In this document: positions 1 to 64,000 of the stretch, piece by piece
Layout of the letters: each line of letters starts with the position of its first letter
Position numbering within the stretch: position 1 is the stretch's first letter
From: Prevotella sp.
Lineage (GTDB): Bacteria > Bacteroidota > Bacteroidia > Bacteroidales > Bacteroidaceae
DNA: 64,000 nt
Reading direction: 5' to 3'
NCBI GenBank assembly: GCA_022773395.1
Contig: JALFBL010000073.1
Location: 1 to 64,000 of the forward strand
The notes under the pieces: model-generated
What the model saw: the letters and a program-made list of their open reading frames with translations, nothing else
What the model was told of the DNA's origin: nothing
Databases searched by the model: none
Program-made: the position numbers and the translations under genes

Positions 1-1150
1 AATCCTGCAGGTACTTACCTCCAAGTTCGTTGGCAGCCATTGTGAGGACTTGCATCTCTGCATGTGCTGTTACGTCGCAGAGTTTTTCCGTCAGATTGTG
101 GGCACGCGCAATGATTTTGTCGCGACAAACTACCACTGCTCCAACAGGAACTTCGCCTGCTTCGTAGGCTTTTTGGGCTTCTTCCATTGCTTTGTCAAGG
201 CTCCATTTGTCGTATGGAACCTGACTGCGACAAATTTCCTTGTCGTAAATCACTTTACTGTAATTATAATGTGCTTCATCTTTTTTTGCAACCTTCTTGA
301 TGCCTTCTTCCATGGTGTTGGCGGCTTGGTCGAACAAGTTACGGTTCAGTTCTTGTCTGGCTTTCGCATCATAGCCGTCAATGACCGTGGGGAACATTTT
401 CAGAAAGTCGTCAATGGCAGCCACATATTTCAACGAATCACCGCTTTGTCCTGCCATTACCAAGGCTAATTGTGCTTGTTCCTGGTTGGTTGGCATGCTC
501 ATGGGGATTCCAATTTGGCGGAGGTTTGCGTCCGAGTAGGACAATGCCGTGAGTTGGAGGCTGTTGATATACCTTGCGTCTGTGGCATGGGTATCGAAGG
601 TGGTCGTACTGATTTGCATTAGTCCCAGTATTTCTCCTGATGCATTGACAAATGGACATGAAATGGCATTGTCGGGAGCATTCATTCCAAAGATGTAGTA
701 AGCGTATTGGTTCATGAATGATTCCACTTTCTTGATGGAAGTCTCCTCTATGGCAGGATTTTTCAAGCCGTATCCCACAAGCCAGGACTTGTCGCCTCTT
801 GCTCCTGCTGCTGCGGCGATGGGAGCAGGCGTTGGCTTGCCATCAACACGGAATTTGGCCACATTGTAGATGTCGTTGATGCCCATCATGCGTGCCACGT
901 TCATTTTGTTGCCCTTATGGTCGATAACGACGGCTGATGCTGCACCGATAAATGATTTCAAGTCGCTGATGGCTTCACCGTCTTGTCCTACAAAAACTCC
1001 GTGCGACGAAGCCAGCAAGGAGCCGTCTGCTCTGAATGTGGTGAGGGTGAACACACTCTTTGCCACATTCTTTACGCTTGCAGGTTGTGCATTGGTCATT
1101 CCACATACCGCTATCAGTAGGGTTGCAAGTATCGTTCTTGTCTTTTTCAT
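1..1150 (-). CDS. Secreted trypsin-like protease/TPR-type protein (N-terminal ~315 aa) continuing in frame into a tRNA adenosine deaminase (TadA) N-terminus; 3' end outside window
   Basis: Manual translation from ATG at 1150: MKKTRTILATLLIAVCGMTNAQPASVKNVAKSVFTLTTFRADGSLLASSHGVFVG...; at ~1-190 reads AMEEAQKAYEAGEVPVGAVVVCRDKIIARAHNLTEKLCDVTAHAEMQVLTMAANELGGKYLQD (TadA with TAHAE zinc motif). Same frame, no stop seen. Confidence 0.75.
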   Translation of the reverse strand, partial: MKKTRTILATLLIAVCGMTNAQPASVKNVAKSVFTLTTFRADGSLLASSHGVFVGQDGEAISDLKSFIGAASAVVIDHKGNKMNVARMMGINDIYNVAKFRVDGKPTPAPIAAAAGARGDKSWLVGYGLKNPAIEETSIKKVESFMNQYAYYIFGMNAPDNAISCPFVNASGEILGLMQISTTTFDTHATDARYINSLQLTALSYSDANLRQIGIPMSMPTNQEQAQLALVMAGQSGDSLKYVAAIDDFLKMFPTVIDGYDAKARQELNRNLFDQAANTMEEGIKKVAKKDEAHYNYSKVIYDKEICRSQVPYDKWSLDKAMEEAQKAYEAGEVPVGAVVVCRDKIIARAHNLTEKLCDVTAHAEMQVLTMAANELGGKYLQD

Positions 1151-1154
1151 TTGC

Positions 1155-2816
1155 TTATTGTCTTTTCAAAAGTTCACGGGCATTGCTGACGGCTGCTGGA
1201 GTAATGTCACTTCCGCTCAGCATCTGTGCGATTTCCCGTACACGTTCCTCTCCGTCGAGTATCTGCATTCTGGATGTTGCACCTTGTGGTGTCTCCTCCT
1301 TGAATACCTTGTAGTGTCTTGCGCCTTTGGCGGCGATTTGCGGCAGGTGGGTAATGCTTATCACCTGCCGTTCGGCATTGCCCATTTCCTGCATGATCAT
1401 TGCCATGCACTCGGCAATCTTTCCACTCACTCCCGTATCAATCTCGTCAAAAATGATGGTAGGCAGTTTCACGGCTGTGCTGATCATCGCTTTGAGCGAC
1501 AGCATTACACGGGCTATTTCACCGCCCGAAGCCACTTCGCTTGCAGGTTGCATTGGGGTATTGGTATTGGCACTGAACAAAAAGCCTATCTTGTCGGTTC
1601 CGTTGATGGACAATGCTTTCTTTTCCATGGAAATTCCGAAACGCGCATGAGGAATGCCCAATTGTGCGAGCCTCTGCATCATTTCTTTTTCTATTATGGC
1701 TGCGGCTTTTTGACGTTGGACGGTGAGTTTCCGGGCGAGATTCTCACATACTTTCATTTGTTCATCTCGCTTTTCGTTCAATTCTTTCAGTTCTTCATCA
1801 CTGTTGTTGATGTGATCGAGTTGGCTGGCTATTTCTTCCCTGATTCTTATCAGTTCGTCCACGCTGTCTGCATGGTGCTTCTTTTCCAAAGCGTAGATGA
1901 GGTCGAGCGTATGGTTGATGTGCTCAAATCGTTGAGGATCGAAATCAATGTTTTCCACACTGCTGCCGATTTCTCGCGACAAGTCTTTCAATTCTATATA
2001 GCAGCTCTCTGTCCTTTCGGCCACCTCTTTTATTTCTGGATAAACGTCTGTAATGTTGTCCAGGGCACGCGATGCTTCTTTCAAACGTTCTATTACTCCG
2101 GCTTGCTCGCCGGTCAGAATGTTGTCGGCGATGAAAAGTCCGCTTTTGATGTCTTCCACATGGCTGAGTGTCTCACGTTCCTGTTCCAATGCTACATCCA
2201 TTTCCGGCTCAAGTGCAGCGTCTGTCAGTTCTTTCAGCTGGAAGCGTAGAAAATCCTCATTTTCTTTTGCCTTTTCAATGGCTTCCTGTAGTTGTGACAC
2301 AACTTTCTCTGCCTCTTTATACGCCTTGAAACCGTTGCGGTATTTTTCTAAAAGCTCATGGTTTTCTGCAATCGTATCTACCACGTTCAGTTGGAAATCC
2401 TCTTCTTGCAGCAGCAAATTCTTATGTTGGGAGTGGATGTCCACCAATTGCTGTCCCAATGATCGCATTTGTGCCAGCTGCACCGGTGTGTCATTGATGA
2501 ATGCCCTGCTTTTCCCGGCTGCTGTCAACTCCCTTCTTACAATGCAGTCGTTGGCATCATAGTCGACGCCGTTCTCTTGGAAAAAGTCCTGCATTTGGTA
2601 TTTGCTCAAGTCGAAATGCGCTTCGATTATGCATTTTTCCGCACCGCTTTTAATGCTTCTTGAATCGGCGCGTTGACCGGTCAGCAGGGCAATAGCTCCT
2701 AATATGATACTCTTTCCCGCGCCCGTTTCGCCTGTTATGACAGAGAAACCAGAGCCAAACTGTATGTTGAGCGCGTCGATCAGTGTGAAATTCTTGATGT
2801 ATAGTTGCTTTAGCAT
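1155..2816 (-). CDS. recN: DNA repair protein RecN
   Basis: MLKQLYIKNFTLIDALNIQFGSGFSVITGETGAGKSIILGAI (Walker A) and SGGEIARVMLSLKAM...TIIFDEIDTGVSG (signature/Walker B). Confidence 0.97.
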   Translation of the reverse strand: MLKQLYIKNFTLIDALNIQFGSGFSVITGETGAGKSIILGAIALLTGQRADSRSIKSGAEKCIIEAHFDLSKYQMQDFFQENGVDYDANDCIVRRELTAAGKSRAFINDTPVQLAQMRSLGQQLVDIHSQHKNLLLQEEDFQLNVVDTIAENHELLEKYRNGFKAYKEAEKVVSQLQEAIEKAKENEDFLRFQLKELTDAALEPEMDVALEQERETLSHVEDIKSGLFIADNILTGEQAGVIERLKEASRALDNITDVYPEIKEVAERTESCYIELKDLSREIGSSVENIDFDPQRFEHINHTLDLIYALEKKHHADSVDELIRIREEIASQLDHINNSDEELKELNEKRDEQMKVCENLARKLTVQRQKAAAIIEKEMMQRLAQLGIPHARFGISMEKKALSINGTDKIGFLFSANTNTPMQPASEVASGGEIARVMLSLKAMISTAVKLPTIIFDEIDTGVSGKIAECMAMIMQEMGNAERQVISITHLPQIAAKGARHYKVFKEETPQGATSRMQILDGEERVREIAQMLSGSDITPAAVSNARELLKRQ

Positions 2817-2852
2817 TTCATCGAGAGTGTTTGTATGCAATCGTTGCTGTTG

Positions 2853-3761
2853 TTATTCCTTTATGCTTTCCCAATAGTTGTTCTGCGATGCATTGATGGA
2901 AAACAAAATGTCATATACTTTTTCTTTTTCCTTTTGTGTACCTTTGCCTTTATATATATTGGCCAGTTCCTCTTTCTTGTAGTCAGTCCAAATCTGCGGC
3001 AGCAGGCTCAGTGGTCGGTCCTGGTGGCATTTTTGTAAATCGTTCTCAAGGGCGGTGGAGATATTTGTCCGTCCGCGCTCCGCATTGTTTGCCATTTCGT
3101 CGAATCCTGTACGGTAATAGTCATACTGTAGTTGTCGGAACGGTTTCATAGCTCCTTCCATATAGTCGTTGATGATGGCAAACCGGTTTCTGCTGTTGTC
3201 GAACGACTTCCATCCCGTAAAATTGAGATTCTGTGCATTGTTGGTCAGGCTCAGGCAGCGTTGCAAGACATCTTCTCCGCCCATGGGAGAAAAAGAATCG
3301 AGATTGATGCCAATCAGCAGGTAGGCATAGTAGGCTATCAAAGCCGTCAGCTGGTTGTCTATCTGTTCCTCATTGAAATTCAACTGTTCGAACTGCGAAA
3401 AGGTGAAATTGAAGTCAGCGTCCTTATTATTATATAAGGTGGTTGTGTAAGAGGAATTATATACAGGGCGGTTTGCCTGAATCAGTGCCGAGCAAGTGAA
3501 CATGTTCTCCCCCGGGTCGTATTTTGCCACCGTGATGTTGAAACTGCAAGGAATGCGCTCGTTTTTCTGAAATTGCAAACGAGTCCATTGCCTGTCATTG
3601 ATAAACTGCTCCAATGTCTTTTGCAGGTTCTCGAACACGCTTGCATCCGTACCTTGTATCTGGTTGTGGTTAATGTTCACTTTGGCCAGCAATTCCTGCG
3701 CCTTGGCCATTCCGCACAATGCACACGACAGAACAATCGTTGTCAAGACACGTTTCAGCAT
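2853..3761 (-). CDS. DUF4835 family protein (secreted, Bacteroidetes)
   Basis: Signal peptide then QELLAKVNINHNQIQGTDASVFENLQKTLEQFINDRQWT; sits between recN and dnaQ/dnaN. Confidence 0.85.
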   Translation of the reverse strand: MLKRVLTTIVLSCALCGMAKAQELLAKVNINHNQIQGTDASVFENLQKTLEQFINDRQWTRLQFQKNERIPCSFNITVAKYDPGENMFTCSALIQANRPVYNSSYTTTLYNNKDADFNFTFSQFEQLNFNEEQIDNQLTALIAYYAYLLIGINLDSFSPMGGEDVLQRCLSLTNNAQNLNFTGWKSFDNSRNRFAIINDYMEGAMKPFRQLQYDYYRTGFDEMANNAERGRTNISTALENDLQKCHQDRPLSLLPQIWTDYKKEELANIYKGKGTQKEKEKVYDILFSINASQNNYWESIKE

Positions 3762-3782
3762 ATTCCTCTTTCCTTTCTTTCC

Positions 3783-4643
3783 CTATTTGTTGTTGAACTC
3801 ACGCAAGCGTATTCGTGTAAGCACTTGTTTGGTGTTGTAGGTGAAATCGTTTCCCAGCATCCAGCTAAAGTAGCCTGGATCTCGATGCAGCACGTCTGCT
3901 ACTCCCCATCCTTTGTATTTCCCGAAGTTGAACACCTCGTATTTCCGTGGTTTCCCGTTGGCATCCATCAGCACCTTCCCTTGGGCATCAGTCATGTCTC
4001 GCCACACAATACGGCCGGCAAAGTCCACATTGTCGTTCTGTTTCGACATCTCGGCCAGCGTGTCCATGTCGTTTTTCAGCCAACGTTCTTCGTCCTCCTG
4101 TGTGTCTGGATTGTACATGTCCAACTCTGCCTGCAATACGCGGTAGGTTGCTTCCGTATCTTGGTCGGCCTTGTGTGCCGTGAAATCGTCTTCCATTTTT
4201 CTTCCGCAGTAGAATTTGTAGGCTGCCGCCAAATTTCTTTTTTCCATCTTGTGGAAGATGGTCTGTGCGTCAATGAGGCGGCATTTTGAAAAATCGAAGT
4301 CAATGCCTGCGCGCAAAAACTCTTCCGCGAGCATGGGGATGTCAAAATGGTTGCTGTTGAATCCGGCAAAGTCGCATCCGCGGAAAGCGTCTGCCAACTG
4401 GGCCGCCAGTTCCTTGAATGTGGGCTGTCCTTTCACGTCTTCATCAGTGATGCCCGTGATGGCCACCACTTCCTGAGGAATGGGCTGCCCCGGGTTTACA
4501 TACAGGTTGACACGGTCTTCCTTGCCGTCGGGCGACGCCTTTATGTAGGATATTTGAATGATCCTGTCCTTGACAAGATCAAGCCCCGTTGTTTCCAAGT
4601 CGAAAACAACGAGGGGCTTTGTTAGGTTCAATTTCATTTTCAA
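3783..4643 (-). CDS. 3'-5' exonuclease (DnaQ/RNase T-like, DEDDh)
   Basis: VVFDLETTGLD motif I, GFNSNHFDIPML motif II, HKADQDTEATYRV motif III. Confidence 0.9.
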   Translation of the reverse strand: MKMKLNLTKPLVVFDLETTGLDLVKDRIIQISYIKASPDGKEDRVNLYVNPGQPIPQEVVAITGITDEDVKGQPTFKELAAQLADAFRGCDFAGFNSNHFDIPMLAEEFLRAGIDFDFSKCRLIDAQTIFHKMEKRNLAAAYKFYCGRKMEDDFTAHKADQDTEATYRVLQAELDMYNPDTQEDEERWLKNDMDTLAEMSKQNDNVDFAGRIVWRDMTDAQGKVLMDANGKPRKYEVFNFGKYKGWGVADVLHRDPGYFSWMLGNDFTYNTKQVLTRIRLREFNNK

Positions 4644-4661
4644 TAATTCTTTCGGTGCATA

Positions 4662-5786
4662 CTAATCGTTCAGCAGCATCGGCATGATGAGCATCAGTAT
4701 ATCTTCATTCTCGGGCTGTGTTGCAGGCACAATCAGGCAGGGCCGACTGGGGTCGGCCAATTGCAGTTCTACCTCGTCGCTTGTCAAATTGTTCAGAATC
4801 TCATTGAGTGAGGAACCCTTGAAACCTATGTTCATGGGGTTTCCTGCATAGTCGCACACCACCTCTTCTTTTGCGCTTGTTGCGAAGTCGATATCCTCGG
4901 AAGAGATTTCCAGTTTGCCCGGTTCCATATGCAATCTCACCAACTGGCTGCTTTCGCTGGCAAAGGGCAGCACACGGCGCAATGCACCGATGAGAATCTT
5001 CCGGTCGATAGTCAGTTTGTTGGGGTTGTCCTGTGGAATCACACTGTTGTAGTTGGGATAGCGGCCTTCTATGAGGCGGCACTGCAAGACAGAATCGCCG
5101 AAAGTGATGTCGGCGTTGCGCTCGTCAAAGCGTATGGTAATCTCGCTGTCGTCTTTTACCAGCACGTTCTTCAAAAGTGCTGCCGGTTTTTTGGGCAGGA
5201 TAAATGAGGTAGGACTGTTGCTCTTGATGCCAAAGTTCTTGTTGCGCACCAATTTGTGCCCGTCGCTTGCCACGATGGAGAGTGCCTCGTTGGTCAAGTC
5301 GAAATAAATGCCGTTCATTACCGGTCGCAATTCTTCGGCTGCCGTTGCGAAAATAGAGCGGGTAATGTTGTTGGCAAGTGTGTCTGATGTCATCTTGAGT
5401 TCTGTGGCTCCTTCCGGCATGGCAAGCACCGTAGGGTATTCTTCGGCATTTTGCCCCGTGAAGTTATAAAGGCCGTTCTGGTAAATCACCTTGATGGCGA
5501 ACGATGTGGTGTCAACGTCCATGACAAGGGGTTGTTCGGGCAATTCCTTGACGGCGTCCAGAATGGTACGGTTGTTGACGGCAAATTTCCCGTCACCGCT
5601 GCATTCGTCCAGCAGAATGGTTGATTTCATCACGTTTTCACTGTCTGATGCGGTGATGGTCAACGTATTGCCGGAAACCTCGAAAAGGAAGCAATCCAAG
5701 ATGGGCAGTGCATTTTTGTTGTTAATCACTCTGGAAAGCGTTGACAATCGGCCATTCAGAACCGAGCTTGATAATGTAAATCTCAT
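4662..5786 (-). CDS. dnaN: DNA polymerase III beta subunit (sliding clamp)
   Basis: 374 aa; MRFTLSSSVLNGRLSTLSRVINNKNALPILDCFLFEVSGNTLTITASDSE...; C-term MLIMPMLLND. Confidence 0.97.
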   Translation of the reverse strand: MRFTLSSSVLNGRLSTLSRVINNKNALPILDCFLFEVSGNTLTITASDSENVMKSTILLDECSGDGKFAVNNRTILDAVKELPEQPLVMDVDTTSFAIKVIYQNGLYNFTGQNAEEYPTVLAMPEGATELKMTSDTLANNITRSIFATAAEELRPVMNGIYFDLTNEALSIVASDGHKLVRNKNFGIKSNSPTSFILPKKPAALLKNVLVKDDSEITIRFDERNADITFGDSVLQCRLIEGRYPNYNSVIPQDNPNKLTIDRKILIGALRRVLPFASESSQLVRLHMEPGKLEISSEDIDFATSAKEEVVCDYAGNPMNIGFKGSSLNEILNNLTSDEVELQLADPSRPCLIVPATQPENEDILMLIMPMLLND

Positions 5787-6012
5787 CAGTATCTTGTTTT
5801 TAGTTATTATCTTTTATGGATTATCTATTTGGCTACAAAAATACAAAAAAGCGGTTAGTAACACAAAAAAAACATGCAAAATGTTCTCTTTTCAGAAGTA
5901 TTTTATTAATTTCGCAAACTGAAACCATTCTTGCAGTCATTCTCTTGAAACAGGTTTGAAAAGGGCAATGAATTGGTAAAAAAAAGAAAAATATACAATC
6001 ATTCAATATACA

Positions 6013-6474
6013 ATGGAAATAGAAGGAAGAATTATCGCCGTACTACCGGAACGTGGCGGTGTTTCGCAACGTACCGGCAATGCGTGGAAGTCGCAGGAAT
6101 TTGTAATAGAAACGCACGACCAGTATCCTCGGAAATGTGTGTTCGGGGTATTTGGTGCCGACCGCCTGGCCCAATTCAACATTCAAAGTGGTGAAGAGCT
6201 TCGCGTGAGTTTTGATATAGATGCACATGAATACAATGGACGTTGGTTCAACAACATCACCGCATGGCGTGTGGAGCGCGTTGATCCGGCGGCTGCCCAG
6301 GCGGCTGCCATGGGCGTGCAGTCTGCCCCGATGCCAGGTGCTTTCCCGCCTCCTCCTGGTGGTGGAAGTTTCGCAACCGGAGCACAGCCTGCACCAGACC
6401 CGTTGAAGGCGGCTCCTTTCCCTCCTGCCGATTCGCAGGAGGGTGGAGATGCTGCCGATGATCTCCCATTCTAA
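6013..6474 (+). CDS. DUF3127 domain-containing protein
   Basis: MEIEGRIIAVLPERGGVSQRTGNAWKSQEFVIETHDQYPRKCVFGVFG...; Pro/Gly/Ala-rich tail ending DDLPF, resembling SSB-type acidic tips. Confidence 0.88.
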   Translation: MEIEGRIIAVLPERGGVSQRTGNAWKSQEFVIETHDQYPRKCVFGVFGADRLAQFNIQSGEELRVSFDIDAHEYNGRWFNNITAWRVERVDPAAAQAAAMGVQSAPMPGAFPPPPGGGSFATGAQPAPDPLKAAPFPPADSQEGGDAADDLPF

Positions 6475-6728
6475 AGGCACGAGTGGAGTTGAACGAATTT
6501 ACGGCAACGGTCTCAATCGAATTTGCTCGGTTGTGGCCGTTGTTTGTTTTTGAAAGAACTGAGAAATGCAATGGGGGCGTTTTCTTTATCAAGGCCTCCT
6601 TGTTTTTTTATTGAAAAACAATCTTTTCCAATTTTTCCGTGTCCTTTTCTTACATTGGCAAACAGAGAGAATTTGCATGATTGTTTTGCAATTCATTTGG
6701 ATATGGGCGATAAATAAAAAAGAGGGTT

Positions 6729-6761
6729 TTTGTGGTTTTTCAAATAATTGTTGTACCTTTG
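6729..6761 (+). promoter_or_regulatory. Bacteroidetes housekeeping promoter (TTTG-N21-TACCTTTG)
   Basis: TTTG at 6729-6732, TACCTTTG at 6754-6761, spacing 21. Confidence 0.7.
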
Positions 6762-6767
6762 CAGCCG

Positions 6768-6857
6768 ATAAAGACATTAATAAGATTAGTTTTTTTAGTG
6801 GTTAATTTAGTTTTAGTAAGTATGTAAGAGGCTTGTCGTGATGACAAGCCTCTTTTC
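6768..6857 (+). ncRNA. Candidate ~90-nt small RNA between a promoter and an intrinsic terminator
   Basis: Downstream of the 6754 -7 box, no convincing ORF, ends at hairpin AAGAGGCTTGTC-gtgat-GACAAGCCTCTT plus T run. Confidence 0.5.
6826..6857. terminator. Bidirectional intrinsic terminator (rbr 3' end / candidate sRNA)
   Basis: 12-bp stem AAGAGGCTTGTC/GACAAGCCTCTT with flanking T/A runs. Confidence 0.8.
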
Positions 6858-6918
6858 CATAGTTGTATGTTTGGCTGTTTTCTGGTCGGCTTTTTTCCGG
6901 GGCACGGCCAAGGGAAAA

Positions 6919-7461
6919 TCAATAGTTGCGTGCTTCCACTTGGAAATAAGCTTGGGGATGGTTGCAAACTGGGCACATGAGAGGCGCTTCCTTGCCAATG
7001 ACAATGTGGCCGCAGTTGGCACATTGCCAAATGGCATCTCCGTCTTTTGTGAACACTTTTTTGTCGTTGACGTTTTGCAGCAACTTGCGGTAACGCTCTT
7101 CATGATGCTTTTCAATCTCGGCAACAGCTTCGAATTTCTCTGCAATCATGTCGAATCCTTCCGCTCTTGCCTCTTCTGCCATGCGTTTGTACATGTCGGT
7201 CCATTCGTAGTTCTCTCCATTGGCCGCATCTTCCAGATTGTGCGCTGTGTTGCCAATTGAGCCACCGTTCAACAGCTTGTACCACATTTTTGCGTGCTCT
7301 TTTTCGTTGGCTGCCGTCTCTTCAAACAAGGCGGCAATTTGCACATACCCGTCTTTCTTGGCCCTTGAAGCATAGTAAGTGTACTTGTTGCGAGCCATGG
7401 ACTCTCCTGCGAATGCGTCCTGCAAATTCTTTTCTGTCTTTGTTCCTTTTAAATCTTTCAT
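6919..7461 (-). CDS. rbr: Rubrerythrin
   Basis: [40 protein letters not shown]-terminal rubredoxin [23 protein letters not shown]. Confidence 0.95.
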
Positions 7462-7519
7462 AATGAATTGCTTGATAAAATTTTAATATATAGTGGTAGG
7501 CCACTTGGCTTGTTTCGCC

Positions 7520-8569
7520 TTATTTCAGAGTCACTTCTCCCCGCATATTTGTGTTCATGTATTTTCTCACCATCTGGTTGTCGGTGAAATGTCCTTGCAG
7601 GAACATCAGTTTGGTAATGGCGCATTCTACCGTACAGTCGTGCCCGCTGATTACTCCTGCATTCTTGAGTTGGTAGCCTGTGTCGTATCTTGCCATTTCC
7701 ACTGTTCCAGCTGCGCACTGGCTGATGTTGACGATGTTCACGCCTTTGGCGGCAGCTGCTTCCAGCATTTGCAGCAGCCACGGTTGCTGTGGCGCATTGC
7801 CGCTTCCGTATGCACGCATCACGATTCCCCTCAGTTCCGGTACGTCCAGCATGTGGCGCACAACGTTGTCTTGGATGCCGGGAAATAGGGTAAACACGGC
7901 CACGTTGGGATCGTTGACAGGATGGGGTGTCATCGGACGGCTGTAATCGGGCTTTAAAATGTACTCGTCGTGGTAGATGATGGAAATGCCCGCATCTGCC
8001 AGATGAGGGTAGTTGAACGAGTCGAAAGCATTGAACCCGTCGGCATTCATCTTGGTGGAACGGTTGCCCCGAAGCAGTCGTCCGCTGAAATAGATGCACA
8101 CTTCAGGCACGATGGGTGTTCCGTCTTCGTAGTGGGCGGCGGCAATTTCTATGCTTGTCACCAGATTTTCCTTGCCGTCTGTTCGCAACTGTCCGATGGG
8201 CAGTTGCGAACCTGTAAGGATAATGGGTTTCGTCAGGTTTTCAAACATGAAAGATAGGGCAGAGGCCGTGTATGCCATCGTGTCTGTTCCGTGCAGGATG
8301 ACAAAGCCGTCGTATTTTTCATACCGTTCGCTGATGATTTGAACCAGTTGCGACCACAGTTGTGGCGACATGTCTGAAGAGTCGATGGGAGGGGTGAACT
8401 GATAGACATCAACATGGGTTTCTATCCATTTAAATTCCGGCATTTGCGATGCCAACTGTTTAAAGTCAAGTGGTTCGAGCGCACCGGTCTTCAAACTGCG
8501 GCCCATCCCGATGGTGCCGCCTGTATATATCAGGAGGATATGCCCTGTCCGTTGTTGCATTTCTTTCAT
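7520..8569 (-). CDS. ansA: Type I L-asparaginase
   Basis: ILLIYTGGTIGMG and VILHGTDTMAYTASALSFM motifs; start chosen at MKEMQQRTGH. Confidence 0.92.
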   Translation of the reverse strand: MKEMQQRTGHILLIYTGGTIGMGRSLKTGALEPLDFKQLASQMPEFKWIETHVDVYQFTPPIDSSDMSPQLWSQLVQIISERYEKYDGFVILHGTDTMAYTASALSFMFENLTKPIILTGSQLPIGQLRTDGKENLVTSIEIAAAHYEDGTPIVPEVCIYFSGRLLRGNRSTKMNADGFNAFDSFNYPHLADAGISIIYHDEYILKPDYSRPMTPHPVNDPNVAVFTLFPGIQDNVVRHMLDVPELRGIVMRAYGSGNAPQQPWLLQMLEAAAAKGVNIVNISQCAAGTVEMARYDTGYQLKNAGVISGHDCTVECAITKLMFLQGHFTDNQMVRKYMNTNMRGEVTLK

Positions 8570-8735
8570 AGTATCTGTTATGCCTTTCTTAAATTTGATG
8601 CAAACATACATAAAATATTTGAGATATTGCGTTCCCTTTACATAAAAAAAGCATAAGGTGCAGCGAATTTCTCCCGAAATCTGTCCGAGAGAACCTTTTA
8701 CTTCAGGCCAATGAAAAAAAATAAAAAAATATTTG

Positions 8736-8763
8736 GAAGATTAAAAAGAATAGCCTATCTTTG
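8736..8763 (+). promoter_or_regulatory. Promoter of the tRNA-Ser/tRNA-Glu operon
   Basis: TTTG-N20-TATCTTTG (atatttggaagattaaaaagaatagcctatctttgc); coordinates approximate by a few nt. Confidence 0.7.
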
Positions 8764-8867
8764 CACTCGCATTTGAGGAAAACGGTCTATGAGTTGTTTG
8801 AGAAAGGTGCAAGCCTTGCTGATGGCAACGAAAAGCAAAACTCCGAAAATGTTTCGGCATCCCGGAA

Positions 8868-8954
8868 GGAAGTTTGGGTGAGTGGCTGAAACCAGCAGTT
8901 TGCTAAACTGCCGTACGAGTTCTCGTACCGGGGGTTCGAATCCCCCAGCTTCCG
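8868..8954 (+). tRNA. tRNA-Ser(GCT)
   Basis: Acceptor GGAAGTT/AGCTTCC, anticodon loop TTTGCTAAA, long variable arm TACGAGTTCTCGTA, GGTTCGAATCC T-arm. Confidence 0.93.
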
Positions 8955-8982
8955 CTGAGGTGTAGAAAAAGAAAGTTCACAG

Positions 8983-9057
8983 GGTGGATTCATCTAACGG
9001 TTAGGATACAAGATTCTCAATCTTGGCATAGGGGTTCGATTCCCCTATCCACTACCA
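8983..9057 (+). tRNA. tRNA-Glu(CTC), CCA encoded
   Basis: Acceptor GGTGGAT/ATCCACT, anticodon arm CAAGA-TTCTCAA-TCTTG, GGTTCGATTCC T-arm, ACCA 3' end. Confidence 0.93.
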
Positions 9058-9094
9058 AAAGTCGCATCGGAGCAATCCGGTGCGACTTTTTTTG
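9058..9094 (+). terminator. Intrinsic terminator of the tRNA operon
   Basis: AAGTCGCATCGG-agcaat-CCGGTGCGACTTTTTTT. Confidence 0.85.
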
Positions 9095-9241
9095 CTATAT
9101 GCCCAACTGTTGTTGCCTGCCGTTTGGCTTTGTCCGGAAAAAGTAGTATTTTTGCAACGTGATGAAAGCGAGGACAGAAATATTTTTTATAACATCCGTT
9201 GAATGAAAACCGCGGAAACCATCAATCAAAGCATCAGGAGA

Positions 9242-11137
9242 ATGAAGCCGTTGCAGACCATAGAATTGCTGGCTCCGGCCAAGAATGCCGAATATGGCAT
9301 GGCCGCCATTGACCATGGAGCCGATGCCGTTTACATTGGCGCGGAAAGTTTTGGCGCAAGGGCGGCTGCCGGCAATCCGATAGAGGATATTGCCATGCTT
9401 TGCAACTATGCCCATCTGTTTGGAGCGAGAGTGTATGTAACGGTGAACACCATCGTCTATGACGAGGAAGTGGAAAAAACCGCGGAACTGTTGAAAAAGC
9501 TGCGCGAGATACACGTGGATGCCGTTTTGGTGCAGGACATGGCCATTATGAAACTGGCCGAGGAGGGACGAGTGCCGCCAATGGTTTTCCATGCAAGCAC
9601 GCAGACGGACAACCGCACGGCCGAAAAGGTGGACTGGCTGCATTCTATGGGTTTCAAGCGGGTGGTGCTGGCCCGTGAACTGTCGGTGGAAGAAATCGCC
9701 GCCATCCACAAGGCCGTTCCAGGTGCAGAACTCGAAGTTTTCGTGCACGGAGCCCTGTGTGTCAGTTACTCGGGCGTGTGCTATGCTTCGCAGCATTGTT
9801 TCAAACGGAGTGCCAACAGGGGGGAATGTGCCCAGTTTTGTCGGTTGAGTTTCGATCTGAAAGATGCCGATGGCCACGTGATTGAGAAATCGCGCCATTT
9901 GTTGTCATTGAAAGACATGTGCCAAATAGATTCGCTGGAGAAGATGATGGCGGCGGGGGCCACCTCGTTCAAGATAGAGGGCAGGCTCAAAGACCTGGCG
10001 TATGTGAAGAACGTGACGGCGGCCTACAGCAAACGGCTGGACGAGATTGTCAAGAAAAATTCCCAACGTTACCGCCGTGCCTCATCAGGCCAATCAAACT
10101 GTCTCTTTACCCCTAATCTGGAAAAAACGTTCCATCGCGGTTACACCTCCTATTTCCTCAATGGCAGGCAACCGCACATTTTTTCGCCAGACACGCCCAA
10201 AGTGATGGGCGAATTTGTAGGGAAAGTGAAGGAAATCAGGACTCATTCGTTCAATGTGGCAGGCACGGCAAGTTTCGCCAACGGCGATGGATTGTGTTTC
10301 ATCAATGACCGCCGCGAGTTGGAGGGCTTCCGTGTAAACAGGGCCGAAGGCAACCGGCTGTTCCCGTTGGCGATGCCCAAGGGACTTTGTTCTGGAACAG
10401 CTCTGTACCGAAACAACGACCAGGAGTTTGAACGGTTGATGAAAAAGCAGACTGCCGAGCGAAAAATGGCACTGGAACTGACGCTTGTCGAGACGGAGAG
10501 CGGATTTGAATTGAGAGCCGGCCATATTTCCGTTCACATGGAAGCAGAGAAACAAACAGCCATGAAGTCGCAGCGCGAAAACATTGAAAGGCAACTTTCC
10601 AAGTTGGGAGGAACACCTTATTACTGTCAGGCGGTACACACCGTTCCAGAGAATTTCCGCTGTTTCGTCCCATCAAGCCTGCTGGCCGACATGCGGCGGC
10701 AGTTGGTTGAAAAACTCTCCCGTTGCCGAGTGGCCGACCATGAGAAGGCTTTGGAAAAAGAAATGGAAAACGCACTGAAAACCACCGAAACTGCTTCTTT
10801 GTACAAAGTGGTGGAAATTGGCGAGGAGTATCGCAAGTTTCCCTACCTCTACAACATATCCAACCGCCTTGCAGAGCGTTTCTATAGAGAGAAAGGAATG
10901 GAAAGGGCGGCCGATGCTTTTGAACTTATGTCGGCCGCATCTGCACGAGATGCCGATGAACCGCTGATCATGCAGTGTCGCCATTGCATCAAATACAGTC
11001 TGGGCTATTGCACGAAAAAGGGAGGTAGGCAACCTCAATGGTGCGAACCGCTCTTTCTGTCTTTGCCCGACGGCAGGCATTTCCGGCTGGAATTTAAATG
11101 CAACGAATGTCAAATGAACGTATATGGAAATCAGTAG
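9242..11137 (+). CDS. Peptidase U32 family protein (RlhA-like 23S rRNA hydroxylase family)
   Basis: ELLAPAKNAEYGMAAIDHGADAVYIGAESFGARAAAGN; EVFVHGALCVSYSGVCYASQHCFKRSANRGECAQFCR U32 signature. Confidence 0.92.
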   Translation: MKPLQTIELLAPAKNAEYGMAAIDHGADAVYIGAESFGARAAAGNPIEDIAMLCNYAHLFGARVYVTVNTIVYDEEVEKTAELLKKLREIHVDAVLVQDMAIMKLAEEGRVPPMVFHASTQTDNRTAEKVDWLHSMGFKRVVLARELSVEEIAAIHKAVPGAELEVFVHGALCVSYSGVCYASQHCFKRSANRGECAQFCRLSFDLKDADGHVIEKSRHLLSLKDMCQIDSLEKMMAAGATSFKIEGRLKDLAYVKNVTAAYSKRLDEIVKKNSQRYRRASSGQSNCLFTPNLEKTFHRGYTSYFLNGRQPHIFSPDTPKVMGEFVGKVKEIRTHSFNVAGTASFANGDGLCFINDRRELEGFRVNRAEGNRLFPLAMPKGLCSGTALYRNNDQEFERLMKKQTAERKMALELTLVETESGFELRAGHISVHMEAEKQTAMKSQRENIERQLSKLGGTPYYCQAVHTVPENFRCFVPSSLLADMRRQLVEKLSRCRVADHEKALEKEMENALKTTETASLYKVVEIGEEYRKFPYLYNISNRLAERFYREKGMERAADAFELMSAASARDADEPLIMQCRHCIKYSLGYCTKKGGRQPQWCEPLFLSLPDGRHFRLEFKCNECQMNVYGNQ

Positions 11138-12155
11138 AAAATGCCCGTTTGTGCTTGCTGGTCTGTGCATTGTCCTTTTATGCTTGACAGGATGCTACGG
11201 CAACAAGTATAAAGAACACGATGCGTTGGTGACTAACAATCGGGAAATGTTCGATTCGGCAGCTTATGCCCGTCAGCAAAAAGCACTGTCTTTTTTCAGC
11301 CAGCACCATTACACCACGAATTACAACTTCGTGGTGAAAACCGACTCGATGGTTCTGTCGAGGCACTTGTTAGATGCCATGGAAGGATGGATGTCTCCCG
11401 ATACTTTTGTGGTGAGAAAGCATGAGCATTTGGTGGTGGCAGATTTCCGCATCGTGCCCGATGACAGCGTGGACAGCGTTTGGGTGCAGTTGGCGCGCGA
11501 CCAGTTCTCGTTTGGCTGGGTTCACGAATCGGAACTGTTGTCGAAAGTTGTGCCCGACGACCCCATCTCGCAGTTTATATCCGTCTTCTCGGATGTCCAT
11601 CTGCTCATCTTCCTTGTGGTGATATGCTTGATTTCCGTCACTTATTTCATGCGCATGTTCTATCAGCGCAATGCCAAGATTGTGCACTTCAACGACATTG
11701 GCAGCGTTTATCCCACTCTGTTGGCGTTGCTCGTGGCCACCTCTTCCACTCTTTATGCCACGATACAGGTGTTTGCGCCCGAAATGTGGAGACACTTCTA
11801 TTACCATCCTACACTCAATCCGTTCAACGTTCCTCCCATTCTCACCGTTTTCCTCATTCTGGTGTGGGCAATCCTCATTGTCTCGCTGGCGTGCATCGAT
11901 GTGGTGAGACGCCATTTGCCCATGGGTGAAGCCATGCTCTACCTTTGTGGGCTTGTTTCTGTCTGCGCGGTCAACTACATTGTTTTCGGATTGACCACTT
12001 TGTATTATGTGGGCTACGTCCTGCTGGTTCTCTATTTTTATTATGCTGTCAGCATCTACCGTCGAAAGTCCTATTGTAAATATTCGTGCGGAAATTGCGG
12101 AAAGCCCCTGCAGGATAAAGGAATTTGCCCTTATTGTGGTGCGTTCAACGAGTAG
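11124..12155 (+). CDS. Lipoprotein/multipass membrane protein with C-terminal zinc ribbon
   Basis: Lipobox LLCLTGC at N-terminus, several TM segments, C-terminal CGNCGKPLQDKGICPYCGAFNE; overlaps the U32 gene by 14 nt. Confidence 0.8.
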   Translation: MEISRKCPFVLAGLCIVLLCLTGCYGNKYKEHDALVTNNREMFDSAAYARQQKALSFFSQHHYTTNYNFVVKTDSMVLSRHLLDAMEGWMSPDTFVVRKHEHLVVADFRIVPDDSVDSVWVQLARDQFSFGWVHESELLSKVVPDDPISQFISVFSDVHLLIFLVVICLISVTYFMRMFYQRNAKIVHFNDIGSVYPTLLALLVATSSTLYATIQVFAPEMWRHFYYHPTLNPFNVPPILTVFLILVWAILIVSLACIDVVRRHLPMGEAMLYLCGLVSVCAVNYIVFGLTTLYYVGYVLLVLYFYYAVSIYRRKSYCKYSCGNCGKPLQDKGICPYCGAFNE

Positions 12156-12204
12156 AACAGAAGCAAAACTGCCAGTGTTTGGCAATAATCCATATAAATA
12201 AGGA

Positions 12205-12235
12205 TTGCAAATAAAGGGATTTTCCTTTACTTTTG
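12205..12235 (+). promoter_or_regulatory. Bacteroidetes promoter (TTG-N20-TACTTTTG)
   Basis: TTG 12205-12207, TACTTTTG 12228-12235. Confidence 0.65.
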
Positions 12236-12241
12236 CAAACG

Positions 12242-12331
12242 TAATCTTTCAGGATTGCTTGAGAGGAGCACATTTGTGGATTATATAATTTGTTAGACAT
12301 TTGCCGCCTTGATCCTCAAGGCGGTTTTTTT
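12242..12331 (+). ncRNA. Candidate ~90-nt small RNA
   Basis: Promoter immediately upstream, intrinsic terminator at 3' end, no plausible ORF. Confidence 0.5.
12304..12331 (+). terminator. Intrinsic terminator
   Basis: CCGCCTTGA-tcc-TCAAGGCGG followed by T7. Confidence 0.85.
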
Positions 12332-12891
12332 ATGGCACTTGTTTTTGCAGAGTTTTCTGTTGAAATAGAGAAAATACCTTCTTGGGAAGAAAGATTTTTC
12401 TGCCGCATCTGTTTTTTCTGTCGCCGAATGTCAGGGGAATGACAGGTGCCCGCAGGAAAAAAACGGCTCAATATGCCTTTTGATGTTCCGTTGCTGCCCA
12501 GTGGATGATTGTTTGTGTGGCAAGGGATGGTATTTTGAAAAACGGGGGATAATCTGTTGTACGCCAAATAATCATCCGTTGCCGTCCAAGGCATTGTCTG
12601 TATGGTGATGGAAAAATATTCTTCTTTTATTTGAAGCGATAGTTTCTTGAGGGAGGAAATGGGGAAAATCATGGCGTTCTCATGGCATTTTGGTATGTCG
12701 GAAACAGTGGGTTTGTTTTTATGTGCTTGGTGGTCAGTGTGATAGGCGTGTGCTGTTTTTTGCATTTCTCAGGCTGTTGTCCTCCTTGCTGATTTTCAGA
12801 CGGTTCTGAGGACGCAAAAAAAAGTAAAGTTTTCTTAAATGCCACGGTTTGAACCAACAGAACATTGCATTTTCAACGGCATACGAAAAAA

Positions 12892-12921
12892 GGGAGTTGC
12901 CATCGGTCTGAGACAACTCCC
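12892..12921 (-). terminator. Probable htpG terminator
   Basis: GGGAGTTG...CAACTCCC stem with T-run on the minus strand. Confidence 0.65.
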
Positions 12922-12996
12922 TTGGGTAGATTTCTTTTCAAAAAGTTTCTGCTCTTGCACCGGGCGTGCGGTGCAAAGACCGTGTGTCAGCCTGTC

Positions 12997-15051
12997 TTAT
13001 TGAATCAGGTCCACGCTTCGTTTCAGGAAAGCATCGAGTGCCGCACCCTTCAGCATGCCGTTTTGCAAGAGAGCCAAGTCAATGAGCTGGTGGATCACGG
13101 GGTTGCCTTTGGCATAGTCGGCGATGATTTGCTTTTTCTTGTTGCGCTGTTCGTTGACAGACTTTTCGGTGTTGTTGACATCGTCCTTTTCTTCTTGTGT
13201 CAATTCTTCCGGTTTCTTGTCTTTCTGACTTTGGCGCAGAGCGGCCAGACGGGCCTCAAGCCCTTTTATTTCGCTATTGACAGGACCCAGTGCGCTGTCG
13301 CAGTTTTCTGTTTCGTTTTCGAGCACTCGCTTGATGAGCGGATGGTCGCTGTTGAGTACAAAGTTGAAAGTGTCGGGCATCTGGGCATAGAAATTCATTC
13401 CCGGCTGGAAACGGCTGATGTCCTTCATGCGGCGCATATACTCGCTCTGCGTGATGACAACGGGTTGGAAGCCTTCGCCCATTGGTTTTACCTCTACCAT
13501 GAATTCCGCTTTCTCGATGGCGGGAATCTGTGAACGGAATGCCTCTGACAAATTGTCACTCAGGTCTTTCTCAAGTTCATCCGTCTTCATGTCGTCCGTA
13601 TTGATGAGCCGGTCGATGATGTCGGCATCGACACGCGTGAAGCGAGACTTTTCCAATTTCTGTTCGAGCATCGACACAACGGGCGTGTCCAGTTGTCCGT
13701 CCATCAACAAAACGCTGTAGCCTTTGGCCTTGGCAGCCTCAATGTAGCTGTATTGTTCTTCTTTGTTGTTGGCGTAGAGATACACCAGATGGCCGTCCTT
13801 GTCGGTTTGGTTATCCTTGATGAGCGTCTTGTATTCATCGAAAGTGAAGTATTTTCCATCCATGTCTTTCAGCAGGCAGAAATCCTTTGCACGGTCGTAG
13901 AAATCTTCTTGCGACAACATTCCGTAGTGGATGAACACCTTCAAGTCGTCCCATTTGTCCTCGTAGTCCTTGCGGTTCTCCTTGAAAATGCTGCTCAACC
14001 GGTCGGAAACTTTCTTGGTGATGTAGGTTGAAATCTTCTTCACGTCGCGGTCGCTCTGAAGGTAACTGCGGCTCACGTTCAGCGGGATGTCTGGCGAATC
14101 GATGACACCGTGCAGCAGCGTGAGAAACTCTGGAACGATGCCTTCCACCTGGTCGGTTACGAAAACCTGGTTGCAGTAGAGTTGGATTTTGTTGCGCTGC
14201 ATGTCGATGTTGCTCTTCAGGCGCGGGAAGTAGAGAATGCCCGTGAGGTTGAAAGGATAGTCAACATTGAGGTGAATCCAGAAGAGTGGTTCGTCCTGCA
14301 TGGGATAGAGTGTCCGGTAGAAACGCTTGTAGTCTTCGTCTTTCAGGGTGCTGGGTGTTTGGGTCCACAGCGGCTTCTCGTTGTTGATCACGTTGTCCTC
14401 GTCTGTATCCACCTGTTTGCCGTCTTTCCAGTCGGTCTTTTTGCCGAACACCACGGGTACGGGCAAGAACTTGCAATATTTGTTGAGCAATGATTCTATC
14501 TTGTGTTTCTCAAGAAATTCCTTGCAGTCGTCGTCGATGTAGAGAACAATGTCCGAACCGCGGTCTTCCTTTTCGGCATCTTCGATAGAGAACTCGGGAC
14601 TTCCGTCGCAGCTCCATTTCACGGCCTTTGCACCCTCTTGGTAGCTTCTTGTGATGATTTCCACCTTTTTGCTCACCATGAAAGAGGAATAGAAGCCCAA
14701 GCCAAAGTGGCCGATAATGGCGTTGGCATTGTCTTTGTATTTGTCCAAGAAGTCGTTTACTCCCGAGAAGGCGATTTGGTTGATGTACTTGTCGATCTCT
14801 GCTTCGGTCATGCCAATGCCGTTGTCGCTGATGGTAAGCGTTCCTTTTTCGGCATCCAGCTTCACACACACTTTCAGTTCTCCCAGCTCGCCTTTGAAGT
14901 CGCCGCGGTCTGCGAGCGTCTTGATTTTCTGTGTGGCATCGACAGCGTTGGAGACCATTTCGCGGAGAAAAATCTCATGGTCGGAATACAAGAACTTTTT
15001 GATGACGGGGAATATGTTTTCTGTTGTAACCCCAATGTTTCCTTTCTGCAT
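12997..15051 (-). CDS. htpG: Molecular chaperone HtpG (Hsp90)
   Basis: KFLYSDHEIFLREMVSNAVDATQKIKTLA; LTISDNGIGMTEAEIDKYINQIAFSG; IGHFGLGFYSSFMV. Confidence 0.97.
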   Translation of the reverse strand: MQKGNIGVTTENIFPVIKKFLYSDHEIFLREMVSNAVDATQKIKTLADRGDFKGELGELKVCVKLDAEKGTLTISDNGIGMTEAEIDKYINQIAFSGVNDFLDKYKDNANAIIGHFGLGFYSSFMVSKKVEIITRSYQEGAKAVKWSCDGSPEFSIEDAEKEDRGSDIVLYIDDDCKEFLEKHKIESLLNKYCKFLPVPVVFGKKTDWKDGKQVDTDEDNVINNEKPLWTQTPSTLKDEDYKRFYRTLYPMQDEPLFWIHLNVDYPFNLTGILYFPRLKSNIDMQRNKIQLYCNQVFVTDQVEGIVPEFLTLLHGVIDSPDIPLNVSRSYLQSDRDVKKISTYITKKVSDRLSSIFKENRKDYEDKWDDLKVFIHYGMLSQEDFYDRAKDFCLLKDMDGKYFTFDEYKTLIKDNQTDKDGHLVYLYANNKEEQYSYIEAAKAKGYSVLLMDGQLDTPVVSMLEQKLEKSRFTRVDADIIDRLINTDDMKTDELEKDLSDNLSEAFRSQIPAIEKAEFMVEVKPMGEGFQPVVITQSEYMRRMKDISRFQPGMNFYAQMPDTFNFVLNSDHPLIKRVLENETENCDSALGPVNSEIKGLEARLAALRQSQKDKKPEELTQEEKDDVNNTEKSVNEQRNKKKQIIADYAKGNPVIHQLIDLALLQNGMLKGAALDAFLKRSVDLIQ

Positions 15052-15153
15052 GATTTTCTAATTTATTGGTAATATCTGTCCTGCTATATACAAAATCCGT
15101 GCCAATGGGGAACCCCGCATATACAACCTCTCAAAAAATATCAGAAATGTTGC

Positions 15154-15510
15154 TTAGTTTTCTTTAAAGGCCACGACTTGAGTCATGTTGTGGTCGAGAT
15201 AGAATGTCCGGATGGTCGTATCGTTGTCTTGAACCAGTTTCATTCGGGTGTAGATATATACATCGGACGTGTTCTTTCCGTATGGGATGTTGCCTTTGAA
15301 TTTTTTGTCGTTTTGGGCAGTTGCACGCATTTTCTTGATGGACAGTTCCGTTAAAAGGTGTGTGGAGTCCAATTTCATGAGGTCGGTAGAATAGTCGGTG
15401 TTGACCAGATTTTTGTCGAGAAAGTCTTTGACGGTGGAGGTGGCCTTGTGCTGCTTGCCACAAGAAACGAGCAGAATGATGGAAATTGCGGACAGAATCA
15501 GTTTTTTCAT
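15154..15510 (-). CDS. Hypothetical lipoprotein
   Basis: MKKLILSAISIILLVSCGKQHKATSTVKDFLDKNL; lipobox. Confidence 0.75.
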   Translation of the reverse strand: MKKLILSAISIILLVSCGKQHKATSTVKDFLDKNLVNTDYSTDLMKLDSTHLLTELSIKKMRATAQNDKKFKGNIPYGKNTSDVYIYTRMKLVQDNDTTIRTFYLDHNMTQVVAFKEN

Positions 15511-15630
15511 AATTTTGTTTGGGGTGTGGAGAGGGGACTGCCAATGCTTGGTTATAGAAAAATGAGTTGCATTTCATCCTGTGTCCGTGGGGGCATGGAG
15601 GAAAGGCAACTCATCTGGTATATGCGAAAA

Positions 15631-17091
15631 CTATTCCTTAACGGGAACGTTCTTCAAGATTTCCAACAGGTGATTCCATACCATTTCTACGGTAGGGATG
15701 TGCAGACGCTCATCGGGAGAGTGAACACCACGCAGCGTGGGGCCGAAGGACACCATGTCGAGGTTGGGGTACTTTTCGGAGAACAGTCCGCATTCGAGTC
15801 CTGCGTGTATGCCGAGCACTTTCGGCTCTTTGTTGAACAGTTTTCTGTAGGTTTCAACGGCGAGGGCTGTCAGTTTGCTGTCCGGGTTCATTTTCCATGC
15901 GGGATAGCCATCGCCCTGGGTTACTTCTGCACCGGCCAACTGGAAGAGTGCCTTGATGGTGAATGCCTGGTTGTCGAGTGCGCTCATCACGTTGCTGCGC
16001 TGTGATGCTACGACAGAAATGGCATTGTCGGTTGTTTCTACGCTGGCCACGTTGCTGGAAGTTTCCACCATCCATGCCAATGCCTCGTCTTGGCACATGG
16101 CAAAGATGCCGTTGTCGATGGCCTGTAGTGCCTGAATGATTTTGGTGCTCTTCTCTACGGGAATTACAGGCTCTGCGTCTGCGCTTTCCATGGCAAACTG
16201 CATGGAATGTTCCGTAACGTGGAATTCCTCTTCAATGTTGGTGGTGAACACGTTCCATGCTGCGCGCACTTCTTCTTTTGCCTGGGCAGGAACGGCGAAC
16301 ACGACTTTACCGTCGCGAGGAATGGCGTTGTGCAGTTTGCCTGCATTGAACTTGGCCAAGCGCACTCCGAATTTTTCCTGAACGATGTAGAGGAAGCGTG
16401 CGAGAATCTTGATGGCATTGGCGCGCTTCTTGTTGATGTCATCGCCAGAGTGACCACCCACCAAACCCTTGATGGATGCGCTCATGAAGAAGTGGTCGGC
16501 AGGAGCTTTCTCACGGTTGAAAGCAAACTTCGCGAAGGTGGTTCTGCCGCCAGCGCATGAAATGAAAATCTGGCCTTCATCTTCTGAGTCGAGATTGATG
16601 AGCATGTTGCCTGTCATGAATCCGGGTTCCATGCCTTCTGCACCGGTAAGCCCCGTTTCTTCATCGCGCGTAAATACGCATTCGATGGGGCCGTGCTCCA
16701 GGTCGTTGGAATCGAGGATGGCCAATTCAATGGCACAGCCGATGCCATCGTCGGCACCTAAGGTGGTGCCCTTTGCGCACAGCCATTCACCATCTACATA
16801 GGTCTGGATGGGGTCGTTGTCGAAATCAAATTCTATGTCAACGAGTTTCTCGCAAACCATGTCCATGTGGCTTTGCAGAATCACGGTATCCTTGTTTTCA
16901 TATCCAGAAGTGGCGCCTTTGCGAATCAATACGTTTCCTGTGGCATCGACAATCGTTTCAAGCCCGCGGCTTTCACCGAATTCTTTCAGATAGGCAATCA
17001 TTTTTTCCTCGCGCTTGCTGGGACGGGGAATTTGGTTGATCTTCGCAAAATGTTCAAAGACGCATGCTGGTTTTAAATCACTTTTATTCAT
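15631..17091 (-). CDS. pepD: Aminoacyl-histidine dipeptidase (PepD, M20 family)
   Basis: VILQSHMDMVCEK, GTTLGADDGIGCA, VFTRDEETGLTGA metal/active-site motifs. Confidence 0.95.
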   Translation of the reverse strand: MNKSDLKPACVFEHFAKINQIPRPSKREEKMIAYLKEFGESRGLETIVDATGNVLIRKGATSGYENKDTVILQSHMDMVCEKLVDIEFDFDNDPIQTYVDGEWLCAKGTTLGADDGIGCAIELAILDSNDLEHGPIECVFTRDEETGLTGAEGMEPGFMTGNMLINLDSEDEGQIFISCAGGRTTFAKFAFNREKAPADHFFMSASIKGLVGGHSGDDINKKRANAIKILARFLYIVQEKFGVRLAKFNAGKLHNAIPRDGKVVFAVPAQAKEEVRAAWNVFTTNIEEEFHVTEHSMQFAMESADAEPVIPVEKSTKIIQALQAIDNGIFAMCQDEALAWMVETSSNVASVETTDNAISVVASQRSNVMSALDNQAFTIKALFQLAGAEVTQGDGYPAWKMNPDSKLTALAVETYRKLFNKEPKVLGIHAGLECGLFSEKYPNLDMVSFGPTLRGVHSPDERLHIPTVEMVWNHLLEILKNVPVKE

Positions 17092-17158
17092 AATTAATGT
17101 ATTTTTTATTAGTATTATCGCAATATTTAATTAACTTTGCAGCGCAAAATTACAAAAA

Positions 17159-17365
17159 ATGATAGAAACTCTCGTCATAAGCATGTTAATAATTGCTATA
17201 AGTATAGTATTATTATGCATAAAGTTGATTTTAAAGGAAAACGGCAGGTTTTCTTCGCAGCATATCCATGACAATCCGGGTTTGAGGAAGATGGGAATCC
17301 ATTGTGTGATGGAACAGGACAGAGAGGCCAAAGAGAAAGCGTTGAAACTTAAGAAAAACAAATAA
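17159..17365 (+). CDS. Small single-TM membrane protein
   Basis: 68 aa; N-terminal hydrophobic helix LVISMLIIAISIVLLCIKLIL; immediately upstream of the OmpH gene. Confidence 0.65.
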   Translation: MIETLVISMLIIAISIVLLCIKLILKENGRFSSQHIHDNPGLRKMGIHCVMEQDREAKEKALKLKKNK

Positions 17366-17366
17366 T

Positions 17367-17975
17367 ATGAAGAAGACATTATTCGTTGCCATGGCTGCTG
17401 TGTGCGTTATGGCATCATGTAACAAACAGGCTCCGAAAATGGACGAAAAGTCTCAGACATCCGAGGCGTCTGCTACCGAGATGAAAATTGCATACGTGGA
17501 AGTAGATTCTATCATGTCGCAGTATAAGTTCTGCAAGGAGTATTCCCAGATATTGCAGAAGAAGAGCCAGAATATCCAGAACACCATCGGACAGAAAGGA
17601 CAGAGTTTGCAGGCTGCTGCCGTAAAATTCCAGCAGGATGTGCAAAACAACAAATATACGCAACAGCAGGCTGAAGCCATCAATGCGGGACTCCAGAAGC
17701 AGCAGATGGATTTGCAGAATCTGCAGCAGCGGCTGGGGGCGGAGTTCCAGGCGGAAACCGACAAGTTCAATACGGCTCTGCGCGACAGTATCCAGCATTT
17801 CCTGGCAAGTTATAACAAGAACAAAAAGTATGCGTTGATTATCTCGAAGGCGGGCGACAACATCTTGTATGCCGACAAGGCGTATGACATCACGGACGAG
17901 GTGATTGCGGGATTGAACAAGCTGTATAAGAGCAATGCAGGTTCTGCAGCGGCAAAAGACGACAAGAAGAAATAA
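17367..17975 (+). CDS. OmpH/Skp family protein (lipoprotein)
   Basis: Lipobox VMASC, MKIAYVEVDSIMSQYK..., coiled-coil region rich in Q. Confidence 0.88.
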   Translation: MKKTLFVAMAAVCVMASCNKQAPKMDEKSQTSEASATEMKIAYVEVDSIMSQYKFCKEYSQILQKKSQNIQNTIGQKGQSLQAAAVKFQQDVQNNKYTQQQAEAINAGLQKQQMDLQNLQQRLGAEFQAETDKFNTALRDSIQHFLASYNKNKKYALIISKAGDNILYADKAYDITDEVIAGLNKLYKSNAGSAAAKDDKKK

Positions 17976-17998
17976 TGATTCGCCGGTATTTATAAAGA

Positions 17999-18028
17999 AA
18001 GGTGTAATGAGGGAATCATTACACCTTA
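17999..18028 (+). terminator. Intrinsic terminator after ompH-like gene
   Basis: AAGGTGTAATGA...TCATTACACCTT. Confidence 0.7.
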
Positions 18029-18109
18029 TTTGGTATGGGGAAGTAGCGCAATTGAAATCTGCCGCCACCTTGCTGGCTGATACGGACGAAATGAAAGAAT
18101 GAGAAGAAA

Positions 18110-18760
18110 ATGACTCGAAAGGAACGTTACGAATATGTGTTGAATTATTTCCGCGGACAGATGCCCCATGTGAGCACCGAACTCGAATTTGGCAGTGTAT
18201 TCCAACTGTTGGTGGCCACGTTGCTGAGTGCCCAATGTACGGACAAGAGAATCAATCAGGTTACACCTGAACTATTCCGCCATTTTCCTGACGCAAAGCG
18301 GATGGCGGAAGCGGAGGTGAGTGAGGTTTTTGAATATGTGAAGAGCGTGAGCTACCCAAATTCAAAGGCAAAGCATCTGGTGGAAATGTCTCGGATGCTG
18401 GTGCGGAACTTCAACGGAGATGTGCCCGACTCTATGAAAGAATTGATGTCGCTTCCCGGAGTGGGACGGAAGACGGCGAATGTGATACAGGCGGTTGGCT
18501 TCGGACATGCGGCCATTGCTGTCGATACCCACGTGTTTAGGGTGAGTCGCAGGCTGGGATTGGTCACGAAAAAGGCGGATACACCCTTGAAAGTGGAGGT
18601 GGAATTGCGCAAAAACATCTCAGAGGCGGACCGGGCGGATGCGCACCATTGGTTGCTGCTGCATGGAAGGTACATTTGTCAAAGCAGGAGAGCCCGGTGC
18701 GAGAAGTGCCCGTTTGAAGGGTTCTGTCCCAAGGTGTTCGAAGGGTCGAAGCTGGAATGA
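18110..18760 (+). CDS. nth: Endonuclease III
   Basis: LLSAQCTDKRINQ; LPGVGRKTANV HhH; VDTHVFRVSRRLGL; 4Fe-4S cysteines C...RCEKCPFEGFC. Confidence 0.95.
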   Translation: MTRKERYEYVLNYFRGQMPHVSTELEFGSVFQLLVATLLSAQCTDKRINQVTPELFRHFPDAKRMAEAEVSEVFEYVKSVSYPNSKAKHLVEMSRMLVRNFNGDVPDSMKELMSLPGVGRKTANVIQAVGFGHAAIAVDTHVFRVSRRLGLVTKKADTPLKVEVELRKNISEADRADAHHWLLLHGRYICQSRRARCEKCPFEGFCPKVFEGSKLE

Positions 18761-18926
18761 CGACAGATGCGTGGCCGAAAGCGTATAAAAGGATTCTTAT
18801 TGTGGCGGCAGATGTGTGGTTGAAAGCATTGAAAGATGTCTGAAGGTGGAATAAATGAAGGGCTTTCACCCAAAAAGACAGGTTGTGGAAAAATGGTTCG
18901 GGTATGAGTGGATGCCCCTAAAATAA

Positions 18927-19634
18927 ATGAAAAAGATGAAAATCAAGAGGACAATACAATTTTTAAAGGACATAAAGGTGAACAACACTCGTGTTTGGTT
19001 TCAAGAGCACAAGGCTGAATATGATGCAGTTCGCAGGGATTTTGAAGAGGGAATAGAATGTGCCCTCCGAAGAATTGCCGAGTTTGACAACAGCATTTCG
19101 CATCTCAGGGTGAAGGATGTCACTTATCGTTTTTATCGGGACACCCGTTTTTCTCCCGACAAGTCGCCTTACAAAACACATTTGGGAGCATATATGGCAG
19201 CGCATGGAAAGAAGGCACTTCATGGGGGATACTACATCCACTTGGAACCCGACCATTGTCTTTTGGCGTGCGGCAACTATTGGTTGCCTACGCATGTGTT
19301 GACCTCCTGTCGCAACGAAATCTTGTCGAATGTGGAGGAATGGAAGCGGGTGGTTGAAAATGAGCGGTTCTTGGAATTGTTTGGCAGGGTGGGTCAAGGC
19401 AATTGGGATGGTGAAAAAGGTTTTGGATTGGAGCATCTGAAAACGGCTCCAAGTGGATTTCCCCGTGACAGTGAGTACGTCCATTATCTGAGAATGAAGA
19501 ACTATTGCTGCTGGACTTCCGTGCCGGATAGATTTTTCGAGAAGGAAAATTGGCTGGATGAAATGGCCGAGATATTTCAGGTAGGAAAGCCGATGATGGA
19601 CTTTATCAATAATGTGATTGACGATTACGAATAG
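18927..19634 (+). CDS. DUF2461 domain-containing protein
   Basis: FLKDIKVNNTRVWFQEHKAEYDAVRRDFE...; YRFYRDTRFSPDKSPYKTHLGAYM. Confidence 0.92.
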   Translation: MKKMKIKRTIQFLKDIKVNNTRVWFQEHKAEYDAVRRDFEEGIECALRRIAEFDNSISHLRVKDVTYRFYRDTRFSPDKSPYKTHLGAYMAAHGKKALHGGYYIHLEPDHCLLACGNYWLPTHVLTSCRNEILSNVEEWKRVVENERFLELFGRVGQGNWDGEKGFGLEHLKTAPSGFPRDSEYVHYLRMKNYCCWTSVPDRFFEKENWLDEMAEIFQVGKPMMDFINNVIDDYE

Positions 19635-19740
19635 AATTTGTGAGGGTTTGCAAATGGATTTGTGGGGGGAGGTGAACCAGATTGGGGTGGTTCGCAAATG
19701 GAATTTTGAAACAGGGAATCGGATTTGTGATGGCTGGGGT

Positions 19741-20805
19741 TTATTGATGGATGATTTCCATCTGCTGGCGTACAGACTCCTGGTGCACTGCCTCGAAAAC
19801 TCGTTTTACGAAAGTGCTGTCCATGCCGCATTGCGAACCTTGTATGCCACGCTTGTCAAGGATTTCCGTGTAGCGGATGGGTTGAAGAACGGTCATGTTG
19901 TGCTCTTTTTTGTATTGCCCAATTTCCCTGCAAACGCGCATGCGCTTTGAAAGCAACTCCATCAATTCATCGTCCAATTCATCGATTTGGTTTCTCAACT
20001 GGAAGATATCTTCTGATGCAATATTCTTGTCGCGTATGACAAGGCCGCTGATGATTTCATCCAGTGCATCGGGTGTGACTTGCTGTTGGGCGTCGCTCCA
20101 TGCTTTGTCGGGTGTGCAGTGGCTTTCAATAATCAGTCCGTCGAATCCCAGATCCATGGCTTGCTGAGATAGAGGGGAAATCAGGTTGCGGTCGCCTCCT
20201 ATGTGACTGGGGTCGCAGATAATGGGAAGTTCTGGTATTCTGCGTCGCAATTCTATCGGGATTTGCCACATAGGCAGGTTGCGGTACACCTGTTTGCCAT
20301 AACTGGAAAAGCCTCGATGAATGGCACCGAGTTTCTTGATGCCGGCTCCATTGAGTCGTTCCAGGGCACCAATCCACAATTCTATGTCAGGGTTGATGGG
20401 ATTTTTGATGAGTACAGGAATGTCAATACCTTTCAGTATATCGGCAATGGCCTGTATGGCAAATGGGTTGGCACTGGTTCGTGCACCTATCCAAAGCATG
20501 TCAATGCCGTGATTTAAACATAGTTCAATATGTTGGGGGGTTGCCACTTCTGTGGTAACGAGCATCCCGGTTTCTTCTTTTACACGTTTGAGCCAGGGCA
20601 GGGCAGATGCGCCATTGCCCTCGAATCCACCAGGTTTTGTGCGGGGTTTCCATACACCTGCACGAAAGATGCGACATCCTTTTTTGGCCAAGAGTCTGGC
20701 TGTTGTCATGACTTGTTCTTCTGTTTCGGCAGAACAGGGGCCTGCAATGACAAATGGCCTTTTTTTATTGCTCGGCAGTTTGATGTGCTCTAACTCCAAT
20801 TCCAT
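19741..20805 (-). CDS. Bifunctional 3-deoxy-7-phosphoheptulonate synthase / chorismate mutase
   Basis: FVIAGPCSAETEEQV..., KPRTKPGGFEG, IICDPSHIGGDR; C-terminal CM helix LRNQIDELDDELMELLSKRMRVCREIGQYK. Confidence 0.95.
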   Translation of the reverse strand: MELELEHIKLPSNKKRPFVIAGPCSAETEEQVMTTARLLAKKGCRIFRAGVWKPRTKPGGFEGNGASALPWLKRVKEETGMLVTTEVATPQHIELCLNHGIDMLWIGARTSANPFAIQAIADILKGIDIPVLIKNPINPDIELWIGALERLNGAGIKKLGAIHRGFSSYGKQVYRNLPMWQIPIELRRRIPELPIICDPSHIGGDRNLISPLSQQAMDLGFDGLIIESHCTPDKAWSDAQQQVTPDALDEIISGLVIRDKNIASEDIFQLRNQIDELDDELMELLSKRMRVCREIGQYKKEHNMTVLQPIRYTEILDKRGIQGSQCGMDSTFVKRVFEAVHQESVRQQMEIIHQ

Positions 20806-20828
20806 AACTTTCGGTGTTCCTTTTCGTT

Positions 20829-21713
20829 TTATGCAAGGGGATTGGCACTTTTATAGACATCGTTCATTTTCTTTTCCAAATCTTCGCTTTCTGTTGCGGG
20901 ATTGATTTCCTGAATCCTTTGCCTGTCGTTTTCAGCGCCAGTAATGTCACCGTTTTTCTCTTTTATTTCCGAACGCTGTTGCAAGGCGTTTGTGTTGAAT
21001 GGATTCAAGTCTATCACCTCATCCAATAAAATCAAAGCTTCTCTATCATTGTCTTTTGCATTCTCAATGCGTGCTTTCAGCATCAGTACATCTTCATTGT
21101 CGGTAGTGTGCTCCATGAGCCATTCGGCATCTTTTTCCGCTCTTTCAATGTCGTCTAGGGCAAGCAAAGTCTCTCCCCGCAACAAATAGGCATCACCGTA
21201 TGTCTCATCTTTTTCGATGGCTTGCGTAAGCATGTCGATAGCTTTTACTGTTTCATCCATTCCCAGAAATGCTTTCGCATAAAGATAACAGGAGAGTGGG
21301 AGAGAGCCGTTTCCTTGTTGGTTGTCGGTTTGCGCTTCATGATTGAGGTCGATAACCTTCCGGCAAGTCTCAGCCATCGTACTGTAATCTTCCTGCATGT
21401 AGGCGACATGGGCCATTCGTATGAGAATGTCTTGATTGTCGGGTTGCACATCAGCCAACTTCTGCAGTTGCTGGAAAGCCCCCTCCAATTCATTGCTGTT
21501 CATCAATGCTCGTGACAGGTAGTCGCGTATTTCGAGATCTTCTTGGATGCCCAAGGCGGCTTCAAAGCATCGGATGGCGTATTCAAACTGTCCCATGCCC
21601 AATGCCTTTACCCCGTCGTATTTCAGAATGTTGAACTTTTTGGCCGCTTCTTCTTTCTCCTTTTTTTCAGGATTCTCTTCCTTGCTGCCGAATAGTGCCT
21701 TTAAAAAACTCAT
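20829..21713 (-). CDS. Tetratricopeptide repeat protein
   Basis: Repeated TPR-like helices (GMGQFEYAIRCFEAALGI, DAYLLRGETLLALDDIERAEKDA). Confidence 0.85.
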   Translation of the reverse strand: MSFLKALFGSKEENPEKKEKEEAAKKFNILKYDGVKALGMGQFEYAIRCFEAALGIQEDLEIRDYLSRALMNSNELEGAFQQLQKLADVQPDNQDILIRMAHVAYMQEDYSTMAETCRKVIDLNHEAQTDNQQGNGSLPLSCYLYAKAFLGMDETVKAIDMLTQAIEKDETYGDAYLLRGETLLALDDIERAEKDAEWLMEHTTDNEDVLMLKARIENAKDNDREALILLDEVIDLNPFNTNALQQRSEIKEKNGDITGAENDRQRIQEINPATESEDLEKKMNDVYKSANPLA

Positions 21714-21852
21714 ATAAATAATGTTGTATGGTTTTCCAGATGTTTTGAATGGATGCCTCCCGCTGTTTGCAACATGCTCTTGGAGGTTTTGTTGAGAAGG
21801 TGGTAAGCCTGCGATTGTTTTTTTCTATGCAGAAGACTCTCCAAGCATTTGC

Positions 21853-21981
21853 TTAGAGAGCTTCATCTTCCGGCTTTTCTATGTTTCTTGTCGATTGCGG
21901 CAAATGGCGTTTCTTTTTCATCCACAAAGCCTTTTTCGCTTCGTACTCTTCCCGATGCTTCTCAAGAAAATTGTCTGCCAT
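21853..21981 (-). CDS. Small basic protein, 42 aa, translationally coupled to the DUF4270 gene
   Basis: MADNFLEKHREEYEAKKALWMKKKRHLPQSTRNIEKPEDEAL*; start overlaps upstream stop as TAATG. Confidence 0.65.
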   Translation of the reverse strand: MADNFLEKHREEYEAKKALWMKKKRHLPQSTRNIEKPEDEAL

Positions 21982-23438
21982 TACCTGTCGTTGAATTTGC
22001 TGTAGATGACATTTACCTTTATATCGCCGTTGGGGTTGTTGGCCCCTCCAACGAGTTTCGTGCTTGTCAACGACATGTCGTTCGCAACTTTTGTAATGAT
22101 TTGTACATTGTCGGCTACAGAGAATGACATTTGTACGGGCACAATTACCACTTTGTTCCAATTGGGATGTGTGGAGGTAAAGTTGTCATCGCCTTTCTTT
22201 TTCTGTTCTGTCATATAACTGATGAGAGCGGAAATGTTGTTGAATGTGTAAGTGTTCTTGTACGAAACTTTGTTGTTGACGGTGGTATGGTCGCGTTCCT
22301 GCACGTAATAAATCTTGTTGTCGGGTAGATGCCCACCTTCAAAGAATGAGTAGAGACTGTCTTTGGGAATCATCAAGAGGTGGAGAGGCGTGTCCAGTCC
22401 GTAATCGGATTGTACGGAATTGTTGATGCGTGTCAGTGATATTTTGACCGTATTCAGCGTATCTTTCTCGTGATTCTTTGTTATTTCGTCCACAGGCAGT
22501 GTAAGTTCGGTAAAAATTCCGGCCGGACTTTTCACGTATGTGCAAGTATTGTCGTTGGCCAGGTCTTGTATCAAGTCCTTTTCATTGCTGATTCGTGTGG
22601 TTTGAAGTACCTCTTCCGTGCCGGAAAGCGATGTAGTACCGACATATACCGAATCTTTTAATGTATAGCGGAAATAAACATTCAACTGGCTGACGTGAAT
22701 GTATGCCATTGAGCCGATACCGTCTTTTGTCTCAAAATAGAAACCTGGGCAAACATTGTGAATGAAGTTGTAGGAATTCTTGAAATTGGCCGGATTCTCA
22801 TAATACTTGTGCATGATGTAGGTTCCGTAGTTTTTGTACGTCTTTCCGTTCTTGTCCGTATAAGGCTCGTTCAAGGTGATGCGGATGCTTTTGGTATTTG
22901 CCGCCGATGCCTCATTTTGGTTTTCAAGCGTGTAAACTTTGTTTTTTCTGATGCCTCCTTCTCTCATATAGCCTTTTGCGATAGGGTCAAAATTAGAGTA
23001 GTAGGTTTCATTTTCTTCCATGGGTCTGCCCATTTCGTGAACTGTCATTTTCATGGTTGAAAGCGAATCGCCGAAAAAAGTCTTGTAGATGAGACGTATT
23101 TCGCACGAGTCTGCAATAACCTCACCGTTCTCTTTGCTGACGATAGAGTCTTTTTCGGGCATGCGGTAGTTTTCGAGAGTATGGAACTGAGCCATGAAAT
23201 GGCCTGTGACGTGCGCTCCTGTTTCCGGGTCTTTTACTTTGCCCAAATATCCTATGTGGCTGCGAGAGTAAACCGAATCGGCAATGATGGAACGTGATTC
23301 CACTTTAAAAGTGTCGGTGGATATTTTCAGTTGGTCTACATTGTCGGTAAGCGATGAACCGATAGTGTCGGTAGTGTCGTCGCAGGCTGTCATTGCAAGT
23401 GCCAGCAATGCTATGCCCATGAATGCTCTTGTTTTCAT
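21981..23438 (-). CDS. DUF4270 family lipoprotein
   Basis: Lipobox LAMTACDDTTDTIGSSL; SIIADSVYSRSHIGYLGKVKDPETGAHVTGHFMAQF. Confidence 0.9.
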   Translation of the reverse strand: MKTRAFMGIALLALAMTACDDTTDTIGSSLTDNVDQLKISTDTFKVESRSIIADSVYSRSHIGYLGKVKDPETGAHVTGHFMAQFHTLENYRMPEKDSIVSKENGEVIADSCEIRLIYKTFFGDSLSTMKMTVHEMGRPMEENETYYSNFDPIAKGYMREGGIRKNKVYTLENQNEASAANTKSIRITLNEPYTDKNGKTYKNYGTYIMHKYYENPANFKNSYNFIHNVCPGFYFETKDGIGSMAYIHVSQLNVYFRYTLKDSVYVGTTSLSGTEEVLQTTRISNEKDLIQDLANDNTCTYVKSPAGIFTELTLPVDEITKNHEKDTLNTVKISLTRINNSVQSDYGLDTPLHLLMIPKDSLYSFFEGGHLPDNKIYYVQERDHTTVNNKVSYKNTYTFNNISALISYMTEQKKKGDDNFTSTHPNWNKVVIVPVQMSFSVADNVQIITKVANDMSLTSTKLVGGANNPNGDIKVNVIYSKFNDR

Positions 23439-23491
23439 TGAATCTACTTAAAAGACGAAATTAAGAATGAATGATTTGTATCAAACGTTTA

Positions 23492-24310
23492 TTATTCTTT
23501 GTTGCCGAGAATTTGTTGGTAGAACTTGTCGTATGCGTCTCCAAATCCATTTTCTCCCGGATAGTTCAAGAGGGGCAGTCCCTTGGCTGCCGCATACTGC
23601 ACCAATTCTTTGTTGACTTCTGTTCCGGCCTCTACGATGCCGTCGGAATAGTCAATCGCCATTTTGCCCAGTTCCACGAAGTCGAATCTGTCACTGTATT
23701 TTTCGAGGAGAGCGGCCTTTGCATCACGGTATTCTACACATCTCTTGAAGTTTTCCCCCAAGTCATTCTTGAGCATTTTGCTGAACAAAGAGGTCACCAC
23801 CTTTGTATTGGCAAATGATGGCTCGTCGTGGTAGGCTGTCTTGATATACAATGGAATAACGGCGCTCATCCAGCCTTGGCATTGAATGATGTCGGGTGTC
23901 CATCTCAGTTTTTTCACCGTCTCCAGCACGCCTCTGGCAAAGAAGATGGCTCTTTCGCCGTTGTCGGGATATTCTTCTCCCGATTCGTCTGCTTCCATCT
24001 GTCGTTTGCTGAAGTAGTCTTCATTGTCGATGAAATATACTTGAATGCGGGTTTGTGGGATTGAGGCAACCTTGATGATCAATGGATGGTCTGTTTCGTC
24101 GATAATGAGCATCATGCGCGAAAGCCGTATCACTTCATGCAATTGTCCCCGGCGTTCGTTGATCGTACCCCATTTCGGCATGAAGGTTCTTATTTCGTAT
24201 CCTTTTTCCTGGATGGTTTGTGGCAGCTGTCGCCCGAGATTGGACAACTCGCTTTCAGGTAAGTACGGTGTGATTTCTTGATTGATGAACAATATCTTCT
24301 TTGCATCCAT
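23492..24310 (-). CDS. Glycogen/starch synthase-like protein, N-terminal domain only
   Basis: KILFINQEITPYLPESELSNLGRQLPQTIQEKGYEIRTFMPKWG...; DIIQCQGWMSAVIPLYIK; only 272 aa. Confidence 0.85.
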   Translation of the reverse strand: MDAKKILFINQEITPYLPESELSNLGRQLPQTIQEKGYEIRTFMPKWGTINERRGQLHEVIRLSRMMLIIDETDHPLIIKVASIPQTRIQVYFIDNEDYFSKRQMEADESGEEYPDNGERAIFFARGVLETVKKLRWTPDIIQCQGWMSAVIPLYIKTAYHDEPSFANTKVVTSLFSKMLKNDLGENFKRCVEYRDAKAALLEKYSDRFDFVELGKMAIDYSDGIVEAGTEVNKELVQYAAAKGLPLLNYPGENGFGDAYDKFYQQILGNKE

Positions 24311-24460
24311 GATGATAATATTTTGATTTGCAAAGTTACAAAATAAAAGTGAAATTCTTTAATGATTTGATTTTAAATAAGCGTTTGTTGCGGTTAATTG
24401 GCATAATTTAAAGACAATTATTGCTTGTTTGGGTAAACAGGTTGTGAATTGGCCATTAAA

Positions 24461-24487
24461 AAAGCCGCTCGATTTTCGAGCGGCTTT
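24461..24487 (-). terminator. Intrinsic terminator of the methylmalonyl-CoA decarboxylase cluster
   Basis: AAAGCCGCTCGA-ttt-TCGAGCGGCTTT. Confidence 0.85.
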
Positions 24488-24493
24488 CCTGTA

Positions 24494-24919
24494 TCATTCC
24501 ACCACGACAAGTGGTGTGTCTTCCATCACGCTGTCGCCAACTTTTACCAGGATGGCTGTCACCTTTCCACTCTTTTCCGCATCGAGGTTGTTGGCCATCT
24601 TCATGGCTTCGAGTACCACTACCGTATCTCCTGCTTTCACTTCGTCGCCTACGGCAACCTTCACCTCGGTAATGACGCCTGGCAGTGGAGCTTTGATGGC
24701 ATGGTCTGTATTGACTGCTGCACTGGATGTTTCTGTTGTTTCAGTAGTTTGAGCTGCAGCCGGATTCACCACAACCTTCTTTTTCTCGGGTTCTGGCTGT
24801 TTTTCCATTTCCACTTCATACTCTTCACCGTTCACAGTCACTTTCACATTGTTCTCAACGATGTCGCCAATAGCGACTTCATATTTTGTTCCGTTGATAA
24901 TATACTTGTATTCTTTCAT
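24494..24919 (-). CDS. Biotin/lipoyl carrier subunit (methylmalonyl-CoA decarboxylase gamma / BCCP-like)
   Basis: C-terminal VLEAMKMANN biotinylation motif, Ala/Pro/Thr linker. Confidence 0.93.
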   Translation of the reverse strand: MKEYKYIINGTKYEVAIGDIVENNVKVTVNGEEYEVEMEKQPEPEKKKVVVNPAAAQTTETTETSSAAVNTDHAIKAPLPGVITEVKVAVGDEVKAGDTVVVLEAMKMANNLDAEKSGKVTAILVKVGDSVMEDTPLVVVE

Positions 24920-24937
24920 ACGTAATGAATATAAAAT

Positions 24938-25096
24938 TTAAGGGTGTTTTGTCATCGTCAATATACGTGACGACCAGTCTGTGTGACGGTCCTGGATAGT
25001 GATGATGCCAGTTTCCTTATCGTGTACGTTATTGCCCTGAAACTCGTGCAGAGCCAGCACTATTGCAGCGTACACATCTTTGTTAGCTACTCCCAT
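24938..25096 (-). CDS. 52-aa protein similar to the C-terminal tail of Bacteroidetes OadG/delta-like subunits
   Basis: MGVANKDVYAAIVLALHEFQGNNVHDKETGIITIQDRHTDWSSRILTMTKHP*; located between mmdA and the biotin carrier. Confidence 0.7.
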   Translation of the reverse strand: MGVANKDVYAAIVLALHEFQGNNVHDKETGIITIQDRHTDWSSRILTMTKHP

Positions 25097-25194
25097 TTTT
25101 ATTGATTTTATTGTGAAAGGAAAGACGAGGAAAGAGCCGTGCTGCTGTCTTCTTCAGATGCGTGCCTGACCGGACCCTTTCCTTTCCCTCTTGT

Positions 25195-26760
25195 TTACAT
25201 CGGTATATTACCGTGCTTTTTATCTGGTAAGTTCTGACGTTTTGTCTCCAGTTGTGCCAGTGCTCTGCAAATGCGGAAACGTGTGTTTCGCGGTTCAATC
25301 ACGTCGTCGATGTAGCCGTATTTTGCTGCTTGGTACGGGTTTGCAAAGAGTTCAGAGTATTCTTCCTCCTTCTCTGCGATGTATGATTTAACGTCTTCGC
25401 CTGCATCCTTCTTGGCTTTGGCTTCTTTTGCATAGAGCACGGCAACGGCACCCGAAGCGCCCATCACTGCAATCTCGGCATTGGGCCAAGCGTAGTTCAC
25501 GTCGGTGCGGAGCTGCTTGCAGCCCATCACGATGTGGCTTCCACCGTAGCTCTTGCGCAGCGTGATGGTGACCTTGGGCACTGTTGCTTCGCCGTAAGCG
25601 TAAAGCAGCTGTGCTCCGTGCAGGATGACAGCGTTGTATTCCTGGCCTGTTCCGGGCAAGAATCCTGGTACGTCCACCAACGAAACGATAGGAATGTTGA
25701 AGGCATCGCAGAAACGAACGAAACGGGCGCCCTTGCGGCTTGCGTTCACGTCGAGCACACCTGCATAGCAAGCGGGCTGGTTGGCAACGATACCAACGCT
25801 CTGTCCGTTGAAGCGAGCGAAACCGACGATGATGTTTTTGGCAAACTTAGGCTGCACTTCAAAGAATTCCCCGTTGTCCACCACGGCACCGATTACCTTG
25901 TACATGTCGTATGCCTTGTTGGGGTCGTCCGGCAGAATTTCGTTGAGCGAATCTTCCATGCGGTTGATGGGGTCGAGGCATTCCTTGCGGGGCGCCTTTT
26001 CCATGTTGTTGGAAGGAATATAGCTGATGAGGGTTTTGATCATCTCGATGGCCTCTTCCTCGGTAGATGCTGTGAAGTGGGTTACGCCGCTCTTTGTGGC
26101 GTGAACGCTTGCTCCGCCCAAGTGTTCCTGGTCAATGTCTTCACCAGTAACGGTCTTTACCACCTTCGGGCCGGTGAGGAACATGTAGGATGTGTTTTCC
26201 ATCATCAGGGTGAAGTCGGTGAGGGCCGGAGAGTAAACCGCACCGCCGGCACACGGGCCGAAGATTCCCGAGATTTGAGGAATGACACCAGATGCAAGAA
26301 TGTTGCGCTCGAAGATTTCTGCATATCCGCCCAAGGCGTTGATGCCTTCCTGGATACGTGCTCCGCCCGAGTCGTTGATACCGATAACGGGAGCACCCAT
26401 CTTCATGCCCAGATCCATCACCTTGCAGATTTTCTCTGCCATGGTTTCCGACAAAGAACCTCCGTTCACGGTGAAATCCTGTGCAAATACGTATACCAGA
26501 CGACCGTCTATGGTTCCGGAGCCGGCAACCACACCGTCTCCGAGGTATTGCTTCTTCTCCATTCCGAAGTTGGTGCAACGGTGCAGCTTGAACATGTCAA
26601 CTTCTTCGAAACTACCTTCGTCCAGCAGCATATCGATGCGTTCACGGGCTGTGTACTTACCACGTGCGTGCTGCTTTTCGATGGCTTTTTCGCCACCACC
26701 AAGACGAGCCTGCTCGCGTTTTGCGATCAGATTCTTGATTTTTTCTAATTGTTTGCTCAT
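25195..26760 (-). CDS. mmdA: Acyl-CoA carboxylase/methylmalonyl-CoA decarboxylase carboxyltransferase subunit
   Basis: [67 protein letters not shown]. Confidence 0.95.
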
Positions 26761-26843
26761 TTTATTATTGTGTTATTTCTGTCGTTTTTTCCTGAACAAT
26801 TCGCATTTTCAGGCTCTTCCGAAGATTTCTGATTGATAAGAAT

Positions 26844-27248
26844 TTAGTGTTCACAAAGTTCTGTCAGGATTCCGCAGGTAGATTTCGGGTGCAGGAATGC
26901 GATGTTGAGCTGTTCTGCTCCCTTGCGCGGTGCCTGGTCGATGAGGCGGATGCCTTTTCCGTCGCATTCTGCCAAAGCGCTGGCCACTCCGTCTTCTATG
27001 CAGAAAGCCACGTGGTGAACGCCTTTGTTTCCTTTGTCAAGCCATTTTTGAATGGTGCTCTCAGGCGATGTCGGTTCAAGCAGTTCCAGTTTGGTCTCAC
27101 CGCATTTCAAGAATGCCGTTTTCACTTTTTGGTCTTCAACCGTTTCTACGGCATAACACTTCAGTCCTAATACTTCCTCGAAGTAGGGCAGAGATTCCTC
27201 GATGCTCTGGACTGCAATTCCTAAATGTTCAATGTGTGATATCTTCAT
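26844..27248 (-). CDS. mce: Methylmalonyl-CoA epimerase
   Basis: MKISHIEHLGIAVQSIEESLPYFEEVLGL; GVHHVAFCIED; HPKSTCGILTELCE. Confidence 0.95.
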   Translation of the reverse strand: MKISHIEHLGIAVQSIEESLPYFEEVLGLKCYAVETVEDQKVKTAFLKCGETKLELLEPTSPESTIQKWLDKGNKGVHHVAFCIEDGVASALAECDGKGIRLIDQAPRKGAEQLNIAFLHPKSTCGILTELCEH

Positions 27249-27420
27249 AATATGAAAATAATAGTTGTGTATTAATAAGTTGCTGCAAAGTTACATAATA
27301 ATTTTTAATGCTCCAACAAAATGGTGGTTTATTTGATGTGGGGCTGGAATAAGTTCCGCATGTTGCCATTGTCGGCCGCCGTGTGGGGTTCGGAGGGCAG
27401 TGGTATTGCTGTCCGGTGTT

Positions 27421-28353
27421 CTATTCTACAACGATTTTGGTTGTCTCTCCTTCTATGCATACCATATAGAGGCCTGGCTGTAGGCGAATGTCGGTTGATG
27501 CGTTTGAAAGCGATGTCGTGGCAACCGGTAGGCCCGATGCCGCGAACACGTTGCAGCGCACGGGTGTGCTGGCGGTATGTGGAAGAAGAATGCGTGCAAA
27601 GCCCTTGTGGCCTTCCACCGTGGCGGCTGGTGCCTGAAGTGTCGGAACGCTGGTGTTGCCGGGCGCGATGACCACCGGCTGTTTGCACACGCCTCCGTCC
27701 AGTGCCACTAGTTCTACAGCCGTTCCGTCTGTATATCCCTTCTGTGCGATGACCGCCCCTTCGGGTTCCTGAATGCGGCAGCCTTCGAGCATGATTTGCC
27801 CGAAGTCGCACAGCGAGCCGTAGCCAGGGCCTTCAGCTTTCAGTGTCGATGCGTTGACAGTGAGTTCCCCGCCCCCTTCCCATGTGGTCAGTCCGTAGAG
27901 ACGTCCTTGGCAGTTGATTGTGCAACCACCGTCGATGATGAGGTTTTTATAATGCGCCATCGTGACGGCTATCGATCCGTTTTCGATGGTCAGGCTTCCT
28001 TGTCCGGTAAAGCGCAGGTGGGTGTCCGAGAAAACCACGAATCCCTCGCCCGTCAGCGTGTTGTTGCCTTTCAAAGCGATGGTGAGCGTGTCTTTCGCCA
28101 CGCCAATATCGAGCAATTTGGGCATGCCATATTCAATCACGGCATTGTCGAGTGTCAGTGTTCGTGTGGCATGGTCATATGCCACTCTTCCCCCTTCTTT
28201 GGTCACGTCTGCAGCATTTTCTGCATTTACTTCAATGCCTGCCACTGTGATTCCGTAGCTTTGTGCGGAAACGGGGGAGAAGGGAAGTAGAGGGAAGAAG
28301 CCCGAAATGAGGGCTGCCGCAAACAAATTCGTTTTCTTTTTCTGTGTAATCAT
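27421..28353 (-). CDS. Secreted hypothetical protein with probable T9SS type A-like sorting domain
   Basis: Signal peptide, beta-rich repeats, C-term CNVFAASGLPVATTSLSNASTDIRLQPGLYMVCIEGETTKIVVE; start set at MITQKKKTNLF. Confidence 0.75.
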   Translation of the reverse strand: MITQKKKTNLFAAALISGFFPLLPFSPVSAQSYGITVAGIEVNAENAADVTKEGGRVAYDHATRTLTLDNAVIEYGMPKLLDIGVAKDTLTIALKGNNTLTGEGFVVFSDTHLRFTGQGSLTIENGSIAVTMAHYKNLIIDGGCTINCQGRLYGLTTWEGGGELTVNASTLKAEGPGYGSLCDFGQIMLEGCRIQEPEGAVIAQKGYTDGTAVELVALDGGVCKQPVVIAPGNTSVPTLQAPAATVEGHKGFARILLPHTASTPVRCNVFAASGLPVATTSLSNASTDIRLQPGLYMVCIEGETTKIVVE

Positions 28354-28634
28354 CTTCTTTTTATTTTTTGTCTTTTGGAAAATTGAATCGTGGGTTTGAC
28401 TTGTTTCATACAGGTTCGGCAGACCATCGGGATCGGCCATTGGAAGCCATTGGCAGAAAACACTGTGGTTTTGTGGCTTTATCGTGCAAGGCGGCATTGT
28501 CGGCTCTTGACCTGATTAACGAGGACAAAGTTACGGAATTATTTTTTGCGACAATCTATTTCTGTTGTTTTTTTGACACGGCAACGGCAAAATATACATG
28601 AGGATGGATTGGTTTTGGGCATGTTGGCACTTGC

Positions 28635-28660
28635 TTGTTGAATTCGCGAAAATTCAACAA
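28635..28660. repeat. Perfect 10-bp inverted repeat
   Basis: TTGTTGAATT-cgcgaa-AATTCAACAA. Confidence 0.85.
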
Positions 28661-29135
28661 AGGTTAATTGCGTTAAATTTTCAGCCGAATTTTCTGCAGG
28701 ATTTCCGTTCAAAATAGAAAAGCAAAGGATTGTCCGTTGGCGATAATCGCATTTTTTGCAGTCGTAAGAATTTTCGTCCCCTTTTCGAGGAATGGTGTCT
28801 TGGATGGCAAAAGATTATCCAACGGAGTACAATTGTTGGGCGGCTGTAGTCCAGACTGTCGGCCATTGGTGCGCAAAGGATCGGCGGATGAAAGGCAGTG
28901 GATGATGCGTTGAAAAACGAAAAATGAAGGTTTTTTGTAAAGTGTTTTCCATCAGGAATTTATGGAAATCGTATAAAGTTGAGTATTTGTGCAAATGGAA
29001 AAGTTTTTTCAAAATACGGCCGTTTCCCGTGTTAAAATTCTTAGGACGGAATGTTAAAATGCAAGTGGCTGGGAGGGGTGGCGTGTTCTTGAAACCGTGA
29101 TGTGAAAAAGGTGGGGTATGGCGGTTGTTGTGAGA

Positions 29136-29187
29136 AACAGAAACCCCATGGGGCCATGAAAATCTTCATGGCCCCATGGGGCTTCTG
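29136..29187. terminator. Very strong ~22-bp hairpin downstream of glmM
   Basis: CAGAAaCCCCATGGGGCCATGAA-aatc-TTCATGGCCCCATGGGGcTTCTG; 17-bp perfect inner stem (29144-29160/29165-29181) plus 5-bp outer stem. Confidence 0.8.
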
Positions 29188-29213
29188 CAATCTGTTTTTT
29201 GCAATGTTGTCTC

Positions 29214-30596
29214 CTATTGCATGGAATAAACCACCTGCATGATTTCCTTGCCCAAAGCGTCTGCCTCTTCCATGGTGGAGGCTTCGCTGTAAACACGGAT
29301 GATGGGTTCGGTGTTGCTCTTGCGCAGGTGAACCCACTTTTTCGGGAAATCTATCTTCACACCATCAATGTCGTTCACTATTTCGTTCCTATACATTTCC
29401 TTTACCTTTTCCAAAATGGCATCCACGTTGGTTGCCGGTGTAAGGTCGATGCGGTTTTTGGCAATGAAATAGTCGGGGAACGTTTTGCGCAGTTCGGATA
29501 CTTTGCAGCCCTTGTGTGCCAACGATGACAGAAAGAGGGCTATGCCCACCAGAGCATCGCGTCCATAGTGGCTTTGGGGATAGATGACTCCTCCGTTTCC
29601 TTCGCCGCCAATAATGGCGTTTGTTTCTTTCATCAGCGTGGTGACATTTACTTCGCCTACTGCCGAGGCGGTGTAACTGCCGCCATGCTTCGCCGTAACG
29701 TCTCTCAGGGCGCGCGTGCTGCTAAGGTTGCTCACGGTGTTGCCGGGTGTATGGCTCAGCACATAGTCGGCCACACTCACCAGCGTATATTCCTCGCCAA
29801 ACATCTCGCCGTTCTCGCAGATAAAGGCCAGTCTGTCCACATCGGGGTCAACCACAACGCCCAAATCGAACCCACCGGCACGCATCTTGTCCATGATGCC
29901 TGTCAGATTCTTTTCCAATGGCTCGGGATTGTGGGCGAAATCACCCGTAGGGTCGCCGTTCAAAAAAACGTATCTTACGCCCAGTGCATCGAACAGTTTC
30001 GGCAGAACCACACCTCCCACGCTGTTGATGGCATCCACGCAGACGTGGAACCCTGCCTTCCTGATGGCATCCACATCTACTAACTTCAATGCCAGCACGC
30101 TGTCAATGTGGCGTTGGTCGAAACTGTTGTCCTCCGTATAATGTCCCAGATGGTCAACGTCGGCATATTCAAAGTTTTCTGCTTCTGCAATGGCCAGCAC
30201 CTCGTTTCCGTCTTCCTTGTTCAGGAACTCTCCCTCGTGGTTGAGCAGTTTCAAGGCATTCCACTGGCGTGGATTATGGCTTGCCGTGATGATGATGCCG
30301 CCATCGGCGCCGCTCATTCGCACGGCCAGTTCGGTGGTTGGAGTCGTTGCCAGTCCAATATCGATGACATCATACCCAAATCCCATTAAAGTTCCACACA
30401 CCATGTTCTTGACCATTTCGCCCGAAATGCGGGCGTCGCGGCCCACCACGATTTTTCCCTTGTCCGATTTTCCGTTTTTGCGGATGAATGTGGCGTATGC
30501 CGTAACAAACTTCACGATGTCCAAGGGATTCAGCGTGTCGCCGGTATGTCCGCCAATGGTTCCGCGGATTCCTGAAATAGATTTGATTAATGTCAT
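29214..30596 (-). CDS. glmM: Phosphoglucosamine mutase
   Basis: SISGIRGTIGGHTGDTLNP; IITASHNPRQWNALKL; DPDVDRLAF; RKSNTEPIIRVYSEA. Confidence 0.93.
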   Translation of the reverse strand: MTLIKSISGIRGTIGGHTGDTLNPLDIVKFVTAYATFIRKNGKSDKGKIVVGRDARISGEMVKNMVCGTLMGFGYDVIDIGLATTPTTELAVRMSGADGGIIITASHNPRQWNALKLLNHEGEFLNKEDGNEVLAIAEAENFEYADVDHLGHYTEDNSFDQRHIDSVLALKLVDVDAIRKAGFHVCVDAINSVGGVVLPKLFDALGVRYVFLNGDPTGDFAHNPEPLEKNLTGIMDKMRAGGFDLGVVVDPDVDRLAFICENGEMFGEEYTLVSVADYVLSHTPGNTVSNLSSTRALRDVTAKHGGSYTASAVGEVNVTTLMKETNAIIGGEGNGGVIYPQSHYGRDALVGIALFLSSLAHKGCKVSELRKTFPDYFIAKNRIDLTPATNVDAILEKVKEMYRNEIVNDIDGVKIDFPKKWVHLRKSNTEPIIRVYSEASTMEEADALGKEIMQVVYSMQ

Positions 30597-30612
30597 GGCT
30601 GATGTTTTTTGA

Positions 30613-31251
30613 TTATCTTCCTCTTTCGTATGTGATGACGAAGAAACTCGGCCGCACATAATTGCGGTGCATCTGTGTTCCTCTGTCGTGGGGCACGATG
30701 AGGTTCACCTTTGCTATTTCTTCATCGGGTTTGGTCTGTCTTCCTATATTGATATACAGTAGGGGCGACAGCCATCCGGAAGGCACTTCGGCACTTCCGT
30801 ATGCACTGTACATGAGGCTTTCGCCTTTGGTGAAAGATGCAGTGAACGTGTCGCTGACACGGGTTACGGTCATCTTGTCAACTATTGACGAGAAAGACAG
30901 CACATCGTTGGTCAGTGCCAAAGAGTCGGTAAAGATGTTTTTTTCAGTGAAGCGGCAGAGCACCGTGGTTCTTTCTCCGTCTTTGATGACCTCTCCGCAA
31001 CCCTTGCGCACAATTTGCATGTAGACTCCGCTGCTGGCAAACAGCACGTATTGGTTCTTGCTGACATCGGTGGTATAGTTTTGCTGACGGAACGTTGCCT
31101 CGTCAATCACGTTGATGGCAGAGTCTTTGATAAACCTCGTGATGGCTGCACGCTCTTTGTCTTTCTGTTCCGCATACGTTTCATAATTGTCGCATGCAGC
31201 GATCATCATCAGCGCTATTGGTGCAAACAAGGCCAAAAATATCTTCTTCAT
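30613..31251 (-). CDS. DUF4827 family lipoprotein
   Basis: MKKIFLALFAPIALMMIAACDNYETYAEQKDKERAAI. Confidence 0.87.
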   Translation of the reverse strand: MKKIFLALFAPIALMMIAACDNYETYAEQKDKERAAITRFIKDSAINVIDEATFRQQNYTTDVSKNQYVLFASSGVYMQIVRKGCGEVIKDGERTTVLCRFTEKNIFTDSLALTNDVLSFSSIVDKMTVTRVSDTFTASFTKGESLMYSAYGSAEVPSGWLSPLLYINIGRQTKPDEEIAKVNLIVPHDRGTQMHRNYVRPSFFVITYERGR

Positions 31252-31333
31252 TTCTAATTGTGGTAATGATTTGGGCACAAAATTACTAAATAATCGGCAA
31301 TCTGCGTCCGATGTGTTTAAAATTAACGAAAGT

Positions 31334-32353
31334 TTATATCTCGCTGATTGCTTGCCGCACAATGCGTTCGGCTTCATCCATCGAGCAGTTCAGTCTGCCT
31401 CCCGAGGCGTTCAGGTGGCCTCCGCCGTTGAAATATTTTTCGGCTATCTTCGTACAGGAGAAGTCGTCCACGCTGCGCAGGCTTACCCACACAAGGTTGT
31501 CGCGCTCGTTGTCTTCCCTCAAAGAAATGCTCAATTTCATTCCTTTTATCTGCAGTGGCATGTTCACCAATCCTTCGGCATCGCCTTTAATATAGTGGAA
31601 ACGGCGAAGGTCGTTGCGGCTCAAGGAGAAATAAGAGGCATGTTTTTCCGAGAAAACATTCAGTTTCTGGTAAAGCACGTAGCCAATCAGGCGCAAACGC
31701 CATTCGCTGAAATTATTGTAAACATTGCGGTAGATCTTGTCTTTGTCAATGCCTTTGGTCAGCAACTGGCTGACAACAAAGTAGATTTCGGGTCGTGTGG
31801 AATTGTAGGTGAAGCCACCCGTGTCGGTCATCATTCCGCAATAGATGGGGGCTGCAAACTTCTTCGTCATCCTGTCGAAACCTCCCAGTTGCCATACCAA
31901 GCGGAACACCATTTCGCTGGTGCTGCTCAGTTCTGGGTGAGAAATGGTCAATGCCGTGTCCATGTCAGGGTTGGGATGATGGTCAATCATCACCTTCTTT
32001 GCCGTTGCTGCTATCAGGATTTCCCCTAATTTCTCCATGCGGTCGGGGCGGTTGTAGTCGAGGCAGAATATCAAGTCGGCTTTCATGAACGCCTCTTCCA
32101 CCGCTTCGGGGTGTTTGTCGTAGCGCACCACGCGCTCTATGCCCGGCATCCAGTGCAGATAGTCGGGGAACATGTCTGGTGCCACAATGTAAGGGTCTTT
32201 TCCTTGCGAACGCAAATATTCTGCCCATCCCAAGCTGGAGCCAAGTGCGTCTCCATCGGGATTCTGGTGACAACACACAACAATATGCTCTTCATCGCTG
32301 ATGAGTTGATGCAGCACATTTGTTTGTTCTGTGGATAAAAGCTCTATATTCAT
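31334..32353 (-). CDS. nrnA: DHH-family bifunctional oligoribonuclease/PAP phosphatase
   Basis: NPDGDALGSSLG; CLDYNRPDR; MIDHHPNPD; GGGHLNASGG (DHHA1). Confidence 0.93.
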   Translation of the reverse strand: MNIELLSTEQTNVLHQLISDEEHIVVCCHQNPDGDALGSSLGWAEYLRSQGKDPYIVAPDMFPDYLHWMPGIERVVRYDKHPEAVEEAFMKADLIFCLDYNRPDRMEKLGEILIAATAKKVMIDHHPNPDMDTALTISHPELSSTSEMVFRLVWQLGGFDRMTKKFAAPIYCGMMTDTGGFTYNSTRPEIYFVVSQLLTKGIDKDKIYRNVYNNFSEWRLRLIGYVLYQKLNVFSEKHASYFSLSRNDLRRFHYIKGDAEGLVNMPLQIKGMKLSISLREDNERDNLVWVSLRSVDDFSCTKIAEKYFNGGGHLNASGGRLNCSMDEAERIVRQAISEI

Positions 32354-33264
32354 CAGAACAATTTCTCTGGATAAATATTTTCTTTGACCAAGGTGTGTAT
32401 TCTATCCACTGTTCCTTGTCGGTCGGCGGCGTATGTCACACCAAACCATTTGCTTGTGGTGTCGAGCACTTTCACCGTTGCCGTATGGTCGTTCACGAGT
32501 TTGTTCACCATCAAAGGGATGAAAAACTCTGCCTTGGGATTCTCCATGTTTTTCGGGTCGGACAGAAACTCTTTGAAATACTCATCGCTGTACTCGAAAT
32601 AGTCGGGCGTGAATCCCCACATGTTCATCGACACGGGCGTGTTGTCATTGATGCCGACCCAATCGCCTTTCTCGTCTTTGTAGGAGACAATGCCGCCGAC
32701 ACGCATCACTTCTGTACGCTCTACTACAGTTGTGAGGTTCTCTTCCTCGTCTTTGGCACATACGCCACGGGCCACGGTTCCGTTCTCGCTCAGCGTGTTG
32801 CCCACACGGAATCCTACCATCGCATAGCGGTTGCGGCTTCCTTCGGGCAATTCGGACAAATACTTGCCAATGACCATGAACGAATCTCTGTTGTAGAAAT
32901 CGTCGCAGTTGATGACGCAGAAAGGTTCTCTGATGATGTGTTTGGCCATCATTACGGCATGGTTGGTTCCCCAGGGTTTTTGTCTGCCTTCGGGTGCAGA
33001 GAATCCTTGGGGCAGGGCATCGAGTGCTTGGAAACAAATTTCGGCAGGAATGTGTCCTTCGTATCTCGACAATACCTTTTGCCGGAAATCTTCTTCAAAA
33101 TCTTTGCGGATGACAAACACAATCTTTCCAAAACCGGCCTTGATGGCATCGTAGATGGAATAGTCCATGATTGTTTCACCGTTAGGACCCAGTCCGTCCA
33201 GTTGTTTCAGACCGCCATAGCGGCTGCCCATTCCTGCAGCCAAAAGCAATAAAGTAGGTTTCAT
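32353..33264 (-). CDS. Nucleotidyltransferase (sugar-1-phosphate NTP transferase family)
   Basis: LLLAAGMGSRYGGLKQLDGLGPNGETIMDYSIYDA; 1-nt overlap with nrnA. Confidence 0.88.
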   Translation of the reverse strand: MKPTLLLLAAGMGSRYGGLKQLDGLGPNGETIMDYSIYDAIKAGFGKIVFVIRKDFEEDFRQKVLSRYEGHIPAEICFQALDALPQGFSAPEGRQKPWGTNHAVMMAKHIIREPFCVINCDDFYNRDSFMVIGKYLSELPEGSRNRYAMVGFRVGNTLSENGTVARGVCAKDEEENLTTVVERTEVMRVGGIVSYKDEKGDWVGINDNTPVSMNMWGFTPDYFEYSDEYFKEFLSDPKNMENPKAEFFIPLMVNKLVNDHTATVKVLDTTSKWFGVTYAADRQGTVDRIHTLVKENIYPEKLF

Positions 33265-33376
33265 GTTATGCTAATTTTATAAATGAATTGTCGTATAGGT
33301 CTATTTTGCAGAGAATGTGGCCACTCTTCATGCAACCCCATGCAAACGATATGCCTCCAAATTCTTGCTTGAGTTG

Positions 33377-33459
33377 GCATAAAACATGCTATGTTTATGC
33401 AAAGGTACTAAAGTTTTTGCAAAACACGCTTGCCAAATGGCATAAAATCGTGTTTGCCA
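33377..33459. promoter_or_regulatory. Cluster of GGCATAAAA/TGCCA inverted and direct repeats
   Basis: GCATAAAACAT-gct-ATGTTTATGC (33377-33400) and TTGCCAaaTGGCATAAAATCGTGTTTGCCA (33430-33459). Confidence 0.55.
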
Positions 33460-33602
33460 TGCAACATTGCACACCCAAGTATTCTGGAGGTGAACGATGC
33501 GATTCATCGATTTCCTTTTCATTTATTTGCATAATTCGAAGAAATACGATACTTTTGCACACGATAGTTTGAATGTGCAATAAAATGGAGGAGTAAGGAG
33601 GA

Positions 33603-34196
33603 ATGTCAATATCCAAGACAAGACAGAAATTGGTAGATGTTGCCCGGCAGCTTTTTGCAAAGAAAGGTTTGGAAAACACCACCATGAACGATATTGCGGT
33701 GGCTTCAGAAAAAGGCAGGCGAACCCTGTACACCTATTTTAAAAATAAAGAAGAGGTGTATTATGCGGTAATTGAAAGCGAATTGGAACGTTTGTCGGAC
33801 AAAATGGACGAGGTGGCTGCAAAGAAAATCTGTCCGCAAGACAAAATCATAGAGCTGATTTATACGCATCTCAATATGATCAAGGAAACGGTGATGCGCA
33901 ACGGAAATCTTCGTGCCGCCTTTTTCCGGAATATATGGATGGTGGAAAAAGTAAGGAAAAACTTCGATGAAGATGAAATAGAATTATTTTCCAAGGTGTA
34001 TGCCGAGGGAAAAGCCGAGGGCGAATTTGATATTGAAAATGTGGAATTGGTAGCAGACATAACTCACTATTGCATCAAAGGGCTTGAGGTGCCTTTTATC
34101 TGCGGCAGATTGGGGCACGGCATGACTTCGGAAGCCAGTAAGCCGCTTGTGGCAAAGGTGGTGTATGGCGCATTGGGAAAAATAACAGGGAAATAA
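33603..34196 (+). CDS. TetR/AcrR family transcriptional regulator
   Basis: RQKLVDVARQLFAKKGLENTTMNDIAVASEKGRRTLYTYFKNKEEVYYAVI HTH. Confidence 0.93.
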   Translation: MSISKTRQKLVDVARQLFAKKGLENTTMNDIAVASEKGRRTLYTYFKNKEEVYYAVIESELERLSDKMDEVAAKKICPQDKIIELIYTHLNMIKETVMRNGNLRAAFFRNIWMVEKVRKNFDEDEIELFSKVYAEGKAEGEFDIENVELVADITHYCIKGLEVPFICGRLGHGMTSEASKPLVAKVVYGALGKITGK

Positions 34197-34226
34197 CAAT
34201 TTTTATTTAATAAAATAATAAAGAGA

Positions 34227-34973
34227 ATGAGATTATTACAGGGTAAAACAGCACTTGTCACGGGAGCAGCCCGTGGAATAGGAAAAGCTATTGCGTTGAA
34301 ATTCGCAGAAGAGGGTGCCAATGTGGCGTTTACGGATTTGGTCATTGACGAAAATGGTAAAGCCACCGAGCAGGAAATAGCGGCCAAGGGCGTAAAGGCC
34401 AAAGGATATGCCAGCAATGCGGCAGATTTCACGCAGACCGAGGAGGTGGTGAAATTGGTGAAGGAAGATTTCGGAAGTATAGATATTCTCGTGAACAATG
34501 CGGGTATCACAAAAGATGGATTGATGCTTAGGATGACAGAAGCGCAGTGGGATGCTGTCATTGCGGTCAACTTGAAAAGTGCTTTCAATTTTATTCATGC
34601 CTGTGTGCCTGTCATGATGCGCCAACGCGGAGGGTCTATCATCAACATGGCTTCTGTCGTAGGTGTGCATGGAAATGCCGGGCAGTCCAATTATGCGGCA
34701 TCCAAAGCGGGGCTTATTGCCTTGGCCAAGTCGGTGGCTCAAGAAATGGGGCCTAAGGGTATTCGCGCCAATGCCATTGCTCCGGGTTTTATTGATACGG
34801 CCATGACACAGGCTCTGCCTGACGAAATTCGAAAGGAATGGGCCGGAAAGATACCATTGCGCCGGGGCGGAACGGTTGAGGACATTGCAAACTGTGCAAT
34901 ATTCTTGGCTTCCGATCTGTCGAGTTATGTAAGCGGTCAGGTGATTCAGGTTGACGGCGGAATGAATATGTAA
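34227..34973 (+). CDS. fabG: 3-oxoacyl-[ACP] reductase
   Basis: TGAARGIGKAIA; NNAGITKDGLMLRM; SNYAASKAGLIAL; GQVIQVDGGMNM. Confidence 0.95.
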   Translation: MRLLQGKTALVTGAARGIGKAIALKFAEEGANVAFTDLVIDENGKATEQEIAAKGVKAKGYASNAADFTQTEEVVKLVKEDFGSIDILVNNAGITKDGLMLRMTEAQWDAVIAVNLKSAFNFIHACVPVMMRQRGGSIINMASVVGVHGNAGQSNYAASKAGLIALAKSVAQEMGPKGIRANAIAPGFIDTAMTQALPDEIRKEWAGKIPLRRGGTVEDIANCAIFLASDLSSYVSGQVIQVDGGMNM

Positions 34974-35096
34974 AATAATTCATCATTCTTCATTCGCAAT
35001 TGTTATGGTCGGGACAACCGAATCCTTTGCGTTTGCTTTCAGCATATCCCAATGGATGAATTGCGGATGAAGAAAGATGGGTGGGGATGATTCAAT

Positions 35097-35771
35097 ATGC
35101 AAGTAGTTTACGAAGACAACCATATTATCATTGTTTCTAAACGGAGCGGTGAGATTGTGCAGGGCGACAAGACAGGTGATGTTCCACTTTCGGATACGGT
35201 GAAACAATACATCAAGGAAAAACATGCCAAGCCGGGCAATGTTTTTTTAGGGGTGGCGCATCGTCTTGACCGTCCTGTATGGGGATTGGTTGTCTTCGCA
35301 AAAACTTCCAAAGCATTAGGAAGGCTGAGCACAATGTTCCGCGACGGAGATATCCGAAAAACGTATTGGGCAATTACGCAGAATAGCCCGACAAAACATG
35401 AGGGAACGCTTACCCATTGGTTGGTGCGCAACGAGAAACAGAATAAAAGTTATGCTTACGACCATGAGGTGCCGCATTCAAAAAAAGCCTTGTTGAAATA
35501 TCGCATATTGGGGCACTCGGAACGCTATACGCTGTTGGAAGTCGACTTGCTTACCGGTAGGCATCATCAGATACGTTGCCAGCTGGCCAATATGGGATGC
35601 CCGATAAAGGGCGATTTGAAATATGGCGCAAAGCGAAGCAATCCCGATGGAAGCATTTCTTTGCTGGCACATAAAGTGGATTTCATTCATCCCGTTTCAA
35701 AAGAATCCATCTCTGTCGTTGCTCCTGTCCCCGAAGACAATCTATGGCAGGATATTACAAAAAACTTGTGA
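35097..35771 (+). CDS. RluA-family pseudouridine synthase
   Basis: AHRLDRPVWGLVVFAKTSKA catalytic motif; LLTGRHHQIRCQLA. Confidence 0.94.
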   Translation: MQVVYEDNHIIIVSKRSGEIVQGDKTGDVPLSDTVKQYIKEKHAKPGNVFLGVAHRLDRPVWGLVVFAKTSKALGRLSTMFRDGDIRKTYWAITQNSPTKHEGTLTHWLVRNEKQNKSYAYDHEVPHSKKALLKYRILGHSERYTLLEVDLLTGRHHQIRCQLANMGCPIKGDLKYGAKRSNPDGSISLLAHKVDFIHPVSKESISVVAPVPEDNLWQDITKNL

Positions 35772-35988
35772 CCGGAAGGCAGGGCTTATGCTGGCACAAC
35801 AAAAGAATTTTTATTGGAACTTTTTTTTCTGTTTGTTTTGAAGACGAACAAATAGAAAGTTCTTCTTGAGGAAAGAAAATGTGTTTTTGACAATTTGTTC
35901 CTAAAACACATGGCTTTTTGCAAAAAAAATGCTTACTTTGCAAAAACAACCGTCATGAAATCCATTTGTGGCGTATTGATTCTTATTT

Positions 35989-38900
35989 ATGAGGAAATTT
36001 CTGAAGTGGAGCGGCGTGGCATTGCTCATACCCGTACTTCTTTTCGCTGTACTAACTTTGTTGCTTTATTTCCCTCCTTTTCAGAACTGGGCAATAAAGC
36101 GAGTAACAGCGTATGCTTCTGAAAAAACGGGAATGGAAATCAGCATTGGCCATATCAACCTTGAGTTCCCGATAAATCTTGGTGTAGAAGGCATGAAGGT
36201 AATCCAGAACAATGATTTGCTTCCCCATGTGAAGGACACGGTGGCCGATATTGAAAAATTGGTGGTTGACGTGCAATTGTTGCCGCTATTTGATAAAAAG
36301 GTGGAAATAGATGCCTTGGAGTTCAGTCGGATGAAAATCAACACGGCCAACTTTGTTCATGAAGCAAGGGTGAAAGGTTCTGTGGGAAAACTCACACTGC
36401 AAAGCCATGGGATAGATTTGGGGAAACAGGTGCTGAAGGTGAACCATGCCAGAATGACTGATGCTAATGTGCAGGTGGAACTGAGTGATACTGTTCCTCC
36501 AGACACTTCAAAGAGTGAAAACTTCTGGAAAATTTCTGTGGACAGGTTACAGGTGGAACGGAGCGATGTGACAGTCCGCACGCCGGGCGACACTTTGCAG
36601 ATTGCGGCTTATCTTGGGAATGTGTCTGTGAGCGATGGCTATTTCGACTTGTATCGTGGAGAATACAAAATCCGGAATCTTGACTGGCACAATGGGGCAT
36701 TGGCATACGACAACAGATGGAAGCCAAGGGCAAAAGGAATGGATTATAACCACTTGTCATTGGGCGATGTAAACGTAAGTCTCAACTCGTTAAGTTATTG
36801 TAAACCCAAGTTGAACTTTGTTGTGAAAAACTGTTCTTTAAAGGAAAAAAGCGGCATCACCATTAAAGAGTTGTCAGGTTCTTTGGCATTAGACTCTGCA
36901 AGAGTGTACCTGCCAGCCCTTATACTGCGCACTCCGGAATCGAGCCTTAACGCCGATTTCGTCATGGACTTGAATGTTTTTGACAAGAGACATCCAGGGC
37001 AATTGCATGTCAAGGCCAATGGCTCTTTCGGCAAACAAGATATAGTGTGCTTTCTGGGAGAAATGCCTACCGACTTTATAAAGAAGTGGCCCAACCGGCA
37101 GTTGGACTTCAAGGCGGTGGCATCGGGTAACATGGAGAGGCTTGACATTGCAGGGCTCCAGTCGAATTTGCCCACAGCTTTCCAAATCAAGATGAATGGA
37201 TATGTGGCAAATCTTGATGACATGAAACATCTGAAGGCAAATGTAACTTTGGATGCCAAGACCCACGATATTGGTTTCCTTACAGTACTTGCAGGAAAGG
37301 GCGCTATGGGTGAACTCAACATACCAAAAGACATAGGTGTAAAGGGAAATCTCAATGTAGACGAGAATTGTTATTCTGCCAGATTCACCGCAACAGAAAG
37401 TTTGGGAAGCGTGAAGGTCATTGCTGGTTTTGATGCGGAAAAGATGGCATATAATGCAACGCTGAAAGTCCAGAATCTGAATCTCAGGCATTTCCTTCCA
37501 GCAAGCAATCTCGGCTGTTTTACTGGCGATTGGGAAGTTAGAGGAACAGGAACGGATATGTTTGCCGTACAGACAAGACTGAAAACCAATGCAAAAATTA
37601 CCAAATTCAATTTTGGGAAATATAATCTGAGTGGTATGCATATGGATGCAGACATCAGAAATGGGAGGATACGTGCAAACGTAAATGCCAATAATAAATT
37701 GATGAAAGGAATGGTCACTCTTGACGCTTTGATGAATAGGCGGAAGGTAATGGCCACGCTTGCTGCTGACATAGATTATATTGACCTTTACAGTCTCCAT
37801 CTGTCGCAAGAGTTGTTGGCAATCGGTTTCTGTGGCCATTTTGACGTAGCAACCGACATGAACAACTACTACAGTGCGCAAGGAGAGGCGTTGGACATTA
37901 CATTGACCAGAAATCACGAAGTATATCGTCCTGAAGATATATCATTGGACATCCTTACACGCATAGATACGACCCATGCGCTGATAAATTGCGGAGATTT
38001 TCATCTCTCCATGTGTTCGAGTGGAGGCTACAAAAAATTTTTGCAGACAGGAGATATACTGGCAAAGGAAATTGGCAGTCAGATGAAAGAGAAGCGCATA
38101 GACCAAATTGCAATTCGCCGTAAGTTCCCAACTCTTCAATTGAATTTGCATGCTGGGAACAATAATTTCTTCAGCCATTTGTTGGCTCGTGAAGGATATC
38201 TTTTCAATCATGCAGATGTTTGCATGAACTCATCCCCTGCCGAAGGATTGAATGGAAATATACAAATGCATGGTTTTGTGGCAGACAGCATGAGATTGGA
38301 CACAATAAGGGTCAATTTTGTTTCGGACAGTACAAATATCACCTTTAATGGTCAGGTGCGCAATAATGCAGAGAATCAGCAGTTTGTTTTCAATACGCTG
38401 TTCAATGGCTATTTGTTTGAAAAAGGTGCGGGCATAAAGGTAAGTTATTATGATGAAAAAGATAAATTGGGTGTAAGACTTGGCGCAGAGGCGGCTATGG
38501 AAACAGATGGCATCCGTCTGCACATACTTAGCAGAGACGCTGTGATTGCTTATAAAGAAGCAAATATCAATGAAGACAATTATGTGTTTTTTGCAGACAA
38601 CAGTCGAGTCTCAGCCCATTTGGAAATTCTTGCAGAAGATGGAACCGGTTTGAAAATATTTTCCAATGACGAGAATGTTGAGGCACAACAGGATCTCACT
38701 CTTTCGCTCAACAAATTGAATCTTGAAGAACTGATGTCCGTATTGCCATATATGCCACGAATCAGCGGATTCGTAAATGGAGACTATCATTTCGTGAAAA
38801 ACGGCGGCCATATTTCCGTTTCATCGTCCATGTCAATAGACAAAATGGTATATGAAGGAAGCGAAATGGGTAATATTGGTACCGAATTTGTTTATATGCC

Positions 38901-40602
38901 TTCACAGGATGGCTCTCATTTCGTAGATGGAACCTTGAATGTGAATCATGAAGAAGTAGGAACGGTGACGGGAACATATAGGGCAGAGAACAAAGGATTT
39001 TTGGATGCCAAAGTGAATTTGAACCGTTTGCCCATATCCTTGGTCAACGGATTCATTCCTGACCAGTTGGTTGGTTTCAGAGGATATGGCGAAGGGGAAC
39101 TCGACATCAAGGGGTCATTGAAACAACTTCAGGTGAATGGAGAGGTTTTTCTTGACTCTTGCCATTTGGTAAGCGTGCCCTACGGCATAGATCTTCGTTT
39201 CAGCAATGATCCTGTACGGATTGTTGGCAGCCACCTCTTGCTGGAAAACTTCGAGATGTATGCGTTTAATGAAAATCCATTGAATGTCGCAGGGTATATT
39301 AGTTTCTCGGATTTGGACAATATAGCAATGGACGTAAGAATGCGTGCAAGGAACTGTGAGATTATTAGTTCGAAAGAAAATCCAAAGAGTGTTGCCTTTG
39401 GCAATGCTTTCATCAATTATTACGGTACGATGAAAGGCCGTTTGGACAATTTGAAAATGAAAGGAAATCTGGATGTCCTGGGTACGACAGACCTCAGTTA
39501 CATTCTTCGTGACAGCCCATTGACTACAGATAATCAATTGAACGAACTGGTAAAATTTACCGATTTTAACGATACGGCTCAGACCATTGTAAACCGCCCG
39601 CCACTTACAGGGTTCAACATGGATTTGACAATGGATGTGGCTAAGGGAGCGCATATCATGGCATATCTTAATGCCGATCTGTCGAATTATATAGATTTGA
39701 TGGGTGGGGGTACACTGCGAATGCTGTATAATACAACAGACAATTTCCAGCTGCGAGGAAGATACACGCTTGATAATGGTGAAATGAAATATTCTTTACC
39801 CATTATCCCGCTAAAGACGTTTACGATTCAAGACGGAAGTTACATAGAATTTGCAGGCGACCCTGTGAATCCCACATTGAACATCAGTGCCATAGAAAGA
39901 ATAAAGGCAACGGTTTCTGGTGCTTCTGGAACTGGTAGAGGTGTGTATTTTGATTGTGGGGTAGTCATTACCAAGACACTTAACGACATGGGACTGGAGT
40001 TCACTCTTGACGCACCGGAAGACATGGCCTTGCATAACGAGTTGAAATCCATGAGCCTGGAACAGCGTGGCAAACTGGCCGTGACCATGCTAACCACCGG
40101 TATGTATCTTGCAGATGGAAACACAAGCGGATTCTCCATGAACAGTGCTTTGAGCAGTTTCCTTGAAAGCGAAATCAACAATATTACGGGCAATGCCCTG
40201 CGTACGCTTGACTTGTCGATAGGACTTGACAATTCCACGGATGCAAGTGGAGTCATGCACACGGACTATTCGTTCAAATTTGCCAAGCGCTTCTGGAACA
40301 ACCGTGTGAAAGTTTCTGTAGGTGGAAAGGTTTCAACAGGGACTGATGCGGCATATCGCAATGAAGTGCTATTCGGCAATGTCGCATTGGAATATCGTCT
40401 TGACGATACGGCCAATAAATATGTAAAACTTTATTTCGACAACAATTCATACGATTGGCTTGAAGGCTACACCCAGCAATATGGTATAGGATTCGTATGG
40501 AGACGCAGGTTGCAACATTTCAAGGATATATTCTGTTTTAAGAGCGACAAGACTTTTGTTCCTTTAGAGCCACTCGACTCTGTTCAACAAGAAAAAAGAT
40601 GA
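35989..40602 (+). CDS. TamB-domain translocation/assembly module protein (AsmA-like)
   Basis: 1537 aa; N-terminal TM anchor, long beta-rich repeats, C-terminal DUF490/TamB-like domain; followed by BamA/TamA gene. Confidence 0.88.
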   Translation: MRKFLKWSGVALLIPVLLFAVLTLLLYFPPFQNWAIKRVTAYASEKTGMEISIGHINLEFPINLGVEGMKVIQNNDLLPHVKDTVADIEKLVVDVQLLPLFDKKVEIDALEFSRMKINTANFVHEARVKGSVGKLTLQSHGIDLGKQVLKVNHARMTDANVQVELSDTVPPDTSKSENFWKISVDRLQVERSDVTVRTPGDTLQIAAYLGNVSVSDGYFDLYRGEYKIRNLDWHNGALAYDNRWKPRAKGMDYNHLSLGDVNVSLNSLSYCKPKLNFVVKNCSLKEKSGITIKELSGSLALDSARVYLPALILRTPESSLNADFVMDLNVFDKRHPGQLHVKANGSFGKQDIVCFLGEMPTDFIKKWPNRQLDFKAVASGNMERLDIAGLQSNLPTAFQIKMNGYVANLDDMKHLKANVTLDAKTHDIGFLTVLAGKGAMGELNIPKDIGVKGNLNVDENCYSARFTATESLGSVKVIAGFDAEKMAYNATLKVQNLNLRHFLPASNLGCFTGDWEVRGTGTDMFAVQTRLKTNAKITKFNFGKYNLSGMHMDADIRNGRIRANVNANNKLMKGMVTLDALMNRRKVMATLAADIDYIDLYSLHLSQELLAIGFCGHFDVATDMNNYYSAQGEALDITLTRNHEVYRPEDISLDILTRIDTTHALINCGDFHLSMCSSGGYKKFLQTGDILAKEIGSQMKEKRIDQIAIRRKFPTLQLNLHAGNNNFFSHLLAREGYLFNHADVCMNSSPAEGLNGNIQMHGFVADSMRLDTIRVNFVSDSTNITFNGQVRNNAENQQFVFNTLFNGYLFEKGAGIKVSYYDEKDKLGVRLGAEAAMETDGIRLHILSRDAVIAYKEANINEDNYVFFADNSRVSAHLEILAEDGTGLKIFSNDENVEAQQDLTLSLNKLNLEELMSVLPYMPRISGFVNGDYHFVKNGGHISVSSSMSIDKMVYEGSEMGNIGTEFVYMPSQDGSHFVDGTLNVNHEEVGTVTGTYRAENKGFLDAKVNLNRLPISLVNGFIPDQLVGFRGYGEGELDIKGSLKQLQVNGEVFLDSCHLVSVPYGIDLRFSNDPVRIVGSHLLLENFEMYAFNENPLNVAGYISFSDLDNIAMDVRMRARNCEIISSKENPKSVAFGNAFINYYGTMKGRLDNLKMKGNLDVLGTTDLSYILRDSPLTTDNQLNELVKFTDFNDTAQTIVNRPPLTGFNMDLTMDVAKGAHIMAYLNADLSNYIDLMGGGTLRMLYNTTDNFQLRGRYTLDNGEMKYSLPIIPLKTFTIQDGSYIEFAGDPVNPTLNISAIERIKATVSGASGTGRGVYFDCGVVITKTLNDMGLEFTLDAPEDMALHNELKSMSLEQRGKLAVTMLTTGMYLADGNTSGFSMNSALSSFLESEINNITGNALRTLDLSIGLDNSTDASGVMHTDYSFKFAKRFWNNRVKVSVGGKVSTGTDAAYRNEVLFGNVALEYRLDDTANKYVKLYFDNNSYDWLEGYTQQYGIGFVWRRRLQHFKDIFCFKSDKTFVPLEPLDSVQQEKR

Positions 40603-42977
40603 GACAAAATAACGCACATTTCCCACCTTATATATATATATGCTGTTGCCTTGTGGTGATGGGAATGCTTTCATCGTGCAGCACAACAAAACATATTCCG
40701 GACGGAGACCAATTGTTTACAGGGCTGACGAAGATTGATTACAAAAACTACGAACGCAATCAGAATTTCTTCAATGCCCAAGAAGAGGTGGAAGCGGCGC
40801 TTGCCACGGCTCCCAATGGTGCACTGTTGGGAAGCAGCTATCTGAGAACCCCCTTTCCGTACCGTCTTTGGATATGGAATGCCTTTGCCGGAAAAGAAAG
40901 CCAACTGTCAAAATGGATAGCGAAATCTTTCGGCAAGAAACCTGTTCTGATGAGTTGGGTAAACCCGGCTTTGAGAGCATCTGTGGCTCAATCGGTTCTT
41001 CGCAAACACGGATACTTCCGTGGAAAGGTTGATTACGAGATTGTTCCGCAGAGGCATCCTAAGAAAAGCAAAATAGGATACACGGTCACGATGAATCATC
41101 TGTTCACAATCGATACCATCAGGTATGTGAATTTCCCTTTGTTGTCAGATAGTCTGATCCGTGCCACAGAAAAAGATGCCATGATACATACAGGCGATGC
41201 TTTCACCGTGGCTGCGTTGGATGCCGAGCGCAAACGACTCAGCAACATGTTCCGGAATAGCGGATATTACTATTATCAGCCTTCCTACGCATCTTATCTT
41301 GCTGATACGCTTGCTGTTCCAGGAAAAGTTCAGTTGAGACTCCAGGCTGCCGACGGCATTCCCGACAATGCAAAGCATAAATGGTATATAGGGAATGTCA
41401 CGGTGGATTTGCGAAAACAATTTATGCAGGAACTTGCCGACTCCATCGGGAGGGGGGCGTTCAAGGTGAGATTCTCCGGTCGAAAGCCACCTGTGAGAAT
41501 CGGTGTGATTGTCAATGACATGAAACTTATGCATGGTGACCCTTATCGCTATGAGAATTACTTGAAATCAACGGCCAAACTCAACAGCACCGGAATTTTC
41601 AGTATGGTTGATTTTTCGTTTACACCCAGAGATACTACTAGGACTTGTGACACGCTCGACCTGAATTTGAACTGTGTGTTTGAACGTCCCTACGATTTCT
41701 ATGTAGAGTCAAAATACAACAACAAAACATCGGGGCGCACCGGACCTGAGCTGGTGCTTGGTTTCACCAAACGCAATGCTTTCAGGGGCGGTGAATTGCT
41801 CGACATCAACTTGCACGGTTCTTACGAGTGGCAGACGAGTGGCGGATTGAATGGTTCTCGTCGTTTCAATTCGTATGAGTACGGAGTAGATGTTTCCGTA
41901 CAATTCCCACGTTTGATGTTGCCTTGGCAAGAATGGCTGTTCAGGAAAACGAAAAAAAATAAAGAAAAAGCTCTCAGAAGGTTCATCAACCAAATGAGCT
42001 ATTACAGTGCCCCCTCCACCATTGCGAAGGTGTCGCGCACCTCCTTAAACCGCCCCGATTATTTCAAATTGGTGAATTTCTCGGGAGAGTGGACATATCG
42101 TTGGCAAAAGACACAGAACAGCAAACATGAATTGAGTCCTCTTGCGGTGACCTACCAACATCTGCTTCATGCCACGGAGACCTACGACAGCATTCTGAAC
42201 GCGAATCCTTATCTTGGCATTACAATGCATGACGTGTTTATTCCCAAAATGCGATATTCCTATTATTATAACAGTCCTGCACATCTGAAGAACCCCATTT
42301 CGTGGGAAATAACTGTGACGGAGTCCGGAAACATAGCTTCGCTCGGTTATTTGGCTTTCGGGAAAAAATGGAATTCAAAAAACAAGGAGATGTTCAAAAA
42401 CAGCTATGCCCAATTTTTCAAAATCGAAACAGATTTCACCAAGAAATGGAGATTGGGGCTGAATAAATACCTTGTAGGGCATGTCAATGCAGGAATCATC
42501 TGCACCTATGGCAATAGCGAAGAAGCCCCTTACAGCGAACTGTTTTATGTGGGCGGTGCCAACAGCATCCGCGCATTTACCGTTAGAAGCATTGGGCCGG
42601 GAAAATACGTAGCCCCCAACGCCATGCTGGCATACCTCGACCAAACGGGCGACATGCGTCTTCTCATGAATTTGGAATACAGGCAGAAATTGTTCAACAA
42701 CGTATATGCTGCAGCCTTCCTTGATGCCGGAAATGTCTGGGCAATGAAGGACGATGTGTATCGGGAAGATGCCAAATTTAAGTTTGCAAATATCCTTAAA
42801 GAAATGGCGGTAGGAACAGGCATCGGATTTCGTTACGACCTTGATTTTCTTGTTCTTCGGCTGGATTGGGGAGTTGGGCTTCATGTTCCCTACGACACTG
42901 GCAAGAGTGGCTACTTCAACATTCGCAGTTTTAAAGAGGGGCAGAGTTTACATTTGGCGGTAGGGTATCCTTTCTAA
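40599..42977 (+). CDS. BamA/TamA family outer membrane protein (lipoprotein signal)
   Basis: Lipobox LSSCSTTKHIPDGDQLFTG; C-terminal barrel with NSIRAFTVRSIGPGKY and terminal aromatic F; 4-nt ATGA overlap with TamB. Confidence 0.92.
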   Translation: MRQNNAHFPPYIYICCCLVVMGMLSSCSTTKHIPDGDQLFTGLTKIDYKNYERNQNFFNAQEEVEAALATAPNGALLGSSYLRTPFPYRLWIWNAFAGKESQLSKWIAKSFGKKPVLMSWVNPALRASVAQSVLRKHGYFRGKVDYEIVPQRHPKKSKIGYTVTMNHLFTIDTIRYVNFPLLSDSLIRATEKDAMIHTGDAFTVAALDAERKRLSNMFRNSGYYYYQPSYASYLADTLAVPGKVQLRLQAADGIPDNAKHKWYIGNVTVDLRKQFMQELADSIGRGAFKVRFSGRKPPVRIGVIVNDMKLMHGDPYRYENYLKSTAKLNSTGIFSMVDFSFTPRDTTRTCDTLDLNLNCVFERPYDFYVESKYNNKTSGRTGPELVLGFTKRNAFRGGELLDINLHGSYEWQTSGGLNGSRRFNSYEYGVDVSVQFPRLMLPWQEWLFRKTKKNKEKALRRFINQMSYYSAPSTIAKVSRTSLNRPDYFKLVNFSGEWTYRWQKTQNSKHELSPLAVTYQHLLHATETYDSILNANPYLGITMHDVFIPKMRYSYYYNSPAHLKNPISWEITVTESGNIASLGYLAFGKKWNSKNKEMFKNSYAQFFKIETDFTKKWRLGLNKYLVGHVNAGIICTYGNSEEAPYSELFYVGGANSIRAFTVRSIGPGKYVAPNAMLAYLDQTGDMRLLMNLEYRQKLFNNVYAAAFLDAGNVWAMKDDVYREDAKFKFANILKEMAVGTGIGFRYDLDFLVLRLDWGVGLHVPYDTGKSGYFNIRSFKEGQSLHLAVGYPF

Positions 42978-43158
42978 CAGAAAAATCTGTTCAGAAACAG
43001 AATTCCAAAGTGCATTGACGGCTCGCATTGCCTATGGAGCAGAATAAAAATATCAGATTTTGTATAAAACAGTTCAAAAATTTGGTCATTCCAAAAAAAA
43101 CACCTACCTTTGCACTCGCAAATAAGGGATGTGTCCTTTTGATGCGAATAATAAACAT

Positions 43159-43234
43159 CGCGGAGTGGAGCAGTTGGTAGCTCGCCAGGCTCATAACCTG
43201 GAGGTCGCATGTTCGAGTCCTGCCTCCGCAACCA
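43159..43234 (+). tRNA. Initiator tRNA-fMet(CAT), CCA encoded
   Basis: C1/A72 acceptor mismatch, anticodon loop CTCATAA, promoter TTTG-N20-TACCTTTG upstream. Confidence 0.9.
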
Positions 43235-43275
43235 ACGAAAGCGCAAGATAAAAGTCTTGCGCTTTTTCTTTTCTT

Positions 43276-43968
43276 CTATTTGTCCTTGTCGAGTGCCAAC
43301 AGATACTTTCGCAATTCAAATCCCCAGACTTTATATCCCGTTGCAGTGAGGTGAAGTCCGTCAACGGTCAACGATTTTCTCATCACATGGGTGCCTTTGC
43401 GCACAAATTTTCCAAACAAATCAATATATGGAATTTTCCGGTTGTGGCAGTATTGCTGTAGCATACGGTTGATTTCCGACACCACGTCCGTCTGTCCGTC
43501 AAGAGTTTTCCAGCGGCCAAACGATTCGTTTATCGGAAGAATGCTTTGTACGTACAACCGGGTATCTGGAGCTTCTTTGTCTATCTTGTCTATTACTTTC
43601 TTGCATAGGCCAAACACTTCTGTGGCACTCAGCTGGTGGCTCAAATCGTTGATGCCTACCATCAGGAAGATGGCCTTGGGTTTGCCCGGAAGAATTTGGC
43701 TGAGACGATGGTAGATTCCCATGGCATCATCACCGGCAATCCCTCTGTTGCGAATGTGCTTCCAATGTAGCAATTTGTTCCAGTCGCCGCCAAATTCCGT
43801 CAGACTGTTCCCCAACATTACGATGTCGGTGCTGTCTATGGCTCTCATCTTCTCAAAATCCACCACTTTCTCGTTATAGTGTTTAAACGATCTGTAGGTT
43901 ACTTTCTGACCGTATGCGTGAAGAGAGCTGAAAAGCATCAGCAATATCCCTGTCCTGGCCGTTCTCAT
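43276..43968 (-). CDS. SGNH/GDSL-family hydrolase
   Basis: DIVMLGNSLTEFGGDW (block I), NRGIAGDDAMG, MVGINDLS, DGLHLTATGYKVW (block V). Confidence 0.92.
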   Translation of the reverse strand: MRTARTGILLMLFSSLHAYGQKVTYRSFKHYNEKVVDFEKMRAIDSTDIVMLGNSLTEFGGDWNKLLHWKHIRNRGIAGDDAMGIYHRLSQILPGKPKAIFLMVGINDLSHQLSATEVFGLCKKVIDKIDKEAPDTRLYVQSILPINESFGRWKTLDGQTDVVSEINRMLQQYCHNRKIPYIDLFGKFVRKGTHVMRKSLTVDGLHLTATGYKVWGFELRKYLLALDKDK

Positions 43969-43987
43969 CTGTACCGCATGCGTTCGT

Positions 43988-44416
43988 TTAATTGTCTTCG
44001 GTGGATATGCCCAAAATGCCCTGGAGAATTCCGTTGATCTCGCTGCCTATGCCCATAATGCCGTTCAGCATTCCATCCTTCACCCCCTTTGCCATGTATC
44101 GGGCGCATTCGCCTTCCAGCACCCCAATTCTTCTTCTTTCTTCAGGTGTATAGCGGTATTTGCTGGCATCTTTGCGTATTTTTCCAAAATAGGTCACGGC
44201 ATTGCGCCAATCATCGTAGGTATAATAGGCACTGTTGTTGTGCAACTCCGTGGAGAAACTCTCCAGCCGATTGATTACCGTATGCTTGGTGGCGCACGAA
44301 CTCAGCATGGAAATGCCCATTATGGCAAAAACAGCTACAACCGCCCAACTGCGCCACTTGCCTGGCCTCATGGCAGCATTTTCCTTTTTAAATACAATGC
44401 TTTTTGTCATTTTCAT
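43988..44416 (-). CDS. Hypothetical lipoprotein (possible DUF6565-type)
   Basis: Lipobox SMLSSCATKHTVINRLESFSTELHNNSAYYTYDDWRNAVTYFGKIRKD. Confidence 0.65.
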   Translation of the reverse strand: MKMTKSIVFKKENAAMRPGKWRSWAVVAVFAIMGISMLSSCATKHTVINRLESFSTELHNNSAYYTYDDWRNAVTYFGKIRKDASKYRYTPEERRRIGVLEGECARYMAKGVKDGMLNGIMGIGSEINGILQGILGISTEDN

Positions 44417-44520
44417 CGACTTTTCTTATTGATTTGACAGCAAAGATAAGATATTATTTGAAGAAATGTCCTCCATACGCCAATTTTAACAGAAGTTATC
44501 GCTATCTGCTGTTTTCAGCT

Positions 44521-45606
44521 TCAACTGTTTTTCTTGTAACTGTGAATCGCCCATATACTCATGATGGTGGCGAACAGGGCAAGAATGGAGATTTGGAAGC
44601 CGATGTCCGCAAAATTTCCTCCACGCACGAATACCGTTCTCACGGCATCTATGAAATAGTGCATGGGGTTGATGGTGGTGATAACCTGCGTCCATTCGGG
44701 CATGGAGCGGACGGGCGTGAACAGACCACTGAGCAACAGGAGGCTGTCCACGATAAACCACATCACAAATATGGCTTGCTGCATGGTATCGCTGTAGTTG
44801 GAAACAATGAGTCCGATAGAACTGAAAATGAGCGCTAAAAGCATGGCAATGAAATATACCAACAATAGGTTTCCTTGGCTGGTAATGCCATAGACGGCCC
44901 ATGACAGAATAAAGCAAAGGGTCATCACGACAAGGGCTATGAACCAGTAGGGAATCAGTTTGGCAAATATAAACGACCATTTGCTGACGGGGGTGACATT
45001 CATCTGTTCGATGGTGCCCTGTTCTTTTTCGCCTACAATATTCAGTGCCGGAAGAAAACCGCACAGGAGCATCACCAATATGGCCATCAGCGAGGGAATC
45101 ATGAACACTTTGTAGTCCTGGTGTTTGTTGTACAGATAAAGAAGAGAGATTTTTCTCTGGAGAGCTTGTAAATCAGGACTCACGTGCGAGATCACGATTT
45201 GTGAAAGGTAGGTTGTTCCTATGATCCCTTTTGTTCCGTTGACAGCATTTGCCGCTACCAATACGGTTGGCGGGCTTCCGGTGCTCATGTTTCGCCCGAA
45301 TCCTTTTGGAATCACCATCACCATGTCTGCTCCGTTTCGCTCTATGTCATCCAGGGCATGTTGATAAGTGGGCTTCTGTCCATTGAAGATGAAATAGCGG
45401 GAGGCCTCTATGCGCTGGATCAATTGGCGGGAGAAAGTGGAGCGGTCGTTGTCCACCACATCCACTTTTATGTTATTCACTTTCATGTTCATCGCCCATG
45501 GCATCACACACATGATGAAAATGGGGTATATGAAGACAAGTTTGGGCAGGAACGGATTCCTCCGTATCTGCAAGAACTCTTTTCGTATGAGATATTTCAG
45601 GGTCAT
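44521..45606 (-). CDS. ABC-2 type transporter permease
   Basis: ABC2_membrane topology; EKEQGTIEQMNVTPVSKWSFIFAKLIPYW. Confidence 0.92.
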   Translation of the reverse strand: MTLKYLIRKEFLQIRRNPFLPKLVFIYPIFIMCVMPWAMNMKVNNIKVDVVDNDRSTFSRQLIQRIEASRYFIFNGQKPTYQHALDDIERNGADMVMVIPKGFGRNMSTGSPPTVLVAANAVNGTKGIIGTTYLSQIVISHVSPDLQALQRKISLLYLYNKHQDYKVFMIPSLMAILVMLLCGFLPALNIVGEKEQGTIEQMNVTPVSKWSFIFAKLIPYWFIALVVMTLCFILSWAVYGITSQGNLLLVYFIAMLLALIFSSIGLIVSNYSDTMQQAIFVMWFIVDSLLLLSGLFTPVRSMPEWTQVITTINPMHYFIDAVRTVFVRGGNFADIGFQISILALFATIMSIWAIHSYKKNS

Positions 45607-45630
45607 TCCAGGACGGTTGTTGATGTTGTT

Positions 45631-46761
45631 TTATTCCAGTCTTTTCTTGAAACTGAGCAGGGCAATGGTGAGCAGGAGGACGGTCATGCCCGTCAGCACC
45701 ATGATTTCCGTCATCACATTTTCAATGCCCACTCCCATAATCATCAGTTTGCGCATGGCAGAGATGTAATACTTGGGAGGTACAACCATAGTGACATATT
45801 GCAGAATGGTCGGCATGCTTTCTACGGGAAACATCATGCCCGAAAGCATGATGGTGGGCAGCATCAGCATCATGCCCGACATGAGCAATGCCGCAACCTG
45901 CGTGGTTGCAATCGAACTGATGAGCAGTCCTAATGAGAGGGCAAGCAGAATGTAGATGAGCGAAACGGCGCATATCCAGAACAAGCTTCCTGCCAGTGGC
46001 ACGCCCAGCACAAAGTAGGAAAGGAGCAGCACAGTTGCCAATATGCCAAGGGCAAGCAGCATGTAGGGAACGGCTTTGGCTATGACGATTGTCACAGGCT
46101 TCACCGGACTGACCAGCAGCACCTCCATGGTTCCCCGTTCTTTTTCCCGCACAATGCTGACAGAAGTCATCATGGCGCAAATCAGTATCATCAGCATGCC
46201 CATAATGCCGGGCACGAAGTTGTAGGCACTTTTCATCCGTGGATTGTAGAGCAGTTGGGTGCTTACACTTGGCATAGCAGCAATGCTGCCTGTCGTTTCC
46301 AGTTGGGTGCCAGATACCATTTTTTTGTAGTCTCCCATTGTCTGCACGATGATGGATTGGGCATATACGGCATATTGCTGTGCCATGTTCGGATCGGCGG
46401 CATCCGCCATGATTTGGATGCCGGCATTCGGATCATACCGGTGGTTGGCAAAATCCTGGGCAAACACAATGGCCATGTCCGCCTTTTGGTTGCGCATCAT
46501 CTGTTCGGCTTCGGCCGGCGTGTGCGCCAGTGCCACTATCGCGAAATATTCCGATGCGTCCAGCCGGTGGGCCATTTGTTGCGTGAGATGGTCCATTGAG
46601 GAAGTCACGATCACGGTACGCACATTCCTCACGTCGGTGGAGATGGCAAACCCGAAGAGCATCATCATGACCACCGGCATGCCGAAAAGTATGAGCATTG
46701 TGCGGCGGTCGCGCAGGATATGCTTGCTTTCTTTGATGACAAACGAGACAAACTGTTTCAT
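45631..46761 (-). CDS. ABC-2 type transporter permease
   Basis: EKERGTMEVLLVSPVKPVTIVIAKAVPYM; MFPVESMPTILQYVTMVVPPKYY. Confidence 0.92.
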   Translation of the reverse strand: MKQFVSFVIKESKHILRDRRTMLILFGMPVVMMMLFGFAISTDVRNVRTVIVTSSMDHLTQQMAHRLDASEYFAIVALAHTPAEAEQMMRNQKADMAIVFAQDFANHRYDPNAGIQIMADAADPNMAQQYAVYAQSIIVQTMGDYKKMVSGTQLETTGSIAAMPSVSTQLLYNPRMKSAYNFVPGIMGMLMILICAMMTSVSIVREKERGTMEVLLVSPVKPVTIVIAKAVPYMLLALGILATVLLLSYFVLGVPLAGSLFWICAVSLIYILLALSLGLLISSIATTQVAALLMSGMMLMLPTIMLSGMMFPVESMPTILQYVTMVVPPKYYISAMRKLMIMGVGIENVMTEIMVLTGMTVLLLTIALLSFKKRLE

Positions 46762-46774
46762 GTTCTGTGATTTT

Positions 46775-48286
46775 TCAGTCGGATGTTCTTGTTGCCTGGC
46801 GTGCCAGATGGGTGAACACCCGGTCCATGTCCGGCAAACGGTATGTCTGCTTCAATTCGTCGGGCGTTCCCATTGCTCTGATCTTCCCGTCCACCATGAT
46901 GGATATGCGGTCGCAATATTCTGCTTCGTCCATATAGTGGGTGGTCACGAACACGGTGATGCCCCTGGCCGAAGCGTTGCGTATCAGTTGCCAGAATTGT
47001 CGTCGGGTTGCAGGATCGACACCACCCGTCGGCTCGTCGAGGAATACAACGCTGGGGGCGTGGAATATGCTCACGGAGAATGCCAGTTTCTGTTTCCAGC
47101 CAAGAGGCAGTTCCTTCACCATTGTGTGCCGGTGTTCCTCAAAATCCAGCTCTTTCAGCATTGTGGCCATTTTCTGTGCAATGTCAGGGTCGTCCATTCC
47201 GTAGATGCCTCCAAACAAACGTATGTTTTCCTCTACGGTGAGGTCTTCGTACAGTGAGAACCTTTGACTCATATAGCCAATGTGCTTTTTGATTTGTTCA
47301 TATTCTGTCGAAATGTCAAATCCACCCACTGTCCCCTTTCCTGACGTAGGTTGGTGCAGACCGGTGAGCATGTGCATGGCAGTGGTTTTTCCGGCTCCGT
47401 TTGCTCCCAGAAAACCGAAAATCTCGCCCCGTTTCACGGAGAAGGAAATGTCGTCCACCGCGTGGAATGTGCCGAATGCCTTGACAAGATGTTCCACCTC
47501 TATGGCATTTTCGTTGGCCGTGGCTGGCAATTCGGCTCTTCGGGTGTCTTTTGCCTGTAGGGGCGGTGGGTTGAACGTGTCGGCGAATGTGGTTAATATC
47601 TCCTCCGGAGTACCGGTTCCTTGCAGAATGCCGTGGTTCAGAAATCCCACCCTTTCGCATTGTCTCACCTCGTCCAGATAGGGAGTGGCCGCCACGATGG
47701 TGATGCCCTGCTCTTTGAGCATGGACAGCATCTCCCACAGTTCCTTGCGCGACACCGGGTCCACGCCAGTGGTCGGCTCGTCGAGAAACAGCATGCTGGG
47801 CTGGTGGACCAATGCACACGACAGGGCCAGTTTCTGTTTCATTCCGCCCGACAAGGCTCCTGCCTTTCGGGTCCTGAAAGGTTCTATCTGCGCATAAATG
47901 GCCTTGATGGCATCGTAGCCCTCTTCCACAGTCGTGCCAAACAACGTTGCGAAAAAGTGCAGGTTCTCTTCCACGCTCAAGTCCTGGTACAGCGAAAACT
48001 TCCCCGGCATGTAGCCCACCCGTTGGCGGATGCGGGCCATGTCCCTCACGATGTCGAACCCGTCAACGCTGGCCGAGCCGCTGTCGGGCAGCAGCAGAGT
48101 AGCAAGAATCCGGAATAGGGTCGTTTTGCCGGCGCCGTCGGGTCCGATCAGTCCGAACGTTTCGCCTTTGTTTACGGCAAAACTTACCTTGTCCAACGCC
48201 TGCACTTTTCCGTAGCGTTTGGACAGATGTGCTACAACGATGGCTGCATCCATGGCGTGCTTGTTTGTCTTGATGGGTGGTTTCAC
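46775..48286 (-). CDS. ABC transporter ATP-binding protein with two fused NBDs (YbhF-like)
   Basis: Two Walker A motifs (GPDGAGKTT, GANGAGKTT) and two LDEPT..GVDP Walker B motifs. Confidence 0.94.
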   Translation of the reverse strand: MKPPIKTNKHAMDAAIVVAHLSKRYGKVQALDKVSFAVNKGETFGLIGPDGAGKTTLFRILATLLLPDSGSASVDGFDIVRDMARIRQRVGYMPGKFSLYQDLSVEENLHFFATLFGTTVEEGYDAIKAIYAQIEPFRTRKAGALSGGMKQKLALSCALVHQPSMLFLDEPTTGVDPVSRKELWEMLSMLKEQGITIVAATPYLDEVRQCERVGFLNHGILQGTGTPEEILTTFADTFNPPPLQAKDTRRAELPATANENAIEVEHLVKAFGTFHAVDDISFSVKRGEIFGFLGANGAGKTTAMHMLTGLHQPTSGKGTVGGFDISTEYEQIKKHIGYMSQRFSLYEDLTVEENIRLFGGIYGMDDPDIAQKMATMLKELDFEEHRHTMVKELPLGWKQKLAFSVSIFHAPSVVFLDEPTGGVDPATRRQFWQLIRNASARGITVFVTTHYMDEAEYCDRISIMVDGKIRAMGTPDELKQTYRLPDMDRVFTHLARQATRTSD

Positions 48287-48294
48287 GTTGTTTT

Positions 48295-49185
48295 TCAGAA
48301 TTTCACTTCCCCGTACATACCTATCTTTATATAACCGTCGTTCTTTACGGCTATTTTCACTGCATACACCAAGTCGGCTCGTTCATCGTCGGTGAGAATG
48401 GTCTTGGGCGTAAATTCCGATCGGTTGGAAATCCATGCCACCCTCCCGTTGTATGTCTTCTTGTTGCCTTTGCCGTAGTCGCTCATCACTTTCACACGTT
48501 GTCCTGGCTTGATGTTTTGCAACTGTGCGGTGGTGACGTATGCCCGAATGAACATATTCTCCGTATCTGCCATTTTGAACAGCGGTTTTCCCATGTTCAC
48601 GAACTCGCCGTTTTCAACGTATTTCTCCAATACGGTGCCTGCTATGGGTGATGCAATGCGGCACTTCTTGAGCAAGTTGCCCAGTTGGTTCATCTGTGCG
48701 TCTGCCGTTGCCATCTGCTGGTTAAGAGCCTCCGTGTTGGTATTCAATGCCGATTGCTGCGCCTCCAGCTGTTTTTTCAGCACTTCTACCTGGCTCACGG
48801 CGTCATCGAGCGTCTTGCGGGGAGCGGCGCCGTCCTTCACCAGTTCTGAAAACCTGCGCTCCTCCATCTGAGCCTTTGCCAACTGCTGTCTCAGCGCAGC
48901 CACTTGTTTCTCCACGTCCGGGCGTTGGCTTGCATATACCTTTTGTGAGGCTTGCAGCTGGCGTATCTTCAAAAACGTCTGCAGCGTGTCTATCAGCCCC
49001 ACTTCCTGCTCCTTTTCCAGCGTGCAGCCTTCCTCCACGTCAAACCGCAGCAGCCTGCCGCTTTGTTCGGCATATATCGTGGTTTCGGTGGCTTCGAACG
49101 TGCCCGTGGCATCATATTCCTTCGTCTCTTTTCCGCAAGCCGCCAAGATGAGCGCGGTGATTGCGAGTAGTCCTGCTCTTTTCAT
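48295..49185 (-). CDS. HlyD/membrane fusion protein (periplasmic adaptor)
   Basis: Lipobox LILAACGKE; TIYAEQSGRLLRFDVEEGCTLEKEQEVGLID lipoyl half-motif. Confidence 0.92.
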   Translation of the reverse strand: MKRAGLLAITALILAACGKETKEYDATGTFEATETTIYAEQSGRLLRFDVEEGCTLEKEQEVGLIDTLQTFLKIRQLQASQKVYASQRPDVEKQVAALRQQLAKAQMEERRFSELVKDGAAPRKTLDDAVSQVEVLKKQLEAQQSALNTNTEALNQQMATADAQMNQLGNLLKKCRIASPIAGTVLEKYVENGEFVNMGKPLFKMADTENMFIRAYVTTAQLQNIKPGQRVKVMSDYGKGNKKTYNGRVAWISNRSEFTPKTILTDDERADLVYAVKIAVKNDGYIKIGMYGEVKF

Positions 49186-49191
49186 TGTTCC

Positions 49192-50454
49192 TTAATTGTT
49201 CACCGTATATTTCAAATCGTATATCTGTTTCAGCATTTCAATTTCGTGGGTTGACAGTTGAATCTTGGCCATGTTCTCGTTGTTGATTTCCCTCACCAGG
49301 TCGTTCACGTCAATGATGCCGTGTGCCAGTTTCGATTCAGCGGCTTTTCTCACCGACGAACGGAGTGCGATGATGCGCTCCTGGTTTGCCATCAGTTCCT
49401 TGTATTTGGCCACGTTCTCGTTCTTCTGCATTTGCTCCATTCTGTTGTTGAACAGAAACACTTCGAGGAAATTCTCCGCTTGCTCTTTCTGCAAGCGTAT
49501 TTTCTCCCTGTCGTTCTTGAGGGTGTAGAGTGCCCCGATGTTCCAGCTCACTTTTGCTCCGATCATGGCATTGAGTGTGAAGCGATGGCGAAACATATCC
49601 TTGTACATGTCGAATCCCGGATAACCGTAGAATCCTGTTGCGAAAACGCTCACCTTGGGCAGCAGGTTGGCATGGAGCATTTGCGCCTGTGTGTCGGCGA
49701 GTTTCAGTTGGGCATCGGCCCATTTCAGTTCCGGCCGGTTGTTTTGCGTGTTTGTGCATTCTCCGGCCGGTTTGCTGAGATGGCGTATCTCCATACCGCA
49801 AAAGACGCCGAGCAGTTGCAGCAGCATCCGTTTCTGCGATTGCAGTTCCGTCATTGTCTGTATGGCGCTCAGCCTTTCGGCCACGACCGTGTGATAGTCG
49901 CTTTCTGCTGCCACTCCCAGTTTGAACATATCTGCGAGTTTTTGCTCGTTGGAGGCCAGCAGTTCCTGCAAGTCGGCATTGGCCTTTAGGCGTTCTTCCA
50001 AGAGCAGAATGCCGAAATACAGTTCGTTCACCCTCTTTTTCACGGCATATATATCTACCTCGTTCTGTGCTTGCTGCACCTTTCCCTGCCACCGGGCCAT
50101 GTTCTTTTGGCTGCGGATGGTACCCCCGTCGTAAACGGTCTGGCTGATGTCTATGCCCAGGCGGTATTGGTCTTTTGCCAGCCCCTTTAGCTCCATTCCC
50201 TGCCGTTCCATCATGTCAGAGAGTGCATCGGGCAGTTTCACCACCTCGTTCTGCCACGTGGCTTGTGCCGCTGCCGAAATCTTGGGCCACCATCCTTTGC
50301 CGATGTTGCTGAGGGTGAGGTCGGTGGTTTTGCTGATGAGTTCGTACTTTTTTACCAGCGGATAGTTGTTTCCGGCGGCCGCCTGGCATTCGTCAAGGGT
50401 CTGTGCTCCTGCTCCGGTGGGCAGCAGGCAGAGGACCATGATTGTCTGCTTCAT
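49192..50454 (-). CDS. TolC-family outer membrane efflux protein
   Basis: LDECQAAAGNNYPLVKKYELISKTTDLTLSNIGKGWWPKISAAAQATWQ. Confidence 0.92.
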   Translation of the reverse strand: MKQTIMVLCLLPTGAGAQTLDECQAAAGNNYPLVKKYELISKTTDLTLSNIGKGWWPKISAAAQATWQNEVVKLPDALSDMMERQGMELKGLAKDQYRLGIDISQTVYDGGTIRSQKNMARWQGKVQQAQNEVDIYAVKKRVNELYFGILLLEERLKANADLQELLASNEQKLADMFKLGVAAESDYHTVVAERLSAIQTMTELQSQKRMLLQLLGVFCGMEIRHLSKPAGECTNTQNNRPELKWADAQLKLADTQAQMLHANLLPKVSVFATGFYGYPGFDMYKDMFRHRFTLNAMIGAKVSWNIGALYTLKNDREKIRLQKEQAENFLEVFLFNNRMEQMQKNENVAKYKELMANQERIIALRSSVRKAAESKLAHGIIDVNDLVREINNENMAKIQLSTHEIEMLKQIYDLKYTVNN

Positions 50455-50523
50455 GTCTGTTCTGTAGGTTTTTGATACGGTGCAAAATTACGTTGTTTTT
50501 TTTGCTTTCCCGTTATCCAATCG

Positions 50524-50546
50524 AACGGAAAGATGTTCTATTTGTA
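50524..50546. repeat. 23-bp direct repeat copy 1 (near tolC promoter)
   Basis: AACGGAAAGATGTTCTATTTGTA; copy 2 differs at 2 positions. Confidence 0.85.
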
Positions 50547-51188
50547 CGAAAAAGAGAAGAGGGAAGCGACAAGGCTTTTCGCAAACCATGTGCTTCGGAT
50601 TTTTAAATTTGTCGCAAAAGGTGGAGAGAGTGGCGAAGATGGGAAATATGGAAGAATTCGTAAGGCGCAGAATACCATTGCTTTATGTGTTTTTGTTGGT
50701 TGAATCCGTTCCTGACGGTTGTGGAAAACAGTCCAACGGATGATCCTTTGTCCGTGTTTCCGAAGAAGAAAATACCGCCTTTTTTTCTGCAGGAGACTAC
50801 ATTCTTGCACTTGGCAAGCGGCTGTCGGTAGTAGGAGTGCTGTTCAACGAATCATCGGATGGATAGCGGGGAATAATGCGTTGCACGGCAACGGATGTTC
50901 GGGTGAAATCGAACAAATCATCGGTTGGAAGGCAGACGACAGTCCGTTGGGGCACAGCCGATGTTCTGTTGGCTGTCCACCGCCGCTTTTCTGCCGTTTC
51001 CGGAACAGATGCATACTGTGCAACCGCTGATTTCCAGCCCTGTGTTTGGCTGGTTCTGGGAGCGATGCCGATATTCTCCCCCTTTTGAAAATGTCTTTTT
51101 GCAGGATTTATCGAAACATTTCGCAGGAATCAAGCTGTGGCACAAACGCCGGGAATCTTGCCCGTGGCTGTTTTCGAGGGTTCTTCCA

Positions 51189-51211
51189 AACGAAAATATG
51201 TTCTATTTGTA
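51189..51211. repeat. 23-bp direct repeat copy 2 (near araC promoter)
   Basis: AACGAAAATATGTTCTATTTGTA. Confidence 0.85.
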
Positions 51212-51283
51212 TGATTGCTGTCCGTTTTGCCCGTTTTTTCTGTTGCTTTTATTATCTTTGTAACCAGAACAATATTCCGGACA

Positions 51284-52183
51284 ATGAACAAACTACCGCA
51301 ACAACTTACTTCCTGCATGATGCGCGAGGCTATGGATGCGACTGGCAGTGCATGGCGCAGTGGCATATTCATCAACCATGAAATGGCGGTAATCAATGAA
51401 GACACCGGCCTCTTTCGTTCCTTGTTGCTGAAAGATACACCTTTCAGTATCAATGATTTTCGGATTGGATATGTCAAAAGAGGCGAACTGAGGGCGGTTG
51501 TCAACTTGATTGAATGCAGGCTGACGGCAGGAACCATCGCTTTTGTAGGGCCGGGCAGCGTGGTGCAGCCCATTTCCGCCTCTGCTGATTTCCAGATGTT
51601 GGGCTTTGCCCTGTTCGATGATTTCCCCATGCCCTTCGCATCGGGGAAAGCCCCTTCGCTTTTCAACGGGCAAATGCGCGATTGGAGAATGGTGGTGGAC
51701 AAGAAGACCTCCAGAATAATTGAAGGAATGTTGACCACCATTTGGAATGTGGTGAATCAAAAGGAGTACGACCGTGAAACGGTTGGCAGTCTTGTCGAGG
51801 CGATGATGCATTTCTACACATACCTGTACAACAATCGTTCGGACAGGAAACTGAAGGGAAAACAGAACGGGAAGGATGTGTTTGACCGTTTTATCCAGCT
51901 GGTCAATAAAAATTGCCGCCAGCACCACCGCATTCCATTCTATGCCGACAAGCTGTGCCTGTCGGAACGCTATTTGGGGACGCTCATAAAAGAAACAAGC
52001 GGAATGACGGCGAAAGAATGGATAGACCGTGCTTTGATAACCACTGCCAAGGTGATGTTAAAGCATGGAAACCTGCATATTGTACAGGTTGCCGAAGAGT
52101 TGCATTTTGCCAATCCCAGTTTCTTCTGCAAGTATTTCAAGCGGATCACGGGAATGACGCCCTATGAATACAGGGAATCGTAA
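51284..52183 (+). CDS. AraC family transcriptional regulator
   Basis: C-terminal HTH: RIPFYADKLCLSERYLGTLIKETSGMTAKEWIDR...VAEELHFANPSFFCKYFKRITGMTPYEYR. Confidence 0.94.
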   Translation: MNKLPQQLTSCMMREAMDATGSAWRSGIFINHEMAVINEDTGLFRSLLLKDTPFSINDFRIGYVKRGELRAVVNLIECRLTAGTIAFVGPGSVVQPISASADFQMLGFALFDDFPMPFASGKAPSLFNGQMRDWRMVVDKKTSRIIEGMLTTIWNVVNQKEYDRETVGSLVEAMMHFYTYLYNNRSDRKLKGKQNGKDVFDRFIQLVNKNCRQHHRIPFYADKLCLSERYLGTLIKETSGMTAKEWIDRALITTAKVMLKHGNLHIVQVAEELHFANPSFFCKYFKRITGMTPYEYRES

Positions 52184-52266
52184 CCCCGCACGGTGGCTCC
52201 TGTTATTATGTCATTCTGTGCTTCCATATATATAAAAAAGGTGAAAACCGTATCTACGGCTGTTTT

Positions 52267-52752
52267 TCAACCAAAGAGCGATACTACGTATGCACCAGCC
52301 CAGATGACGATCTTCACCATGAAATAAATCATCACGCAGAGGCAGAAAAAGAGAATGGCGCTGTAAGCAGCTTTTCGGTTTACGTTCTTGATGGTTTGTA
52401 GGTCACCGTCAACAAAGCCTTTTATCAGTTGTATGTTCTGCTGGTTGGAACGGTGGAACACATCGATAATGTCGCCCACGTAGAACGGAATCATCCCTAA
52501 GAGCACGTCGCGAAGCGTATTGTTGATAATGGCGAGCGTCAACGGGAACGAGCGTACATGGAAAAGACTGAAAAAAATATATACCAGCGAGACCAATCCA
52601 GCAATGGCATCTCCGATACCTCCAGGAATGGCGAACCCCAATGCCGCATCTATGTAGTAGCGGTCCATCACGTCGGATGCCTGCTGCATCCATGCGTAAA
52701 GTCGGCTTTTCTCAAGCCGTTCCTTTGTTTGCTGTCGTTTTGTCTCGTTCAT
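52267..52752 (-). CDS. DUF4112 domain-containing membrane protein
   Basis: DRYYIDAALGFAIPGGIGDAIAGLVSLVYIF; start at MNETKRQQ. Confidence 0.85.
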   Translation of the reverse strand: MNETKRQQTKERLEKSRLYAWMQQASDVMDRYYIDAALGFAIPGGIGDAIAGLVSLVYIFFSLFHVRSFPLTLAIINNTLRDVLLGMIPFYVGDIIDVFHRSNQQNIQLIKGFVDGDLQTIKNVNRKAAYSAILFFCLCVMIYFMVKIVIWAGAYVVSLFG

Positions 52753-53084
52753 GTGTGCAAAATAACAATAAAAAATCAACATTTCCAAATAATTGGTAGC
52801 ATCATGATGCCAGTGCCCGTTTTTATCATTTTTCGTTTTCTCTGCCCGGCATTGTCGGAAAGGGGAAGTTTCTGGGCGGATTCGTGAAAAACAAGGCGGG
52901 ATGCAAGATAAATTACATAAAAATAACTTTTTAATGCAATCTTATTTGTACTCTCATATAAATGATGTAACTTTGCACGACTTTTCATGCCACCACGGTT
53001 GAATGACCAAAACAAAAGGAGGAGCGAAAGTTGGCGAATGCGTATGAAACAACCTTAAAATAACAACTAAAATCGTAGAAAATT

Positions 53085-54056
53085 ATGAGTCGCGCTCAAA
53101 AAGGCAGCAACCTCTTTGCTGCCGAAAATGTGAAGAAGACAATGAGAATGGTAGGAGCTTTGCTGGCAACCAAGAAATTCTGGGTAGAGTTGCTTATCAT
53201 GACATTGGGCATGTTTGTCGCCGCAATGGGTGTCTATTTCTTTCTGATACCCAGTAAACTGATTGTAGGCTCCATTACGGGTCTTTCTTTGGTCATTGCC
53301 CAGTTGCTCCCGTTCGTGTCGGTGGGAACGGTTATCTTCATTATCAATGTGATTTTGCTCATTCTTTCGTTCCTGTTGATTGGCAATGAGTTTGGTGCAA
53401 AAACGGTTTACACGGCCTTGATTTTAGGTCCAATGATCGATTTCCTTGGTGCTATTGTCCCTATGAACGGCTCCATGTTTGCCGTGCAGGTGGCCGGACA
53501 GACCATTGCGAATCCTTGGTTTGACTTGCTTTGCTTCGTGGTTATTTTAAGTGCCTCGCAAAGTATTTTGTTCAGCATCAATGCATCTACAGGAGGTCTT
53601 GATATCCTGGCAAAGATCATCAACAAATATTTGGGCATCAATCTCGGTACGGCCGTCACGATTGCAGGTGGTGCCATTTGCTGTACGGCGTTTGCCATCA
53701 ATGATGTGAATCTGGTGATCATCGGTCTTATCGGAACATGGCTCAACGGTTTGATCCTGAACAATTTCATGACAAGCATCAACTCGAAGACACGCGTGTT
53801 TATTATTTCAAAAGAATACCGTAAGATACAGGATTATGTGATCAATCACATCAGAAGAGGAGTTACTCTGCACGAAGTGATTGGAGGTTACAGCAATGAG
53901 AAGAACATGCAGCTGGAGATTCTGCTCACTCGCGAGGAGTTCGGAAAGTTGATGGAATATCTGGGTAAGGAAAACATACCGTCGTTTGTAACCACCGATA
54001 CGGTGAGCGAGGTGCATGGATTGTGGCACAACAAGGCAAAGTTGCATTTGGGATGA
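53085..54056 (+). CDS. YitT family membrane protein (DUF2179 C-terminus)
   Basis: FFLIPSKLIVGSITGLSLVIAQL; NASTGGLDILAKIINKYLGINLGT; TREEFGKLMEYL. Confidence 0.92.
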   Translation: MSRAQKGSNLFAAENVKKTMRMVGALLATKKFWVELLIMTLGMFVAAMGVYFFLIPSKLIVGSITGLSLVIAQLLPFVSVGTVIFIINVILLILSFLLIGNEFGAKTVYTALILGPMIDFLGAIVPMNGSMFAVQVAGQTIANPWFDLLCFVVILSASQSILFSINASTGGLDILAKIINKYLGINLGTAVTIAGGAICCTAFAINDVNLVIIGLIGTWLNGLILNNFMTSINSKTRVFIISKEYRKIQDYVINHIRRGVTLHEVIGGYSNEKNMQLEILLTREEFGKLMEYLGKENIPSFVTTDTVSEVHGLWHNKAKLHLG

Positions 54057-54203
54057 GTTGCTGACACCGGGTCTTGACGGGCGTGGTGGACTCTTCGGTG
54101 CAGGACAGGACTGCCGCAATTTTTCAAGAGTGGAGGGTCGGGGTCTGTTTGAATGGACTGAATCAATTGTATAACAGAGGTAGAATAGAATAATAGAGAT
54201 AGA

Positions 54204-55229
54204 ATGAAAATAAAGAGTATGGTGTTGCTGCTGCTGTTGGGCAGTGCAACGGTGATGGCGCAGGAAGACAAGTCGGTGAACTTGTCGGTGGAGGCGCGTG
54301 GGGATTATCAACGCACGAGTGTCGATGGCGAAACGCTGAAAGACGAATGTGGATTCAAAGGCAATCTTGTGAATCTGAAGTTGGATGGAAACATTTCGCG
54401 CGATTTCTCTTATGGCTATAGGCAACGTTTGAACGGCATCAACAAAGACAAGACTTTCTTCGATGCAACCGATTGGCTTTATCTCAATTATCAGGCAACT
54501 GAAAATCTGGCACTCTCGGCGGGAAAAAACGTGGTGCTGGTGGGAGGATGGGAATTTGAAGCCGCTCCTATCGACTGCTATTTCTTGTCAGAATTTTGCT
54601 ATAACTTTGCCTGCTATCAATGGGGAGGGAGTGTTATCGTGAATACGACGGACAAAAAAGACGACCTCACCTTTCAACTGTGCCAAAGCCCTTTCCAAAA
54701 ACACTATACGGCTACGACCGGAAAGAGTGCAGACATGTATTCGTTCAGTTTGATGTGGCATGGAAGGCATGGATTTTTCGAACCGTTGTGGTCGGTGAAC
54801 ATGATGGAGTATGAACCTGGGAAGTATATCAATTACATTGCTTTGGGAAGCAAATTCCATGTGGGAAACAGAATGCAGATTGATTTTGACTATATGAACA
54901 GAGCTGTTTCCGGGCATGCTTTCTGGGGGCGCGACTGTACTGTCATAGGCCGTGTGTCGGTGCAACCTTCCGACAAACTGAATCTGTTTGTCAAGGCAAG
55001 TTATGACGTGAACCAAACTGACAAAACAGCGGATGCATGTGTGCTGAACGGAACGGAGGTGACTCGTGTGGGAGCAGGCTTTGAATATTTCCCGTTGGGA
55101 AACAACAAAGTGCGTCTGCATGGAAACTATTGTTATTCGTTCGGTAAAAACACCAATCCGGGAGGAACGCTACAAGACAAACTTTCCATCTTTGATTTTG
55201 GTGTAAGCTGGCGTGTGAAACTGTTGTGA
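54204..55229 (+). CDS. Putative outer membrane porin
   Basis: Signal peptide, barrel-like alternation, LNYQATENLALSAGKNVVLVGGWEFEAAPIDCYFLSEF; phosphate-porin-like. Confidence 0.75.
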   Translation: MKIKSMVLLLLLGSATVMAQEDKSVNLSVEARGDYQRTSVDGETLKDECGFKGNLVNLKLDGNISRDFSYGYRQRLNGINKDKTFFDATDWLYLNYQATENLALSAGKNVVLVGGWEFEAAPIDCYFLSEFCYNFACYQWGGSVIVNTTDKKDDLTFQLCQSPFQKHYTATTGKSADMYSFSLMWHGRHGFFEPLWSVNMMEYEPGKYINYIALGSKFHVGNRMQIDFDYMNRAVSGHAFWGRDCTVIGRVSVQPSDKLNLFVKASYDVNQTDKTADACVLNGTEVTRVGAGFEYFPLGNNKVRLHGNYCYSFGKNTNPGGTLQDKLSIFDFGVSWRVKLL

Positions 55230-55248
55230 TCTTTTATGGACATATAGC

Positions 55249-55283
55249 GAAAAAAAAGCAGGAATCGAAAATTCCTGCTTTTT
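55249..55283. terminator. Bidirectional intrinsic terminator
   Basis: AAAAAAAGCAGGAAT-cgaa-AATTCCTGCTTTTTTT (approximate ends). Confidence 0.85.
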
Positions 55284-55306
55284 TTAATGGGGAAATGAAC
55301 CGATGC

Positions 55307-56044
55307 TTATAGAAATCCTTGTTGTTTCAGGGCCTCTATGAATCCGGCAGACATGGCTTCGTTGTCCTTTTTCGTATAACGAATGTCCGTGAATATTTGG
55401 GCGAGCGTTTCTTTGTGGTTGATGGTCAGGAATTCCTGGTTTTCGGGAAGGTTCTCCTTGGGAGTGTAGAATTCGTCTATTTTCTCGACGGTATAGTCCT
55501 CGTAGGTTTCTTGGTGGACTATGGCACTCAGGGGAAGTCGGTCGGTGAGTGGGGGATTTTCGTCGGGCCATCCGAGCGAGAGTGTAGCAATGGGCATTAC
55601 GAGCTTTGGCAAATGCAGCGTGTTGATAATGGTTTGGGGCATATATACGGTTGTTCCCAAATAGCAATAGCCCAAGCCCTCTTCCTCTGCCAGGTTGCAG
55701 AAGGTTTGCGTGAACAGAAGGGCATCGCTGGCAGCGTTGATGAACGACAGGAAGTTGTTGTAGCCCGGTGTTGCCTTGCGGTTTTCTGCCCAAATGCTAG
55801 TGCGCCTGAAATCAGCGCAAATGGTGAGCAGGACGGGGGCTTGTGTCACCATGGGCTGGTTGAAATGTGCCGGTGCCAAACGGGCTTTCATTTCTTTGGA
55901 ACGGGTGACAACAACACTGTAGAGCTGCAGGTTGCCCATGGTTTGTGTGCGCTCTGAAAGCGAGAGAAGTTTGTTGAGCAACTCGTCGGAAATCTCTTCC
56001 GATTTGTATTTTCTGATGGTTCTTCTTGTTTTGATGGTTTTCAT
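55307..56044 (-). CDS. Nitroreductase family protein (NfsA-like)
   Basis: KTIKTRRTIRKYKSEEISDELLNKLLSLSERTQTMGNLQLYSVVV. Confidence 0.92.
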   Translation of the reverse strand: MKTIKTRRTIRKYKSEEISDELLNKLLSLSERTQTMGNLQLYSVVVTRSKEMKARLAPAHFNQPMVTQAPVLLTICADFRRTSIWAENRKATPGYNNFLSFINAASDALLFTQTFCNLAEEEGLGYCYLGTTVYMPQTIINTLHLPKLVMPIATLSLGWPDENPPLTDRLPLSAIVHQETYEDYTVEKIDEFYTPKENLPENQEFLTINHKETLAQIFTDIRYTKKDNEAMSAGFIEALKQQGFL

Positions 56045-56144
56045 TTTGGAAAATTTTATTTAGTGCAAAGTTAATAATATTTTCTCAAAGGGAAAATCAA
56101 CGCATGAAAAAAATATTTGAAATTTTTATAAAAGTATGGCTGTT

Positions 56145-56168
56145 TGTCAAAAAATGCTCGTATCTTTG
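56145..56168 (+). promoter_or_regulatory. nrdJ promoter (TTTG...TATCTTTG)
   Basis: tgtttgtcaaaaaatgctcgTATCTTTGcag; spacing shorter than the 19-21 nt optimum. Confidence 0.5.
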
Positions 56169-56170
56169 CA

Positions 56171-56275
56171 GAAAAGAATTTTCCTCGAAATCATTGTGGC
56201 AACGGTTTGGAATGCCTTTGGATGATTGCCGCATCCCTGCTGCGGTGGTTGTACGGGGGAAGTGGCATTCTTTTC
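56171..56275 (+). ncRNA. Candidate structured 5' leader (cis-regulatory RNA) of nrdJ
   Basis: GAAAAGAAT(56171-56179)/ATTCTTTTC(56267-56275) closing stem; inner hairpin CCGCA(56229-56233)/TGCGG(56241-56245); alternative GAATGCC(56210-56216)/GGCATTC(56264-56270). Confidence 0.5.
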
Positions 56276-56305
56276 TACACATATTGACAAATAAAAAAAC
56301 ATAGA

Positions 56306-58849
56306 ATGAAAATCTACTCTTATGACGATGCGTTCAAGGCATCGTTGGAATATTTCAAAGGCGATGAACTTGCTGCCCGCGTTTGGGTGAACAAGTATGC
56401 CATGAAGGATAGTTTCGGAAGTATCTTTGAACAGAGTCCGAAGGATATGCATTGGAGGATAGCCAATGAAATAGCCAGGATTGAACGGAAATACGACAAT
56501 CCCATGTCGGCCGAGGAAATCTTTGCCTTGCTCGACCATTTTAAATACATCATCCCGGCCGGAAGCCCGATGACGGGTATTGGCAACAGTTTTCAAGTGG
56601 CGTCACTGTCCAACTGTTTCGTTGTGGGGCTTGATGGCGATGCCGATTCGTATGGGGCGATATTGCGCATTGACGAGGAACAGGTGCAACTGATGAAGCG
56701 TCGAGGCGGAGTGGGGCACGATTTGACCCATGTGCGCCCGAAAGGATCGCCCGTGAACAATTCGGCACTCACTTCTACGGGACTTGTGCCTTTTATGGAG
56801 CGTTATAGTAATAGTACGCGCGAGGTGGCTCAGGACGGACGGCGGGGCGCGCTGATGCTGTCGGTGGGAATCAGACATCCTGACAGTGAGGCGTTTATTG
56901 ATGCGAAAATGACCGAAGGGAAGGTGACGGGTGCCAACGTGAGCGTGAAAATTGATGATGAGTTCATGCGGGCAGCCATCGATGACAAAGAGTATGTGCA
57001 GCAGTTTCCTGTTGACAGCGACAAGCCGTTGGTGAAGAGAAACATCAAGGCAAAGGAATTGTGGGAGAAGATTGTGCACAATGCTTGGAAGAGCGCAGAG
57101 CCGGGTGTGTTGTTTTGGGATACGATTTTGCGTGAAAGCATTCCTGACTGTTATGCCGATTTGGGCTTCCGTACGGTGAGCACCAATCCTTGCGGTGAAA
57201 TACCATTGTGTCCTTACGATTCTTGCAGGCTTCTGAGTATCAATCTTTTCAGTTATGTGGTGAATCCGTTTACCAAGGATGCCCATTTCGATTTCGACCT
57301 GTTCCGCAAACATGTGGGATGTGCCCAGCGACTGATGGACGACATCGTGGATTTGGAATTGGAGAAGATAGACCTGATTATGGATAAAATCAGGAAGGAT
57401 CCGCAAAGCGATGAAGTGAAAGGAACGGAATACCATCTTTGGGAGAAAATCAAGGACAAAAGTTCCAAGGGTCGCCGAACAGGTGTGGGCATTACGGCAG
57501 AGGGTGACATGATTGCTGCCATGCTGTTGAGATATGGTTCTGAAGAAGCTACCAATTTTTCTGTTGAGGTGCATAAGGAATTGGCATTGAGTGCCTATCG
57601 CTCTTCGGTGGAAATGGCAAAAGAACGTGGAGCCTTTGCCGTGTTTGATGCAAAACGCGAAGAAAAGAACCCGTTTATTCTCCGTCTGAAGGAAACCGAT
57701 GGAAAACTCTATGAGGATATGAAAAAATATGGCAGGCGCAACATTGCGTGCCTGACCATTGCTCCTACGGGAACCACCTCGCTGATGACACAGACCACAA
57801 GCGGCATAGAGCCTGTTTTCATGCCTGTTTACAAACGCCGCCGCAAGGTGAATCCCAATGATGCGGATGTGCATGTTGACTTCGTCGATGAGGTGGGGGA
57901 TTCATTTGAGGAATATATTGTTTACCACAAGAAATTCATTGACTGGATGGTGATCAACGGTATTGATACCGAGAAGAAATATACGCAAGGGGAAATTGAC
58001 GAGTTGGTGGCACGTTCACCTTATTATAAAGCCACTGCCAACGACGTGGACTGGCTGATGAAGGTGAAGATGCAAGGGGCAATACAGAAATGGGTGGATC
58101 ATTCTATCAGTGTGACCGTAAACTTGCCGAACGATGTGGACGAATCGTTGGTGAACCGTTTGTACGTTGAGGCCTGGAGGAGTGGCTGCAAGGGCTGTAC
58201 CATTTATAGGGACGGATCGCGGTCGGGCGTGATGATTCAGGTGAACGAGAAGAAACCGAAAGAAGAGAAGGGGCTGTCCTTGCCCTGCAAGCATCCTGAG
58301 GTGACGGAGGTGAGACCTCAAACACTGGAATGTGATGTGGTGCGCTTCCAAAACAACAAAGAAAAATGGGTGGCGTTTGTAGGGTTGCTGGACGGTTATC
58401 CATACGAAATCTTTACCGGGTTGCAGGATGACGAAGAAGGTATTGTACTGCCTAAGACGGTTACGAAAGGAAAGATCATCAAGAATGTGTGTGAAGACGG
58501 CTCCAAGAGATATGACTTCCAGTTTGAAAACAAGCGAGGCTACAAAACTACGGTTGAAGGGCTGAGCGAAAAGTTCAATCCTGAATACTGGAATTACGCT
58601 AAGTTGATTTCCGGAGTCTTGAGATACAGGATGCCTATCGAACATGTTATTAAGTTGGTCAGTTCGCTACAACTCAAGAACGAGAGTATCAACACTTGGA
58701 AAGTGGGTGTAGAGCGGGCGTTGAAAAAATACATATCTGATGGAACGGAAGCCAAAGGACAGAAATGCCCGAATTGCGAGCAGGAAACACTCGTCTATCA
58801 GGAGGGATGTTTGATTTGCACGAATTGTGGAGCCTCTCGTTGTGGATAA
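56306..58849 (+). CDS. nrdJ: Adenosylcobalamin-dependent (class II) ribonucleoside-diphosphate reductase
   Basis: SNCFVVGLDGDADSYGAIL; KRRGGVGHDLTHVRPKGSPV; STNPCGEIPLCPYDSCRL; ACLTIAPTGTTSLM; C-terminal CPNCEQ...CTNCGASRCG. Confidence 0.95.
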   Translation: MKIYSYDDAFKASLEYFKGDELAARVWVNKYAMKDSFGSIFEQSPKDMHWRIANEIARIERKYDNPMSAEEIFALLDHFKYIIPAGSPMTGIGNSFQVASLSNCFVVGLDGDADSYGAILRIDEEQVQLMKRRGGVGHDLTHVRPKGSPVNNSALTSTGLVPFMERYSNSTREVAQDGRRGALMLSVGIRHPDSEAFIDAKMTEGKVTGANVSVKIDDEFMRAAIDDKEYVQQFPVDSDKPLVKRNIKAKELWEKIVHNAWKSAEPGVLFWDTILRESIPDCYADLGFRTVSTNPCGEIPLCPYDSCRLLSINLFSYVVNPFTKDAHFDFDLFRKHVGCAQRLMDDIVDLELEKIDLIMDKIRKDPQSDEVKGTEYHLWEKIKDKSSKGRRTGVGITAEGDMIAAMLLRYGSEEATNFSVEVHKELALSAYRSSVEMAKERGAFAVFDAKREEKNPFILRLKETDGKLYEDMKKYGRRNIACLTIAPTGTTSLMTQTTSGIEPVFMPVYKRRRKVNPNDADVHVDFVDEVGDSFEEYIVYHKKFIDWMVINGIDTEKKYTQGEIDELVARSPYYKATANDVDWLMKVKMQGAIQKWVDHSISVTVNLPNDVDESLVNRLYVEAWRSGCKGCTIYRDGSRSGVMIQVNEKKPKEEKGLSLPCKHPEVTEVRPQTLECDVVRFQNNKEKWVAFVGLLDGYPYEIFTGLQDDEEGIVLPKTVTKGKIIKNVCEDGSKRYDFQFENKRGYKTTVEGLSEKFNPEYWNYAKLISGVLRYRMPIEHVIKLVSSLQLKNESINTWKVGVERALKKYISDGTEAKGQKCPNCEQETLVYQEGCLICTNCGASRCG

Positions 58850-58878
58850 TGTATGTGTGCCTTGAAGAAAACGGTAGC

Positions 58879-59253
58879 ATGGTATTGAAGGAGAGTCATG
58901 TCTTTCTTGAGAACTTGAGGTTTTATGCCTATCATGGTGTCCTTCCGCAAGAAAGGGTTGTGGGAGGAGATTATCTTGTGAGTGTCCGTGTGGGCATTTC
59001 GATGGCAAAGGCGATGGTCTCGGACAACGTGGACGACACTGCTAACTATGCGGAACTGTATGAAATCATAAATAAGGAAATGCAGACGCCATCCAACCTG
59101 CTGGAGCATCTGGCAGGAAGGATTGGCGAGGCTATTCTGGAAAAAATGCCGGGAGCTGGAGATGTGAAGATTAGAATCACTAAAAGGAATCCTCCTATGG
59201 GAGCCGATGTTGATGGTGCTGGTGTGGAAATCTGTGTGACGCGAGAACCTTAA
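58879..59253 (+). CDS. folB: Dihydroneopterin aldolase
   Basis: VFLENLRFYAYHGVLPQERVVGGDYLVSV; NYAELYEII; LEHLAGRI; start at MVLKESH. Confidence 0.94.
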   Translation: MVLKESHVFLENLRFYAYHGVLPQERVVGGDYLVSVRVGISMAKAMVSDNVDDTANYAELYEIINKEMQTPSNLLEHLAGRIGEAILEKMPGAGDVKIRITKRNPPMGADVDGAGVEICVTREP

Positions 59254-59317
59254 TTAATGATAAAACTCTTGTGCATTCTGTAGTTTGTGGTGAATATTGA
59301 TTAAATTTGCATACGAT

Positions 59318-60664
59318 ATGGGTAAGAAGGTTCTATTCATAGTGTCGATATTAATTTCTTTTGCGGTCTCGACCGTGAAGGCTGATCATACGTTCACACT
59401 TGTCATAGATGCAGGTCATGGTGGGCGTGATGCAGGGGCCGTCGGTGCTTTTTCCAAAGAAAAGGATATTAATTTAAAGGTGGCGTTGGCATTTGGAAGA
59501 TACGTTGAAAGGAATTGTCCCGATGTGAAAGTGGTATATACACGTAAGACAGATGTGTTTCTCGCACTGAATGAACGTGCCAATATTGCCAATCGAAACA
59601 AGGCCGATTTGTTTGTGAGCATTCATACCAATGCGTTGCCAAAAGGTAAGATTGCAAGAGGTTTTGAGGTCTATTCACTGGGAATGCACAGGGCATCGGA
59701 CAATCTCGATGTGGCAAAGAGAGAAAATTCAGTAATTCTTATAGAAAAGGATTATAAGCAGCGGTATGAGGGTTTCGATCCCAACTCGAGCGAAAGTTAT
59801 ATTATGTTCGAGTTTATTCAAGACAAGAATATGGCAAAAAGCGTGGAATTGGCAAAGCTTATACAAAAGGAAGTCTGTGCATCGGCCGGCCGCCCCAATA
59901 AAGGTGTGCATCAGGCTGGTTTCCTGGTTCTGCGTGCTACTTCTATGCCGAGTTGTCTCGTTGAATTAGGATTTATTACAACTCCGGATGAAGAGCGATT
60001 GTTAAACTCTGATTCAGGAGTGGAAGACTATGCAAGAGGAATTTATCAGGCTTTTGTAAAGTATAAAAAAAAATACAATGGGAGCGTTACGGTCCCTTTC
60101 GTGCAAAAGGCGAGTCAGGAAGGAGAAGTGCCATTGAAAGAACTCGCCATGGGAATGCCCCAAAAGCAGGAAAGAGAACCGAGAAAAATGGTGGAGAAAG
60201 TGCCTCAAAGAATTGATGGTGAGGAAAAGCAATTAGAAGAAAAGCCGTTTGTTCCGTTTCAAGAAAAGCAAGATGCTGCTGGAAATTTAGAACAAGGTGT
60301 CTTTCAAGCAGCTGTTGTGCCGGATGACAGGGATTCGATAAGTGGGTCACAGCGTTTTTTGTTGTCTGTCAATGATAAGACAGACGGGGACGCTATCATC
60401 TTCAAGGTACAGATTATGGCAACTGAAAAGTTGGTGAATACAAATGGGGCTTTGTTTAAAGGTGTGGAAAATGTTGACGTGTACCAAGATCACGGTATGT
60501 ACAAATACACACTTGGAGCATCGGAAGATTATAATGAAATATATAGATTGCGCAAGTCTGTTCTCGATAAATTTCCTGCTGCTTTCATCATTGCCTTGAA
60601 AAACAATGAAAGGGTGGATGTGAGAGATGCCATCAGGATTTTCAAGGAAAATAAGAAAAATTAG
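59318..60664 (+). CDS. N-acetylmuramoyl-L-alanine amidase (Amidase_3)
   Basis: LVIDAGHGGRDAGAVG; SIHTNALP; SCLVELGFITTPDEERLL. Confidence 0.95.
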   Translation: MGKKVLFIVSILISFAVSTVKADHTFTLVIDAGHGGRDAGAVGAFSKEKDINLKVALAFGRYVERNCPDVKVVYTRKTDVFLALNERANIANRNKADLFVSIHTNALPKGKIARGFEVYSLGMHRASDNLDVAKRENSVILIEKDYKQRYEGFDPNSSESYIMFEFIQDKNMAKSVELAKLIQKEVCASAGRPNKGVHQAGFLVLRATSMPSCLVELGFITTPDEERLLNSDSGVEDYARGIYQAFVKYKKKYNGSVTVPFVQKASQEGEVPLKELAMGMPQKQEREPRKMVEKVPQRIDGEEKQLEEKPFVPFQEKQDAAGNLEQGVFQAAVVPDDRDSISGSQRFLLSVNDKTDGDAIIFKVQIMATEKLVNTNGALFKGVENVDVYQDHGMYKYTLGASEDYNEIYRLRKSVLDKFPAAFIIALKNNERVDVRDAIRIFKENKKN

Positions 60665-60739
60665 ATGAGAGCGTGTGTGATATTGTAATGGAATGTGTCT
60701 GAAAGATTAATTTGAATATAAAGAAAGGATGAGATTGAA

Positions 60740-61639
60740 ATGAAGTTCACAAAGGAAATAAAAATAGCATTGGTTGCCATTGCGGGACTTGTCACCTTGT
60801 TTTTCGGATTGAATTTTCTGAAAGGACTAAATATTTTCTCTTCAGAGGAAATCTATTATCTGTCTTTTAAAGATATAACCGGGCTTAGTGCGAGTAGCCC
60901 TATTTATGCCGATGGGTATAGAGTGGGCGTGGTCAAATCTATCGATTATGATTTTAGCAATCGAGATGGAATCAGAGTAGAAGCGGGAATTAATCCCGAA
61001 CTTAGAATTCCGAAAGGTAGTCGTGCCGAAATCGTAAGCGATTTGCTCGGAAACATACAGGTGAATCTTTTGCTTGCCAATAATCCTCGTGAACGTATGC
61101 ATTCGGGAGATGTGATTTATGGAATAATAAACGATGGGGCTATGGGTAAGGTAAAGGAAATGATTCCTGCTATTGAGAAAATATTGCCGAAACTCGATTC
61201 TATCATGTATAGTCTTAATCTGTTATTGGCCGATCCTTCCATTGCACGTTCTATCCATCATGTGGAAACGATAACGGAGAATCTTGCTGTCACGTCGAAA
61301 GAGTTGAACACAATGATGGTTGGATTGAACAGAAATGTTCCAGGAATGTTTCATAAGGCGAACGAAGTTTTGAACAATGTCAATACTGTTACTTCTACTC
61401 TCGCTAAGGTGGACGTAGTTACTACGATGGCTAGAGTAGATGCAACTCTTCAGAATGTAGAACAACTTTCGATGAAGTTGAATAGTAATGAAGGAACGTT
61501 GGGATTGTTGATGAGAGATCCGTCTCTATACAATAATTTGAACTCAACAATGAGAAATGCGGATTCACTGTTAGTGAATTTAAGGTCTAATCCCAAACGA
61601 TATGTTCACTTCTCTTTATTCGGAAGAAAAGATAAATAA
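60740..61639 (+). CDS. MlaD/MCE family protein
   Basis: N-terminal TM, FKDITGLSASSPIYADGYRVGVVKSI MCE domain. Confidence 0.93.
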   Translation: MKFTKEIKIALVAIAGLVTLFFGLNFLKGLNIFSSEEIYYLSFKDITGLSASSPIYADGYRVGVVKSIDYDFSNRDGIRVEAGINPELRIPKGSRAEIVSDLLGNIQVNLLLANNPRERMHSGDVIYGIINDGAMGKVKEMIPAIEKILPKLDSIMYSLNLLLADPSIARSIHHVETITENLAVTSKELNTMMVGLNRNVPGMFHKANEVLNNVNTVTSTLAKVDVVTTMARVDATLQNVEQLSMKLNSNEGTLGLLMRDPSLYNNLNSTMRNADSLLVNLRSNPKRYVHFSLFGRKDK

Positions 61640-61829
61640 TGCCTATTTAAAAAATATCTAAATAGACAAATCGTTTGTCTTTTGCTTTTCAATAATTGTA
61701 TAAGTGTCTATCAATAGAAGCCTTCCGACTATAAAGAAACAATCGGGTAACCATGCGAATAATTTTATGAAGGTATTTTAATTCATTTGTTATCAATGTC
61801 TTATAAATATGCAATATATTACGATATAT

Positions 61830-61878
61830 AAATGTAAAAAAATGATGCTAACATGCCATCGTTAGGCATTTTACATTT
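61830..61878. repeat. Long interrupted inverted repeat upstream of dnaA
   Basis: AAATGTAAAA(61830)...TTTTACATTT(61869-61878), extended by TG-CTAAC/GTTAGGCA. Confidence 0.75.
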
Positions 61879-62010
61879 AAAGTGATTCCCTGGCGAAAAA
61901 CGAGTATTTGTTTATTTGATTTTTTTTTCAGAACTTTGCATTGACAAAGATACGAACTGTTATCCGTTGTCAATAAAATAAATATTAAATTATCAAAGGA
62001 CATCTCCTGT

Positions 62011-63420
62011 ATGAGTATTAATCCCCGTGCACTTTGGGATAATTGCCTTGCTAATATCAAGGAAAATGTTTCAGAACAGCAATTCAACGCATGGTTCAAG
62101 CCAATTGAATTCGGTTCTTATCAGCCTTCCACCAAGACTTTATTGGTGAAAGTTCCGAGTTTGTTTGTGTACGAGTATTTGGAGGAGAACTATATTGATT
62201 TGTTAAGCAAGACACTCATTCGTTCCTTTGGTGTCGGTGTTCGTTTGAATTATCGGGTAATGACAGATAAAACCAATAACATTACACAAGATTTTCAGGC
62301 GGAACCTACAGCAGACATAGATTCGCAAAGACCTAAGACAAGAGGAAATCAACCACCTACTATTTTGGATGCAGCGCAACCGCAGGAGATTGATTCCCAA
62401 CTTGATCCTCATCATACGTTCGCTAATTATATAGAAGGTGACAGTAACAAATTGTCGCGGAGTGTAGGTTTGTCGATAGCGGAACATCCTGGAACAACAC
62501 AGTTTAATCCAATGTTTATTTTTGGACCCAGCGGCTGTGGGAAAACCCACCTTATTAATGCGATAGGCGTTCGTACAAAGGAATTGTATCCTCAAAAGCG
62601 TGTGCTGTATGTAAGTGCACGGTTATTTCAGGTGCAATATACGAACGCTGTATTGCAGAACAAGACGAATGATTTCATCAACTTCTATCAAACCATTGAT
62701 ATGTTGATAGTGGATGATATTCAGGAGTGGATGACTGCCACCAAGACGCAAGATACTTTCTTTCACATCTTCAATCATCTTTTTAAAAACGGAAAGAGAA
62801 TCATCCTCGCATCCGATCGTCCTCCCGTTGATTTAAAAGGCATGAACGAGCGTTTGCTCACCCGTTTTGCTTGTGGTCTTATCGCAGAATTGGAGAAGCC
62901 GAATGTGCAATTGTGCATTGACATTTTAAACAGTAAGATTAAACGTGATGGATTAAAGATACCCGCAGATGTAGTGCAGTTTATTGCTGAGACTGCCAAT
63001 GGAAGCGTTCGGGATTTGGAAGGTGTCATCAACTCGTTACTGGCATATAGCATTGTATATAATGGAAGTATTGATATGCGCTTGGCAGAGCGTGTTATCA
63101 AGAGGGCTGTGAAAATCGATAATCGTCCTTTGACCGTCGATGAAATAGTGGAAACGGTTTGCCATCATTTCGATGTTCCTGCTTCGGCAATATCCAGTCG
63201 GTCCCGTAAACATGAGTTGGTGGTAGTTCGTCAAGTGTCCATGTATCTCGCACAGAAATATACTAAAATGCCTGCTGCCCGAATCGGAAAACTTGTTGGG
63301 GGCAGAGATCATTCTACAGTCATTCACAGTTGTTCTCAAATAGAGCGACGTATGAAAGTAGACCATCTGTTTTATAACGAGGTGGCGAGCATTGAAAATT
63401 CGTTCAAACTGAAAAGTTGA
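62011..63420 (+). CDS. dnaA: Chromosomal replication initiator protein DnaA
   Basis: FGPSGCGKTHLINAIG Walker A; MLIVDDIQEW; C-term ARIGKLVGGRDHSTVIHSC DnaA-box binding signature. Confidence 0.97.
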   Translation: MSINPRALWDNCLANIKENVSEQQFNAWFKPIEFGSYQPSTKTLLVKVPSLFVYEYLEENYIDLLSKTLIRSFGVGVRLNYRVMTDKTNNITQDFQAEPTADIDSQRPKTRGNQPPTILDAAQPQEIDSQLDPHHTFANYIEGDSNKLSRSVGLSIAEHPGTTQFNPMFIFGPSGCGKTHLINAIGVRTKELYPQKRVLYVSARLFQVQYTNAVLQNKTNDFINFYQTIDMLIVDDIQEWMTATKTQDTFFHIFNHLFKNGKRIILASDRPPVDLKGMNERLLTRFACGLIAELEKPNVQLCIDILNSKIKRDGLKIPADVVQFIAETANGSVRDLEGVINSLLAYSIVYNGSIDMRLAERVIKRAVKIDNRPLTVDEIVETVCHHFDVPASAISSRSRKHELVVVRQVSMYLAQKYTKMPAARIGKLVGGRDHSTVIHSCSQIERRMKVDHLFYNEVASIENSFKLKS

Positions 63421-63428
63421 TTCTTTCT

Positions 63429-64000
63429 CTATATTTGTTTTCTTTCCTTTAATTGTATGGCGCATCGGTAAACCTGCGAAGCGAAATGATTGATGATGCC
63501 ATTTATTTTTTCCAAATCTATTTCTCCTGCTTCTGCGCATTGTGTGTAGGATTGCTCGTTTTCTTTTGCCGTGGCCAATCTTCCTTCCAATAAAAGCATG
63601 AAATGCCTTTTGTATTCCTCTACCATCATATTATAGAACGCATCTGTTCGGCATGCTATGCGCACAAGGTGCATATAGGAAACGTCTTCTTTTTGCTTTT
63701 GCAGTTCTTTCCGTAAGTCAAGGATTTGGGTATTGATTTCCTGTTCCATCGTTTCCGCATCATAGTTCATGCGCGAAATGGCATAGAAAGCTTCTTGGTT
63801 GAACACTTGTGAGATTTGCTCAAAATGCTGAAGCATTTGCAGTTTGATGTTACGTGGACTATACTGATCCGGATGATTGGTATAGATGTCTGTCATGATA
63901 CTGTTCTCATGATTTCCCTCTACTATACCTTTGGTAAAGGCATGGAAAAAGACGCGTACGATTTCCGCCAGTGCCTTGTCTTTTTTTATTTTGTATGCCA
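63429..64000 (-). CDS. Hypothetical protein (start at or just beyond the window edge)
   Basis: Frame stays open upstream of the listed ATG: AYKIKKDKALAEIVRVFFHAFTKGIVEGNHENSIMTDIYTNHPDQ...; the first codon at the edge reads (A)TG. Confidence 0.65.
   Translation of the reverse strand, partial: AYKIKKDKALAEIVRVFFHAFTKGIVEGNHENSIMTDIYTNHPDQYSPRNIKLQMLQHFEQISQVFNQEAFYAISRMNYDAETMEQEINTQILDLRKELQKQKEDVSYMHLVRIACRTDAFYNMMVEEYKRHFMLLLEGRLATAKENEQSYTQCAEAGEIDLEKINGIINHFASQVYRCAIQLKERKQI

Follow-up and report, generated by a model that had tools for sequence, protein, structure and literature searches.

Bacterial TadA is the tRNA adenosine-34 deaminase, canonically a stand-alone protein. In Prevotella, an exported protein with an HtrA-like N-terminal half (a weak profile match to HhoA/HtrA) and a C-terminal half of TPR repeats is encoded next to recN and is common throughout the genus; in the related genome G006 its gene lies between recN and hup. 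Metagenome assemblies, for their part, contain inter-genome chimeric contigs, the products of misassembly. The locus described here displays the first two proteins in a single open reading frame, and this apparent protease/TPR-TadA fusion is very probably (roughly 0.97) an artefact of metagenome assembly. The names recN, hup, and rng used below are assignments made from sequence.

The open frame at the contig end

The window, i.e., the whole stretch of 64,000 nucleotides that was analysed, begins with the first base of contig C15 (70,210 bases), one of the 122 contigs of a draft assembly that is 97.8% complete. Three tRNA genes are found in it by Rfam, at positions 8868-9054 and 43159-43231. 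On the minus strand, a frame begins with the ATG at 1150 and reaches the window edge (2-1150) as 383 residues with no stop, its 3' end remaining open. A sequence-only reading of this DNA had reported such a frame, running uninterrupted from a signal peptide and a trypsin-like/TPR-type protein into TadA, and this is indeed what the sequence contains. The features of the region are the following:

1-183, minus strand: foreign contig tail, an inside piece of a stand-alone tadA from another Prevotella species, with neither start codon nor PCxxC (183/183 identity to L052:3371-3553)
160-196, minus strand: junction zone, the A-x-EEAQKAY codons (identity to the donor stops at 183/184)
184-1150, minus strand: native gene for the exported protease-like/TPR protein, 5' part comprising about 322 of some 550 codons (orthologue matches; the rest is on C91:1-633)
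1155-2840, minus strand: recN, adjacent on the upstream side, an arrangement shared with G006 (open reading frame; same neighbour in L007)

The N-terminus of the 383-residue protein is hydrophobic and, judged by eye, signal-peptide-like, as had been claimed. The N-terminal half of the protease/TPR protein is covered by no Pfam model at E 0.001. Searched against the PDB, the family profile yields weak matches to HhoA/HtrA proteases (E 0.002-0.006) and to the TPR protein TOM70 (E 0.0005), and TPR repeats occur in the C-terminal half of complete relatives, making the "trypsin-like/TPR" label a fair one. At the other end, Pfam PF00383 matches residues 314-380 (E 2.4e-12), the last ~65 residues being deaminase-like. 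The NCBIfam TadA model matches residues 315-375 (E 3.4e-10) with a score under the model cut-off, since only part of TadA is present. This part breaks off at ...KYLQD, ahead of the zinc-binding PCxxC motif, which is lacking because contig C15 ends there. The frame possesses HAE and not PCxxC, and a full TadA zinc site was not found in this single protein.

Origin of the two sides of the junction

The sequences flanking the junction stem from two different genomes. A search with 26 exact bases of the tail against one genome per species (85,462 species) returns one record, JALFSW010000055.1, from the metagenome-assembled genome of Prevotella sp. isolate SUG981. Bases 1-183 of the window are identical to positions 3371-3553 of this locus (L052) at 183 of 183 bases, and beyond them identity collapses. 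The contig is named k141_54081, a prefix presumably pointing to MEGAHIT as the assembler of the donor genome. The SUG981 locus harbors an intact stand-alone tadA of 150 residues with its own start, flanked on both sides by ordinary cellular genes. The protease/TPR protein of SUG981 is an unfused frame of 564 residues, 34% identical to the copy described here, and when the SUG981 DNA is compared with the whole 1150-base region a good match is found in the tail alone. SUG981 is therefore a different species. A donor was also searched for among 399 congeners, none of which qualifies, the best DNA identity being 81%; it was the exact-base search alone that revealed SUG981.

The genome possesses its own intact tadA on another contig (C16), a frame of 178 residues with the full zinc site; a second intact tadA, which the sequence-only reading had proposed to look for, thus exists. 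It is the only stretch of the genome similar to the tail. Since its DNA is only 71% identical, it is not the tail donor, and an in-genome second copy was rejected as the source.

From position 184 onward, the frame is native, with both its orthologues and its synteny. It shares 63-64% identity with the orthologue of G006 and 35-51% with those of other congeners, in which the frames of this gene are mostly 550-600 codons long. The G006 orthologue is intact (557 residues) and continues as TPR repeats. Using its C-terminal part as a query against the same genome as the window reveals the true continuation of the gene at C91:1-633 (66% identity, the match covering bases 1-630). Contig C91 opens in frame with KGDYQQAYNDF..., ~18 codons past the point where the native residues of the window end, and after this 3' part it carries an HU-type gene (hup), then rng. 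The order recN - protease/TPR - hup - rng observed in G006 is restored here by joining C15 and C91. Owing to the 3' part on C91 and to the G006 order on both sides, the two contigs are neighbours split inside the protease/TPR gene. An intact copy of this gene had also been put forward as something to look for; its native 3' part was recovered, the gene itself being divided between C15 and C91. This adjacency orders two of the 122 draft contigs, which are separated by ~54 bases of the native gene that the assembly lacks.

The switch had been placed at about 145-195; it is found, from the tadA side, at 183/184, within the stretch coding for A-x-EEAQKAY. The chimera has this motif as A-M-EEAQKAY; the donor tadA encodes A-L-KEAQKAY, and the protease/TPR protein of G006 has A-M-EEANQAY. 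No second site for the 30 bases at 167-196 exists in the genome when as many as 3 mismatches are allowed. Examined for shared sequence, the junction has donor identity ending within the codons of the shared motif, and the native bases lying just beyond are those missing from the assembly. A join falling in similar codons would be in register, and an open frame running through it is then to be expected.

Among 60 related genomes, 59 match the frame at least once, and within the genus mostly by two separate matches. Matches to the protease/TPR part extend from query residues ~1-20 to 329-337. Matches to the TadA part cover query residues ~309-383 and belong to separate frames, mostly of 150-200 codons, at other loci. 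A single match joining both halves was found in none of the 60, and the protease/TPR-TadA architecture, for which homologues had been called for, is therefore not encountered in these independent genomes. Some TadA matches reach upstream of the junction (e.g., in G017 and G058); they were rejected, as they cross stops or add ~20 residues of low identity and stop short of the protease/TPR gene.

Assembly or recombination

The preference of the sequence-only reading for a chimera arising at microhomology is supported, the pieces being found apart: the native tadA on C16, the 3' part of the protease/TPR gene on C91, and the 100% identical donor in SUG981. Contig C15 leaves the native gene at the shared-motif codons, follows the tadA of the other species over at most 183 bases, and ends, the native gene resuming ~18 codons later at the first base of C91. 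As to how such a chimera might form, the assembly graph may have branched at a k-mer common to both genomes, and the wrong branch, about as long as a single read, may have been retained at the contig end. With a small k-mer, a graph assembler could switch genomes at such a stretch, and both the read-length tail and the break at C91:1 would fit with this. Judging from the sequences compared, assembly is most likely the source of the chimera, being much likelier than recombination.

Real recombination in the strain or in a sub-population might have placed a foreign piece of tadA into the protease/TPR gene, generating a fusion gene. The frame open across the junction and a tail differing from the genome's own tadA would both suit such an event, which we nonetheless regard as very unlikely: an open frame is expected anyway for a join made in register within similar codons, and the tail shows 100% identity to a gene of another species and terminates where the contig does. 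Furthermore, the start of the displaced 3' part coincides with the end of another contig, ~18 codons downstream, and the fusion is seen in no relative. Less probable still is a recent recombination in a sub-population by which an incoming tadA would have been fused to the protease/TPR gene, with both alleles caught by the assembly. A real and functionally important fusion with exported TadA, i.e., a secreted deaminase, would account for a signal-peptide-like N-terminus and a TadA-like part in one frame. It is, however, absent from 60/60 relatives searched, the part present lacks PCxxC and has its exact counterpart in an ordinary stand-alone tadA elsewhere, and the split halves are found apart. 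The fusion or exported deaminase, already the less favoured option of the sequence-only reading, thus loses its support, and its probability appears vanishingly small. With assembly as the preferred source, the organism would have a normal exported protease/TPR protein of ~550 residues and a separate, normal TadA, and no fused protein.

Comparison with known systems

The artefact leaves biology unchanged and neatly illustrates that a short foreign tail on a contig end of a metagenome-assembled genome can mimic an unprecedented fusion by joining two reading frames in register. Open frames touching a contig end should hence be compared with the other contig ends of the same bin.

With respect to bacterial TadA, the tail corresponds to a piece of the canonical stand-alone tadA; it differs in being devoid of both the start and PCxxC and in originating from another species. 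The native part resembles the exported HtrA-like and TPR protein of Prevotella, sharing 63-64% identity with the N-terminal part of the G006 protein and the same neighbours, whereas the copy here is cut by a contig break and has its remainder on C91. The closest likeness is with inter-genome chimeric contigs, as the junction probably lies in short similar sequence, the foreign tail of about one read length sits at the contig end, and the true continuation is found at a different contig end within the bin. The only difference from the usual cases is that the frames are here in register, thereby mimicking a gene fusion.
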